DNA of 47,384 bases from the NCBI GenBank assembly GCA_020351835.1, contig CP070669.1, forward strand, positions 935,714-983,097. Direction: 5' to 3'. The DNA comes from Nitrospirota bacterium. GTDB taxonomy: Bacteria > Nitrospirota > Thermodesulfovibrionia > Thermodesulfovibrionales > BMS3Bbin05. Of this stretch, positions 1 through 47,384 are shown one piece after another. The notes under the pieces are model-generated. The model was not told where the DNA came from. It saw only the letters and a program-made list of their open reading frames with translations, and ran no database searches. A program made the position numbers and the translations under genes. Within the stretch, counting starts at the first letter, position 1, and every line of letters begins with the position of its first letter.

Positions 1-324
1 GATAAAGGTGCGGCCAGGGAAAAGATCTTAAAGCCGGAAAAGGAGGCATATAACCTTGACCTGGCAAGGCAGATAAAGGGTGCAGTTTCCTGTCCTGTAG
101 GATCGGTAGGCGGATTCCGTTCATATGATGTTATATCTAAGGCGATAAGGGAAGACGTTGATTATATTTCTGTTGCAAGGCCGTTGATAAGAGAACCGGG
201 GCTGCCTCTGAGATGGCAAAATGGAGACACATCCCGAACCAAATGCATATCGTGTAACAAATGTTTTGGTCCGGGCCTTAAAGAAGGCGGCATATATTGC
301 GTGAACGAAAAGAAAGAAGGTTAG
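1..324 (+). CDS. C-terminal part of NADH:flavin oxidoreductase (old yellow enzyme family)
   Basis: The reading frame is open from the first base and ends in TAG; only the last 107 residues are in the window. They show the end of a flavin-binding TIM barrel (a GSVGGF phosphate-binding turn near residue 34 and ISVARPLIREP near 56-66) followed by CxxCxxC (Cys82, 85, 88) and a further Cys100. That cysteine pattern is the [4Fe-4S] site of the 2,4-dienoyl-CoA reductase/trimethylamine dehydrogenase branch. The protein stops right after the cluster, so it lacks the C-terminal FAD/NADH domains of those larger enzymes. The substrate cannot be deduced. Family sure, exact reaction unknown. Confidence 0.8.
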   Translation, partial: DKGAAREKILKPEKEAYNLDLARQIKGAVSCPVGSVGGFRSYDVISKAIREDVDYISVARPLIREPGLPLRWQNGDTSRTKCISCNKCFGPGLKEGGIYCVNEKKEG

Positions 325-549
325 AAGAGGCCTGAACTCACAGTTTCAAGTTACTAACATAAGTGAAAAAACTGTTGATAACTGTGCTGAGATCGGCCCG
401 AAAGCATTGATTTTAGTGGTTTTAGCCTTTTTTGCCCTGCTGAAGCATCTTGCAAAATATCGCTTAAAACGGAATGGTTATTGATCAGGATCTTCCTGGT
501 GAGAGGTTTGGCAGGCTCTCTACCGGGCAGGTAAGTTAGGGCATCGGTG

Positions 550-1611
550 CTATTCTTCAGGGTCTTCGACCGAGTTAAGGTCGAAGATCTTAACGCCCTC
601 GGTGTATTCTCTCGTCCTGTACTGTGTAATGTTAAGCATTCTGACTATTATATCATCCATTCGGCTGCACTGCTCCAATATGATCTCGGCATCTTCACTG
701 GAAAGTTTCATTTCTTTGCCCTTCGATCTGATCAGCTCGGTTATTCCCATAAGGACAGTGAGTGGCTGCCTTAGCTCATGAGCGGCAGCCCCGGCAAGCT
801 CAATAGATGCCTTAAGCCTGTTTCGTTCCACTTCGCTCTGTATGCTCTTAATGACCGTTTTTGAGAAAAACCAGATAATGGTAGTTATGAAAAGAAATGC
901 AGCGAATCCTATGATCACATAAGAGGTAACAGTTCTTCTGAATGCTGAATCATGGTTCTTGTCGGAGAGTGTTGCGGGAATATTAATGCTTATGCCTCCA
1001 CGAACATCTCCAATTGTGTAACCCTGCTCATGATGGCAGTTCAGGCACGATTCTCCTATATGCAGCGGTGCCATATATCTGAAAAATCGCTCTCCTGCAA
1101 TATTAGTGAAGGTATAACTTTCCGAAGCGCCCAGCTCGAACTCTGCAAGGGCCTTCTTCTCCCAAGGGTCAGGTTTATTTATCGGGTTCAGAAGTTTGAG
1201 GCTTGTAATGTGGTACTGGAACTGTCCCATATCCTCTGCCATTTCCGACATCTGGCGGGTCATGTATGCAGGATTTATCATGGTGTACTTCTTGCCTGCC
1301 GTGGAGGTTATATCCCTTTGGGGAATAACGAGATATGGGTTCGGTTGGGTCTGGTCCGTAACCTTTACATAGACACCGTCATGTTTCGAGTTCCACTCCC
1401 TTGCAAGAATAAGCTGTGAGAAGAAGGATCTGCCGGACTCCAGTAGCTCTGTTACCTGCCGTGTTTCATGGTTACTTTTTTCAAAGGCAATAAGTGCGAG
1501 CAGAAGAATGCCCATGATCACAAGGAACGGAACTGCAAAGAGCATAGTGAAACGGCATGGAGATTTCAGATTGAGGAGCTTTATATCGGTCAGCTTTAGT
1601 CTTTTTTTCAT
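550..1611 (-). CDS. Membrane-anchored DUF3365-type haem sensor with a histidine-kinase dimerisation domain only
   Basis: The 353-aa protein has an N-terminal membrane helix (about residues 23-43), a periplasmic region of roughly 185 residues resembling DUF3365/Tll0287 sensors with a CLNCHH c-type haem motif near residue 190, and a second membrane helix (about 230-250). A HisKA-like segment AAHELRQPLTVL follows, with the phospho-acceptor His near 278. Only 75 residues come after this His and they contain no N, G1 or G2 ATP-binding boxes. The gene ends in a true TAG and no ATPase domain is encoded beyond it in any frame. It could be phosphorylated in trans, or act as a dimerising sensor. It is divergent from the Nudix gene. 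Confidence 0.75.
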   Translation of the reverse strand: MKKRLKLTDIKLLNLKSPCRFTMLFAVPFLVIMGILLLALIAFEKSNHETRQVTELLESGRSFFSQLILAREWNSKHDGVYVKVTDQTQPNPYLVIPQRDITSTAGKKYTMINPAYMTRQMSEMAEDMGQFQYHITSLKLLNPINKPDPWEKKALAEFELGASESYTFTNIAGERFFRYMAPLHIGESCLNCHHEQGYTIGDVRGGISINIPATLSDKNHDSAFRRTVTSYVIIGFAAFLFITTIIWFFSKTVIKSIQSEVERNRLKASIELAGAAAHELRQPLTVLMGITELIRSKGKEMKLSSEDAEIILEQCSRMDDIIVRMLNITQYRTREYTEGVKIFDLNSVEDPEE

Positions 1612-1779
1612 TATTTCTTTTTTTGAGTTATAAATACGAAATGAGAACCGGCGACCAAGCCTGTTAAATTATTATCTGCATTATAAAGTTAAAAGGCTCC
1701 CAAGTCAATAATGGCTTGTTTAGATCAACTTGATAATTGCATGCAACGGTTCTATAATCATCTGAGAAAGGATGAGATA

Positions 1780-2184
1780 ATGATGGAAGAAAGAAGGAAC
1801 CCTTATCCAACAGCGGATGTTATCATACAGAATAGAAAAAGGCAGATACTACTCATTAACAGGAAGTATCCTCCTTACGGCTGGGCATTGCCCGGCGGAT
1901 TTGTTGATTACGGCGAGAGCCTTGAGGATGCAGCCGTAAGGGAGGCCAAGGAAGAGACGGGACTGGATATAAAGGTGACCAGGCAGTTCCACACATATTC
2001 TTCACCCGACAGGGACGAGAGGTTCCATACCATAACCACAGTATTTATTGCGGTTGCCGATGGCGAACCTCATGCTGCTGATGACGCCTCGGATGCTGCG
2101 TTCCATGACATTGATGACCTTCCTGACAATATGGCGTTCGATCATAGAGACATAATCGATGATTTCATTAAAGAAAGGTATTGA
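1780..2184 (+). CDS. Nudix hydrolase
   Basis: The complete Nudix box is present: [20 protein letters not shown] followed by ETGL, matching Gx5Ex7REUxEExGU, which binds the metal and hydrolyses nucleoside diphosphates linked to another moiety. The [12 protein letters not shown] lead-in and the short length (134 aa) resemble ADP-ribose/NADH-type or general housecleaning Nudix proteins; the substrate is not readable. The frame is open from ATG 1711, but I prefer the tandem ATGs at 1780/1783 because a GAGAAAGGATGAG Shine-Dalgarno-like stretch precedes them and family similarity starts there. It is a stand-alone gene, divergent from the sensor upstream. Confidence 0.85.
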
Positions 2185-2273
2185 TCCGGCATTCTTGATA
2201 GTTGTAACCTGTTGTGATAACATTAAAAAAAGTAACATACCTTAGAGGCATGGTCATATCATTCGGGTAATTT

Positions 2274-3881
2274 ATGGACCCTATACTATCAACCGATATT
2301 AAAGAAAAACTTATAGAGGAGTTTGCTTCTCTAAGCGGAAACGTAGATATCCATGTTTATACCGCGAAGGGCATTAATGATAAATATAACGAGTATGCAG
2401 TGAAGATATGTGAAGAGTTCTCCGGACTTAGTGAGAAGATAAGCTATGAAGAGCATGATCTGGACAGTGATGAAGCAAGGAGATACGGGGTAAAGTCTTC
2501 ACCTTCGATCCTTTTCAGCCCGGATAGATACGGGATAATGATTATGGGCGCTCCTTTGGGCGAAGAAGGACGTTCTTTTGTCGCAGCTATTGTGATGGTA
2601 TCGTCAGGCAAAGGTATCCTGTCAGAGAGCTCCGATGAAAGGCTCAGGGGACTTAAGGATAAACGAGAGATCATGGTGTTCGTGACACCCACTTGACCTA
2701 TCTGCCCCCAGCAGGTTGCTTATGGGGTATCATCGGCGATAGCGGTTCCGGACAAGATCTCGGTTAAGGTGATAGAGGCCGGGGAGAACCGTGAACTGGC
2801 TAAGAAGTTCGCAGTATCCTCCGTACCGCAGACAGTGGTTAACGGGAACATTGTAGCTGTAAGCCTTCAGCCTGAGGAAGCATTTGTTGATGCCGTGATG
2901 TCGGGAGCCCCCGTTGAGATAAAGCTACCTGAAAGGACCGGTGAGATGGTCGAGAAGGATATGGTGGTGATCGGGGCCGGCCCGGCCGGTCTTACCGCGG
3001 CGATATATGCTGCGCGCTCCGGTATGAGCACAGTGGTGCTGGACAGGGCAAATATAGGGGGGCAGGTGGCGATCACACCTGTGGTAGAGAACTATCCCGG
3101 ATATACCAGGATCCCGGGAAAGACACTGACGGACATGATGGCACAGCAAGCGCTGGAGTATTCGGAGATCAGGCAGGGAGAAGAGGTCACTGACGTTAAA
3201 AAGAACACCGACGGGACTTTCGACCTGACGACTACTTCATCAAGATACAGGGCGAGGTGCATAATCATTGCTACAGGAGCTGAGCATACCAAACTTGGAG
3301 TGCCGGGCGAGAAGCGGTTCTTTGGAAGAGGGGTGAGCTACTGTGCAACGTGCGACGGATATTTTTTCAAGGATGATAAGAAAGTTATAATCGTCGGGGG
3401 TGGCAGCACTGCGGCTATAGAGGCGCTGTACCTCGAGAGTATAGGTGTAGATATCACAATGGTCCACAGGAGGAGCAAGCTCAGAGCCGAACAAAAACTG
3501 CAGGAGAGCATAAAGGAAAGGAACATACCGATAATATGGGATTCTGTAGTTGAGGAGATAAAGGGTGATGAGTTGGTCAGGTCAGTAAGGCTCAAGAACT
3601 TAAAGAACGGGGAATCGAAAGAGATGAAGGTAGACGGCGTCTTTATAGCGGTAGGCTATGATCCCGTGAACGGGCTGGCAAAGAAGATAGGTCTGGAGCT
3701 GACCGATGACGGATATATAAAAGTTGATGAGCAGCACAGGACCTCGGTTGAAGGCATTTATGCTGCAGGCGATATTACAGGTGGTATAAAGCAGATAGTT
3801 ACTGCAGTAGGTCAGGGTTCTGTCGCTGCAATAAATGCATTCGAGGACAATATGAAGCCTTACTGGAAGGAAGGCTCATAA
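2274..3881 (+). CDS. AhpF/thioredoxin-reductase-like flavoprotein with in-frame UGA, probable selenocysteine at residue 141
   Basis: Read through a single TGA (2694-2696), the gene encodes 535 residues, close to AhpF length (about 520). Residues 1-230 form two thioredoxin folds. The first has no CxxC but keeps a cis-Pro loop (SSPS). The second has TPT-U-PIC-PQQ, with UGA exactly at the first cysteine of the CxxC and Cys144 as resolving residue, and a cis-Pro loop SSVPQ near 185. Residues about 230-535 are a thioredoxin reductase: FAD motif GAGPAG (234-239), active-site CATC (Cys357/Cys360), NADPH motif VGGGS and a final AAGD motif. The expected role is NAD(P)H-dependent reduction of a peroxiredoxin or thioredoxin-like partner in the cytosol. 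No ahpC lies nearby. A sense-to-stop mutation is the alternative, but the frame on both sides and the recoding hairpin favour Sec. The SD before ATG 2274 is weak. Confidence 0.85.
2694..2729 (+). promoter_or_regulatory. Probable bacterial SECIS element just after the UGA codon
   Basis: A stem-loop begins six bases after the UGA. Bases 2703-2708 (TGCCCC) pair with 2724-2729 (GGGGTA), allowing one G-U. An upper stem AGC/GCT (2710-2712 with 2718-2720) closes an AGGTT apical loop. GGU in the loop begins 17 bases after UGA, inside the range usual for bacterial SECIS hairpins, and the top GC-AGGUU-GC closely resembles the E. coli fdhF element (GC-AGGUCU-GC, from memory). This would bind SelB and direct Sec insertion. 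Confidence 0.72.
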
Positions 3882-3897
3882 CTATCTTGGAGGTTAT

Positions 3898-4122
3898 ATG
3901 GACCGCTATGAATATCAGATAACGGGGCATTCCGCAGAATCTTTCGACCGGGTTAACTATTTTTGTACAGAAGAGGGAAAATGCGGGCTTAATGACGTGC
4001 CCGGCGACCAGTTGCAGGCATTTATGGGGATTCTTAATGAACAGGGGCAGGAGGGTTGGGAGCTTGTGCAGCTTTTTTTCGGAGCGCAGGGTGTGCTTGC
4101 GTTCTGGAAGCGCAGGTCATAA
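3898..4122 (+). CDS. Small DUF4177-like protein
   Basis: A 74-aa protein with a good SD (GGAGG six bases before the ATG), 16 bases after the flavoprotein gene and probably co-transcribed with it. It starts MDRYEYQI and contains LNEQGQEGWELVQLFF followed by LAFWKRR. This is the pattern of DUF4177-type proteins, small alpha/beta proteins of unknown function with a conserved GWEL-V core. Cys residues occur at about positions 23 and 29. No catalytic motif is evident. Confidence 0.65.
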   Translation: MDRYEYQITGHSAESFDRVNYFCTEEGKCGLNDVPGDQLQAFMGILNEQGQEGWELVQLFFGAQGVLAFWKRRS

Positions 4123-4165
4123 TGGGGCAAACATTACTTTTATAGGCGCTGAAAAGATATGGCGG

Positions 4166-4194
4166 TTGACAATGCGGGGCAGTTAATTTAATAA
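4166..4194 (+). promoter_or_regulatory. Predicted sigma-70 promoter for the Yip1-family gene
   Basis: TTGACA (4166-4171), a 17-base spacer and TAATAA (4189-4194). This would give a leader of about 65 bases before the ATG at 4268, which has its own GGGAGG site. The perfect -35 and ideal spacing support it. Confidence 0.55.
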
Positions 4195-4267
4195 TTTTTA
4201 TAGATAAATATAAGTTCTAAAAGATCTTTAGCAGGTGCTTAAAGAAAAAAATAATGGGAGGTTGTGA

Positions 4268-4900
4268 ATGGCTGAAGAAACCGGTTTAGTGAGATCGATC
4301 GTTGACGATGCAATTCGTGTCATCAAGGGTCCTGCAGCTTTCTACAGGCAGATGCCGAAGGACGGAGGATTTGGTAAGCCGGTCCTGTTCCTGTCTGCTA
4401 TGACATTTGCAGGATTCTTTATTCTGCTTATATCAAAAGCATATGTTCTGCACCCGTCAGGACTTGTCGGCGGACTTATCATGTTCATAGTGATCCCAAC
4501 GATCATAATATTGTTGAGCTTTCTGTGCGCTGCACTTCTTCATGCAATATGGAAAGTGCTCGGAAGCTCCGAGAGCTATGAAACGGCATACAGGTGCATG
4601 GCTTATTCATACGCGGTCCTGCCGATCGCATCGCTTCTTGTCCTGATGCCGACCATAGGGGCTATAATCAGCACACTATGGATACTGTACATTATCGTAT
4701 CTGCTTCCGTTCATGTCCATAAGATAAGACCTGCCCTGGCATGGCTCGTTCTGGGGCTCATCGCCCTTGTGTTTATGGCAGTGAACGTCAGCTACACGGT
4801 AGGGAGCAAGCGTGCGACAAGTAAACTGTCCGAGAAGGCTTATGAACTTGAACAACATCTTTCGGAAGAGAATAAGAAGGTCAAAGAAAGCAAAGAATAA
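4268..4900 (+). CDS. Yip1-domain integral membrane protein
   Basis: A 210-aa protein with a soluble N-terminus carrying the IKGPAAFYRQMPKDGGFGKP pattern typical of bacterial Yip1-domain proteins, then five hydrophobic segments (about residues 40-60, 67-92, 115-133, 135-152 and 157-177) and a charged C-terminal tail likely to form a coiled coil. The bacterial family has no firm function. A strong SD (GGGAGG) precedes the ATG, a promoter lies upstream and a terminator downstream, so it is a single-gene unit. Confidence 0.75.
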   Translation: MAEETGLVRSIVDDAIRVIKGPAAFYRQMPKDGGFGKPVLFLSAMTFAGFFILLISKAYVLHPSGLVGGLIMFIVIPTIIILLSFLCAALLHAIWKVLGSSESYETAYRCMAYSYAVLPIASLLVLMPTIGAIISTLWILYIIVSASVHVHKIRPALAWLVLGLIALVFMAVNVSYTVGSKRATSKLSEKAYELEQHLSEENKKVKESKE

Positions 4901-4923
4901 TATTACATCAGATATATTTTGAG

Positions 4924-4950
4924 CGCCCCGTGTTGTTCGGGGCGTTTTTT
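4924..4950 (+). terminator. Rho-independent terminator
   Basis: A perfect 7-bp GC-rich stem CGCCCCG/CGGGGCG (4924-4930 with 4938-4944), a 7-base loop and six Ts follow the Yip1-family gene by about 24 bases. Confidence 0.9.
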
Positions 4951-4994
4951 GTATCTGCTATATTACTTATTTCACCTGCCTGCTTTCTTTGTTT

Positions 4995-5000
4995 TATAAT
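4995..5000 (+). promoter_or_regulatory. Possible leaderless promoter of mqnE (-10 TATAAT)
   Basis: A consensus TATAAT ends five bases before the mqnE ATG (5006) and there is no Shine-Dalgarno sequence. Transcription would start at or next to the ATG. The -35 is poor (TTCACC 18 bases upstream). Confidence 0.4.
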
Positions 5001-5005
5001 TATCA

Positions 5006-6064
5006 ATGCTAAGTCATATCGAAAATAAGGTTGCCGGCGGCAAGAGGCTTTCTGGCGAGGAAGGTCTTGAGCTTCTCGGGTCCGATGACCTTTTCAGGCT
5101 CGGTAGGCTGGCCGACACGGTATGCAGAAGGATAAACGGCAGGAAGGCATACTACGTCCGGAACAGGCATATCAACCCTACCAATATATGTTTGAACAGA
5201 TGCGGTTTTTGTGCTTTCAGCCGTTCTAAAGGGGAAGAGGGCGCATATGAGCTGAGCCTTGACGAGATAGCCGAGCGTGTCAGGAGCGCACCCGGCGGGA
5301 CGAAAGAGATCCATATAGTAGGCGGGCTGCATCCTGATTGGCCCTTTGAGCATTACCTTGATATTGTAAGAACTATTAAGAGGGTATCTCCAGGGGTACA
5401 TGTCAAGGCATTTACGGCGGTAGAGATAGACCACTTCTCCAGGATCAGTGGACGTTCTATTGAAGATACGCTTAGAGTGCTTAAAGACAATGGTCTTGAC
5501 GCCATGCCGGGAGGCGGTGCGGAGATATTTTCACAGCCGACACGCGATAAATTGTGTCCGGAGAAGATCTCCGGCGAGAGATGGCTTGAGGTCCATGAGG
5601 CAGCCCACGGCGCAGGTATAAAGACGAACGCAACCATACTATACGGTCATGTTGAATCGTTCGAGGACCGCATAGATCACCTGATGAGGTTGAGGAAGCT
5701 CCAGGACCGTACCGGGGGATTTCAGGCCTTCATCCCTCTTTCATATCATCCTAAGAACACGGAGATGGGAGGGGAATATCCTTCCGCGATCGATGATCTT
5801 AAGACGATCGCTGTGAGCCGATTGATGCTGGACAATATCCCCCACATAAAGGCCTACTGGATAATGCTTGGGGAGAAGATCTCACAGCTTGCGCTGCTCT
5901 TTGGTGCCGATGATATAGACGGTACTGTAATAGAGGAGAAGATAACTCACTCCGCCGGTGCATTGACGGGTGAGAGTTTAACGGGAGAGCAGATGGCCCA
6001 TCTTATAAGGCGGGCCGGAAAGGTACCGGTCGAGCGCGACGCGCTCTACAGGACCATCGAGTGA
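5006..6064 (+). CDS. mqnE: Aminofutalosine synthase MqnE (radical SAM)
   Basis: Couples the enolpyruvyl product of MqnA to SAM-derived adenosyl radical chemistry to make aminofutalosine, an early step of the futalosine route to menaquinone. The 352-aa protein carries the radical-SAM CxxxCxxC (Cys62, 66, 69), HIVGGLHPDWPFEHYLD, FTAVEIDHFSR, PGGGAEIF and LQDRTGGFQAFIPLS, which distinguish MqnE from MqnC and CofH. It overlaps mqnC by four bases, the usual pairing. mqnA, mqnB and mqnD are not in the window. The start is ATG 5006 without an SD. Confidence 0.93.
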   Translation: MLSHIENKVAGGKRLSGEEGLELLGSDDLFRLGRLADTVCRRINGRKAYYVRNRHINPTNICLNRCGFCAFSRSKGEEGAYELSLDEIAERVRSAPGGTKEIHIVGGLHPDWPFEHYLDIVRTIKRVSPGVHVKAFTAVEIDHFSRISGRSIEDTLRVLKDNGLDAMPGGGAEIFSQPTRDKLCPEKISGERWLEVHEAAHGAGIKTNATILYGHVESFEDRIDHLMRLRKLQDRTGGFQAFIPLSYHPKNTEMGGEYPSAIDDLKTIAVSRLMLDNIPHIKAYWIMLGEKISQLALLFGADDIDGTVIEEKITHSAGALTGESLTGEQMAHLIRRAGKVPVERDALYRTIE

Positions 6065-7143
6065 TCGATAGCATGACAGCTAAAAGGATAGATAAAAAAG
6101 AGGCTCTTGAGCTACTCGGGAAGGGAGACCTTCTTGACTTAGGTGAGCGCGCGGACAAGATAAGGCAGGGACTTCATCCCGAAGAAGTCGTTACATTTAT
6201 CGTGGACAGGAACATAAACTATACGAACGTCTGCCTTAACAAATGCCGTTTCTGCGCTTTCTACAGGGACAGGTCCGCTCCTGATGCGTATGTTCTGACA
6301 AAGGACCAGTTGTTCGATAAGATCGTAGAGACTATCGACCAGGGTGGCACGCAGATCCTGATACAGGGGGGGTTGCATCCGGACCTAGATATTCACTACT
6401 ACGTTGATATGCTGAGGTCCATTAAGAAGAGGTTCGATATAGATGTACATGGATTTTCACCCCCGGAGATAACGTATATAGCAGAAAGATCCGACCTGAC
6501 CGTAAGAGAGACCCTTGAGGTCCTGGGTGAGGCCGGGCTGGATTCGGTCCCCGGCGGAGGCGCCGAGATACTGTCTGACAGGGTCAGGGAGCAATTGAGC
6601 CCGAAGAAGATCAGAACCGCCGAATGGCTGAAGGTGATGGAAGAGGCCCACGGGCTTGGGATGAGGACGACGGCCACGATGATGTTCGGAAGCGTAGAGA
6701 CCGAAATGGACATCATCGAGCATCTTGATGCTATCAGGGGCCTTCAGGACAGGACCGGAGGTTTTACTGCGTTTATTCCGTGGAGCTTTCAGAGCCTTAA
6801 TACAGAGATAGCTAAAAGTGCGGGTAAGAAAAGCAGGTCTAAGGGCTCATTTGATCAGAGCACAGGGGTTGATTATCTGAAAATCCTTGCAGTATCAAGG
6901 ATTTATCTTGATAATATCAGGAACTTACAGGCATCCTGGGTCACTCAGGGGCTGAAGATGGCACAGGTAGCCCTGAGGTTCGGGGCAAACGATTTCGGCT
7001 CTACGATGATAGAGGAAAATGTCGTCAGAGCTGCCGGAGTAAGCTACAGGGTAACGAAAGAGGACATAATCGAGGCTATAAGGGCATCAGGTTTCAGCCC
7101 TGCGCAGAGGAACACAAAATACCATATTATCAAAAGGTTTTAG
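6061..7143 (+). CDS. mqnC: Cyclic dehypoxanthinyl futalosine synthase MqnC (radical SAM)
   Basis: Cyclises dehypoxanthine futalosine in menaquinone synthesis. The 360-aa frame shows YTNVCLNKCRFCAFYRD (Cys58, 62, 65 bind the cluster), GGTQILIQGGLHPDLDIHYY, HGFSPPEITYI, PGGGAEILSDRVR, TTATMMFGSVET and LQDRTGGFTAFIPWSFQ, all MqnC hallmarks. The frame can start at GTG 6061, overlapping the mqnE stop, or at ATG 6073; neither has a strong SD, consistent with translational coupling to mqnE. A run of basic residues (about 255-262, KKSRSKGS) is an insertion relative to the family core. Confidence 0.93.
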   Translation: MIDSMTAKRIDKKEALELLGKGDLLDLGERADKIRQGLHPEEVVTFIVDRNINYTNVCLNKCRFCAFYRDRSAPDAYVLTKDQLFDKIVETIDQGGTQILIQGGLHPDLDIHYYVDMLRSIKKRFDIDVHGFSPPEITYIAERSDLTVRETLEVLGEAGLDSVPGGGAEILSDRVREQLSPKKIRTAEWLKVMEEAHGLGMRTTATMMFGSVETEMDIIEHLDAIRGLQDRTGGFTAFIPWSFQSLNTEIAKSAGKKSRSKGSFDQSTGVDYLKILAVSRIYLDNIRNLQASWVTQGLKMAQVALRFGANDFGSTMIEENVVRAAGVSYRVTKEDIIEAIRASGFSPAQRNTKYHIIKRF

Positions 7144-7251
7144 TCATTATTAATCAGCATACGTTCGCAAATGTTGAACAATATGATGGATATATGGGTT
7201 GTTTTATTTGTATAATATACTTCCTGATACCAGTGTGATCGGGTTTTTGCC

Positions 7252-7605
7252 ATGAACTTAAGAAAGATGCTCAAATCAAAGCTTCACCGGGCGTGCGTCA
7301 CGGAGGCTAACCTTGATTACGAGGGGAGCTGTACCGTGGACGAAGGCCTCATGGAGCTTGCCGACATTGCCCCTAACGAGATGGTGCTCATCAGCAACAT
7401 CAATAACGGGGAGAGGTTCGAGACCTATGTGATCCCAGGGGAGAAGGGGTCCGGCAAGGTCTGCCTGAACGGAGCTGCAGCCCGCAAGGGGCTGGTAGGT
7501 GACCGGATAATCATCATTACGAACAGGTATGTATCGGAAGATGAGATCAGCGATTACAAGCCTACAATCATTCAGCTGTCAGAGAATAATAAGCCTTTAA
7601 ACTGA
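7252..7605 (+). CDS. panD: Aspartate 1-decarboxylase (pantothenate/CoA pathway)
   Basis: Makes beta-alanine from L-aspartate using a pyruvoyl group formed by self-cleavage. The cleavage site is plain: DYEGSCTVD, with processing between Gly25 and Ser26. The family landmarks [38 protein letters not shown] and [10 protein letters not shown] are all present. Length 117 aa, close to the usual 115-130. A TATAAT-like box lies at 7211-7216, but no SD is clear before the ATG. No panB or panC is nearby. Confidence 0.95.
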
Positions 7606-7633
7606 ATCAACGAGTTGTATCGGAGGTGCTTTA

Positions 7634-8938
7634 ATGACCGAAAAATACAGAGCATATACACTTAGAAATTTCAGAGAGATGCCACAGGCCCAATACCTCT
7701 CGGACGAGCAGATATTTGATATAGAGGTGGTCGGCCAGGTGTTCCCTTTTAAAACAAATAATTATGTTGTCGACAATCTCATCGAATGGGACAACATACC
7801 CCACGATCCCATGTTCGTTCTTACATTTCCGCAGAAAGGAATGCTGAAAAAAAGCCATTATGATGAGATGGCAGGGGTCATCAGGGCAGGTTCGGACCCA
7901 TCTGTAATAATAGAGACCGCTGACCGCATAAGATGGCAGCTGAACCCTCATCCGGCTGGGCAGATCGAACATAACATACCGGAGTACTGCGGGGAGAAGC
8001 TTGAAGGTATGCAGCACAAATATCAAGAGACAGTACTGTTCTTTCCTAACAGGGGGCAGACGTGTCACGCTTTTTGTACCTTCTGTTTCCGCTGGCCCCA
8101 GTTCGTAGGGATCGAGGAGCTAAAATTTGCGATGAAAGAAGTTGAGCCGCTGATAGGCTATATCAGAGAACATCAGGAGGTAACCGATCTCTTGTATACC
8201 GGTGGCGACCCTATGGTTATGAGGACGAAGAACATAGAGGAGTATATCAGACCAGTACTGGATGCTGATATCCACCATCTGAAAAGCATAAGGATAGGCA
8301 CAAAGGCACTATCCTACTGGCCGGACCGCTTTGTCAATGATTTTGACAGCGATGACCTGCTTTTTCTCTTCAGGGACATCGTAAGGTCCGGCAGACACCT
8401 TTCGATCATGGCTCATTTTAACCATCCTAACGAGCTTATTACACCTGAGGTCAGAGAGGCCATCAAAAGAATAAAAGGAACGGGAGCCGAGATAAGGACA
8501 CAGACCCCGCTCCTGAGGCACATAAATGACGATCCGAGGGACCTTGCTGAGATGTGGAGAGAACAGGTTGCACTAGGCTGTGTGCCATATTATCTGTTCG
8601 TTGTCCGGGATACAGGGGCTCAGCATTATTTCGGAGTACCGCTTGTGCGAGCATGGGAGATTTACCGGGACGCCTATAAGAACGTAAGCGGCCTTGCCAG
8701 GACGGTAAGGGGGCCATCAATGTCCGCGGGCCCGGGAAAGGTGCAGGTACTCGGCGTTGAGGAGATATACGGGTCCAAGGTTATGGTGCTTGATATGCTT
8801 CAGGGACGAGATCCTAACTGGGTCAAGAGGCCTTTCTTTGCCAAATATGATGAGGATGCAATGTGGCTTGAAGAACTCAAGCCGGCATTTGGTGCCGAAA
8901 AGTTCTTTTTCGAGGAAGAATTTTTCTCTGTCCGGTAA
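7634..8938 (+). CDS. KamA-family radical-SAM protein (lysine 2,3-aminomutase-like, substrate uncertain)
   Basis: 434 aa with CHAFCTFC (Cys144, 148, 151), the TGGDPMVM motif that follows the cluster in aminomutases, and the MAHFNHPNE and RTQTPLLRHIND segments typical of KamA. These enzymes use SAM, a [4Fe-4S] cluster and usually PLP to move an amino group. From memory of the clostridial enzyme, two Asp residues that grip the lysine side chain should sit near YYLFVVRDT and LARTVRGP. The second position appears to be Arg and the first is displaced, so lysine is doubtful. A good SD (GGAGG) precedes the ATG, 28 bases after panD, with likely co-transcription. Confidence 0.82.
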   Translation: MTEKYRAYTLRNFREMPQAQYLSDEQIFDIEVVGQVFPFKTNNYVVDNLIEWDNIPHDPMFVLTFPQKGMLKKSHYDEMAGVIRAGSDPSVIIETADRIRWQLNPHPAGQIEHNIPEYCGEKLEGMQHKYQETVLFFPNRGQTCHAFCTFCFRWPQFVGIEELKFAMKEVEPLIGYIREHQEVTDLLYTGGDPMVMRTKNIEEYIRPVLDADIHHLKSIRIGTKALSYWPDRFVNDFDSDDLLFLFRDIVRSGRHLSIMAHFNHPNELITPEVREAIKRIKGTGAEIRTQTPLLRHINDDPRDLAEMWREQVALGCVPYYLFVVRDTGAQHYFGVPLVRAWEIYRDAYKNVSGLARTVRGPSMSAGPGKVQVLGVEEIYGSKVMVLDMLQGRDPNWVKRPFFAKYDEDAMWLEELKPAFGAEKFFFEEEFFSVR

Positions 8939-8943
8939 CTCTT

Positions 8944-9081
8944 TTAGATCTCGCTCATCATTACCTTGACAAGCATCAATCTCTCTCGGAGTTCCATCTC
9001 GAGATAGAACGAGCTTTCCATAAGTGATCCGATTAGCTTGCTCAGTTTCTTCCTTTCAGCTATCCCCTTTATAAGGCTCAT
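8944..9081 (-). CDS. Hypothetical 45-aa protein
   Basis: A short frame, MSLIKGIAERKKLSKLIGSL near its start, with an AGAGGTGAG Shine-Dalgarno a few bases before the ATG. It is charged and helical, with many Glu/Arg/Leu/Met residues and no cysteines or membrane segment. It ends five bases from the stop of the KamA-like gene (convergent). It resembles small Spo0E-like or regulatory helical-hairpin peptides in character but carries no diagnostic motif. The SD is the main support. Confidence 0.42.
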   Translation of the reverse strand: MSLIKGIAERKKLSKLIGSLMESSFYLEMELRERLMLVKVMMSEI

Positions 9082-9268
9082 AGCTCACCTCTGACTATAT
9101 TTAAGCAATATATATGCCACCGATATTATAAATATGTAATACTAATTGTAATTATTTGAAATAAAAAGCAATTTATTTAAGCTCAGTTTCTCCGCTTTTG
9201 CAGGTCTATTTGTGATATGAAGCTTATTACATAAAAACATCGGAGGAATCCCCACAAATAATGTTTTC

Positions 9269-9298
9269 TTGACTATTGAACATAATGCAAGTTTTAAT
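9269..9298 (+). promoter_or_regulatory. Predicted promoter upstream of the MinD-like gene
   Basis: TTGACT (9269-9274), an 18-base spacer and TTTAAT (9293-9298), in an AT-rich 250-base intergenic stretch (9082-9330) that otherwise holds no gene I can support. Confidence 0.4.
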
Positions 9299-9330
9299 AT
9301 CATTATCACGGGGAACTTCAAAAAAGATCT

Positions 9331-10284
9331 ATGAGCCTATTTTTAGAAGAAAGCGTATCACCGGGGAAGAACGGCTGTGAGATATGGGCCATAGGCGGAG
9401 GGAAGGGTGGCACCGGAAAAAGCTTTTTTACCAGCAGTGTCGGCACTCATCTGGCGTCAAGCGGTAAAAGGGTCATCCTCATTGATGCTGATCTGGGAGG
9501 AGCCAACCTTCATTCATTCCTTGGGATAAACAGGCCCCGAACATCACTGACCGATTTTTTTGAGAAGAAGACCGCTTTAAACGATCTTATAGTCGGGACA
9601 GGGATATCTCATCTCGGTCTTGTGACAGGTGATCTCCACTCTCTCGATGCCGGCGCAATTAAGCATGCTCAAAAACAAAAACTGTTCAGACAGATAAGGG
9701 CCCTTGATACAGACTACATCCTTATCGACCTTGGTGCGGGTTCGCATTTTAATACGATCGACACATTTCTTGTCGCAGACAGGATGGTAGTTGTTATCGT
9801 ACCCGAGATAACGGCGATAGAGAACATGTACCATTTCATTAAGAACGTAATGTTCAGGAAGATAGGATCTTCACTGGCCACAATAGGACTGAAGCATGTT
9901 GTCCAGGAGACGTGGCAGGACAGGGCATCTTACGGAATAAAGAACATTAAGGAGCTGATAGATCATCTTAAAGGGGTATCATCAAGTATAAGGGATGTTC
10001 TTCAAAAGGAGTTCGACAACTTCAGGGTCAATCTGGTCCTTAACCAGGTAAGGAGCAGCCAGGATGTTACGATCGGTGTTTCGGTAAGGAGCATTCTGTT
10101 GAAGTATTTCGGCTTTGTTGCCAACTATGTGGGATATGTAGAGTATGACGATTGCATATGGAGCAGTATCAATAAGAAACGCCCTTTCATGATAGAGTAC
10201 GCCGGTTCGAGGTGCGCTAACGAGATAATGCGGGCATCGGATAACCTTGTAAGCGGAAAACAGCTTAAGGTGGTCAGGAGGTAA
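9331..10284 (+). CDS. MinD/ParA-family P-loop ATPase (FlhG-like)
   Basis: 317 aa. The deviant Walker A GGGKGGTGKS (residues 22-31), VILIDADLGGANLH (switch I/A') and YILIDLGAGS (Walker B) identify a membrane-cycling MinD/ParA ATPase. Positions after LGIN-RP resemble the FlhG/FleN and orphan MinD groups found in deltaproteobacteria. No flagellar, chemotaxis or minC/minE gene is nearby, so its cargo is unknown. The next gene starts two bases after its stop and presumably encodes the partner. The C-terminus lacks an obvious amphipathic membrane-targeting helix. Confidence 0.85.
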   Translation: MSLFLEESVSPGKNGCEIWAIGGGKGGTGKSFFTSSVGTHLASSGKRVILIDADLGGANLHSFLGINRPRTSLTDFFEKKTALNDLIVGTGISHLGLVTGDLHSLDAGAIKHAQKQKLFRQIRALDTDYILIDLGAGSHFNTIDTFLVADRMVVVIVPEITAIENMYHFIKNVMFRKIGSSLATIGLKHVVQETWQDRASYGIKNIKELIDHLKGVSSSIRDVLQKEFDNFRVNLVLNQVRSSQDVTIGVSVRSILLKYFGFVANYVGYVEYDDCIWSSINKKRPFMIEYAGSRCANEIMRASDNLVSGKQLKVVRR

Positions 10285-10286
10285 CA

Positions 10287-10838
10287 CTGGGCCCTGACGA
10301 TCTGAAAAAATACCTCTACGTTCTCGAGCTCGAGCAGGGCGCATCTTTAACGGATATCAAGAAGGCCTATCTTCATCTTAAAGAGCTGTATTCATCCGAG
10401 TCGATAGTAACGTTCCCCATTATTGACGAGTTCTCTGAAGATAACAGGGATGACATCCTCGCACAGATAGAGGATGCCCATAAAAGGCTTCTTGATCATT
10501 TCGATGAACTAAGCCGTCCGGCGAAGGAAAGTGAAAAAGACAGGTCTGCTGTTCAGGGGAATCTCGATTCGGAGTTCGACGACATTGAGTCTTATACGGG
10601 TGATGTGCTCAGGCAGATAAGGGAAAGACATGGAGTAGAGATATCGGATATATCACTGGCTACCAAGATTCGCTCACTATATCTTGAATGCATTGAGAAG
10701 GAAAAGTACGAAAGCCTGCCCCCCGAGGTCTATACAAGGGGGTTTGTCGTGGACTATGCAAGGTTCCTTCAGCTCGATCCCGAGCGCGTAGCAAAAGATT
10801 ACATGGCCCGCTTCAGGGAGTGGAGAGAAGGCAAATAA
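10287..10838 (+). CDS. J-like plus RodZ-type HTH_25 protein with CTG start codon
   Basis: The frame is open from a TAA at 10266 and has no ATG, GTG or TTG until 10605, which would delete half the protein. A perfect AGGAGG (10276-10281) lies five bases before CTG 10287, so I choose CTG; the product is 183 aa. Residues 1-40 (LKKYLYVLELEQGASLTDIKKAYLHLK) resemble a degenerate J-domain repeat without HPD. The middle is acidic linker. Residues 107-183 form an HTH_25 domain (IRERHGVEISDISLATKIR, then GFVVDYARFLQLDP) as in RodZ. Tight linkage to the MinD-like ATPase suggests a protein-placement or envelope module. Function is inferred only. Confidence 0.78.
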   Translation: MGPDDLKKYLYVLELEQGASLTDIKKAYLHLKELYSSESIVTFPIIDEFSEDNRDDILAQIEDAHKRLLDHFDELSRPAKESEKDRSAVQGNLDSEFDDIESYTGDVLRQIRERHGVEISDISLATKIRSLYLECIEKEKYESLPPEVYTRGFVVDYARFLQLDPERVAKDYMARFREWREGK

Positions 10839-10875
10839 TAGCAGCTTGCCCGAACCCCAGTCCGCATTAATTTTT

Positions 10876-10905
10876 TTGTAGTATTAGTACTTCCCGCACT
10901 ATAAA
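10876..10905 (+). promoter_or_regulatory. Possible leaderless promoter of the efflux operon
   Basis: TTGTAG (10876-10881), 18 bases, TATAAA (10900-10905). The -10 ends seven bases before ATG 10913 and no SD is present, so the transcript would start about at the ATG. Confidence 0.38.
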
Positions 10906-10912
10906 ATATATC

Positions 10913-12178
10913 ATGGCACTTGACCATATAAGAATAATACCGCTTGTTATGTTGATCATCCTTCTTCCGTTACCAACATATGCCGATGAAACGATCTCAT
11001 GGCAGGAATGCGTCGAAAGGGCGCAGAACCACAATCCTGACCTGCATATTGCCCGTGAGCTTGTTATCAGGTCTGCAGCAGATCTTAAGATCACCAGAAG
11101 CGAAGCTCTTCCTGATGTTAGGGGAGAAATGGCATATGAAAGATCTGATTCCTCATCGGGCGGAGAAAGAGATACATATTCGGCAGGCATATCGGCTAGA
11201 CAGATGATCTTTGACGGGTTCAGGACCTCAAATGAGGTCAGCGCGGCCAGGGCGAGTGAAGATTCAGCAAGGTATCGCTACAAGATCATCTCGTCAGATG
11301 TGCGGTTAAAACTGCGAACAGCGTTTGTTGAGCTTCTCCGGGCACAGGAGCTCTTAAAGATAACCGGAGAGATCGTATCACGCAGGGAACAGAACGCAGA
11401 GCTGGTACGGCTTCGCTATGAGGCGGGCCGCGAGCACAGAGGTTCTCTTCTTACTGCAGAGGCTAACCTTGCTCAGTCCGAGTTCGACTCGGAGCAGGCA
11501 CGCAGGAAAGTTGCGCTGTCACGCAGATCATTATCACTCGTGATCGGCAGGGATATTTCAGATGGAGTTGTTGCCGAAGGTGCTTTGCAGTTGATTAGCA
11601 TGCCTGATGTATCGGTCGATATAAGTACATTGGCGGATATGCATCCTGTTGTTAATGAGCTGGCCGCATTAAGGGTTACGGCAATGTTTCAGGCCAGAGC
11701 CGCAAAAGGGGACTATTACCCGAGTCTCTACCTTAACGCCCGTATCGGCGTGTCCGATGAGACCTGGCCTCCGGAAGAGGATGAGTGGTCAGCCGGACTT
11801 CAGCTCTCCTACCCTTTTTATGAGGGCGGGGCCCGGAGTGCAAGGGTCCTGCGTGCAGATGCCCTGGCCAGGCAAACCGAGGCCGAGATGAAAAGCGGCC
11901 GTAATGAGATAATTGAAAAACTTGATACGGCAAAAGCGGATTTGAATGAAGCGATGTCATTTGTAAAAGTACAAAGGAAGTTCCTTGAGGCATCGAGGGA
12001 ACGAGCTAATATAGCACGGGCCCAATACGGATCAGGTCTGATAAGTTTTGATACGTGGACGATCATTGAGGACGAGATCGCGAGAAAAGAAGTATCATAC
12101 CTTGAGGCCCTGTATAATGCACATCTTGCGGCTGCGGAGTGGGTACATTCCAAAGGAGGAACACTGGAAGATGAATAA
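10913..12178 (+). CDS. TolC-family outer membrane efflux protein
   Basis: 421 aa with a Sec signal peptide (hydrophobic residues about 8-21, cleavage after TYA), then two copies of the outer-membrane-efflux repeat, long helices rich in Ala/Glu/Arg and the beta-barrel segments typical of TolC trimers. YPSLYLNARIG and LQLSYPFYEGG are family landmarks. It is the outer membrane channel of the tripartite pump encoded by the next two genes; the stop overlaps the adaptor start by eight bases. No SD precedes ATG 10913, and later in-frame ATGs would remove the signal peptide. Confidence 0.88.
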   Translation: MALDHIRIIPLVMLIILLPLPTYADETISWQECVERAQNHNPDLHIARELVIRSAADLKITRSEALPDVRGEMAYERSDSSSGGERDTYSAGISARQMIFDGFRTSNEVSAARASEDSARYRYKIISSDVRLKLRTAFVELLRAQELLKITGEIVSRREQNAELVRLRYEAGREHRGSLLTAEANLAQSEFDSEQARRKVALSRRSLSLVIGRDISDGVVAEGALQLISMPDVSVDISTLADMHPVVNELAALRVTAMFQARAAKGDYYPSLYLNARIGVSDETWPPEEDEWSAGLQLSYPFYEGGARSARVLRADALARQTEAEMKSGRNEIIEKLDTAKADLNEAMSFVKVQRKFLEASRERANIARAQYGSGLISFDTWTIIEDEIARKEVSYLEALYNAHLAAAEWVHSKGGTLEDE

Positions 12179-13142
12179 AAAGTACATTGCCGTTATAGTG
12201 GTTGCGCTTGTTGCAGCGGTCCTTGTGATATATGCAACGAAAGATAGCGATGGGCCGCAGATAAATATCAAACGTTTGAGTCCCGAGAGGGGTGACATCA
12301 GCGTTACCTTCAGTACCACAGGTATTTTGGACGCTCAGAACATGCTTGAAATAAAGCCTCCGGTGAACGGGCGGATAGAAGAGGTATTAGTGCGTGAAGG
12401 TGATAAAGTATCTTCGGGAGCGGTTATCGCTCTCATGAGCTCGACCGAGCGTGCAGCATTATTGGATTCTGCGCGTGCTCAGGGGGCTGAAGCACTTGCA
12501 TACTGGGAAGAGGTTTACAAGGCGACACCTCTGGTATCCCCGATACCGGGCGAGGTGATAGTGAGGGCAATAGAGCCCGGACAGACGGTTACCGCTAATG
12601 ATCCTATTATTGTCATCTCTGACCGGCTGATAGTCAAGGCCCAGTTCGACGAGACAGATATCGGGCGTGTCAAGATCGGTCAGCAGGCATATATCAGTAT
12701 AGATGCATATCCCGAACGGATGATACCGGGCAGGATAGATCACATTGGATATGAATCAAAACTTGTGAATAACGTTACGATCTATGATGTGGATATTATT
12801 CCGGAACAGGTCCCGCATTTCTTCAGGTCGGGAATGAGCGCAACAGTTGAGGTGGTTGAACAAAAAAAGAGCGATGTTCTCATCATTCCTCTTGGTTCAA
12901 TAATAACCGATGGAACTAAGAGCTATGTACTTACAGATGATAAAGCAGGCGGGCCTGGTGTGCGTAAGGAAGTAAAGGTCGGCCTTAGTAATGGTAACGT
13001 TGCTGAGATCATTAGCGGACTGTCTGAGGAAGATGTAGTGATATCACAGCAGAGGAACTATTCACCTCCAAAGAGATCTATCAACTCCAGTCCTTTCATG
13101 TTCGGCGGGCCTCGAAAAAAACAGAATGATAAGACTCAGTAA
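12171..13142 (+). CDS. macA: MacA-like periplasmic adaptor (RND/HlyD-family membrane fusion protein)
   Basis: 323 aa from ATG 12171, preceded by AGGAGG about ten bases upstream; the frame extends further upstream without support. A single N-terminal membrane helix (residues 5-22) anchors it in the inner membrane. The lipoyl-like halves are VNGRIEEVLVREGDKVSSG and PIPGEVIVRAIEPGQTV. The hairpin between them is very short (about 35 residues) compared with E. coli MacA, so contact with TolC may differ. Beta-barrel and membrane-proximal domains follow. It overlaps the transporter gene by 17 bases. Confidence 0.82.
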   Translation: MNKKYIAVIVVALVAAVLVIYATKDSDGPQINIKRLSPERGDISVTFSTTGILDAQNMLEIKPPVNGRIEEVLVREGDKVSSGAVIALMSSTERAALLDSARAQGAEALAYWEEVYKATPLVSPIPGEVIVRAIEPGQTVTANDPIIVISDRLIVKAQFDETDIGRVKIGQQAYISIDAYPERMIPGRIDHIGYESKLVNNVTIYDVDIIPEQVPHFFRSGMSATVEVVEQKKSDVLIIPLGSIITDGTKSYVLTDDKAGGPGVRKEVKVGLSNGNVAEIISGLSEEDVVISQQRNYSPPKRSINSSPFMFGGPRKKQNDKTQ

Positions 13143-15084
13143 TATCTCGAAGACCTACAGAAGCGGCCGACACTCTGTTCATGCTCTGAAGAACGTGTCT
13201 ATAGATATCAAAGCCGGAGAGTTCGTTGCCATCATGGGGCAGTCCGGTTCCGGCAAGTCGACCCTCCTTCATACGATGGGCTTTCTTGACCGGCCGGATA
13301 CAGGATCATATACATTCTTCGGGAAAGAGACCACAGAGCTTGAAGATGATGAACTTGCACAGCTACGCAACACTGTAGTGGGATTCGTTTTTCAGCAGTT
13401 CCACCTGCTTAGCAGGGCGAGTGCTGCTGATAACGCTGCATTGCCTCTGACGTATGCCGGCAGGATATCAGAAAAGGACAGAGCTATCAAAAGGCTGAAC
13501 TCGGTCGGTCTTAGCGAAAGGATAACACATAGACCCAGCGAACTCTCGGGAGGTGAACAGCAACGTGTCGCAATAGCCAGGGCACTTGTTAACGATCCTG
13601 TCGTCATTTTTGCCGATGAGCCTACGGGAAACCTTGATTCTAAAAGCCAGGAAGAGATCATGCATATTCTGAGTGATCTAAATGAAGAGGGGAACACTAT
13701 CATAATGGTGACCCATGAGCATGAAGTAGCTGATTACGCCAAACGCATAATCAAAATGCGAGACGGAGAGGTGGTATCCGACGAATTTACCGGCGATAAG
13801 AGCGAGGAGGTCGCCGTATCCTCAGATGCTATTGAAGAGTGCCTGGAGGGCAGAAGGATGACCGTCGGCCGTATTCGAATGTACGATTATATTAAGCAGG
13901 CTCTGAATGCGATCACAGCGCATAAGATGAGGTCTTTCCTGTCGATGCTAGGCATACTTATAGGGGTGGGTGCAGTTATCGCTATGCTGGCATTGGGTCA
14001 GGGAGCAAAGGATGCTCTTGAGAAACGCCTTAAGTCACTCGGGTCTAACCTTCTGTCAGTAAGGGGAGGGTCGGTAAGGGTAAGGGGAGTTGCTACGGAA
14101 GCGGGTTCGGTCACCAGGTTCACGTTCGCTGATGTAGAGGCTGTAAGAGATATTCCTCTTGTAAAGAGCGTATCTGCACTTGTCAGGGGAAGTGGTCAGC
14201 TTGTTTATAAAGATAATAACTGGAATACAAGGATAGAAGGTGTAGGGTATGATTACGGTGAGATGCGCGCCGCCGTTCCGGAAATAGGAAGGTGGTTCAC
14301 AAGAGAGGAGATCCAGAAGAAGGATAAGGTCGTTATCTTGGGAATAACCGTTGCTGGAAAGCTGTTTGGTCAGCAGAACCCTATCGGCGAGACCATCAAG
14401 ATCAACCGCCTTAACTTCAATGTGATAGGGTTACTGCCGGAAAAGGGGCAAAGTGCATGGAGCGACAGGGATGATGTTATAGTCATACCCGTTACAACGG
14501 CTATGTACAGGGTCCTCGGCAAGAACTATCTTGACGGGTTCTATGCCGAGGCCGTTGACGAATATTCAGTGGAAGGAGCACAGAATGCGATCGAACGGCT
14601 GATCACTAAAAGGCACAGGATCCCCGCTAATGACAAGGACTCCTTTTACATACGTAATATGAGCGAGATCCAGGAGACACTTCAGGCCACGACGCAGACG
14701 ATGAACACGCTTTTGGGTGCTATAGCTGCAATATCCCTGATAGTCGGCGGTATCGGTATTATGAACATAATGCTCGTATCGGTGACAGAGCGCACACGTG
14801 AGATCGGCCTTCGTAAGGCGCTCGGTGCGCGGTCGAGGGATATCATGATCCAGTTCCTTATCGAAGCTGTTACAATGACCTTCAGCGGCGGGCTTATCGG
14901 TATCGCCATCGGTGTGGGTTCTGCACTTGTAATGACCTTGTTCGTAGGGTGGTCAACAAAGGTCACAGCTGTCAGCATAGTCCTGGCTACATTCTTCTCT
15001 GTTATGGTAGGTATAGGGTTCGGGCTCTGGCCTGCACACAAGGCATCAAGGCTGAACCCTGTTGAGGCTTTAAGATATGAATGA
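13126..15084 (+). CDS. macB: MacB-type ABC transporter, ATPase fused to permease
   Basis: 652 aa. The N-terminal nucleotide-binding domain shows GQSGSGKST (Walker A, 38-46), a Q-loop FQQFHLL, the signature LSGGEQQ and Walker B VVIFADEPTGN, ending near residue 230. The membrane part has one helix (about 265-290), a large periplasmic domain (about 290-520) and three C-terminal helices containing the FtsX-type stretch ERTREIGLRKALGA. This is the mechanotransmission architecture of MacB, which expels macrolides, peptides, haem precursors or lipoproteins from the periplasm through TolC. The substrate is not readable. Confidence 0.9.
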   Translation: MIRLSNISKTYRSGRHSVHALKNVSIDIKAGEFVAIMGQSGSGKSTLLHTMGFLDRPDTGSYTFFGKETTELEDDELAQLRNTVVGFVFQQFHLLSRASAADNAALPLTYAGRISEKDRAIKRLNSVGLSERITHRPSELSGGEQQRVAIARALVNDPVVIFADEPTGNLDSKSQEEIMHILSDLNEEGNTIIMVTHEHEVADYAKRIIKMRDGEVVSDEFTGDKSEEVAVSSDAIEECLEGRRMTVGRIRMYDYIKQALNAITAHKMRSFLSMLGILIGVGAVIAMLALGQGAKDALEKRLKSLGSNLLSVRGGSVRVRGVATEAGSVTRFTFADVEAVRDIPLVKSVSALVRGSGQLVYKDNNWNTRIEGVGYDYGEMRAAVPEIGRWFTREEIQKKDKVVILGITVAGKLFGQQNPIGETIKINRLNFNVIGLLPEKGQSAWSDRDDVIVIPVTTAMYRVLGKNYLDGFYAEAVDEYSVEGAQNAIERLITKRHRIPANDKDSFYIRNMSEIQETLQATTQTMNTLLGAIAAISLIVGGIGIMNIMLVSVTERTREIGLRKALGARSRDIMIQFLIEAVTMTFSGGLIGIAIGVGSALVMTLFVGWSTKVTAVSIVLATFFSVMVGIGFGLWPAHKASRLNPVEALRYE

Positions 15085-15099
15085 TAGAAGGTAGGTATT

Positions 15100-16119
15100 A
15101 TGGACCTGTTGGTATGGGTAGGGATAATATTCTGCGTATCGCAATCTGCTATGTTCTCAGGCCTTAATCTTGCCCTTTTCAGTATTACAAGATTAAGGCT
15201 CGAGGTCGAAGCTGCTGGAGGGGACCGTAACGCTGAGAGAATACTGATAGCCAGGCAGGATTCTAACTTCCTCCTGACGACCGTGCTATGGGGGAATGTC
15301 GGAATAAATGTTCTTTTGACACTTCTGTCAAAATCTGTTATGGCCGGGGTTGCAGCATTCTTCTTTTCAACTTTTGTGATCACTTTTATCGGGGAGATAT
15401 TGCCACAGGCATATTTTTCAAGAAATGCCATAAGGATGGGCTCATTACTTCTTCCCGTATTGAAATTCTATCAATTTCTTTTGTATCCGGCCGCAAAACC
15501 ATCTGCAAAGATACTTGATTGGTGGATAGGGCCGGAAGGTATTCAGTATTTTCGTGAAAAAAGCCTTCGAGCCCTTATAAAAAAGCATATAGAATCTGAA
15601 GATGCCGATATTGACAGGATAGAGGGCGTCGGTGCATTGAACTTTCTTGCTATCGATGATGTTCTGATCAGTAAGGAGGGAGAGCCGGTAGACATACTGA
15701 GCATTATCGAGATGCCGGTCGTTGACGGAGCGATCAAGTTCCCCGACTTCGAGCGCAGTGCGCAAGACCCTTTTATGATGAAGGTCCAGGCCTCCGGTAG
15801 GAAATGGGTCATACTTGTTGATGATAAAGGGGAGCCTGTCTATGTTCTGGATGCCGACGCATTCCTTCGCGATGCGCTGTTTGAAGAGAGAGGTTTCATC
15901 CCTTTCAGGTACTGTCATCGGCCTGTAGTGGTCAGGGACCCTAAGCAGAGGATCGGCAATGTGATATCAAAGCTCCGGGTAGAGTCCAGACTGGCAGGCG
16001 ACGATGTTATAGAAAAAGACATTATTCTTCTATGGGGTGACAGCCCGAGGATAATAACCGGTGCAGACCTGTTGGGGAGGTTATTGAGAGGGATCACTTT
16101 CAGAAAAGGCCAGAGTTAG
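15100..16119 (+). CDS. DUF21/CNNM-domain membrane protein with degenerate CBS-like region
   Basis: 339 aa following macB by 15 bases with a good SD (GAAGGTAGG). Residues 1-150 carry DUF21 with four hydrophobic segments (AMFSGLNLALFSI, VLWGNVGINVLLTLL, FFFSTFVITFIGEILPQ, and 110-130). DUF21 is the Mg/Co-transport-linked domain of CNNM/CorC. The C-terminal half has CBS-like strands (MKVQASGRKWVILVDDKGEP) but no clear second CBS and no CorC_HlyC domain, unlike the 439-aa homologue at 19859. It may be a divalent-cation transporter; placement in the efflux operon could be incidental. Confidence 0.75.
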   Translation: MDLLVWVGIIFCVSQSAMFSGLNLALFSITRLRLEVEAAGGDRNAERILIARQDSNFLLTTVLWGNVGINVLLTLLSKSVMAGVAAFFFSTFVITFIGEILPQAYFSRNAIRMGSLLLPVLKFYQFLLYPAAKPSAKILDWWIGPEGIQYFREKSLRALIKKHIESEDADIDRIEGVGALNFLAIDDVLISKEGEPVDILSIIEMPVVDGAIKFPDFERSAQDPFMMKVQASGRKWVILVDDKGEPVYVLDADAFLRDALFEERGFIPFRYCHRPVVVRDPKQRIGNVISKLRVESRLAGDDVIEKDIILLWGDSPRIITGADLLGRLLRGITFRKGQS

Positions 16120-16220
16120 CATTGAATAAATAATATCGCGAGCAAATGATCTCTGTATGTACTTAGTTGTATTACCGGTTTAACTCATGTAACATAAAAA
16201 TGAATGATGAGGAACATTAG

Positions 16221-17102
16221 ATGACATTTGAGTCCGTATACCAGTTCTTTGCGAAGTTCTTTGCTGTTACGCTTGTGACGGTAAAAGATACGCCTATTAC
16301 ACCGGTTTCTATAATTATATTTCTGCTAATATTCATCTCTTTTTTGTTTCTTGCCTCTCTGATATCGACCCTTTTGCGAAGGAGGGTGTTCCCCCGATTT
16401 CACCTTGAGGAGGGGATGCAGTATAACCTTGCGAGGGCTATTCGATATCTTATAGGTATCACTGGTGCCGTGGTAGCATTCCAGTTCATCGGCATCGACC
16501 TTAGCGGCCTTGCCGTTATCTTCGGTCTGCTTTCGGTCGGTATAGGTTTCGGCCTGCAGAACGTCACATCTAATTTTGTTGCCGGAATAATCCTCCTGTT
16601 CGAGCGTCCAATTGCAGTAGGGGACCGTATTACTGTCGGGGAGACCGAGGGAGATGTTATGGAGATCAATATGAGGGCTACAATGATACGTTCTATAGAC
16701 AATATAACTATTATCGTTCCGAATTCCGAATTCATATCAGGAAGGGTCACTAACTGGTCTCATGGTGATAAAAAGGTCAGACTTAATATTGATGTAGGAG
16801 TATCGTATACCTCTGACCTTGAGACGGTCCTGAGGTGCCTTAACGAGGTAGCTGCAGAGAATGAAAAGGTACTAAAGAACCCACGCCCGGTTGTCCATTT
16901 CATGGGTTTTGGTGATTCATCGTGGAACATGCGCTTACGTTGCTGGATAGCAGATCCCAAGGTTCACTGGCAGGTAAAATCAGATATTAATTGCGCTATT
17001 GTAATGAAGTTCAGAGAGAATGGTGTTGAGATACCTTACCCTCAGAGAGACCTGCATATGCGCTCACCTATACCACTTCCATTAAGGGAGGAAAATGGAT
17101 AG
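16221..17102 (+). CDS. MscS-family mechanosensitive channel
   Basis: 293 aa, inner membrane. Helices at about 25-50 and 75-95 precede the pore helix GLSVGIGFGLQNVTSNFVAGI, which carries the Gly/Ala pattern of MscS TM3, then the beta domain GDRITVGETEGDVMEINMRAT and NSEFISGRVTNWS and the alpha/beta cytoplasmic vestibule ending IPYPQRDLHMRS. It is a small channel of E. coli MscS size, likely releasing solutes on hypo-osmotic shock. The SD GAGGA is seven bases before the ATG. It overlaps the ZntB-like gene by eight bases. Confidence 0.9.
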   Translation: MTFESVYQFFAKFFAVTLVTVKDTPITPVSIIIFLLIFISFLFLASLISTLLRRRVFPRFHLEEGMQYNLARAIRYLIGITGAVVAFQFIGIDLSGLAVIFGLLSVGIGFGLQNVTSNFVAGIILLFERPIAVGDRITVGETEGDVMEINMRATMIRSIDNITIIVPNSEFISGRVTNWSHGDKKVRLNIDVGVSYTSDLETVLRCLNEVAAENEKVLKNPRPVVHFMGFGDSSWNMRLRCWIADPKVHWQVKSDINCAIVMKFRENGVEIPYPQRDLHMRSPIPLPLREENG

Positions 17103-18069
17103 GGACAAAGGCCTCATCTATGCATACATTCTTGATGGAAAAGGCAGCGGGTCCGGCCTGACATGGAACGATGTGGATAAGTGGAAGCCAGAGGATGGTG
17201 TCCTTTGGGTACATCTGGATTATCGCAATGAATATGCATGTTCATGGCTCAAGGATAAAGGCGGGTTAAGTGAGATAGTCCGTGAAGCGTTAATGGAGGT
17301 AGAGACACGTCCGAGATACTTTAGCTCGGAGAACGGATTCCTGTTGTTGCTTCGAGGGGTTAATTTTAATCCAGGCTCGGACCCTGAAGATATGGTGTCG
17401 GTCCGGATCTGGGCGGATAAAAACAGGATAATAAGTATGCGCCATAGGCATGTAAAGGCGATCGAGGACATCCATAAAGCTATTGAGGCATCCAGGGGAC
17501 CTGTGTCAGCTACAGAATTCTTCACGACGGTGATTGAGCGAATAACCGACAGGATGGGTGAGATAATCTCAGATATCGACGATAATGTGGATGAGCTTGA
17601 AGACTCAGTGCTTATAAAGGAAAGCGATGAGCTTCGTTCTCAGCTCGCGAAGGTCCGGAGGATGATAATTAGCCTTCGAAGGTATATTGCCCCTCAGCGT
17701 GATATGTTAGTGCGCTTATGTCATGAACGCATTGCGGATATGAGTGACAGTAATATCGCGGAAATAAGAGAATCTGCCGAAAGGACATCCAGATATGTTG
17801 AGGACCTTGATGCAGCACGAGACAGGGCCGCAATCACACAAGAGGAGTTGAACAGTCGATTAGCAGAGAGGATGAACAAAACGATGTATGTGCTATCCCT
17901 CGTAGCTGCTATTTTCCTGCCGCTGGGTCTTTTAACGGGGTTGCTTGGAATAAATGTTGGTGGCATACCTGGGGCTGAATGGGGGGCAGCATTTTTGGTT
18001 GTCTGTGTTCTATTGATAGCTATAGCGTCGCTTCAGCTTTGGTTGTTCAAGTGGAAGAAATGGTTCTAG
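17095..18069 (+). CDS. zntB: ZntB/CorA-family divalent cation transporter
   Basis: 324 aa with a soluble N-terminal funnel (about 1-260), a long helix around 190-265 and two C-terminal membrane helices. The family filter lies between them: GLLTGLLGINVGGIPG has the GIN-type loop seen in ZntB rather than the strict GMN of CorA Mg channels. The positively charged KWKKWF tail fits. ZntB moves zinc, probably by proton coupling. GGGAGG precedes the ATG inside the end of the MscS gene, so the two are coupled. The zinc assignment is by family only. Confidence 0.82.
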   Translation: MDRDKGLIYAYILDGKGSGSGLTWNDVDKWKPEDGVLWVHLDYRNEYACSWLKDKGGLSEIVREALMEVETRPRYFSSENGFLLLLRGVNFNPGSDPEDMVSVRIWADKNRIISMRHRHVKAIEDIHKAIEASRGPVSATEFFTTVIERITDRMGEIISDIDDNVDELEDSVLIKESDELRSQLAKVRRMIISLRRYIAPQRDMLVRLCHERIADMSDSNIAEIRESAERTSRYVEDLDAARDRAAITQEELNSRLAERMNKTMYVLSLVAAIFLPLGLLTGLLGINVGGIPGAEWGAAFLVVCVLLIAIASLQLWLFKWKKWF

Positions 18070-18126
18070 AGGTTTTATATCGGGTGTCGTAATCCGGCTA
18101 TTTGAATAAACCATAGCCTGCCTGGC

Positions 18127-18507
18127 TTACTTCAGCATTATCCAGCCATGAATTATAAGTACCGCAGAAGAAGTGAATATGATCGGGCACAATCTGAAGG
18201 GCAGGAAGTTTATCTTGAACCCGGTGAACAATGAGACAACTGCCAGGATGATCAGACATCCAGATGATATGATGTAGACAGCGCCAGATACTGAGCTTAG
18301 AGGATCAATATAGGTTATAGCTGCAACAAGGGTCCCCAGAAATATTAATGCAACCCCCTCCGTAAGCCATTCCATGGTTATGATATTTCTGTTGTCATCG
18401 CTGATATTACCGAATCCCTTCACTACCGACCTTGTCGGAAACAGATGTGAAATACCCCATGCCCACGGCAAAAAAGCCCCGATGTAGATCAATATCTCGC
18501 CTTTCAT
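18127..18507 (-). CDS. Hypothetical four-helix membrane protein
   Basis: 126 aa, four hydrophobic segments (about 6-24, 50-67, 75-96 and 103-123) with short loops. No family motif that I recognise. It starts MKGEILIYIGAFLPWAWGIS and contains HLFPTRSVVKGFGNIS between helices 1 and 2. It sits in an AT-rich 18.1-19.8 kb stretch with mostly short genes. The terminal GWIMLK places the C-terminus at a membrane face. Confidence 0.6.
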   Translation of the reverse strand: MKGEILIYIGAFLPWAWGISHLFPTRSVVKGFGNISDDNRNIITMEWLTEGVALIFLGTLVAAITYIDPLSSVSGAVYIISSGCLIILAVVSLFTGFKINFLPFRLCPIIFTSSAVLIIHGWIMLK

Positions 18508-18601
18508 GGTGTTATCCTCACTATATATTAAACATTAAGTTAAAAACGGCATATAAATACTTCATTTTTAAGGAAAAAACCTTTATGTAATTGTTAGCAA
18601 A

Positions 18602-19543
18602 CTATATGCCCCAACGCCAATACGAAATTGTTAATAAAACCACATATACAAGAATTAGATTCATATACGCCACAAAGTAGAATATTCTTTGATGAATTGA
18701 TTTGGGCGGTGATTTTGTTGAGTCATAAGTCCCAACAACATCAAGAGCTTCAAGTTTTTCAAAGCCATGAGGCGCATTGCTGAGAGCTTCCGTTAAATCA
18801 TTTCCGGCAGAGTGCCTCATATGTTTGCCGTTCTTCCATAATTTGAGAACTGATACATCATACACTTTATTTTTGTATGCAAGTAAGCTGTCTCGCCCAT
18901 TAGTACCGTCAAAAAAAGACAAAGATAATGGATCATATATTCCGTCTGGCGGTTTACTTATTGAGGTAAGTTTTTCTTTAAGTTTTGGTCCAATAAAAAA
19001 AACAATTATTGCGGCAGAGGAAATCATGATTATATAAATTGCAATTTTGGTTGATAATACAATACCCCATGGACTTGTAAAAAGAACATCTATGCTTTTA
19101 ATCCTTGAAATCGTTAATAAAATACCTGTTATCCCAACGAGTGACATCGAGATCATACCTAAACGCACCTCTCCCTTCGGAAGCCCTTTTTCTGCATAGG
19201 CCGGTTTTAACAACATATGGACATATAAAATCGTGCCAAACCATAAAAATGCCGAAACGATGTGAATAAGTCCAATTACAAAACGGACCGGTTTTTTAAT
19301 AAATCCTAGAACCCTATAACCTCCTTCAGGTGGCCACTCATATCCTGAAGCAGCAAAGCTCAGACCCGTCTCAGTTAATTTTCCTCCCATTTCACCCACA
19401 TGGCATACCTTACAACTTTGTTCACTGCGATTGGAGTATTCCGGAGTAGCTTCCGAATGGCTATGAAACAGGGCTAAAATAATTAAAAGCTGAATAAATG
19501 TAATTGCATATTTACTTGCCAAAATGACGGCCCTCCAAACCAC
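18602..19543 (-). CDS. CopD-like membrane protein with N-terminal c-haem motif and C-terminal cytochrome b5-like domain
   Basis: 313 aa. A signal/anchor segment (about 12-29) precedes CKVCH (a c-type haem site at about 43-47). Four or more helices follow in a CopD-like bundle (FVIGLIHIVSAFLWFGTILYV; LVGITGILLTISRI; and others). A cytochrome b5-like haem/steroid-binding domain then appears (LLAYKNKVYDVSVLKLWKNG, then HMRHSAGNDLTEALSNAPHG), and the protein ends in a last helix. This would be a multi-haem inner-membrane electron-transfer protein; partners are unknown. Codons are clearly more AT-rich (many AAA, ATA, TTA) than in neighbours, suggesting transfer. No strong SD. Confidence 0.72.
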   Translation of the reverse strand: MVWRAVILASKYAITFIQLLIILALFHSHSEATPEYSNRSEQSCKVCHVGEMGGKLTETGLSFAASGYEWPPEGGYRVLGFIKKPVRFVIGLIHIVSAFLWFGTILYVHMLLKPAYAEKGLPKGEVRLGMISMSLVGITGILLTISRIKSIDVLFTSPWGIVLSTKIAIYIIMISSAAIIVFFIGPKLKEKLTSISKPPDGIYDPLSLSFFDGTNGRDSLLAYKNKVYDVSVLKLWKNGKHMRHSAGNDLTEALSNAPHGFEKLEALDVVGTYDSTKSPPKSIHQRIFYFVAYMNLILVYVVLLTISYWRWGI

Positions 19544-19611
19544 ATGGTTCTACAAGAATCTAACGAAATTATATCACATGAAAATCAACATATTAAATGT
19601 TAAACATGCAG

Positions 19612-19812
19612 TCAGATCTTATCGAATGCCATCAGGAAAGCGACAATCGCAAGAAAAAAGCAAAGCGAACCAAGGCACAGGTAAAGGACAGCGCGAGGCG
19701 TGCTCTTTTGTTTGAGCAGGAACAGTGACTTGGGGATAAGCGTCATTCCGCCGAAGATGAGCATGAGCCCGAAAAGGAACTGTGTTATTACTCGTGTTTC
19801 GGGTAACTGCAT
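19612..19812 (-). CDS. Small two-helix membrane protein
   Basis: 66 aa starting MQLPETRVITQFLFGLMLIF, with two hydrophobic segments (about 10-28 and 40-62) joined by a basic loop. No known motif. There is no SD, but TATATT (19819-19824) ends six bases before the ATG, as in other apparently leaderless genes here. An alternative overlapping frame of similar size on the same strand has no hydrophobic pattern and is not favoured. Confidence 0.45.
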   Translation of the reverse strand: MQLPETRVITQFLFGLMLIFGGMTLIPKSLFLLKQKSTPRAVLYLCLGSLCFFLAIVAFLMAFDKI

Positions 19813-19858
19813 ATGGGGAATATATCAAAAGATATGTTAAAAAATAAACAGGCGGCAG

Positions 19859-21178
19859 TTAATCGACACTCTCGTCTTCGTCAGGCTCCGGCATTGGTAA
19901 TTTCTTTAATATTACCCTGGCGATCCTCTTTTCGACCATATGAACTATCTTGATCTCCCACTCGTTCACCTGAAATGTCTCACCCGTCCCAGGTATTCTT
20001 TGCAGTGACGTGATGATAAATCCTCCGAGGGTATCATAATCGGCGGATTCCGGTATCTCTATGCTATGGTCTTCTTTCAGGTCCCTGATCGATATGGAAG
20101 CATCAATAAAGAAAGAATCCTCTTTAAGCCTGATAACGGGCTGTTCTACATCATACTCATCCCTTATCTCACCTACTATTTCTTCAAGCAGGTCCTCTAT
20201 CGTCACTATTCCCGTGACAGCTCCGTATTCATCAACTGTAACAGCGATGAGAACGCCCTTTTTCTGCATCTCACGCAGGAGAGAACTTATTTTCATAGAT
20301 TCAGGTACGAAATAGGGAGTTCGCATCAATCTCTTTATATCGATACTTTCCTCCGATGCGAGCTTCCTGAAAAGGTCTTTTACATATAAGATCCCTTTTA
20401 TGTTGTTATTAGATGTGTGGTATACGGGGTAGCGCGAATATCCTTTGGTCTTTATAGTAGCAAGAAGTTCATCTATCGAACAGTCCATAGAAAAGCTTGC
20501 AGTTTTGGTAAGCGGCACCATCACCTCTTTAACGGAGAGGTCGGTGAACTCGAACACCCCGTGTATGAGACTTTCTTCATCAGGTTCAAAGACTCCTCTG
20601 TCCGTCCCTTCGGATATAAGAAGCTTGATCTCCTCTTCACTAACGAAACTTCTTTGTGAATATGCCTTGCTCCCAAAGGGTTTCAGGATGAGATTGGTCG
20701 AGAAAGTCAGCAGGCTTATAAAGATCGTCGCGATCTTTTCGAAGAGCACGAGGGGACGAGCGACCGTCATGGCTATTCTTTCCGGATTTTTCAGGGCCAG
20801 GGATTTTGGGACGAGTTCACCAAATATAAGAGAGACATAAGATACGCATATCACGACTATGCCTATGGATATCCCTTCGCTGGCATTTGAAATTACTTCG
20901 ACCTGCAGAGTAGAAAGGAACGGTTCTAGGTATTTTACGGCTGCGGCACCTGCAATGGCCGATGCAACCGCACCGGCTATAGTTACGCCGACCTGGACTG
21001 TTGCGAAGAACCGCTCGGGATCGGATTGAAGCTTTCTGAGCACACGGGCGCGCGAACTTCCCTTTTGGAACAGTTCTTTGATACGGGTGCGCCGGGCCGT
21101 AACAACGGCTATCTCAGAGCCCGAAAAGAAACCATTAATGATAATGAAGACGAAGATCAGTATGATCTCGATCCACAT
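19859..21178 (-). CDS. HlyC/CorC-family protein (DUF21-CBS-CBS-CorC_HlyC)
   Basis: 439 aa with the full family architecture. DUF21 with four membrane helices (about 1-195, containing [18 protein letters not shown] and [16 protein letters not shown]) is followed by paired CBS domains (about 205-330: [48 protein letters not shown]) and a C-terminal CorC_HlyC domain (about 345-425, ending before an acidic tail). Members take part in Mg/Co export or resistance and bind ATP-Mg. It is the last gene of a minus-strand set running from 22963 down. Confidence 0.9.
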
Positions 21179-21184
21179 TACCCG

Positions 21185-21649
21185 TTATCCGAACCCGCCG
21201 TGCCCCGCCATAGTTCCGGCAATGACCGTAAGGAGGCTGAGCGCAAGCACGACCCAGTGAAAGACAGAGAGCCTGAAGAATATCTTTGCTGAATCATGTT
21301 GAGCATCACCTTTGAATATTATCTTGAACAGTTTCCCCTCAAATGTTAGTATCAAAAAGTATACAAACCAGACAATGATCATGAGTGTCGGCCCGATACC
21401 GCTTCTGGAAAATAGTATATCCCATTCCCCTGTGAGATACAACAGTAAGGCGCCTGTAAGGCCTACGATGATCACACATATCTTAGCTATCTTTGCGAAC
21501 CGGTGCTCGATCCCCTGGAAAAAGAGCATCTTCTCAAAAGATCCCTCCATCCTCAGGATCATCGGGAAGACGATCATTGTGACGAAGGCGACACCGCCTA
21601 TCCATATAACTACCGCTGCAACATGGAGTGCCGTTACCAGAGGTATCAT
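21185..21649 (-). CDS. CopD-like four-helix membrane protein
   Basis: 154 aa. Four membrane helices are seen (about 5-27, 52-72, 83-103 and 129-147) with His in helix 1 (ALHVAAVVIWIGGVAFVTMI), a charged loop HRFAKIAK and a Gly-rich end. The HxxA-VVWIGG pattern resembles the CopD superfamily, whose members bind copper or haem in the inner membrane. An AGGAGGG site precedes the ATG. It ends seven bases before the CorC/HlyC start, so both are likely co-transcribed. Confidence 0.65.
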   Translation of the reverse strand: MIPLVTALHVAAVVIWIGGVAFVTMIVFPMILRMEGSFEKMLFFQGIEHRFAKIAKICVIIVGLTGALLLYLTGEWDILFSRSGIGPTLMIIVWFVYFLILTFEGKLFKIIFKGDAQHDSAKIFFRLSVFHWVVLALSLLTVIAGTMAGHGGFG

Positions 21650-21689
21650 CTAAGCCCTCCTATTTTAGATTCTATCATGAGATGACCGG

Positions 21690-22007
21690 TTATTCTACCG
21701 GCGTAACGACGGCCATGACGACCAGTCTGTCCCCTTTCGAGGCCTTGAAACCATGAGGGACCATCGGGTCGCATAATATTGCTGTCTTTTCATCAGCCTC
21801 TATTGTCTCGTCACCTACAATGAACTCACCTTTGCCCTCAACGCAATACATCATAAGCCTGAGAGGGGCCTTATGAGGTTTCAGCTCCTGTCCTTCCTCG
21901 AGACACATCAATGCTACCCTCATTTCCGGTTTGTCGCTTAACATCTCCCTTGAGATGTTGTCTTTCTTGAAAGTAATAAGTTTTTTCAGATCAAGTATTT
22001 CTGCCAT
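21690..22007 (-). CDS. Small cupin-domain protein
   Basis: 105 aa forming one cupin barrel: LKPHKAPLRLMMYCVEGKGE (motif 1, with His and Glu metal-ligand positions partly kept) and ILCDPMVPHGFKAS (motif 2 with its His). Such proteins are metal-dependent sensors or small enzymes. The SD AAAGGAG lies within the end of the upstream Fe-S gene, two bases away, indicating coupling. Another small cupin is at 27726. Confidence 0.75.
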   Translation of the reverse strand: MAEILDLKKLITFKKDNISREMLSDKPEMRVALMCLEEGQELKPHKAPLRLMMYCVEGKGEFIVGDETIEADEKTAILCDPMVPHGFKASKGDRLVVMAVVTPVE

Positions 22008-22009
22008 TT

Positions 22010-22963
22010 TTAATTCTCCTTTAAATGTATTGTTCCGGCCATGCCGTGACCGGTCTTGTTGTTCTTTTTCTCACTATCTTTTTCGAACTCTCCAAGGCTG
22101 TATGAGAAAAGCCCGCTATCTGTCCCCAGTTCTTTCTTGCAAGCAATAATGCATTCGCCGCAATTTACGCAGTTTATGTCTTTTATGGGCAAGCGAGGCT
22201 TGACATTCATGAAACATGCTTTCTCGCATGCTTTGCAGTCCGTACACTTTAGATAGTTCTTTCTGTCGAACTTCATTCTTAATGAAAGAGGGCTTGCCCA
22301 GCCGAACAACATCTGCATTAGTCCGGGTGCACAGACATATCGGCAAAAGACATGCCGCACGAATACAGATGTAGTTACAATATAGATAGATACCCCTATG
22401 ATACCCGTCATAACACCCATGCTGAGATCAAGCGAGAGCACCTCTCTCCAGATCCTGGCCGGTTCTATGAAATATCCGGTAAGAAAAGCTCCGGTAACAG
22501 GAGGCACGGAAATAATAAGCAAAGCAGTGATAATCCCGAATACAAGTTTGTTCCCTTTGGGGTTATCAGGATCGTTATCTCTCTTATTATAGAGACTTCT
22601 CCGGCCAAGCAGCTTCAGGGTCAGTGACTCTGACAGCTCAAATAGTGCGCCTTCAGGGCACATCCATCCACAGAAGAAGCGACCCAGAAAGAAACCCAGT
22701 ATAGGAAATATGCTCAGGACTATTACCCAGGGCAGGACCGCATTAAGAAAGAAGTGGACCGCTACATGTGTTGCGCTCTTCAGGCTATGTTCAAGAAATA
22801 GCGCGTCATTAAGCCCTAGTGTCCATACCTTTCGAAATATGTACAGCTCCTTTGCTGCTACATCGTAGCGAAGGATATCAAAAACAGGCATCAGGAAGAC
22901 GAACAGCAGGAACCCTGCCTGAGATGCCTTTCTGGCGTAATGTATAGTGCTGGTTGCGGCCAT
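22010..22963 (-). CDS. NapH/NosR-like membrane 4Fe-4S protein
   Basis: 317 aa. Four to five inner-membrane helices carry two CxxxCP motifs, CGWMCPEGAL near residue 99 and CRYVCAPGLM near 210. These are the hallmark of the NapH/NosR/CcoG group, which pass electrons from quinol or ferredoxin. A C-terminal pair of 4Fe-4S sites follows: CTDCKACEKAC and CVNCGECIIAC. The position just downstream of norCB, on the same strand but beyond a terminator, suggests a role in respiratory electron supply or metal-centre maturation. The exact partner is unknown. Confidence 0.82.
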   Translation of the reverse strand: MAATSTIHYARKASQAGFLLFVFLMPVFDILRYDVAAKELYIFRKVWTLGLNDALFLEHSLKSATHVAVHFFLNAVLPWVIVLSIFPILGFFLGRFFCGWMCPEGALFELSESLTLKLLGRRSLYNKRDNDPDNPKGNKLVFGIITALLIISVPPVTGAFLTGYFIEPARIWREVLSLDLSMGVMTGIIGVSIYIVTTSVFVRHVFCRYVCAPGLMQMLFGWASPLSLRMKFDRKNYLKCTDCKACEKACFMNVKPRLPIKDINCVNCGECIIACKKELGTDSGLFSYSLGEFEKDSEKKNNKTGHGMAGTIHLKEN

Positions 22964-23028
22964 ACTTTATTAAAACATTCCGGATGCGGATTCTTTTATG
23001 AGATATATCATAGGGTTTATAGAAAGGC

Positions 23029-23058
23029 AAAAAAAGAGGCTGCCGATCCCGGCAGCCC
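23029..23058 (-). terminator. Rho-independent terminator of norCB
   Basis: Reading the minus strand, an 8-bp stem GGCTGCCG/CGGCAGCC (23038-23045 with 23050-23057), a 4-base loop, then TCT and a seven-T tract (23035-23029). It begins 27 bases after the norB stop. Confidence 0.9.
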
Positions 23059-23084
23059 CTTTAATCGTTAATGCTTGTTGTGTT

Positions 23085-24446
23085 CTATGCGGAGGCGGGT
23101 TCCTTGCCGATCTTGAAGAAATCTATTACAAGAAGGACCACACCGTAAAGGAAGCCTACGCCGAATATTGCCCTGAATACCCAGAACCAGAGATTATAGG
23201 TTGCCTTAACGGACACATAATCAAGTCCAAGCAGCCGTTCCATGTAGGTCTGGACCATGCCCGCACCGGTAATGGTCAGGACAATGAATACCATGGAAAT
23301 GGTCATCCACCAGAACGACCTGTACCCGCGCGACATGTTGAACTCGGTCTTCCCTCTGATCAGCGGAACGGTTATGTACATCATCGATACCACTAACAGT
23401 ACATACGCCCCGTAGAACGCCAGATGGCCGTGTGCCGTGGTTATCTGGGTGCCGTGAGTCCACTGGTTGACCTGGGGCAGCGTATGTATGACACCCCAGA
23501 GGCCCGCTCCTACGAAATTGAAGATAGCATGGGCTGTTGCAAGAAAGAGACCTATCTTATTGGATACTACACGGTGTTCGCGAGTAGTCCTGAAGGCATC
23601 CCATACCATTAACAGAAGCGGGACCGGTTCCAGTGAACTGAATATACCGCCGACCCATAGCCAGTATCTGGGAGTGCCTATCCAATAGTAATGATGCCCG
23701 GTCCCCAGTATCCCCGTAAAAAGAACGAGGCCGACCTCTATGTACATCCATTTTTCGAGGACCTCACGCTTAGCGTTCGTTACCTTCATCAGCATGAACG
23801 CAAGCAATGCACCGGCGATTATTTCCCATGCTCCCTCGACCCAGAGATGTACGACCCACCACCACCAGAACTGGTCCTTTACCATGCTCTTTGTATAGAC
23901 CATTCCCGGTAGATACATAAGTGCCAGCATAGTGAGGCCACCGAGCAGGGTTCCCTGAATACCTGTCCATTTTTTGCTCTTGTACATTGTCATGAAGTTG
24001 TTCACAAGGAAAAGTATCACGGAGATAGCTATCAGCCAGTCGGCCCATCTCGGTGCCTCGATATATTCCCTGCCTTCATTCAGTAAACGTGTCCCTAATA
24101 CAAGTTTATTGGCCTGAGGATCTATCCCCATCCATATATATCCGAGAACTACACCGGTTATCGCTACAACTGTTGCCCAGAACTGAAACTTTGCGAGCGG
24201 AATGCTCCACAGCTCGCTTTGAGATTCCTCAGGCACCACAAAGTAAGTGGCACCCATCATTCCGGAAAGCAGCCAAACCACCAGTGCGTTAATATGAAGT
24301 GTTCTTATTGTGTTGAAGTTAAGTATGAAGAAGTCAGGCCATATGAACTGTATTGCTGCTATAATGCCGACCACCACCTGTACAAGGAACAGGAGGACGG
24401 CGAAAGTATAAAAGTTCATTGCAATCTTTTGGCTTTCATATCGCAT
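23085..24446 (-). CDS. norB: Nitric oxide reductase large subunit NorB
   Basis: Reduces 2 NO to N2O at a haem b3-FeB centre in the inner membrane. 453 aa with about 12 helices. Ligands visible: His51 (RTLHIN) and His341 for the low-spin haem, His339 for haem b3 (TTAHGHLAFYG), and His200, His251, His252 for FeB with Glu204 and Glu208 in HLWVEGAWE, the glutamates that mark NOR rather than a cbb3 oxidase. It lies 15 bases downstream of norC; norD, norQ and norE are absent. The cytochrome-c-linked cNOR type is indicated by its partner. Confidence 0.94.
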   Translation of the reverse strand: MRYESQKIAMNFYTFAVLLFLVQVVVGIIAAIQFIWPDFFILNFNTIRTLHINALVVWLLSGMMGATYFVVPEESQSELWSIPLAKFQFWATVVAITGVVLGYIWMGIDPQANKLVLGTRLLNEGREYIEAPRWADWLIAISVILFLVNNFMTMYKSKKWTGIQGTLLGGLTMLALMYLPGMVYTKSMVKDQFWWWWVVHLWVEGAWEIIAGALLAFMLMKVTNAKREVLEKWMYIEVGLVLFTGILGTGHHYYWIGTPRYWLWVGGIFSSLEPVPLLLMVWDAFRTTREHRVVSNKIGLFLATAHAIFNFVGAGLWGVIHTLPQVNQWTHGTQITTAHGHLAFYGAYVLLVVSMMYITVPLIRGKTEFNMSRGYRSFWWMTISMVFIVLTITGAGMVQTYMERLLGLDYVSVKATYNLWFWVFRAIFGVGFLYGVVLLVIDFFKIGKEPASA

Positions 24447-24461
24447 ATTATTCCTCCTTTC

Positions 24462-25127
24462 CTATTTAAGCGATATCAGGTAATCCGCGAGAGAGTTCAA
24501 TTCCTCACCACTTATCTGGGGATAAGGCGGCATTGCCGAACCTGCTACCACACTTTGCGGATCGTTTATATGTTTCTTATGCCATTCCGGATCAGATTGT
24601 CTTGATCCAACCTTGCTCAGGTCCGGTCCGGAAGTCCCTCCTACGCCTCTGATCGTATGACATGCCGAGCAGCCGTACTTGGCATAGATCGAAGATCCGC
24701 CCGTCCTTGCTTTGATCATCTCAGCAAGAACCGGCTCGGGCGGCCATCCGTTAGTATCAACCTTGGACACCCAGTCCAGAAAGGCGACTATCTTGCCCGC
24801 TTCTTCATCGGTTATGCCGAGATCTGGCATGGCAGCTCTCTTATTTACTTCACGCGGGTTAGCCAGGAACTTCACCAGATAACTTGTGGGCTTGTTTGTT
24901 GTGGTCTTTGTAAGATCGGGTGCAAAATAGGACCCGTTGCCAAGAATAGTGTGGCATCCTATGCAATCGTATTTATGCCACAGCATCTTCCCTTCGTTCA
25001 CTTCATCCGTTATTTCGGGTGCCCTGCTGTCGAGCTGCCTCATCGTATCGACCGTAAGGCCGATAAAGATAACAGCAAAAAAAAGACTCCCGATAATGAA
25101 CAGATTCCGTGCACCTTTCTTGCTCAT
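24462..25127 (-). CDS. norC: Nitric oxide reductase cytochrome c subunit NorC, with an extra C-terminal haem c domain
   Basis: 221 aa, longer than the roughly 150 aa usual for NorC. One N-terminal membrane anchor (about 8-28) precedes the standard NorC haem domain CIGCH (Cys55, Cys58, His59; axial Met100 in AAMPDLG). A second monohaem domain follows: CSACH (Cys153, Cys156, His157; likely axial Met199 in GSAMPPYP). The extension may wire the enzyme to a different donor. GGAGGTG lies five bases before the ATG. An FNR-type promoter drives the operon. Confidence 0.92.
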   Translation of the reverse strand: MSKKGARNLFIIGSLFFAVIFIGLTVDTMRQLDSRAPEITDEVNEGKMLWHKYDCIGCHTILGNGSYFAPDLTKTTTNKPTSYLVKFLANPREVNKRAAMPDLGITDEEAGKIVAFLDWVSKVDTNGWPPEPVLAEMIKARTGGSSIYAKYGCSACHTIRGVGGTSGPDLSKVGSRQSDPEWHKKHINDPQSVVAGSAMPPYPQISGEELNSLADYLISLK

Positions 25128-25185
25128 CTGTTCACCTCCAAAGAGATAAGATTAATAAAGAAGACGGCCCCTCCTGCGTGCAGAC

Positions 25186-25204
25186 CCGGACATATAATGT
25201 CCGG
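25186..25204. repeat. Perfect inverted repeat in the norC leader
   Basis: CCGGACAT and ATGTCCGG, 8-bp arms around a 3-base centre, within the predicted 115-base norC 5' leader and 59 bases from the start codon. It has no T-run on either strand, so it is not a terminator. It could be an RNA hairpin or an operator for a dimeric repressor. Confidence 0.6.
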
Positions 25205-25248
25205 AATGGAAAAAAGAACTATATCCCGCCCTTGTGTCATTTGATGCC

Positions 25249-25291
25249 AGAATACCAAAATGACCAGGCCCTATCTATGACCTAAATCATA
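25249..25291 (-). promoter_or_regulatory. CRP/FNR-type site and -10 element driving norCB
   Basis: TATGACCTAAATCATA (25276-25291) is a symmetric site with TATGA/TCATA half-sites and six-base spacing, close to the FNR/DNR pattern TTGAT-N4-ATCAA. TATTCT on the minus strand (25254-25249) is centred 32 bases downstream, exactly the distance expected for a class II activator centred at -41.5. Regulation by a low-oxygen or NO-responsive CRP/FNR protein is inferred. The palindrome can also be read toward the CLC gene. Confidence 0.6.
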
Positions 25292-25403
25292 CAAGCCTGA
25301 TTCCGGTTAAAAACTTGTCAAATAACCTTTAATGCTTTACAATGGCGGTATAGGGAGGATGCGGTATTACAGGTTTTGTCATGTCAGATAATCTGCGTGT
25401 GTC

Positions 25404-26741
25404 ATGAGAAAGGTCACTGAGTCCACAGTTCTTTTTATCAGTGTACTTAAGTGGTTCGTTCTGGCCAGTGTGGTAGGTATAATTGTAGGATTTTCGACAG
25501 CCATATTCATTCATGCGCTTAACTACAGTAGTAACTTCACAGGCCGGTTCTCCCTCTATTACCTCTTTTTGCCGCTCGCGCTTTTTCTCAGTTCTTTGAT
25601 CTCGAAATATCTTGCGCCGGAGGCGGAGGGCCATGGGACCGAGAAGGTTATCGAAGCGGTCCACAAGAGGTCTGCAAAGATTAAAGCCGCAGTGATTCCG
25701 GTTAAGCTTTTGACAACGATAATAACTCTTGCTTTCGGTGGGTCAGCCGGCAAGGAGGGGCCGTGTGCTCAGATCGGCGGAGGCCTGTCCTCTGTCTTTG
25801 CGGGGATTCTCAAGTTCGACAGCAAGGACAGGAAAAAACTGGTGGTCTGCGGTATCAGTGCAGGGTTTGCATCTGTGTTCGGAACGCCTATCGCAGGAGC
25901 GATATTCGGCATAGAGGTGCTGTTCATAGGAGGGATAATGTATGACATCCTCCTGCCCTCTTTTATAGCTGGCGTGATGAGCCACCAGGTATCAACGGCT
26001 TTAGGTGTATCATATTTCTACCATACGGTCGAGTTCGTGCCGGAGTTCAGCGAGATATTCTTTCTGAAGGTCCTTTTCAGTGGTATATTCATAGGTCTTT
26101 GTTCTTTGCTGTTCATCGAGAGCATGAAATACTTCAAGGACATATCCGATAGAATAAAGATATGGAACCCTTTTAAAGGACTTATAGGGGGCGCTGCACT
26201 GGTCCTTATAGCTCTGGTCTTTTCTACAGATTATCTCGGCCTCGGTCTCGAAACGATCGAGGCATCTCTCGTAGGCACGGAGATCTCGTGGTTGGCATTC
26301 CTCATTAAGATCGTAACCGCATCGATCACTCTGTCGTTCGGTGGCAGCGGAGGTGTGGTGACACCGATATTCTTTGTGGGTTCTTCGTTCGGAAATATGT
26401 ACGGCCAGATACTGGGGCTTGACCCTTCCACGTTCGCCGCTATAGGTATGGTCGGGCTTCTTGCAGGATGTGCCAATACCCCGATAGCCGCAAGCATACT
26501 CGCAGTCGAACTGTTCGGGCCCAAGATAGCTCCGTATGCCGCAGTAGCATCAGTTACGAGCTTTCTGATGACGGGGCACAGGAGCATATACCCCTCACAG
26601 GTCTACGCATTTATGAAGTCCTCATCCATTAAAGGTGCTGTTGGTAAAGAGGTTGAATCCGCTGTGACGGAGTTCCACCTCAGGAAGAAGGGCCTTATAA
26701 CCTCGGTAATGCGATTGTTCCGAAAGCTTTTCGGAAGATAG
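25404..26741 (+). CDS. CLC-family chloride channel or Cl-/H+ antiporter
   Basis: 445 aa with more than ten membrane segments and the three CLC selectivity motifs: EGHGTEK (weak version of GSGIP), GKEGPCAQIGGG (contains the gating glutamate) and GGSGGVVTPIFFVGSSFG (GxFxP region), with Tyr in QVYAFM near the C-terminus. There is no CBS pair at the end, so it is a short prokaryotic type; a basic tail closes it. It is divergent from norC and convergent with a ferredoxin gene. Chloride versus fluoride transport and channel versus antiporter cannot be settled from these motifs. Confidence 0.88.
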   Translation: MRKVTESTVLFISVLKWFVLASVVGIIVGFSTAIFIHALNYSSNFTGRFSLYYLFLPLALFLSSLISKYLAPEAEGHGTEKVIEAVHKRSAKIKAAVIPVKLLTTIITLAFGGSAGKEGPCAQIGGGLSSVFAGILKFDSKDRKKLVVCGISAGFASVFGTPIAGAIFGIEVLFIGGIMYDILLPSFIAGVMSHQVSTALGVSYFYHTVEFVPEFSEIFFLKVLFSGIFIGLCSLLFIESMKYFKDISDRIKIWNPFKGLIGGAALVLIALVFSTDYLGLGLETIEASLVGTEISWLAFLIKIVTASITLSFGGSGGVVTPIFFVGSSFGNMYGQILGLDPSTFAAIGMVGLLAGCANTPIAASILAVELFGPKIAPYAAVASVTSFLMTGHRSIYPSQVYAFMKSSSIKGAVGKEVESAVTEFHLRKKGLITSVMRLFRKLFGR

Positions 26742-26749
26742 TATCCAGC

Positions 26750-26929
26750 TTAATCGCACTCAATGGCACTGGCGGGGCAGATCGTTACGAGGGCACCGCA
26801 CTCTTCCTCCGTCAGCTCCTTCTCGGCAATTATCCAGGCCTTTTCGTCCCTCATCTCTATTATTTCCGGCTGGAGGTCAGCGCAGGCCTCGCAGCCTACG
26901 CATTCAGCATATAAGATTAATGCTTTCAT
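26750..26929 (-). CDS. Short [4Fe-4S] ferredoxin
   Basis: 59 aa, starting MKALILYAECVGCEACADLQ. Cys10, Cys13, Cys16 and Cys51 followed by Pro make a CxxCxxC...CP single-cluster ferredoxin of the kind near 60 aa with a long spacer. Cys44 and Cys58 are extra and could form a disulfide as in Desulfovibrio and Thermotoga monocluster ferredoxins. It is acidic overall, as expected for a ferredoxin. It ends eight bases past the CLC stop, convergent. No strong SD can be seen. Confidence 0.82.
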   Translation of the reverse strand: MKALILYAECVGCEACADLQPEIIEMRDEKAWIIAEKELTEEECGALVTICPASAIECD

Positions 26930-27020
26930 AATGTATTATAACTTTATAGATGGCGGGTATTTGATGGTATGATATGTGTCATATGATAGTATATGATTGA
27001 CCGGGAGGAGCTGCTTTTTA

Positions 27021-27716
27021 ATGAACATCCATTATCTCCAGCACGTATCTTATGAGGGCCTTGAACATATCAGGACATGGGCAGACCGTCACAAGTGCCG
27101 TATAGGCTCTACGAGGCTGTTCGAGAACGAGCCGATGCCTGACCTGTATGATACTGACTGGCTTATTGTTATGGGAGGGCCCATGGGAGTCCATGATGAG
27201 GACAGGTTCCCGTGGCTTATTGAGGAGAAGAGGCTGATAGAAAAGGCGATCCGGGACAATAAAACAGTGCTCGGCATATGCCTCGGTGCCCAGCTTATCG
27301 CTGATGTACTTGGGGCCGGGGTAAGAAAGAACAAGTACCCGGAGATCGGATGGTATCCGGTCAGAGCTACAGAGGCAGCTGAAAGATCATATGTATTCAA
27401 GGCAATGGCAAAGGAGTTTCTTGCATTCCACTGGCACGGGGATACATTCGATATCCCGGATGGGGCTATAAGGATGGCCGAGAGCGATGGCTGCCCTAAC
27501 CAGGCTTTCGAATATAATAAGAAAGTAATAGGATTACAGTTTCACCTTGAATCGACCCGTGGAAGCATTGATGAGCTGATCAAGAACAACAGCGATGATC
27601 TGGTCGAGGGGAAATACATTCAGGACCCTCAGGTAATGACAAGAGCTGTAAACGAAATAAAGATAATCAACCAGATGCTGGGTGCTATGCTTGACTATCT
27701 TATGAAGATCCGGTAG
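27021..27716 (+). CDS. Class I glutamine amidotransferase-like protein (GMP synthase GATase family)
   Basis: 231 aa from ATG 27021. GGGAGGAG lies 10 bases upstream, inside a longer open frame that I do not use. The triad region is intact: oxyanion turn MGGPMGVHD, nucleophile elbow GICLGAQLIA (Cys), and QFHLESTRGS with the His-x-Glu pair. The HWHGDTFDIP stretch is typical of the stand-alone GuaA-like amidotransferases such as gamma-glutamyl hydrolase-like or YfeJ proteins. It probably hydrolyses gamma-glutamyl amides. It heads a three-gene run with a cupin and an HD protein. Confidence 0.85.
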   Translation: MNIHYLQHVSYEGLEHIRTWADRHKCRIGSTRLFENEPMPDLYDTDWLIVMGGPMGVHDEDRFPWLIEEKRLIEKAIRDNKTVLGICLGAQLIADVLGAGVRKNKYPEIGWYPVRATEAAERSYVFKAMAKEFLAFHWHGDTFDIPDGAIRMAESDGCPNQAFEYNKKVIGLQFHLESTRGSIDELIKNNSDDLVEGKYIQDPQVMTRAVNEIKIINQMLGAMLDYLMKIR

Positions 27717-27725
27717 GAGGTGAGT

Positions 27726-28058
27726 ATGAAGGTCTTCGATGTAGGTGGCAATGTTGATGACTCAGGTGAATACATTCTGGGGGCAAAGCAGACAGGAAGC
27801 CATGCATGTTACTTGATATACGGCATCATGAAGCCCGGAGAGAAGGGAAGGGTACTTAAGCCCGGAAAGGGCCATGAGGAGATATTCCTTGCCGCCAGGG
27901 GTAACTTTCGCGTTGCCGGTGATCTAGAGTGCGAGGTTAAGGAGGGCCAGTCTATACACCTTAAGGGCGACGAGACTTGCTTGCTTGAGAACCTCGATGA
28001 TAAAGAATCTCTTTATGTAATATCCGGAGGGCATTCCGGGGGAGGACACGAACACTGA
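27726..28058 (+). CDS. Small cupin-domain protein
   Basis: 110 aa from ATG 27726, with AGGAGG five bases upstream overlapping the preceding gene's stop. The barrel shows PGKGHEEIFLAARGNFRV (metal motif 1) and a weaker motif 2; the C-terminus ends in a His-rich tail, HSGGGHEH, which could bind metal. Co-transcribed with the amidotransferase and the HD gene; function unknown. Confidence 0.75.
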   Translation: MKVFDVGGNVDDSGEYILGAKQTGSHACYLIYGIMKPGEKGRVLKPGKGHEEIFLAARGNFRVAGDLECEVKEGQSIHLKGDETCLLENLDDKESLYVISGGHSGGGHEH

Positions 28059-28059
28059 T

Positions 28060-29247
28060 ATGATCAGCAAGGCACTGCTACTGAAGATATTCGATGCCGC
28101 TAACATGCAGAGGTGGAACGACAAGATCCGCCCGGTTGAACTTCGCGAGCTGGACAAACAGGCGCATAAGATGGTCATTTCTTACTTTCTGGGAAAGTTC
28201 GAGGAACAAAGTAGTGGATTTGATTGGATCAGGGTCATAGAGGGGGGTATCTTTGAGTTCTTGCAGAGGCTGGTGCTTACCGACCTGAAACCCCAGGTCT
28301 TCTACAAGATCAGGGAGGATGCCGACAAGTATAGACAGCTTAATGACTGGGTATTTAAGAGGCTTGACCCCATCTTATCCCCTCTTGGCAAGGAACTTTC
28401 CTCAAGGTTCAGGGATTATTTTATTGATGATGAAGAAGATGTGAACAGGAGGGTTCTCGGGGCGGCTCATTTCTATGCGACAAAGTGGGAGTTCGACATA
28501 ATAGAGCGCATGGACCCCGGGGGATATGAGATCGAGGAGATCAAAAGCGGCTTGCAGAAGAAACAGGAGGAGTTCTACGACCTGAAAGGCATTCAGCAGC
28601 TGGCCCTTTATGAGAAGTACAGGAACTTCATAGACCTTTGCGGCCAGCTCAGGTTCCAGCTCAGATGGAGCCATACCCACAGGTTGCCTAAGACCTCGGT
28701 CCTCGGACATATGCTGATCGTCGCTGTACTGTCGTACCTTTTTTCCCTGGAGATAGGGGCATGCAGGAAGAGGGGTATCAACAATTATTTCAACGGGTTG
28801 TTCCATGATCTCCCGGAAGTCCTTACGCGAGATATCATTTCTCCTGTTAAGAGGTCGATAGAGGGGCTCGATGAGATGATAAAGGAGTACGAGAGGGATC
28901 AGATGGAAAAAGAAGTGTATGGTCTGTTGCCTGACAAGTGCAGCGAAGAGATGAGAATGTTCACCGAGAACGAGTTTGCAAGTGTTGTAACGGTAAACGG
29001 TTCGGTTAAGACAGTGACCTCCGAAGAGATAGGCTCTTCATATAATAAGGACGAGTTCAATCCGCGGGACGGTGAGATAATTAAGGCCTCTGATGAACTT
29101 GCCGCTTTTGTCGAAGCATATATGGCGATAGAAAATGGAATGAAGGCAAGGGAGTTCAGCGAAGCAAAAGATTTTTATTTAACAAAGTTCGATGATATGA
29201 CCATCGCTGGAATAGATTTCGGCAGGATATACTCTGACTTCAAATAG
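28060..29247 (+). CDS. HD-domain hydrolase, YfbR/HD_3-like
   Basis: 395 aa. The HD core is central: SHTHRLPKTSVLGHML supplies the first His, GLFHDLPEVLTRD supplies the HD pair, and a later D is in RDIISPVK. The string FHD-PEVLT-D--SPVK strongly resembles the YfbR 5'-nucleotidase group (dNMP phosphatase), but this protein is twice as long, with about 200 extra N-terminal and 80 extra C-terminal residues. It starts two bases after the cupin stop. Substrate not certain; a nucleotide monophosphatase is the first guess. Confidence 0.75.
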   Translation: MISKALLLKIFDAANMQRWNDKIRPVELRELDKQAHKMVISYFLGKFEEQSSGFDWIRVIEGGIFEFLQRLVLTDLKPQVFYKIREDADKYRQLNDWVFKRLDPILSPLGKELSSRFRDYFIDDEEDVNRRVLGAAHFYATKWEFDIIERMDPGGYEIEEIKSGLQKKQEEFYDLKGIQQLALYEKYRNFIDLCGQLRFQLRWSHTHRLPKTSVLGHMLIVAVLSYLFSLEIGACRKRGINNYFNGLFHDLPEVLTRDIISPVKRSIEGLDEMIKEYERDQMEKEVYGLLPDKCSEEMRMFTENEFASVVTVNGSVKTVTSEEIGSSYNKDEFNPRDGEIIKASDELAAFVEAYMAIENGMKAREFSEAKDFYLTKFDDMTIAGIDFGRIYSDFK

Positions 29248-29316
29248 AACTTATTAATAAAAAAAGGAAATAATAAAAAGCTTTACTAATCCCCTTTGTT
29301 TGTAGCAATATTACGT

Positions 29317-29538
29317 ATGGGTATCGAGGTTAGGAGGACACTTAAGGGTCCCGGCTGGGACCTGAAGATCGAGATCTTTCGTCGCGAAGACGACTCATTC
29401 GGATTCCAGGAGATGGGTTACGGGTTCGACGATAACAAATGGTATCCGACAGGCAGATACCTTACCGGCTATTTCGCGAGCGAGCAGGAAGCACTCCGTG
29501 AGGTAAGGAACAGGGTGAGCTGGTTGCAGGAATTTTAA
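29317..29538 (+). CDS. Hypothetical 73-aa protein
   Basis: Small basic/aromatic protein (MGIEVRRTLKGPGWDLKIEI) with Trp and Tyr in alternating strand-like segments and a C-terminal helix. An in-frame TTG at 29296 would add seven residues; neither start has a clear SD. A low-complexity A-rich stretch (29255-29280) separates it from the HD gene. No recognised family. Confidence 0.5.
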   Translation: MGIEVRRTLKGPGWDLKIEIFRREDDSFGFQEMGYGFDDNKWYPTGRYLTGYFASEQEALREVRNRVSWLQEF

Positions 29539-29548
29539 AGAATATTTA

Positions 29549-30109
29549 TCATCCCCATTTCTCGTTGAAAACTATCTCATCTACCGCTTTCCTCGGAGGT
29601 CCGTCCTTCTTTTTGTCATCCCTTGGATATCCCAATGGGAACAGCCCGACGACCCTGACGTTATCAGGTATTCCGAGAAGTTTCTTTATCTCATCCTCAT
29701 CGTAAAGTCCGACGAAAACAGTTCCCAGCCCCTGGCCCTGTGCCGCAAGCATAAGGTTCTGAGCAGCTATGCCGATGTCTGCCAGATAATAATCCTGCCC
29801 TCTTACCTGACCCGAACCGGCAGGGTCAGCACACATAACAAGCACCACAGGTGCCTCTGCAAGTCCCTTCTGTGATGGGTTCGCTTTATAGCCCATCGGG
29901 GCGAATATCTTCTCTACAAAGGAGTATTCACTGATCTTCTGTTTTGTCCCCTCATCCTTTACCGCCACTATCCTCCAGCACTGCATGTTCGCCCATGACG
30001 GCGCCTGTCTTATAGCATCGAATATCTTATCGAGTTTTTCCTGTTCTACTGCCCTGTCACTGAACCTTCTTGTGCTTCTTCTTGTTCTTATGGCCTCGAA
30101 AATGTCCAT
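29549..30109 (-). CDS. Nitroreductase-family FMN oxidoreductase
   Basis: 186 aa, the usual size. [15 protein letters not shown] at the N-terminus binds the FMN phosphate, [14 protein letters not shown] is the conserved PSxxNxQPWxF-like region, and [15 protein letters not shown] plus [10 protein letters not shown] are the C-terminal family motifs. Nitroreductases reduce nitro groups, quinones or act as dehalogenases with NAD(P)H. SD GGGAGG is five bases before the ATG. It is convergent with the small gene at 29317. Confidence 0.9.
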
Positions 30110-30199
30110 GATACCTCCCTTTTGATCATTTGATACACGTATTGAATATTATATAATGTTCTAGAGATATATGCTCACTTCATCCCAAGTGGAGGACAG

Positions 30200-30715
30200 A
30201 TGGATATCTTGATGTTGGGACATTCGCTTATAGAGTTCTACGACTGGGAGTCCAGGTATCCCCGTCATAATGTAAAGAACCTCGGGGTCGCCGGTGAGAC
30301 GGTAGAGGGTCTTCTTGACCGTACGGGCGCTATAATCAGTAAATTCCCAAAAGCGGACCTTGTCTTTATCATGACAGGTGCGAACAATCTTGCGATGGAT
30401 GACTATGATTTCCTTTCACCTTACGAAAGGATAATTATGAGATTGAAAAGCGCTTATCCTGATGCAACAATTTACGTGCTGAGCATCCTTCCGGTCCTGT
30501 TCGACTGGATATCTCCGGGATCGATCGAGAAGCTTAATGATGCTATTAAGGGCCTGGCACGCAAATATGAGGCAGAGTATATTGACCTCTATGATGAGTT
30601 TACCGAGAGAGGCAAAGCAAAGCTGGAGTATATAATGGATGACGGAGTGCATTTAAGTAGCGAGGGGTACGAAGCCTGGGGCAAAGTGCTCGATGGTATT
30701 ATCAATGAAGAGTAA
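30200..30715 (+). CDS. SGNH/GDSL-family hydrolase
   Basis: 171 aa. Blocks seen: GHSLIE near residue 7 (GDS replaced by GHS, nucleophile Ser9 kept), NLGVAGETV (block II Gly), MTGANNLAM (block III Asn) and DGVHLSSEGY (block V Asp-x-x-His). These enzymes are esterases, lipases or platelet-activating-factor acetylhydrolase-like proteins. No signal peptide, hence cytosolic. A GGAGG site precedes the ATG. It overlaps the membrane protein gene downstream. Confidence 0.85.
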   Translation: MDILMLGHSLIEFYDWESRYPRHNVKNLGVAGETVEGLLDRTGAIISKFPKADLVFIMTGANNLAMDDYDFLSPYERIIMRLKSAYPDATIYVLSILPVLFDWISPGSIEKLNDAIKGLARKYEAEYIDLYDEFTERGKAKLEYIMDDGVHLSSEGYEAWGKVLDGIINEE

Positions 30716-31379
30716 GGTCCCGGTAAAGATCGTACTGTTCGCTTTTCTGATCGCTGTACTGTTCCTTTCACAACTGGTATGGGACATAGCTTCATATTTC
30801 AAGCCCGAAGCCGTTAAGGGAGTCCTTGAGAGCGCCGGCGTTTTTGCTCCTGCTATTTACATGCTCATCATGGCGGCGGCAATAGTTGTCAGTCCTATTC
30901 CAAGCCTTCCTCTGGATATCGCGGCAGGCATGGTCTTTGGTCCGGTGCTCGGTACGCTTTATTCGCTTGTCGGTGCGACTGCAGGTGCTATGGCAAGTTT
31001 CTCAATAGCAAGGTATCTCGGGAGTGAGTTCGTTGAGCGCAAGATAAGCGGCCACATAATTTTTTGCAGGAGATGTTCGGACAGGCTTATGACCAGGGTG
31101 GTGTTCTTTTCAAGGCTGTTGCCTTTTGTCTCCTTTGACGTTGTAAGTTACGGGGCCGGACTTACAAATATGTCCCTTACGAAGTTTGCAGTAGCCACAT
31201 TTCTCGGGATGATACCCCTGACCTTTGTTTATAACTATTTTGGAGCGACACTGGCTTTCAGCGGTCCGACCGTTGTTATACTGGGGCTTGTGATGGTATC
31301 AATGTTCTTTATCATACCGCGATGGATAGAGAAGAAAGACCCCTTTAAACTTAAGGCGCATTTCGAACACGACCATTAA
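30705..31379 (+). CDS. TVP38/TMEM64 (VTT/DedA-like) membrane protein
   Basis: 224 aa with five to six helices and the family core SPIPSLPLDIAAGMVFGPVLG-LYSLVGATAG (about 65-95), FFSRLLPFVSFDVVSYGAGLT and FLGMIPLTFVYNYFGA. Such proteins are linked to lipid scrambling, membrane integrity or the proton gradient. The ATG at 30705 overlaps the SGNH gene; an in-frame ATG at 30693 would add four residues. Cys residues (FCRRCSD) sit in the central loop. Confidence 0.85.
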   Translation: MKSKVPVKIVLFAFLIAVLFLSQLVWDIASYFKPEAVKGVLESAGVFAPAIYMLIMAAAIVVSPIPSLPLDIAAGMVFGPVLGTLYSLVGATAGAMASFSIARYLGSEFVERKISGHIIFCRRCSDRLMTRVVFFSRLLPFVSFDVVSYGAGLTNMSLTKFAVATFLGMIPLTFVYNYFGATLAFSGPTVVILGLVMVSMFFIIPRWIEKKDPFKLKAHFEHDH

Positions 31380-31472
31380 AGAATAGGGTCTGCTCTGTTA
31401 ATGATGTCTTTGATATATGTGACCTCGGCAGCTTAGAAAAAAAGAAAAGGTACATGTAGAATATTACATATC

Positions 31473-32960
31473 ATGAAAAAGAAACGTAATGAGCATTACA
31501 GGCTGGTTATAACAGCTGCGTTAAAGAAGGAGTTTCCGGTAAAGCGGGTCAAATCCCGTGGAATCCCGGTCCATACCTTAAAGGCTCTGAGGTCTGGAGC
31601 CCTTAAGGCTGGTAAACGTGAAGGCCCGGGGGTGCTGGTCGTTATCACAGGTGTTGGGCCAAAGGCATCAAGGGATGCGGCAGAATGGATAAAAGACAAC
31701 CTTGCCCCGTACTTTGTCATCAATATCGGGACATGCGGAGTGCTCGATAAAGACCTGCCGCTTGGTGAGTGGTACTGTCCTTCATCGGTCTATAACGCCG
31801 GAGGAGACAATGTCGGCATAGATACGAGATTACCGATGTCCCAGAACATAAAATGCAGCACCGTAGGTTCACTTTTAACGGTAAAACGTGCGATCAGCTC
31901 AGAACTTCCGGAAGCTTTAAAGGAGCACAGGATAGTTGATATGGAGGCTTATGAACAGGCAAATGTCTTTAAGGGTTCCGGGATATCATTTCATTGCATA
32001 AAGGCAGGAACGGACAGGGGTGACCGGCATGCCGAGAATGATTTCACTGATAATCTCAATGTGTTCCGCGAGATGACATGGAGGTTTATGGGCGAGCTCG
32101 TCCTCGGCGATGATATAAAGATATCTGTTGTTATCCCGGTTTACAAAAGGGCTGATACGATCAAGCGCGCAATAGATTCTGTCCTGGCCCAGTCATACAG
32201 GGCTGATGAGATAATAGTCGTTGATGACGGATCGACGGACAGGACGCTCTCGGTGCTTAAGGGATACGGGAAGCAGATAAGGCTTATTACTCTTTCTGAG
32301 AACGCCGGGCCGTCAAGGGCCAGGAACGAAGGGGTGAGGTTTGCAAAGAACGAGTGGATAGCATTTCTGGACTCAGATGATGAATGGGAGAAGCACAAGC
32401 TTAAAAAACAGGTAGAACACCTTAGATCGAATCCCTACTATCAGATAACCCAGACCGATGAGAAATGGATAAGGAACGGTGTGAGGGTAAACCGCCACAA
32501 GCACCACGATAAATCAGAGGGATGGATCATGGACAGTTCGCTGGAGCGTTGCATGATATCACCTTCCGCTGTACTTGTGAAAAGAAGCCTTCTGGGAAGG
32601 TTCGGCTATTTTAATGAGGACCTGCCCGCGTGCGAGGATTATGACCTGTGGCTTAAGATAACCAGACATCATCCGGTAGGGCTGGAGCGCTCGACATCCG
32701 TCATAAAGTATGGCGGCCATGAGGACCAGCAATCCAGGAAATACGAGGCCATGGACAGGTTCAGGGTGAGCTCTCTGAAGAAGATGCTCGACAATGAGAC
32801 CGAAAAGACCTATAGGGATAAGATCGCATCGGTTCTCAAGAGGAAGCTGAACGTACTGATCAAAGGCTGCATAAAGCGGGGAAAGATCGATGAGGCTGAG
32901 ATGTACCGAGCCATGCTTGATGAGATCGAAATCCAGAACAATTACAGTGGTAAATTATAA
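31473..32960 (+). CDS. Fusion of nucleoside-phosphorylase/MTA-SAH-nucleosidase-like domain with family 2 glycosyltransferase
   Basis: 495 aa. Residues 1-210 follow the nucleosidase fold. The three catalytic-type positions of MTA/SAH nucleosidase appear kept: Glu20 in ALKKEF, Met157-Glu158 in VDMEAYEQA and Asp181 in KAGTDRGD, with NIGTCGVL near 85. Residues 215-440 are a GT-A glycosyltransferase: ISVVIPVYKRADTI, VVDDGSTDRT (Asp251, Asp252), FLDSDDEW (DxD-type, Asp300/Asp302) and EDYDLWLKI. The C-terminal 55 residues are basic helix. It is the first gene of an overlapping four-gene cassette. The domain pair is unusual. Nucleosidase products and glycosyl acceptor are unknown. No SD; the start is not certain. 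Confidence 0.82.
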   Translation: MKKKRNEHYRLVITAALKKEFPVKRVKSRGIPVHTLKALRSGALKAGKREGPGVLVVITGVGPKASRDAAEWIKDNLAPYFVINIGTCGVLDKDLPLGEWYCPSSVYNAGGDNVGIDTRLPMSQNIKCSTVGSLLTVKRAISSELPEALKEHRIVDMEAYEQANVFKGSGISFHCIKAGTDRGDRHAENDFTDNLNVFREMTWRFMGELVLGDDIKISVVIPVYKRADTIKRAIDSVLAQSYRADEIIVVDDGSTDRTLSVLKGYGKQIRLITLSENAGPSRARNEGVRFAKNEWIAFLDSDDEWEKHKLKKQVEHLRSNPYYQITQTDEKWIRNGVRVNRHKHHDKSEGWIMDSSLERCMISPSAVLVKRSLLGRFGYFNEDLPACEDYDLWLKITRHHPVGLERSTSVIKYGGHEDQQSRKYEAMDRFRVSSLKKMLDNETEKTYRDKIASVLKRKLNVLIKGCIKRGKIDEAEMYRAMLDEIEIQNNYSGKL

Positions 32961-33931
32961 TGGCCGGCTCAGAGACATTAAGGACCGGAGATATTCTTAT
33001 CGATAAAAGCATCTTCTCTCTTGAAAACGTCTTAGTGGACCTTAGTGACCATACACAACTGATCTCATCATTTGCAAGCAGCGGCGTGCTCGCGCCGTTG
33101 ACCGTGTTCAGGGATGCCAAAGGAGGGTATCATGTGGTAGACGGGTTCAAGAGGGCCCGCTACCTTAGGGATTCAGGAAATGGTTCATTGACCGTATATG
33201 TTCTTCCCGATGATGTTTCGTTAAGAGGTATCATTCAACTTATCCTGCACAGCAAGTGGAAACTGATATGTGAGAGCGCTGTGAACAGGGCATCTTTTGT
33301 TGCATTTGTGGTAGCTTCCGGTCTGGATGAGGGATCGGTGCTTAAGGATGTCTGCAGGCCATTGGGCCTTAAGCCGGGGAGAAAGTTCATCGAGGAGTGT
33401 AAGAGGATATCAGAAATGAACGATGAGCTTAAGCGGTACTGCCACGAAAAGAAGCTTGCCATGAAGCAGCTTGTTAACTTCATTAACTACCCTGAAGAGG
33501 TGCTGTCACATATATTGTCCTGGCGACAGCGTATCCAGTTGAGCGCTTCAATAATGGATGAGATAGCTTCAGGAATAAGGGACCTGATCAGGAGAAATGA
33601 TATGAAGTTAAGCGACCTGACCTCTGACGGTGAGCTTAATGAGGCCCTCAATAGCGACTCTTCGCAGAAAGAGAGGACAGAGAGGTTGAGAACAGTACTG
33701 AGGAAGAAAAGGTTCCCGCTATTGACCGAGGTCAATAGCAGGCTTGAACAGGCCATTGAGCGTACAGGTCTGCCGGATAATATAAATATTAGCTGGGACA
33801 GGACACTTGAGAACAGGGGATTGAGTATAAGGATAGACGTAAGGGCCACCGATGATATCAGAAATGTGAAACAGGTGATCGGCTCTGAGGAACTGCCCGG
33901 GCTTATAAAGGAGATTCTTGATGAGCTCTGA
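32960..33931 (+). CDS. ParB/Srx-like N-terminal domain protein
   Basis: 323 aa. Residues about 10-95 resemble the ParB/sulfiredoxin nuclease-like fold: LISSFASSGVLAPLTVF, then GGYHVVDGFKRARYLRDSG, which matches the box I/box II region (G-R-R-A loop). The middle third is helical with possible HTH character (KEKLAMKQLVNFINYPEEVLSHIL), and the C-terminus is alpha/beta. The ATG overlaps the upstream stop by one base. No parA or plasmid gene is near, so it is unlikely to be a chromosome-partition protein. It may act as a nucleotide-dependent enzyme or DNA-binding adaptor for the cassette. Confidence 0.7.
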   Translation: MAGSETLRTGDILIDKSIFSLENVLVDLSDHTQLISSFASSGVLAPLTVFRDAKGGYHVVDGFKRARYLRDSGNGSLTVYVLPDDVSLRGIIQLILHSKWKLICESAVNRASFVAFVVASGLDEGSVLKDVCRPLGLKPGRKFIEECKRISEMNDELKRYCHEKKLAMKQLVNFINYPEEVLSHILSWRQRIQLSASIMDEIASGIRDLIRRNDMKLSDLTSDGELNEALNSDSSQKERTERLRTVLRKKRFPLLTEVNSRLEQAIERTGLPDNINISWDRTLENRGLSIRIDVRATDDIRNVKQVIGSEELPGLIKEILDEL

Positions 33932-34964
33932 TATGTACAGGACGGACTTCAGGGAGGGGAAGCAAGAAGTGGCCATCGTATCCAAAAGAGGCGGGTCACT
34001 GGGTGTATGCGCCACGTTCAATGATAAATATATCTGCTGTAACGTCCATGTCCTGCGTTCCGTGCATAACTGTCCGTTCGAGTGCAGCTACTGCTTCCTT
34101 CAGAACTACCTGACCGACGGAGCTACAAGGACCGTAGACGACCTGGATGAGCTAATGAGGGAAGTAAGGTCACTGACGGAACGCCAGCCATGGCGGCTCT
34201 TCCGTATAGGGACATGGGAGCTGGGTGACAGCCTTGCACTGGAGAATGTATCTGCTCAGGCGGCGGGTCTGATAGAGGAGTTCTCGGACATCGATAATGC
34301 GGTGCTGGAACTGAAAACAAAATCTGACAGCGTGGATACGATACTGGATGCTGACCATTCAGGAAGGACTGTTATATCCTGGTCTCTGAACGCGTCAAAG
34401 GTCATAGACGAAGAAGAACACAGAACAGCTTCACTGAACAGAAGGCTTGAGGCTATGAAGAAGGTGTTCCATTCGGGCTATCTTATCGGCCTTCATTTTG
34501 ATCCGATGGTCCTTCATGACGGATGGATGGACGGTTACTCGGAACTCATGTATAAGGTGTTCAGGGGGATATCACCGGAAAGGATAGCATGGATATCGAT
34601 AGGAAGCCTTCGTTTTAACCCGGAGATGAAGAAGAAGATGGAGAACAACTATCCTGACAGCAAGCTTACTTCAGAAGAGATGGTCCTTGGAGATGATGCA
34701 AAGGTAAGATACGTAAAACCTCTCAGGGTCATGATGTATGATCATCTTTTAAGAGAGCTGAAGAAATACATAGACAATAAGATCCTCGTTTATCTGTGTA
34801 TGGAGAGATGGGATATGTGGGATAAGGTCCTTGGATACCGCCCCGCATCGTCATCGCACCTGGACCATATGTTTGCCATGTCACTGTATCAAAGGTTTCG
34901 GCTTGGGGCATTCCCGCCGGCAATTGAGGACTATGAAAGAGAAAAAGATATTACTGCCGTCTGA
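33921..34964 (+). CDS. Spore photoproduct lyase-like radical-SAM protein
   Basis: 347 aa from ATG 33921, with AAGGAG seven bases upstream and the start inside the ParB-like gene. CPFECSYCFLQNYL (Cys51, 55, 58) is the radical-SAM triad in the SPL form YCFLQ. The later SIGSLRFNPEMKKKMENNYP matches the SPL-family segment that follows the barrel. True SPL repairs thymine dimers of the 5,6-dihydrothymine type in spores; this organism shows no sporulation genes here. Homologues of this sort occur in non-spore-formers with unknown substrate. It overlaps the aldo/keto reductase gene by 32 bases. Confidence 0.85.
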   Translation: MSSDMYRTDFREGKQEVAIVSKRGGSLGVCATFNDKYICCNVHVLRSVHNCPFECSYCFLQNYLTDGATRTVDDLDELMREVRSLTERQPWRLFRIGTWELGDSLALENVSAQAAGLIEEFSDIDNAVLELKTKSDSVDTILDADHSGRTVISWSLNASKVIDEEEHRTASLNRRLEAMKKVFHSGYLIGLHFDPMVLHDGWMDGYSELMYKVFRGISPERIAWISIGSLRFNPEMKKKMENNYPDSKLTSEEMVLGDDAKVRYVKPLRVMMYDHLLRELKKYIDNKILVYLCMERWDMWDKVLGYRPASSSHLDHMFAMSLYQRFRLGAFPPAIEDYEREKDITAV

Positions 34965-35919
34965 CCCTTCAGGTGTAAGGTCGCCGTGGTTCTGGATTGG
35001 TACATGGAGCATGGGGGGTGAGGGATTCGGCAAAGGCGATCTTAGGGAATCACTTGATGTTATTAATGCAGCTATTGAAGCCGGGATAAGCCATTTTGAT
35101 ACGGCCGGGTTCTATGCTCACGGCAGGTCGGAGGAGCTTCTTGCGAGAGCGGTAGGGAAAAAAAGAGGCAGTATATTCGTTTCTACAAAAGGAGGCCTTG
35201 TATGGGAAGGCAGACGGGTGGAACACAGGGGGAGCCCTTCCGAGCTCGAAGAACAGTTGCATGCAAGCTTGAAAAGGTTAAGGACCGACTATATCGATCT
35301 GTTCCAGCTCCACTGGCCGGACCCGGAGATACCTGTCGGTGAGAGTATCGATGCGCTCAAGAGCTTCAAGCAGAGCGGAATGATACGATACTGGGGGGTG
35401 GGTAACCTTACAGAAGCTCAGGTTGATAGCTTTCTCCGGGCAGATAAGGATATACCCCATCAGGTTCACTATAATCCTGTCCATAGGAGTGACGATGTTC
35501 TTAATGCGGGGAAAGAGAGGTGCATCAATTGTATAACTTCACCGCTTGAGCAGGGACTGTTAGGGGCGGGTAAGAGCTCCAAAGGAAAAAACGGTATAGG
35601 CAAGAGCGATGTAAGGAACCGTAATCCCAGGTTCGGTGAAGCTAATGTGATAAAGTGGAGCCAGGAACTTCAAAGGCTGGCAGGTGCCTCTAAGGTGGTC
35701 TCAGTTCTCGCATGGATATGCTCGCGTCCTTATGTTAATGCGGTGATATCCGGCCCAAGGAAGAAGGATCAGTTAGATGAGCTTGCGTCGTTCCTTAAGT
35801 TCGTAGAGAAAGAGGATCTTATAAGTTCAGCAAAAGGGATATCGGTCCTCTCAGAAACGAAGACAAAAGATAAGGTGCGCCCTGAGATCTGGGAGCACCT
35901 TAGTGAAGGACCTCAATAG
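34933..35919 (+). CDS. Aldo/keto reductase
   Basis: 328 aa from ATG 34933, with a GAGG site four bases upstream; longer upstream frames belong to the overlap with the SPL-like gene. WIGTWSMGGEGFG, ISHFDTAGFYAHGRSEELLARAV (catalytic Asp and Tyr), VSTKGGLVW (Lys) and DLFQLHWPDPE (His) give an intact AKR tetrad, with VNAVISGPRKKDQLDE at the NADPH end. Closest in style to AKR11/YccK-like proteins, acting on a carbonyl or a sugar-derived aldehyde. As last gene of the cassette it may reduce or open the product made upstream. Confidence 0.9.
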   Translation: MKEKKILLPSDPSGVRSPWFWIGTWSMGGEGFGKGDLRESLDVINAAIEAGISHFDTAGFYAHGRSEELLARAVGKKRGSIFVSTKGGLVWEGRRVEHRGSPSELEEQLHASLKRLRTDYIDLFQLHWPDPEIPVGESIDALKSFKQSGMIRYWGVGNLTEAQVDSFLRADKDIPHQVHYNPVHRSDDVLNAGKERCINCITSPLEQGLLGAGKSSKGKNGIGKSDVRNRNPRFGEANVIKWSQELQRLAGASKVVSVLAWICSRPYVNAVISGPRKKDQLDELASFLKFVEKEDLISSAKGISVLSETKTKDKVRPEIWEHLSEGPQ

Positions 35920-36018
35920 TTGAGTTATTAAACGGGGTTCGTATCATCCGGGGCCACGACAGGATTTTGACGCATATTAACGGCAGTATATAAATATCAC
36001 TGTTCAGGTGCAGCACTC

Positions 36019-36861
36019 TTATTCCGGCCACTTCTGGATCACATTGCCGTCTGGGTCGAACTTGCAAGAGTTAAGTAACGGATCGTGATAGAAGGTGAAC
36101 CATGCTCCTTCCTCTATGCCCTTATGTTCCCATTTCTCTCTCAGGCTTATAACGTCTATCGGGTGGTCGTCATAGCCCATTACCCAAAGCGGGTTGAAGT
36201 GTATGTGGGTAGGAAGAACATCTCCCATGTGTATGGCCTTTTCACCATTTGACTCTAATGTGACTATCTGGTGTCCCCTGTGGTGTCCTCCTGAATGAAT
36301 GACAGATATCCCCGGGACTATCTCCTTATCGCCGTCGGCAAGCACCAGTACCTCACTGTCCCGAAGCATCTCGAAGTTTATGGGCCAGTAACTGTGAGCG
36401 GCCCTCCTGTTAGGATTGTTGGCATCCTCCCACTCTTTGGCCTGTACGTGATGTTTTGCATTCGGGAATGTAAGGGCTATCTCCCCATCCTCCAGGACCG
36501 CAATGCCTCCGGCATGATCGAAGTCCAGGTGAGTGAGTATTACATGTTCTACATCTTCCCTTGACAGCCCTGTCTCCGAAAGGCTTTTAAGGATGTTCCA
36601 TTCCTTTGTTACGCGAAAGATCTTCTTTTGCTTCTCGGTAAGCTTGTTCCCGAATCCCGTTTCTATGATCACAACGGTCTCAGGTGTCCTGACCAGTATG
36701 GGCGATGCTATGAAATCAATAAAGTTCTCGTCATCAGCGGGCAACCTTTTCTGCCATACTTTTTTCGGTACGACACCGAACATTGCTCCGCCGTCAAAGC
36801 CGAGCCTGCCACCGTCAAGCCAGTAAAGCTTAAGATCACCTAATTTCAGCGCGTTTTCCAA
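36019..36861 (-). CDS. MBL-fold metallo-hydrolase
   Basis: 280 aa. The metal site is clear: LTHLDFDHAGG (HxxxDH), a further His in HSGGHHRGHQ, and HMGDVLPTHIHF with the bridging Asp; this arrangement is the N-acyl homoserine lactonase/quorum-quenching or glyoxalase-like MBL group. A TTG at 36861, five bases after GGGGAGG, is the preferred start; another TTG at 36864 is only two bases away from the SD. No signal peptide. Substrate unknown. Confidence 0.82.
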   Translation of the reverse strand: MENALKLGDLKLYWLDGGRLGFDGGAMFGVVPKKVWQKRLPADDENFIDFIASPILVRTPETVVIIETGFGNKLTEKQKKIFRVTKEWNILKSLSETGLSREDVEHVILTHLDFDHAGGIAVLEDGEIALTFPNAKHHVQAKEWEDANNPNRRAAHSYWPINFEMLRDSEVLVLADGDKEIVPGISVIHSGGHHRGHQIVTLESNGEKAIHMGDVLPTHIHFNPLWVMGYDDHPIDVISLREKWEHKGIEEGAWFTFYHDPLLNSCKFDPDGNVIQKWPE

Positions 36862-36981
36862 CAAAACCTCCCCATGGAACGAAATGACCGGTCTGTTTGA
36901 CTTGCTTATTATTATAAGACCAATGCGGCAGGAAATGTAACCGTTGAAAACTGAAATAAGGCGGTCACCGGCGGTTGACCA

Positions 36982-37710
36982 TTACAGTCCCAGCTCTATC
37001 AGATGTCCTATGTGCCTTCTTAATTTTATACTTTGCTTTTGAGAGATGTCAGTGAACTCAATGGCCATGCCCGGGCCAACATCGAACATCCTGCCGTACA
37101 TGTCCCTTGTATAGATTATCTTCCCATCAAGAAGAAGCCTGTCACTGCCTTCGGTAGGTATAACAACAGATGTTGCTGACCCGACATCCATCGGCGAGGG
37201 CTCGCGGATGAAGATACCTCGCTCGGATATGCTTACCGCATTATAGCTTCTTAGCCTTTCATTCCTCATCAGGAATACCTTTTTGTCAGTTGCCACACGC
37301 AGATAACGCCTCTTAACTTTGTAGGAGGTCTGTATATTGTCGCTTATCATGCCGTGTAGCTGATGAGGGTCGACCGGCTTGTCAAGGACCATATCATGAC
37401 CCAGCTTTGCAAGCTTTGTATGGGTAACATGGTCTTCCCTGGGTGCCATGACCGATACGGGTATGTTGGCCGTTAAAGGTTCCCCCTTTATCTTTTTCAG
37501 TGTCTCAAACGCTCCATCATCCGGGAGTCCGGCGTCAAGGAATATCATCCCGGGGTGGATCTCTGATGCCGTATCTACAATGCCTTGAGCATCGGGAAGC
37601 GGAAGCACGTTTAGGTTCATCCTGCTCAGTACAACGGACATGTATATTGCTGACGATGCATTGTCATCGGCAACAATAACTGAAGGTCTGTTCTTGTGTG
37701 TTGTTTCCAT
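36982..37710 (-). CDS. Response-regulator receiver domain fused to PilZ (c-di-GMP-binding) domain
   Basis: 242 aa. Residues 1-125 are a REC domain: acidic pocket ADDNASS, phospho-acceptor Asp in FLDAGLPDDG, Thr/Ser region and Lys in LDKPVDP. Residues 130-235 are PilZ: KVKRRYLRVATDKKV supplies the RxxxR arginine run, and VSISERGIF the NxSxxG-like turn, though the usual Asp/Asn is Ser, which may lower c-di-GMP affinity. It would link a phosphorelay to c-di-GMP output. The partner kinase is unknown. No SD is visible. Confidence 0.82.
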   Translation of the reverse strand: METTHKNRPSVIVADDNASSAIYMSVVLSRMNLNVLPLPDAQGIVDTASEIHPGMIFLDAGLPDDGAFETLKKIKGEPLTANIPVSVMAPREDHVTHTKLAKLGHDMVLDKPVDPHQLHGMISDNIQTSYKVKRRYLRVATDKKVFLMRNERLRSYNAVSISERGIFIREPSPMDVGSATSVVIPTEGSDRLLLDGKIIYTRDMYGRMFDVGPGMAIEFTDISQKQSIKLRRHIGHLIELGL

Positions 37711-37852
37711 AGCAATAAATTTTAAGTCGTTATAATTAAAGTATATTCCCAGCCTATCGTGATTACTACAATAATCATGTCTTTTTTACCCGAATGTACA
37801 AGAAATATTTACAAAAATACAAAATTCCCCGGTTATTATGTATCATAGAGTT

Positions 37853-38051
37853 ATGGGCGGGGGCTTAGGGAAAATGTCAAGAGAAGAGCGAGCATATACC
37901 TGATCATAGTTAGCATATTCTTCGTGCTTTCGGTGCTTATCTCGCTTTCCATTAATATCAAAAGAGAGATGCCGAGTTCTCACACGGATTATGCCCCGAA
38001 TGCTTAAAGAAACATTACCCCGATGCCTCTGATAAGTATAATGATGAGTAA
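37853..38051 (+). pseudogene. Remnant of a membrane sensor gene
   Basis: Two fragments remain in different frames. From ATG 37853, an inserted base is needed in the GGGCGGGGGC run to read into a strongly hydrophobic segment SIYLIIVSIFFVLSVLISLS. A second frame ends DAEFSHGLCPECLKKHYPD, the recurrent C-terminus of many sensor kinases and response regulators, and stops at TAA 38049-38051. The middle (PAS/kinase core) is missing. A stretch without a normal start, the frame changes and the truncation point to decay, though a sequence error near the G run is possible for the first break. Confidence 0.45.
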
Positions 38052-38057
38052 AGCAAT

Positions 38058-38873
38058 ATGGATGAGCAGGAACTAAAAAATTTCTTCAAAAGAACATTCG
38101 ATGATGTTGCCGAAGGGTATGACAATGCATCAATGCGCTTCTTTCCGGACACCGCGGCGCGCATACCGGAGTTTCTGGGGCTGAAGGGCTACGAGCATGT
38201 CCTTGATGTGGCGACAGGGACCGGTGTTGTCGCGTTAGCGATGGCTGCCGCACTTCCGGAGGGGAAGGTAACGGGGATAGACATATCGCCGGGCATGCTT
38301 GCCCAGGCCGTGCGAAAAAAAGATTCTATCGGCAGGGACAACGTCACTTTCATGGAGATGGATATGACGAGACTCGGATTTCCCGCAGATCATTTTGATG
38401 CGGCCGTATGTGCATTCGGCATCTTCTTTATCAATGATATGAAAAGACAGCTTTCCCATATTTCGGAAAAGGTAAAGACAGGCGGAAGGGTGATGACGAC
38501 AACCTTTTCTTTCGGATCGTTCTCGCCCCTTGCCGATATCTTTCTTGAACGCCTGAAGAAATACGGGATAGAGCCGCCGACGATGTCATGGAAGAGGATA
38601 TCATCGGTCGAGCAGTGCAAGGAACTGTTCGGCAGTAGTGGTCTTGCCGATATCGAATGTCAAAAGGTAGACGCCGGGTACTATCTCGATGATGCTGATG
38701 ACTGGTGGCATATTATCTGGAACGGTGGGTTCAGGGGGCTGGTCAATAAACTATCGGACGATGACCGTGAAAGGTTCAGGGTAGAGCACCTGGAGGAAAT
38801 AGACGATCTATCTGATGGTGAAGGGATCAAACTCGAGATGGAAGTTTTGTATACCCGCGGGACCAGGGTGTGA
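38058..38873 (+). CDS. Class I SAM-dependent methyltransferase (UbiE/MenG-like)
   Basis: 271 aa. VLDVATGTGVVALAMA (motif I), VTGIDISPGML (motif II), MTRLGFPADHFDAAVCAFGIFF (post-motif II/III) and KTGGRVMTTTF (motif IV) define a Rossmann methyltransferase, with the opening FFKRTFDDVAEGYDNAS as in UbiE/COQ5. A menaquinone C-methyltransferase would fit the mqn genes, but the alignment is not diagnostic enough to name it ubiE or menG. It starts seven bases after the remnant and has a poor SD. Confidence 0.8.
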   Translation: MDEQELKNFFKRTFDDVAEGYDNASMRFFPDTAARIPEFLGLKGYEHVLDVATGTGVVALAMAAALPEGKVTGIDISPGMLAQAVRKKDSIGRDNVTFMEMDMTRLGFPADHFDAAVCAFGIFFINDMKRQLSHISEKVKTGGRVMTTTFSFGSFSPLADIFLERLKKYGIEPPTMSWKRISSVEQCKELFGSSGLADIECQKVDAGYYLDDADDWWHIIWNGGFRGLVNKLSDDDRERFRVEHLEEIDDLSDGEGIKLEMEVLYTRGTRV

Positions 38874-38907
38874 GCATATATAGAGATTCTATAATGCACT
38901 TGAGGAT

Positions 38908-39708
38908 TTGCTTACGGCTTCAGGCAAGAATATGAAGGGTAAGACGTACTCGCTGTTCGGCGATGAAGTATCAGCCGACAAGTACTATATAACTATCCGT
39001 TCCCTCATTGACGCACTTCTGAGACTATGTCCCGATAAAGAGAAACTGCTTATGCATGTGCAAAGAGCCGGTGGCAGTAGGCCAGGCAGGAAGAATATTT
39101 CATCGATAGACAATGGACTTATCTCGAGCATTAAGGCAGAGGCTAGAGAAAAGCTTTCGGCCTACACGACAGGTGTCAAGGGCCACCTCCGAAGTATGTC
39201 ATTGGGGCAGAGGATGGATCCCGTACTAAGGACAAAAGAACCTCAGTATCATCTCTATATGCTCGAGATAGAGCTCGTTAACCGTATGTACAGGGATGAG
39301 TTCAAGAGATGCGATTACAAGTTCGCTCTTCTTCCTCACTGTCTTCGTGACTTCAGGCCCGACTGCGCTTCCGTTCCGGCGGATGTTGAGGAAGCCTGCA
39401 TGGGATGCACCGATGAATGTTTTATCAATCTCGGAGGGGAACTCATGAAGAAGTATGATATCCATCCTTACATTTCGGTGAACATGGACCTCGAAGGACT
39501 GTTCAGGAAGCTCAGGTCTGAGCACCCGAGTATAGGTGCACTTGGTGTGGCATGTGTACCCGAGCTTGCACAGGGCATGAGGCTTTGCATAAAGCTCGGC
39601 ATACCGCCTGTCGGTATCCCCCTTAATGCTAACAGGTGCGCAAGGTGGATGAAAGAGGCACGCGAAAGCTCGTTCGATATCAGGGAGCTTGAGGAGCTTA
39701 TAAAATGA
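38908..39708 (+). CDS. DUF116-domain protein
   Basis: 266 aa from TTG 38908 or 258 from ATG 38932; neither has a convincing SD. The DUF116 core is plain: FALLPHCLRDFRPDC followed by CMGCTDECFIN, four spaced Cys that could bind a metal or Fe-S cluster, and GALGVACVPELAQGMRLCIKLG with PVGIPLNANRCARW. Roles for DUF116 are not established, though it turns up with radical-SAM and cofactor genes. Several N-terminal helices are charged. TATAAT at 38890-38895 is a possible promoter. Confidence 0.8.
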   Translation: MLTASGKNMKGKTYSLFGDEVSADKYYITIRSLIDALLRLCPDKEKLLMHVQRAGGSRPGRKNISSIDNGLISSIKAEAREKLSAYTTGVKGHLRSMSLGQRMDPVLRTKEPQYHLYMLEIELVNRMYRDEFKRCDYKFALLPHCLRDFRPDCASVPADVEEACMGCTDECFINLGGELMKKYDIHPYISVNMDLEGLFRKLRSEHPSIGALGVACVPELAQGMRLCIKLGIPPVGIPLNANRCARWMKEARESSFDIRELEELIK

Positions 39709-39726
39709 ACGGTCAGGTGCCTTAAG

Positions 39727-40005
39727 TTATTGCCCCTTCATTTGTTCTTTGAACTCCTCTATCAGCTCTTCCATATCATATGCAGAACCCAGGCAGAATA
39801 TGTCAGAACCGTCTTTCGGGACTATGAAGTTTGACGGACCCAGTACAATATCTTCCTGGTCACGTGTGCGCAGATACTTTTTTGAGTTCCAGGTAAAACA
39901 GAAGCCCTTGTCGAACTCTATTACCTGTCCAAGGTCAAGTGCATATTTATCCCCGGCATCAGCTATATATTCGTTAGCTATCTTTATTGCTTCGTCAAGG
40001 GTCAT
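39727..40005 (-). CDS. YrhB/Imm35-like small protein
   Basis: 92 aa. The pattern AIKIANEYIAD, then VIEFDKGFCFTWNSKKY, then FIVPKDGSDIFCLGSAYDMEE resembles the YrhB/Imm35 family, which contains immunity or chaperone-like proteins of polymorphic toxin loci. No toxin gene is adjacent. Two Cys are present. It lies 17 bases downstream of the membrane-anchored gene at 40023 and may be co-transcribed; no SD is obvious. Confidence 0.6.
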   Translation of the reverse strand: MTLDEAIKIANEYIADAGDKYALDLGQVIEFDKGFCFTWNSKKYLRTRDQEDIVLGPSNFIVPKDGSDIFCLGSAYDMEELIEEFKEQMKGQ

Positions 40006-40022
40006 ATCTGAATGAAAAAAAG

Positions 40023-40718
40023 CTATCGGACTTTACTTATCTCAGTGAGTTGCTTTTCTGTGATAATGTCGAACGTCTTCAGAGAGTATTTCTTGAGGTA
40101 TACCTTGTCAGCCTTCTGAAGCAGGAGTATGAGTTCTCGGCCACTGTCATTTACTTTACTATCGATCAGGCTGATCACTTCGGTCTCGATCTCTCTATAT
40201 CCCGTTCCGTCCGGTCTTGTAAGGGCCAGGGTGCTGTTGTCCTCCGGCGTCAGGTTGCCGTCCCCGTCCGTGTCTTCCTTGATGACCCTGAAGAACAGAG
40301 CCTCTGTTATCTTAGAATTGCCTCTTTCAATATCCCTGTTTAGCTTGCTTATGGTGAATATCAGGTTGTCGTTGTTATCAAAGAGCCAATGTGTTTCCAT
40401 CTCGGGTCCGACAAAGAAGAGCACGTTCCTGATCTGACCGCCCGAATACCCCGATGAGTAACTGGCTTTCCTCCACCTTGTGCTAAGTTCGACGTAATGG
40501 ACCTCATGTCCGTTCATCTCGACAAGATTTCCCAGGACCATCTCGACCTTCTCTGTCTCTTCTCCCCCCTTCGCGGTTACTGTGACATTCCGGTCCCCCC
40601 TTCGGCCCGTGGCCTGGAACGAGATCACAATGAACATTATTGCAAGACCGACCAATATAATGAGGAACAGGATGGAGTTTATCCTGCCGATAGTCCTGAA
40701 CAGTTTAGATTGTTCCAT
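40023..40718 (-). CDS. Membrane-anchored protein with EF-hand-like loop
   Basis: 231 aa with one N-terminal membrane helix (about 14-34) and a large extracytoplasmic beta-rich domain. DTDGDGNLTPED, about residue 149, is a canonical EF-hand calcium loop (D-x-D-x-D-G-x-L-x-x-x-D). No family that I recognise; the wider region is acidic with KVR end. Divergent from the small gene at 40794. No SD precedes the ATG. Confidence 0.6.
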   Translation of the reverse strand: MEQSKLFRTIGRINSILFLIILVGLAIMFIVISFQATGRRGDRNVTVTAKGGEETEKVEMVLGNLVEMNGHEVHYVELSTRWRKASYSSGYSGGQIRNVLFFVGPEMETHWLFDNNDNLIFTISKLNRDIERGNSKITEALFFRVIKEDTDGDGNLTPEDNSTLALTRPDGTGYREIETEVISLIDSKVNDSGRELILLLQKADKVYLKKYSLKTFDIITEKQLTEISKVR

Positions 40719-40778
40719 ATGGAGAGTTTACAATTAATTTATGGCTGAAGCAAGAATACTGGCTATTATTCAAATATT

Positions 40779-40787
40779 TGCTATAAT
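40779..40787 (+). promoter_or_regulatory. Extended -10 promoter placed for a leaderless transcript
   Basis: TGcTATAAT (40779-40787) is an extended -10 element. It ends six bases before ATG 40794, so the first transcribed base would be the A of the start codon. No SD exists. This is the clearest leaderless-type case here. Confidence 0.5.
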
Positions 40788-40793
40788 GACCTC

Positions 40794-41036
40794 ATGAGAT
40801 CGGATGACGAGGTGCTGAAGATCTTGCGTGAGGTCTACGCTGAGATGAACAAGGACCCCGGCGAGATCATGGCGGTACGGAGCAAGGGGGATAGCTATTT
40901 TGCCAAGCGTGCCGACGGGGCGGTCGCGGCCTTCCCAAACCAGCTCATAGAAGATCATCTCAATTCACCTTCCAAAGAAATAGAGCATCAACTGCACAGG
41001 ATCCTTGATTCAGGTTTTCATGTTCTTAAGAAGTGA
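40794..41036 (+). CDS. Hypothetical 80-aa protein
   Basis: Soluble, acidic/basic mixed, MRSDDEVLKILREVYAEMNK at the start and DHLNSPSKEIEHQLHRILDS near the end; helices flank a short strand region (GDSYFAKRADGAVAAFP). I do not recognise the family. Codon use matches neighbours, and a strong extended -10 directly upstream supports expression. Confidence 0.55.
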   Translation: MRSDDEVLKILREVYAEMNKDPGEIMAVRSKGDSYFAKRADGAVAAFPNQLIEDHLNSPSKEIEHQLHRILDSGFHVLKK

Positions 41037-41154
41037 TATTTGTCGCGAACTTACGGTTGAATGGTCCCGGTTTGCATTTCGTCTGATAACTAGTTATAGA
41101 AATGAGCTATAATAAATTATATATTTATAGGTCATAACGGCTTTAGGGGTTGCG

Positions 41155-41805
41155 ATGGCAAATTCGAATATATCAATTCATGAGGACAATCGTCTTCTGC
41201 AGGCTAAATACGACATAACTGCCTGGTTCTATGACATTCTTGATTATCCATGGGAAAGGCAGTACCGCAAATGGCGCCCCAGGCTTCTGGGTGATGTAAA
41301 TGGCCATGTTCTTGAGGCGGGAGTTGGGAGCGGCAGGAACCTGAGCTACTACGGCGAGCAGGTAAAACTGCTTGGCATCGATATTTGTAAGGAGATGATA
41401 AGAAGGGCTTTGAAAAGAGCCAGCAAGGCTCGCTGTCTTATCGATATCCGTCAGGAAGATGCCACTGTTATGACAACAGTTCCTTCGGGACAGTTCGATT
41501 GGCTTATAGCAACCTTTCTATGTTGTGTAATGCCGGATCATTTACAACCATTGGCAGTAAAGCAATTCGTGCGTGTATTGAAGCCGGGGGGTAAGTTCAG
41601 GTTGCTCGAGATGGTCTATTCCAATGACAAAAAGCTCAGAAGGCGGCAAGAACGCATCGAAAGATTTGTGGAAAAAGTTTATGGTGCCCGGTTCGATCGG
41701 GGCACTTTAGAGCACATATCGAGATCCGATGCTCTAAGGGTGACAAATACATACTTCATAAAAAAGGATGTCTACCTCATTATCGAGGGAGAAAAGGTAG
41801 CCTGA
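41155..41805 (+). CDS. Class I SAM-dependent methyltransferase
   Basis: 216 aa. HVLEAGVGSGRNLSYY (motif I), LLGIDICKEMIRRA (II), DWLIATFLCCVMPDHLQPLA (IV) and VLKPGGKFRLLEMVYS (V/VI) give a UbiE-like Rossmann methyltransferase. The YDITAWFYDILDYPWERQYR N-terminus matches the phospholipid/ubiquinone-type methyltransferases. The substrate is not identifiable. A purine-rich SD (TTAGGGGTT) precedes the ATG. Confidence 0.82.
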   Translation: MANSNISIHEDNRLLQAKYDITAWFYDILDYPWERQYRKWRPRLLGDVNGHVLEAGVGSGRNLSYYGEQVKLLGIDICKEMIRRALKRASKARCLIDIRQEDATVMTTVPSGQFDWLIATFLCCVMPDHLQPLAVKQFVRVLKPGGKFRLLEMVYSNDKKLRRRQERIERFVEKVYGARFDRGTLEHISRSDALRVTNTYFIKKDVYLIIEGEKVA

Positions 41806-41886
41806 TGCCGGCGTGGCAGGCATGAACTGAGCAGGATGCCTGATGCGGGTCGTATGTGTGTAAGGATCAAGTGTTATTTTCTGTTT

Positions 41887-42087
41887 CTATATAATTCCGA
41901 TAACCGCTGCCAGACCGAACAGCCACAGGAATATGGACAGTCCCCAAAGCAGTTTCCTGTTGCCTAGCCACGGGGCTTTCGTACGCATCTCTTCACGCTT
42001 AACAGGATCGGCAGGAAACTGTTCTAATGCGATAAGCAGCGGGATACAACCGGCAGCTATCGATATTATACCCTCTACCCAGTGCAT
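41887..42087 (-). CDS. Small two-helix membrane protein
   Basis: 66 aa: helix 1 at 5-20, a polar basic loop with PADPVKREEMRTKAPWLGN, helix 2 at 47-65. No recognised motif. It lies between a methyltransferase and the helicase gene, on the helicase strand. Its SD is weak. Confidence 0.5.
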   Translation of the reverse strand: MHWVEGIISIAAGCIPLLIALEQFPADPVKREEMRTKAPWLGNRKLLWGLSIFLWLFGLAAVIGII

Positions 42088-42122
42088 AGTAATATTGTAT
42101 CCGTTATTGCGGATATTTTAGT

Positions 42123-43364
42123 TTAATATGCCGCTGACCTCTTCTGGCGAGTTGATCCCTGTGCGGCAGTTCTCGCACGGTGCCTGTTATTCCCGGGGTG
42201 CCTTGTTGTGCGCGCAAGACCTTTCTCACGAGATAGCGGCATTTTTGCGTAATCGAAGCCTTCAAGGGTCCGTCTCTCGACCTTTCTTCCGATCAAATGC
42301 TCTATACTGCGCACCATCGACTCATCCTCACTTGTTATGAACGTGAAGGCGTCTCCGGTTTTCTCGGCCCTACCGGTACGTCCTATACGGTGTGTATAAG
42401 CGTCGGGTGTATCGGGCATGTCGTAGTTTATAACGTGCGATATACGGGATACGTCTATGCCGCGCGCAGCTATGTCGGTCGCTACCAGTACCTGGAACTT
42501 TCCGCTTCGAAAACCTCTGAGCGCCGCATCGCGCTTGTTCTGCGACAGATTCCCCTGAAGCGAGGCTGCGCTGTAGCCGGCCCTCTCTACCTGCTGGCCG
42601 ACCCTCTTGGCACGGTGCTTGGTGCGCGTAAAGACAAGGACCGAATCCGTATCTGTTTTGCTAAGCAGCTGCAGCAATAGTGCCGTCTTTCGGTTCTGTT
42701 CAACGGGATATAGGGCATGTGCCACCGTTTTTGCCGGTGCCGCATGTGCCACTTGCACGGTTACAGGGTTGCTAAGTACGTCATCTGCCAGTCGCCTTAT
42801 GTCATTTGGCATTGTAGCCGAGAACAGCAGTGTCTGGCGTCTCGCAGGTATCTCATCTATGATCTTCCTTATGTCGGGCAGGAAACCCATGTCGAACATC
42901 CTGTCTGCCTCGTCAAGCACGAGCATCTCGATGCCCGACAGGTCTATGGTCGACTGTCGAACGTGGTCGAGCAGACGGCCCGGGCATGCAACTATAATGT
43001 CGACTCCCTTGCGCAGTTTCTGGTATTGCCCATGCATGCTTACCCCGCCGTATATGGTAGCGCTCCTTAAGCGTGTACGGCGTCCGAGCCTTATGATCTC
43101 CTTATGTATCTGTTCCGACAGTTCTCGTGTCGGTGCAATGATAAGGGCCCTCGTCTTTCTTCGTTCGCCGTTTATAAGACGGTTAAGCATTGGCAGAACG
43201 AACGCAGCCGTCTTGCCGGTACCTGTCTGCGCAAGTCCCATGACATCCCGGCCTTTCATGACAGCCGGTATGGCATCCTTCTGGATCGGTGTCGGTGATT
43301 CGAAGCCCGCCGCCTTTACACCATCTGCGACGTGCGGATGAAACTTAAATCTATTGAATTCCAT
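42123..43364 (-). CDS. rhlE: DEAD-box RNA helicase, RhlE-type
   Basis: 413 aa with all core motifs in order: Q motif (FESPTPIQKDAIP), I AQTGTGKT, Ia PTRELSEQ, Ib CPGRLLDH, II VLDEADRM, III SAT, IV VFTRTKHRA, V ATDIAARGID and VI HRIGRTGRA. A short basic tail rich in Arg/Ala/His replaces the longer RhlE tails. Such helicases unwind rRNA or mRNA in cold or stress. A promoter 95 bases upstream gives a long leader, and an AGGAG site precedes the ATG. Confidence 0.93.
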   Translation of the reverse strand: MEFNRFKFHPHVADGVKAAGFESPTPIQKDAIPAVMKGRDVMGLAQTGTGKTAAFVLPMLNRLINGERRKTRALIIAPTRELSEQIHKEIIRLGRRTRLRSATIYGGVSMHGQYQKLRKGVDIIVACPGRLLDHVRQSTIDLSGIEMLVLDEADRMFDMGFLPDIRKIIDEIPARRQTLLFSATMPNDIRRLADDVLSNPVTVQVAHAAPAKTVAHALYPVEQNRKTALLLQLLSKTDTDSVLVFTRTKHRAKRVGQQVERAGYSAASLQGNLSQNKRDAALRGFRSGKFQVLVATDIAARGIDVSRISHVINYDMPDTPDAYTHRIGRTGRAEKTGDAFTFITSEDESMVRSIEHLIGRKVERRTLEGFDYAKMPLSREKGLARTTRHPGNNRHRARTAAQGSTRQKRSAAY

Positions 43365-43466
43365 GTACTACTCCTTTTTTTCTGCTTTCGGGGGAAAATC
43401 GTTGGTGTATCCTAGAGGGTTACAGCGACGTAGTTTTCATCTCGTACAGCAGTTAGTTGATATTCG

Positions 43467-43495
43467 ATAATACAGTATTGGCAGAACTGTGTCAA
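43467..43495 (-). promoter_or_regulatory. Strong sigma-70 promoter for the helicase gene
   Basis: On the minus strand TTGACA (43495-43490), a 17-base spacer and TATTAT (43472-43467), giving a leader of about 95 bases before the ATG at 43364. Confidence 0.75.
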
Positions 43496-43534
43496 TGTTT
43501 ATTATTGTTTTACAGGCGGTTTCATGGCCTGTCT

Positions 43535-43558
43535 AAACGATCCTTTAAAGGATCGTTT
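43535..43558. terminator. 24-base perfect palindrome, possible bidirectional terminator
   Basis: AAACGATCC (43535-43543), a TTTAAA centre (43544-43549) and GGATCGTTT (43550-43558) form a perfect inverted repeat 22 bases beyond the stop of the SWIB gene. The TTT ends on both strands support termination of SWIB transcription, but the run is short, and an operator role cannot be excluded. Confidence 0.55.
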
Positions 43559-43579
43559 CGACTTTATACCATGATCATC

Positions 43580-43906
43580 TTATTCAATGTTCGCTGCAAC
43601 AACGGCGGCCATCTGCATCATGTTGATGGTCTGGCCTTCCTGCATGCCCGTAAGGTCTGTTAACTTTCCTGACTTGCTTGTTGATTTGGTGTTCTTGAAG
43701 ATAGTCAGTAGTTTGGCATCTGCGACTATGAACTTCCCGGCGTTCTCAGGCTTGCCGTTCTCGGTCTTCGTCTGCAGGCCGTTCGCCTTGATATAGTCCC
43801 ACAGCTTCTTTGTGATCTCGGTCCTTGGCATCTCACTTGCGCCCAGAAAATTTGCGAGGTCCTCTTTCAGCTTTACAGGTTTGTTGAGTCCTTTTGGTTC
43901 GGCCAT
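43580..43906 (-). CDS. SWIB/MDM2-domain protein
   Basis: 108 aa composed of one SWIB domain: LNKPVKLKEDLANFLGASEMPRTEITKKLWDYIKANGLQ, then NAGKFIVADAKLLTIF, with a C-terminal extension. Bacterial SWIB proteins occur mainly in Chlamydiae and scattered groups, where a histone/topoisomerase-linked role is proposed; function outside is unknown. A GGAGG-like SD lies before the ATG. Confidence 0.88.
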   Translation of the reverse strand: MAEPKGLNKPVKLKEDLANFLGASEMPRTEITKKLWDYIKANGLQTKTENGKPENAGKFIVADAKLLTIFKNTKSTSKSGKLTDLTGMQEGQTINMMQMAAVVAANIE

Positions 43907-44022
43907 CGGTTCGTTCCTCCGTAGTTAGATTTGTTAGCACCTATTCTACATTAATGCATTTAATAAAAAGTATCTTTATATAAGTGAAGCGTATATCTGC
44001 ACCATGTTATATTAAAAATAAG

Positions 44023-45693
44023 ATGATAAAAGACGAGGTTATGCTTGACAGGACAGCACTGCGCGGTGATGCTTCTATATGGACGTCATCATCCGCAAAC
44101 GGTGTCGTAACCTCTGCCCATTACCGTGCGTCAGAGGCCGGGGCTTCGGTGCTTTCGACCGGCGGCAATGCTATTGACGCTGCGATTGCTACATCTCTTG
44201 CGCTGGGCGTTGTAGAGCCGGCAGCTTCCGGGCTCGGAGGCATGGCGATGATGATGGTACATCTGAAGGCAGAGGACAGGACCTTTATTCTCAAAGGCCC
44301 GTGCCGTGCACCGGTTAATGCGCGTCCTGAAGATATCCTTAAGCTTGTCGATGAATACAAGAAGGACCCGGCTAACCATCCTATCGAATATAATGATGAA
44401 GAGATAGCGGGGCGGATCAGGAGGGACGGATACAGGTCCGTGGCAGTACCTACATACCCGGCAGTAATGGCTTACGCCCTTGAGCGATACGGTACCTTTG
44501 CAATGGATGTATTGCTTGAACCAGCAATACGACTTGCAGAGGACGGGTATCTTATGTCCCCTTTTCAGAATGGTGTCTTTAGGTTCTACAGATCACAATT
44601 AAGAAAAGGTAACGCCCATAAGGTATTTTTCGCCGGACAGGACGAACCGCCTGCTCCGGGGACCAGGGTCAGACAACCCGTCCTGGCAAACACGCTTAGG
44701 AGATTATCTGAGCAGGGTTTTAAGGATTTTTATACCGGTTCTATAGCCGATGAGATCGCATATGACATGAAGGTGAACGGGGGCTATGTATCGAAAGATG
44801 ACCTTAGGAACATACCATGGCCCGAGGAGACGGAACCGCTGCGCGGCAGGTTCATGGATATGGAGATCAGGACGATGCCCCCTCCCGGAGGCGGTACTGT
44901 GCTTATCGAGATGCTTAACATATTCGAGGCGATGGTAACGGATGGCTTCGATCCTGACTCCCCGGAGGCCGCTCTGCTTTTTGCCACTATCATGAGGCGG
45001 GCCAGGTCAGACAGGCGGCGTTCATTCCAGTCGAAGAAAGCAAAGCTCCCCGACCTTATCGATAAGGGCTACGCAAGACAGGTTGCAGAAAAGCTTGGCA
45101 GGGAGATCTTGGGTGGCGAGACGACCCATCTCAATGTTATAGATAAGGATGGAAATGTGGTCGCCTTGACACAGTCCATAGAGAGGTCATTCGGCTCGAA
45201 AGTAATGACGCCTTCACTGGGCTTCCTGTATAACGGATTTATGAAGGCATTTAAGCTAAAGAATAAAAAACATCCGCATTACCTGAGGCCGGGTGCGGTA
45301 GCCCGGTCCAACGCTACACCCACAATACTGTTCAGAAAGGGTGAGCCGGTATATGCTATCGGTTCGACAGGCTCGGAAAGAATGGCATCGGGCATGTTTC
45401 AGGTGCTTGTCAGGCTGCTCAGCCAGGACAGTTTTGAAGCGGTAAAGGCTCCCAGGCTTCACTGTACTCCCGAAAGAGAGGTGTTTCTCGAGGCTGAACG
45501 GTTCCATCCCGGGGCAATAGAGCTATTAAAGGATAAGGGATTCGGTATAAACGCTTTCACGGCATGGGACTTCTCCGCCGGCGGGCTTCACCTTGCAGGC
45601 ATTGATAACGGCAAATGCTGGGGTGTTGCTGAACCGAGGCGTGACGGTGCATCGCTCGGGCCGGAGGAAGTATCCCGGCAAATGAACATTTGA
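44023..45693 (+). CDS. Gamma-glutamyltransferase-family protein (GGT, Ntn hydrolase)
   Basis: About 556 aa. The start is unclear: ATG 44023, ATG 44041, or GTG 43984. ASEAGASVLSTGGNAIDAAIA and LGVVEPAASGLGGM are the N-terminal family motifs. The self-cleavage site is in GGETTHLNVIDKDGNVVALT, where the second Thr is the nucleophile. GSTGSERM replaces the typical GSPGG loop. No signal peptide, unlike secreted E. coli Ggt, so a cytosolic variant is likely, possibly acting on gamma-glutamyl or acyl amides. Its stop overlaps the next gene by four bases. Confidence 0.82.
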   Translation: MIKDEVMLDRTALRGDASIWTSSSANGVVTSAHYRASEAGASVLSTGGNAIDAAIATSLALGVVEPAASGLGGMAMMMVHLKAEDRTFILKGPCRAPVNARPEDILKLVDEYKKDPANHPIEYNDEEIAGRIRRDGYRSVAVPTYPAVMAYALERYGTFAMDVLLEPAIRLAEDGYLMSPFQNGVFRFYRSQLRKGNAHKVFFAGQDEPPAPGTRVRQPVLANTLRRLSEQGFKDFYTGSIADEIAYDMKVNGGYVSKDDLRNIPWPEETEPLRGRFMDMEIRTMPPPGGGTVLIEMLNIFEAMVTDGFDPDSPEAALLFATIMRRARSDRRRSFQSKKAKLPDLIDKGYARQVAEKLGREILGGETTHLNVIDKDGNVVALTQSIERSFGSKVMTPSLGFLYNGFMKAFKLKNKKHPHYLRPGAVARSNATPTILFRKGEPVYAIGSTGSERMASGMFQVLVRLLSQDSFEAVKAPRLHCTPEREVFLEAERFHPGAIELLKDKGFGINAFTAWDFSAGGLHLAGIDNGKCWGVAEPRRDGASLGPEEVSRQMNI

Positions 45694-46721
45694 CCGATAA
45701 TATGGACAGGCGAGAGAGCATTAAGAATGTAATGCGGGGTGAGCGCAGCGAACGCATACCGCGCGCGGTCTTCGGAGGAGGAAGGTGGGCATTAAGACAG
45801 GCAGGCCTCAGGATCGAGGACCTCAAAGATGACCCGATCGATTTCGGTGACAGGATCGCAGATGTATTCTCATCGCTCGACACTGACATGGTCTTTGCCG
45901 GTTCCGGGCTCAATTCATTCCCGGCTGAAGCGATAGGAGGAGTGCTGGCCTTTGATGAAAAGCAGGCACCGCTGTTGTCATTTCCGATCATAGAGAAGTC
46001 TAGTGATGCTAAAGGGCTGGACACCATAGATATATCTCATTCGCCTTACACTGCAGCGCTGGTTGAGATGATAGCCCGACTGAGAAAGTGCCTTCCGGAC
46101 CGTTTCATATGCGTCACTTCATGGGGCCCCTTTACATGGGCGATGATCCTTTGCGACTGGAACAGTCTTCAGGATAAGATCGTGACGGACAGGCCGTTCG
46201 TGAATGAGATCTGCGAGCTCGGCATAAGGCTATCCCAGGCTCTTATCACGACGCTGGCCGACAGCGACCTTATCGATGGCATCTCAATACCGGACGGTGC
46301 TACGACCCTCGTGCCGGATGATATATACCATGATGTAATACTGCCTGCCGAGAAAAAGCTGTTCGCTTTTGCAAAGGACAAGGGTCTTACGACCATATTC
46401 CACCAGTGTGGCGAGATCAAGCGACAGCTTGAGCTGTATCCCGAGGCGGGAGCGGACTGCATATCCATAGACAACAGTGTGAAGCTGAGCGACGCGCATA
46501 AGCTCTGGGGAGATAAAGTTGTGCTGGCAGGTAATGTGGATGTTATCAATACGGTTCTTGGCGGTACTCCGGACAAGATCTGTAATGCCGTCAGGGAAAG
46601 CCTTGACGGACTTCCCGATCCCTTCATTAACTATATAATGATGCCGTCCTGTGATCTTCCACCGGACACACCGCTAAAAAATGTTGAGGCATTTTTGAAG
46701 TGTGCGGACGACCAGTCTTAG
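45690..46721 (+). CDS. Uroporphyrinogen decarboxylase-family protein, MtaA/CmuA-like
   Basis: 343 aa from TTG 45690 or 339 from ATG 45702; no SD for either, so coupling with the GGT gene is likely. The URO-D barrel shows SWGPFTWAMIL and ADCISIDNSVKL. FHQCGEI plus the C-terminal SCDLPPDTPLKN provide the HxC and Cys zinc ligands of methylcobalamin:thiol methyltransferases (MtaA/CmuA), rather than the haem-pathway enzyme, which lacks them. It probably transfers methyl groups from a corrinoid protein to a thiol; no corrinoid protein gene is nearby. Confidence 0.8.
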   Translation: MTDNMDRRESIKNVMRGERSERIPRAVFGGGRWALRQAGLRIEDLKDDPIDFGDRIADVFSSLDTDMVFAGSGLNSFPAEAIGGVLAFDEKQAPLLSFPIIEKSSDAKGLDTIDISHSPYTAALVEMIARLRKCLPDRFICVTSWGPFTWAMILCDWNSLQDKIVTDRPFVNEICELGIRLSQALITTLADSDLIDGISIPDGATTLVPDDIYHDVILPAEKKLFAFAKDKGLTTIFHQCGEIKRQLELYPEAGADCISIDNSVKLSDAHKLWGDKVVLAGNVDVINTVLGGTPDKICNAVRESLDGLPDPFINYIMMPSCDLPPDTPLKNVEAFLKCADDQS

Positions 46722-46841
46722 AACGGGGCCTTTCATAAAGGAGCTGCCCCTTAGATATACCCTGTATATAAGCGGTACATCGAACAGATACCCCCCGTCC
46801 TTGAGCCTATACATTCCCGATCCATCTTTCCTGGCCAACAT
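46674..46841 (-). CDS. Hypothetical 55-aa protein
   Basis: MLARKDGSGMYRLKDGGYLF begins a basic protein with a strong AGGAGG seven bases upstream of the ATG. The last 15 or so codons overlap the 3' end of the URO-D-family gene in antisense. No domain. The SD is the main support; the overlap lowers confidence. Confidence 0.42.
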   Translation of the reverse strand: MLARKDGSGMYRLKDGGYLFDVPLIYRVYLRGSSFMKGPVLRLVVRTLQKCLNIF

Positions 46842-47103
46842 CTTCACTCCTCCTTCAAAGAATTCGAAAATCTCTTGATTATAGTAACCTGATTAGTGCA
46901 GATAGTATGCCAGCGCACGTTAGTATCTGTAACTCTTCGTAAATATTTAATAAATCAGGGATATAAGATATGTGGATAAATATTCGTGAAAGACGCGTAA
47001 ATTGCATTTATTGTGCATGGATGTGCATTTCATGAACAGAGGTGGTGACTAGCTGGCCAGATTGGAAAAAGCTTGCGGTAATAGTTGAGGACAATATAAA
47101 GGT

Positions 47104-47154
47104 CTGCTCAAAATAGGACGGGAGCAGGGCCCCGGAGGGGGTGGGACCCTGCTC
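47104..47154 (+). ncRNA. Two mutually exclusive hairpins (attenuator-like)
   Basis: GAGCAGGG (47122-47129) pairs with CCCTGCTC (47147-47154), an 8-bp stem with an inner CCCC/GGGG helix. CTGCTC at 47104-47109 is identical to the 3' arm end and can compete for GAGCAG. The competing arm overlaps the end of a 23-aa frame that has two Trp codons. No T-run follows and no downstream plus-strand gene is visible, so a regulatory RNA is only a possibility. Confidence 0.35.
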
Positions 47155-47203
47155 ACAAGTGAATTGTACTTAAATTATATATAAATTCAAGATAATTTGC
47201 AAG

Positions 47204-47231
47204 ACTGAAGACTGATCGCTGAAAGCTGATA
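47204..47231. repeat. Four-copy 7-bp tandem repeat
   Basis: ACTGAAG, ACTGATC, GCTGAAA, GCTGATA: four heptamers in register (RCTGAWN). Short intergenic heptamer repeats of this type are scattered in some bacterial genomes. Confidence 0.65.
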
Positions 47232-47297
47232 GCAGGCAGCGTATTTATTTCATATTATTGAGAACTTACCACTTGTTTTTATGTATTTTCCCCCTCT

Positions 47298-47384
47298 CTA
47301 TTCCGATACGGCTTCCATCAACTCATGGTGAAGCTTGTGAACTTTTTTATGCAGTGCTTTCATGTGGGATTTGATTCTTTTTTG
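47298..47384 (-). CDS. Partial C-terminus of a His/Lys-rich protein
   Basis: The minus frame is open from the right edge (28 codons) to TAG at 47300-47298 and ends RIKSHMKALHKKVHKLHHEL then MEAVSE. His and Lys alternate in a helix-like pattern. Too short to classify; it could be a short basic protein or the tail of a metal- or DNA-binding protein. Confidence 0.4.
   Translation of the reverse strand, partial: QKRIKSHMKALHKKVHKLHHELMEAVSE

Follow-up and report, generated by a model that had tools for sequence, protein, structure and literature searches.

Electron transfer in Salmonella AhpF is described as running from NADH through FAD and the Cys345-Cys348 pair to Cys129-Cys132, and from there to AhpC (PMC8395237). 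A stand-alone selenoprotein corresponding to the AhpF N-terminal domain has already been listed in selenoproteome surveys (PMC1794560, PMC9312934, PMC13188914), as an earlier note on the DNA studied here had correctly stated. Its known holders include Carboxydothermus (ABB15282.1), Symbiobacterium and some Asgard archaea (PMC1794560, PMC9312934, PMC13188914, PMC11227280). Our analysis of a 47,384-nucleotide stretch of a Nitrospirota genome (the window) points with high confidence to a gene for a full-length disulfide reductase containing selenocysteine (Sec), predicted from sequence. Like the known N-terminal-domain selenoprotein, the predicted product carries Sec as the first residue of a UxxC motif in a double thioredoxin domain like that of protein disulfide oxidoreductases (PDOs). 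The known protein is listed under a 209-position model, whereas the window gene joins this domain to a thioredoxin-reductase (TrxR) flavoprotein in a chain of 535 aa. The AhpF proteins of E. coli and Salmonella (TIGR03140; PDB 4o5q and 1hyu) share with it the order of domains and the CxxC of the flavoprotein domain, and the place of their N-terminal-domain CxxC is taken by UxxC in the window reductase. It differs from them in its identity of only 26%, in having Sec for Cys and in having no adjoining ahpC.

Architecture and probable function

The reductase gene occupies positions 2274-3881 of the window (+), an assignment based on its frame, Pfam, homologues and profiles. The first half of the encoded N-terminal domain is a thioredoxin fold without a CxxC (2274-2618, +), recognized from PDO alignments and a structure model. 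The second half bears the UxxC (2655-2909, +) and is supported by PDO alignments and by Pfam Thioredoxin_3 at residues 132-208, a match that spans the TGA. The FAD/NAD(P)-binding thioredoxin-reductase domain follows (2955-3839, +), with Pfam Pyr_redox_2 at residues 228-515 and the thioredoxin-disulfide reductase model TIGR01292 scoring 350.6 bits over residues 229-522, above its cut-off of 343.45; of three relatives scored with this model, two fall just under the cut-off, at 333-334 bits. This domain contains the flavin-proximal disulfide C357-A-T-C360 (3342-3353, +), both Cys of which are invariant in our alignment A1. For the N-terminal 210 residues, PDOs are the closest match and the AhpF N-terminal domain comes far behind. 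The PDO model TIGR02187 gives 157.5 bits over residues 8-210, below its cut-off of 185, and residue 141 aligns with the first Cys of the CPYC in the PDO second fold. An AlphaFold2 model of the reductase has a mean pLDDT of 85. Its top whole-length fold matches are the intact AhpF structures 1hyu and 4o5q, with a global TM of about 0.4 and a high rmsd, as would follow from a different placement of the domains.

The gene had previously been described as AhpF-type. The architecture agrees with this description, since a double thioredoxin domain and a TrxR-like flavoprotein are joined in one chain, as in AhpF. The family name itself does not hold: the AhpF model TIGR03140 scores 295.9 bits over residues 5-528 against a cut-off of 502.9, and the N-terminal half is nearest to PDOs. 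Because it lies so far below the NCBI AhpF cut-off, the reductase is an AhpF-like PDO-TrxR fusion and is not filed as AhpF.

The product would be an NAD(P)H-dependent disulfide reductase built from a PDO-like double thioredoxin domain and a thioredoxin-reductase flavoprotein. By position, C357/C360 and U141/C144 are likely the counterparts of the two Salmonella AhpF pairs. By analogy with the biochemistry of AhpF and thioredoxin reductase, electrons would pass from NAD(P)H through FAD and C357/C360 to a selenenylsulfide between U141 and C144. The exposed Sec141 would then attack a client disulfide or selenenylsulfide, and C144 would resolve the intermediate.

On the same analogy, the main client is probably a peroxiredoxin, although our confidence in this step is modest. 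A less probable but credible reading leaves the reductase a selenoprotein and differs in the client step only, with the N-terminal domain serving as a general protein-disulfide reductase of PDO or thioredoxin-like type. The PDO-like N-terminal half, far from that of AhpF, and the score under the AhpF cut-off are consistent with such a role, as are the lack of an adjoining ahpC in the neighborhoods read and the 15 of 74 reductase-bearing genomes without an AhpC match at the threshold used. Against it stand the single-chain AhpF architecture, the AhpF structures as best full-length fold match, and the presence of an AhpC-type peroxiredoxin in the other 59 of the 74 genomes. A peroxiredoxin client remains our favored reading.

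The genome has an AhpC-type peroxiredoxin gene at positions 1107730-1108122 of contig C1, with an in-frame TGA at the position of the peroxidatic Cys (FTFV-U-ATEF). This gene (at about 1,107,700) lies some 170 kb from the reductase gene and scores below the cut-offs of the NCBI AhpC and PrxU models, and its one-TGA homologues are widespread across the phylum. As a hypothesis, we propose its product as the leading client candidate. The pairing has no firmer standing because TGA AhpC genes are common alongside Cys reductases and the AhpC of the congener has Cys. For a specific co-occurrence of Sec reductase and Sec AhpC, these same observations were decisive: TGA AhpC is present in most Cys-reductase genomes, and the idea was dropped. 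In this congener, the nearest relative, the Sec reductase is paired with a Cys AhpC. It is conceivable, although we consider it unlikely, that the two proteins form an all-selenium relay from flavin to peroxide by selenenylsulfide exchange, and that the reductase repeatedly changed from Cys to Sec because its partner was already a selenoprotein.

The reductase gene is flanked by a NUDIX hydrolase (1711-2184, +) and, immediately downstream, by a small DUF4177 protein (3898-4122, +); by neighborhood comparison both occupy the same places in the congener, the BMS3Bbin05 relative. Beyond the congener, we found no conserved operon around the reductase gene; in the neighborhoods read, DUF4177 was not seen beside it outside the congener, and no ahpC was found next to it. 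Elsewhere in the window, positions 5006-7143 encode a pair of neighboring radical SAM proteins whose C-terminal regions are of the CofH/MqnC kind, perhaps for futalosine-type menaquinone synthesis.

The in-frame TGA and its decoding

The gene is one frame of 535 codons which, with TGA read as U, yields 535 residues and a terminal stop. Its sole internal stop is the TGA at 2694-2696 (+), codon 141, in the first position of the UxxC motif TPT-U-PIC. Cys144 (2703-2705, +), the resolving partner in UPIC, is invariant in alignment A1. The earlier note had placed the frame, the TGA and the motif correctly, and had rightly expected ordinary annotation to produce two proteins: a standard ORF caller returns 2274-2696 (140 aa) and 2769-3881 (370 aa), the latter from a GTG start at 2769.

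This output is what one would expect if the TGA were a true stop and the locus a broken or split reductase, yielding a 140-aa N-terminal piece and, from a start of its own, a thioredoxin reductase of 370 aa; elsewhere, PDO and TrxR do occur as independent proteins. We nevertheless regard a true stop as highly improbable. The predicted GTG start is not conserved, being ATT in a 68%-identical relative. Protein constraint acts on the stretch between the TGA and this GTG, which includes the resolving Cys, and a cut at the TGA would split the thioredoxin fold. Moreover, seven genomes have TGA at this one codon alone, through at least five changes. When codons 142-229 of the window gene and the congener are compared, pN is 0.22 and pS 0.75 in frame, and shifted frames of the window gene contain 7-9 stops in this stretch. 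The codons downstream of the TGA are thus under protein constraint, and translation very probably continues past it.

In our main reading, SelB and tRNA-Sec would decode UGA141 as selenocysteine under the direction of a hairpin whose start lies no more than 10 nt from this codon. The genome, a single contig of 2.29 Mb, has selC (71.8 bits, a tRNA-Sec with UCA anticodon), selA (612.6 bits), selB (374.9 bits) and selD (369.1 bits, with its own in-frame TGA). The search for these four genes proposed in the earlier note therefore found every one, and the absence of machinery that it had named as grounds for abandoning Sec did not occur. selA was also found in all five other TGA-reductase genomes tested. 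Because it is present in 41 of 46 genomes, most Cys-reductase genomes included, the machinery is a requirement for Sec that does not tell the two kinds of genome apart.

The predicted SECIS hairpin (2703-2729, +), identified by folding and a SECIS model, has a GGU apical loop at 2714-2716, 17 nt past the TGA, a 4-bp upper stem and an energy of -12.4 kcal/mol by folding, or -11.7 kcal/mol as scored with the SECIS model. The published bacterial model specifies a loop of 3-9 nt, an upper stem of 4-16 bp, a spacing of 16-37 nt, G in the first two loop positions and an MFE <= -7.5 (PMC13188914), and the hairpin falls within all of these limits. The model fits 7/7 TGA reductase genes (spacing 16-22 nt) versus 13/68 Cys genes, with a Fisher p of 4e-5 that is indicative only because the sequences are related. 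It also fits the four other TGA genes examined in the genome (AhpC, TlpA-like, SelD and Fdh). As background, 3.1% of the 1853 TGA trinucleotides in the window fit the model, and of the 15 TGAs that lie within long double-open window frames, only the one at 2694 is followed by a hairpin of this kind.

Folding energy by itself is less informative. Against dinucleotide shuffles the hairpin does not stand out (z = -1.0), the 51 nt that follow the TGA have an unremarkable raw MFE, and 51-nt folding energies compared with synonymous shuffles did not separate TGA and Cys genes one by one; the separation is obtained by the structured descriptor and group comparisons only. No Rfam match was found near the TGA. 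The 5' arm of the hairpin is partly dictated by conserved Gln codons common to Cys homologues. In codons 145-152, 7/8 are identical to the 68%-identical relative versus a background of 36% (P about 0.008); this synonymous conservation is weak evidence because Cys relatives also average 59% there.

Other genes of this genome also carry in-frame TGAs. SelD (C1:269046-269969) has one together with a SECIS-like hairpin, and formate dehydrogenase alpha (C1:1924448-1926448) has one at CARL-U-H, the canonical site, likewise with a SECIS-like hairpin. A TlpA-like thioredoxin-fold protein (C1:2088613-2088945) combines an in-frame TGA, in the context FWATW-U-SWC, with a SECIS-like hairpin.

The frame would also be open if a code change or suppression caused the TGA to be read as another amino acid, such as Trp or Cys. 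We consider this extremely improbable, given the tRNA-Sec with UCA anticodon, SelA and SelB, the TGAs that SelD and Fdh carry at established Sec positions, and the finding that 0/14 other TGAs in long double-open window frames have a SECIS-like hairpin.

Recurrence of the TGA among homologues

At site 141, 75 homologues have TGA in seven cases, TGT in 36 and TGC in 32, with no other codon. The closest relative (bacterium BMS3Bbin05) is 68% identical and likewise has TGA here, also in a TPT-U-P-x-C context. When 396 genomes of the phylum were searched, the full-length one-TGA homologues fetched all had their TGA at this codon. The pattern PTUPxCP(Q/H) occurs in 4/176 genomes of the order, with one homologue additional, and its reversed control gave none. 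The alignment suggested in the earlier note thus shows TGA in 7 and Cys in 68, and, whereas close relatives with TGT or TGC were to count against Sec, the nearest one has TGA. Since the same codon is TGA in the 68%-identical relative and in five more distant homologues, its presence here is more than chance. Two further TGA matches (G174 and G156) were set aside, as in each the thioredoxin and thioredoxin-reductase stretches are separate and the stop lies at another place. In one Cys-type homologue, L042 (G300:C264:1312-2901), a TAA interrupts the frame at another position, perhaps through an assembly error or because the copy is decaying.

When the 75 proteins are placed in a maximum-likelihood tree in which the TGA residue of the seven is masked, at least five changes between Sec and Cys are needed within one phylum, all forced by well-supported branches. 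This was a quick tree with SH-aLRT support only, in which L053 forms a long branch. In two cases, Sec versions adjoin Cys versions at 76-81% identity. Repeated change from Cys to Sec appears the simplest reading, because Cys is found in 68/75 homologues and around each Sec branch.

An error in sequencing or assembly, turning TGC or TGT into TGA, would take a single nucleotide, and several relatives are draft assemblies; its probability is nonetheless negligible, with TGA in seven assemblies, divergent flanks and a downstream hairpin. The genomes are assemblies, and it is by recurrence only that such error is excluded. The proposal that Sec takes the place of the first redox Cys is accordingly supported by the machinery, the exchange of TGA and Cys among homologues and the predicted SECIS.

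Comparison with known systems

The accessible part of a 2026 inventory of 119 families contains no fusion flavoprotein of AhpF or TrxR type that bears Sec at this position. The fused Sec reductase is thus new relative to published selenium-protein lists as far as these were accessible, although the known N-terminal-domain family, ABB15282.1 for one, may conceivably already include a fused member. The form that the earlier note called rare is no singleton, with TGA in 7/75 homologues in the phylum. The full-length form is probably under-counted because automatic annotation splits such genes. With five or more switches between the two residues at this codon, two of them beside Cys versions that are 76-81% identical, the group provides matched natural pairs in which the benefit of Sec could be measured.

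Among related proteins, PDOs (PDB 2hls, 1a8l and 2ywm) resemble the N-terminal 210 residues, Sec141 coinciding with the leading Cys of the second-fold CPYC, whereas the first fold of the window reductase lacks a CxxC and the whole is fused to TrxR. Low-Mr thioredoxin reductase (TIGR01292) corresponds to the C-terminal 295 residues, which score above the cut-off; in contrast to it, the window reductase has an extra N-terminal PDO-like domain with its own UxxC. The Sec thioredoxin reductase of mammals is a high-Mr TrxR with Sec in a C-terminal GCUG tail. Both are NADPH flavoprotein relays ending in Sec, but in the window reductase Sec would sit in an N-terminal thioredoxin fold on a low-Mr scaffold. 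If this prediction is true, the fused Sec flavoprotein reductase would be a low-Mr natural counterpart of mammalian Sec thioredoxin reductase.
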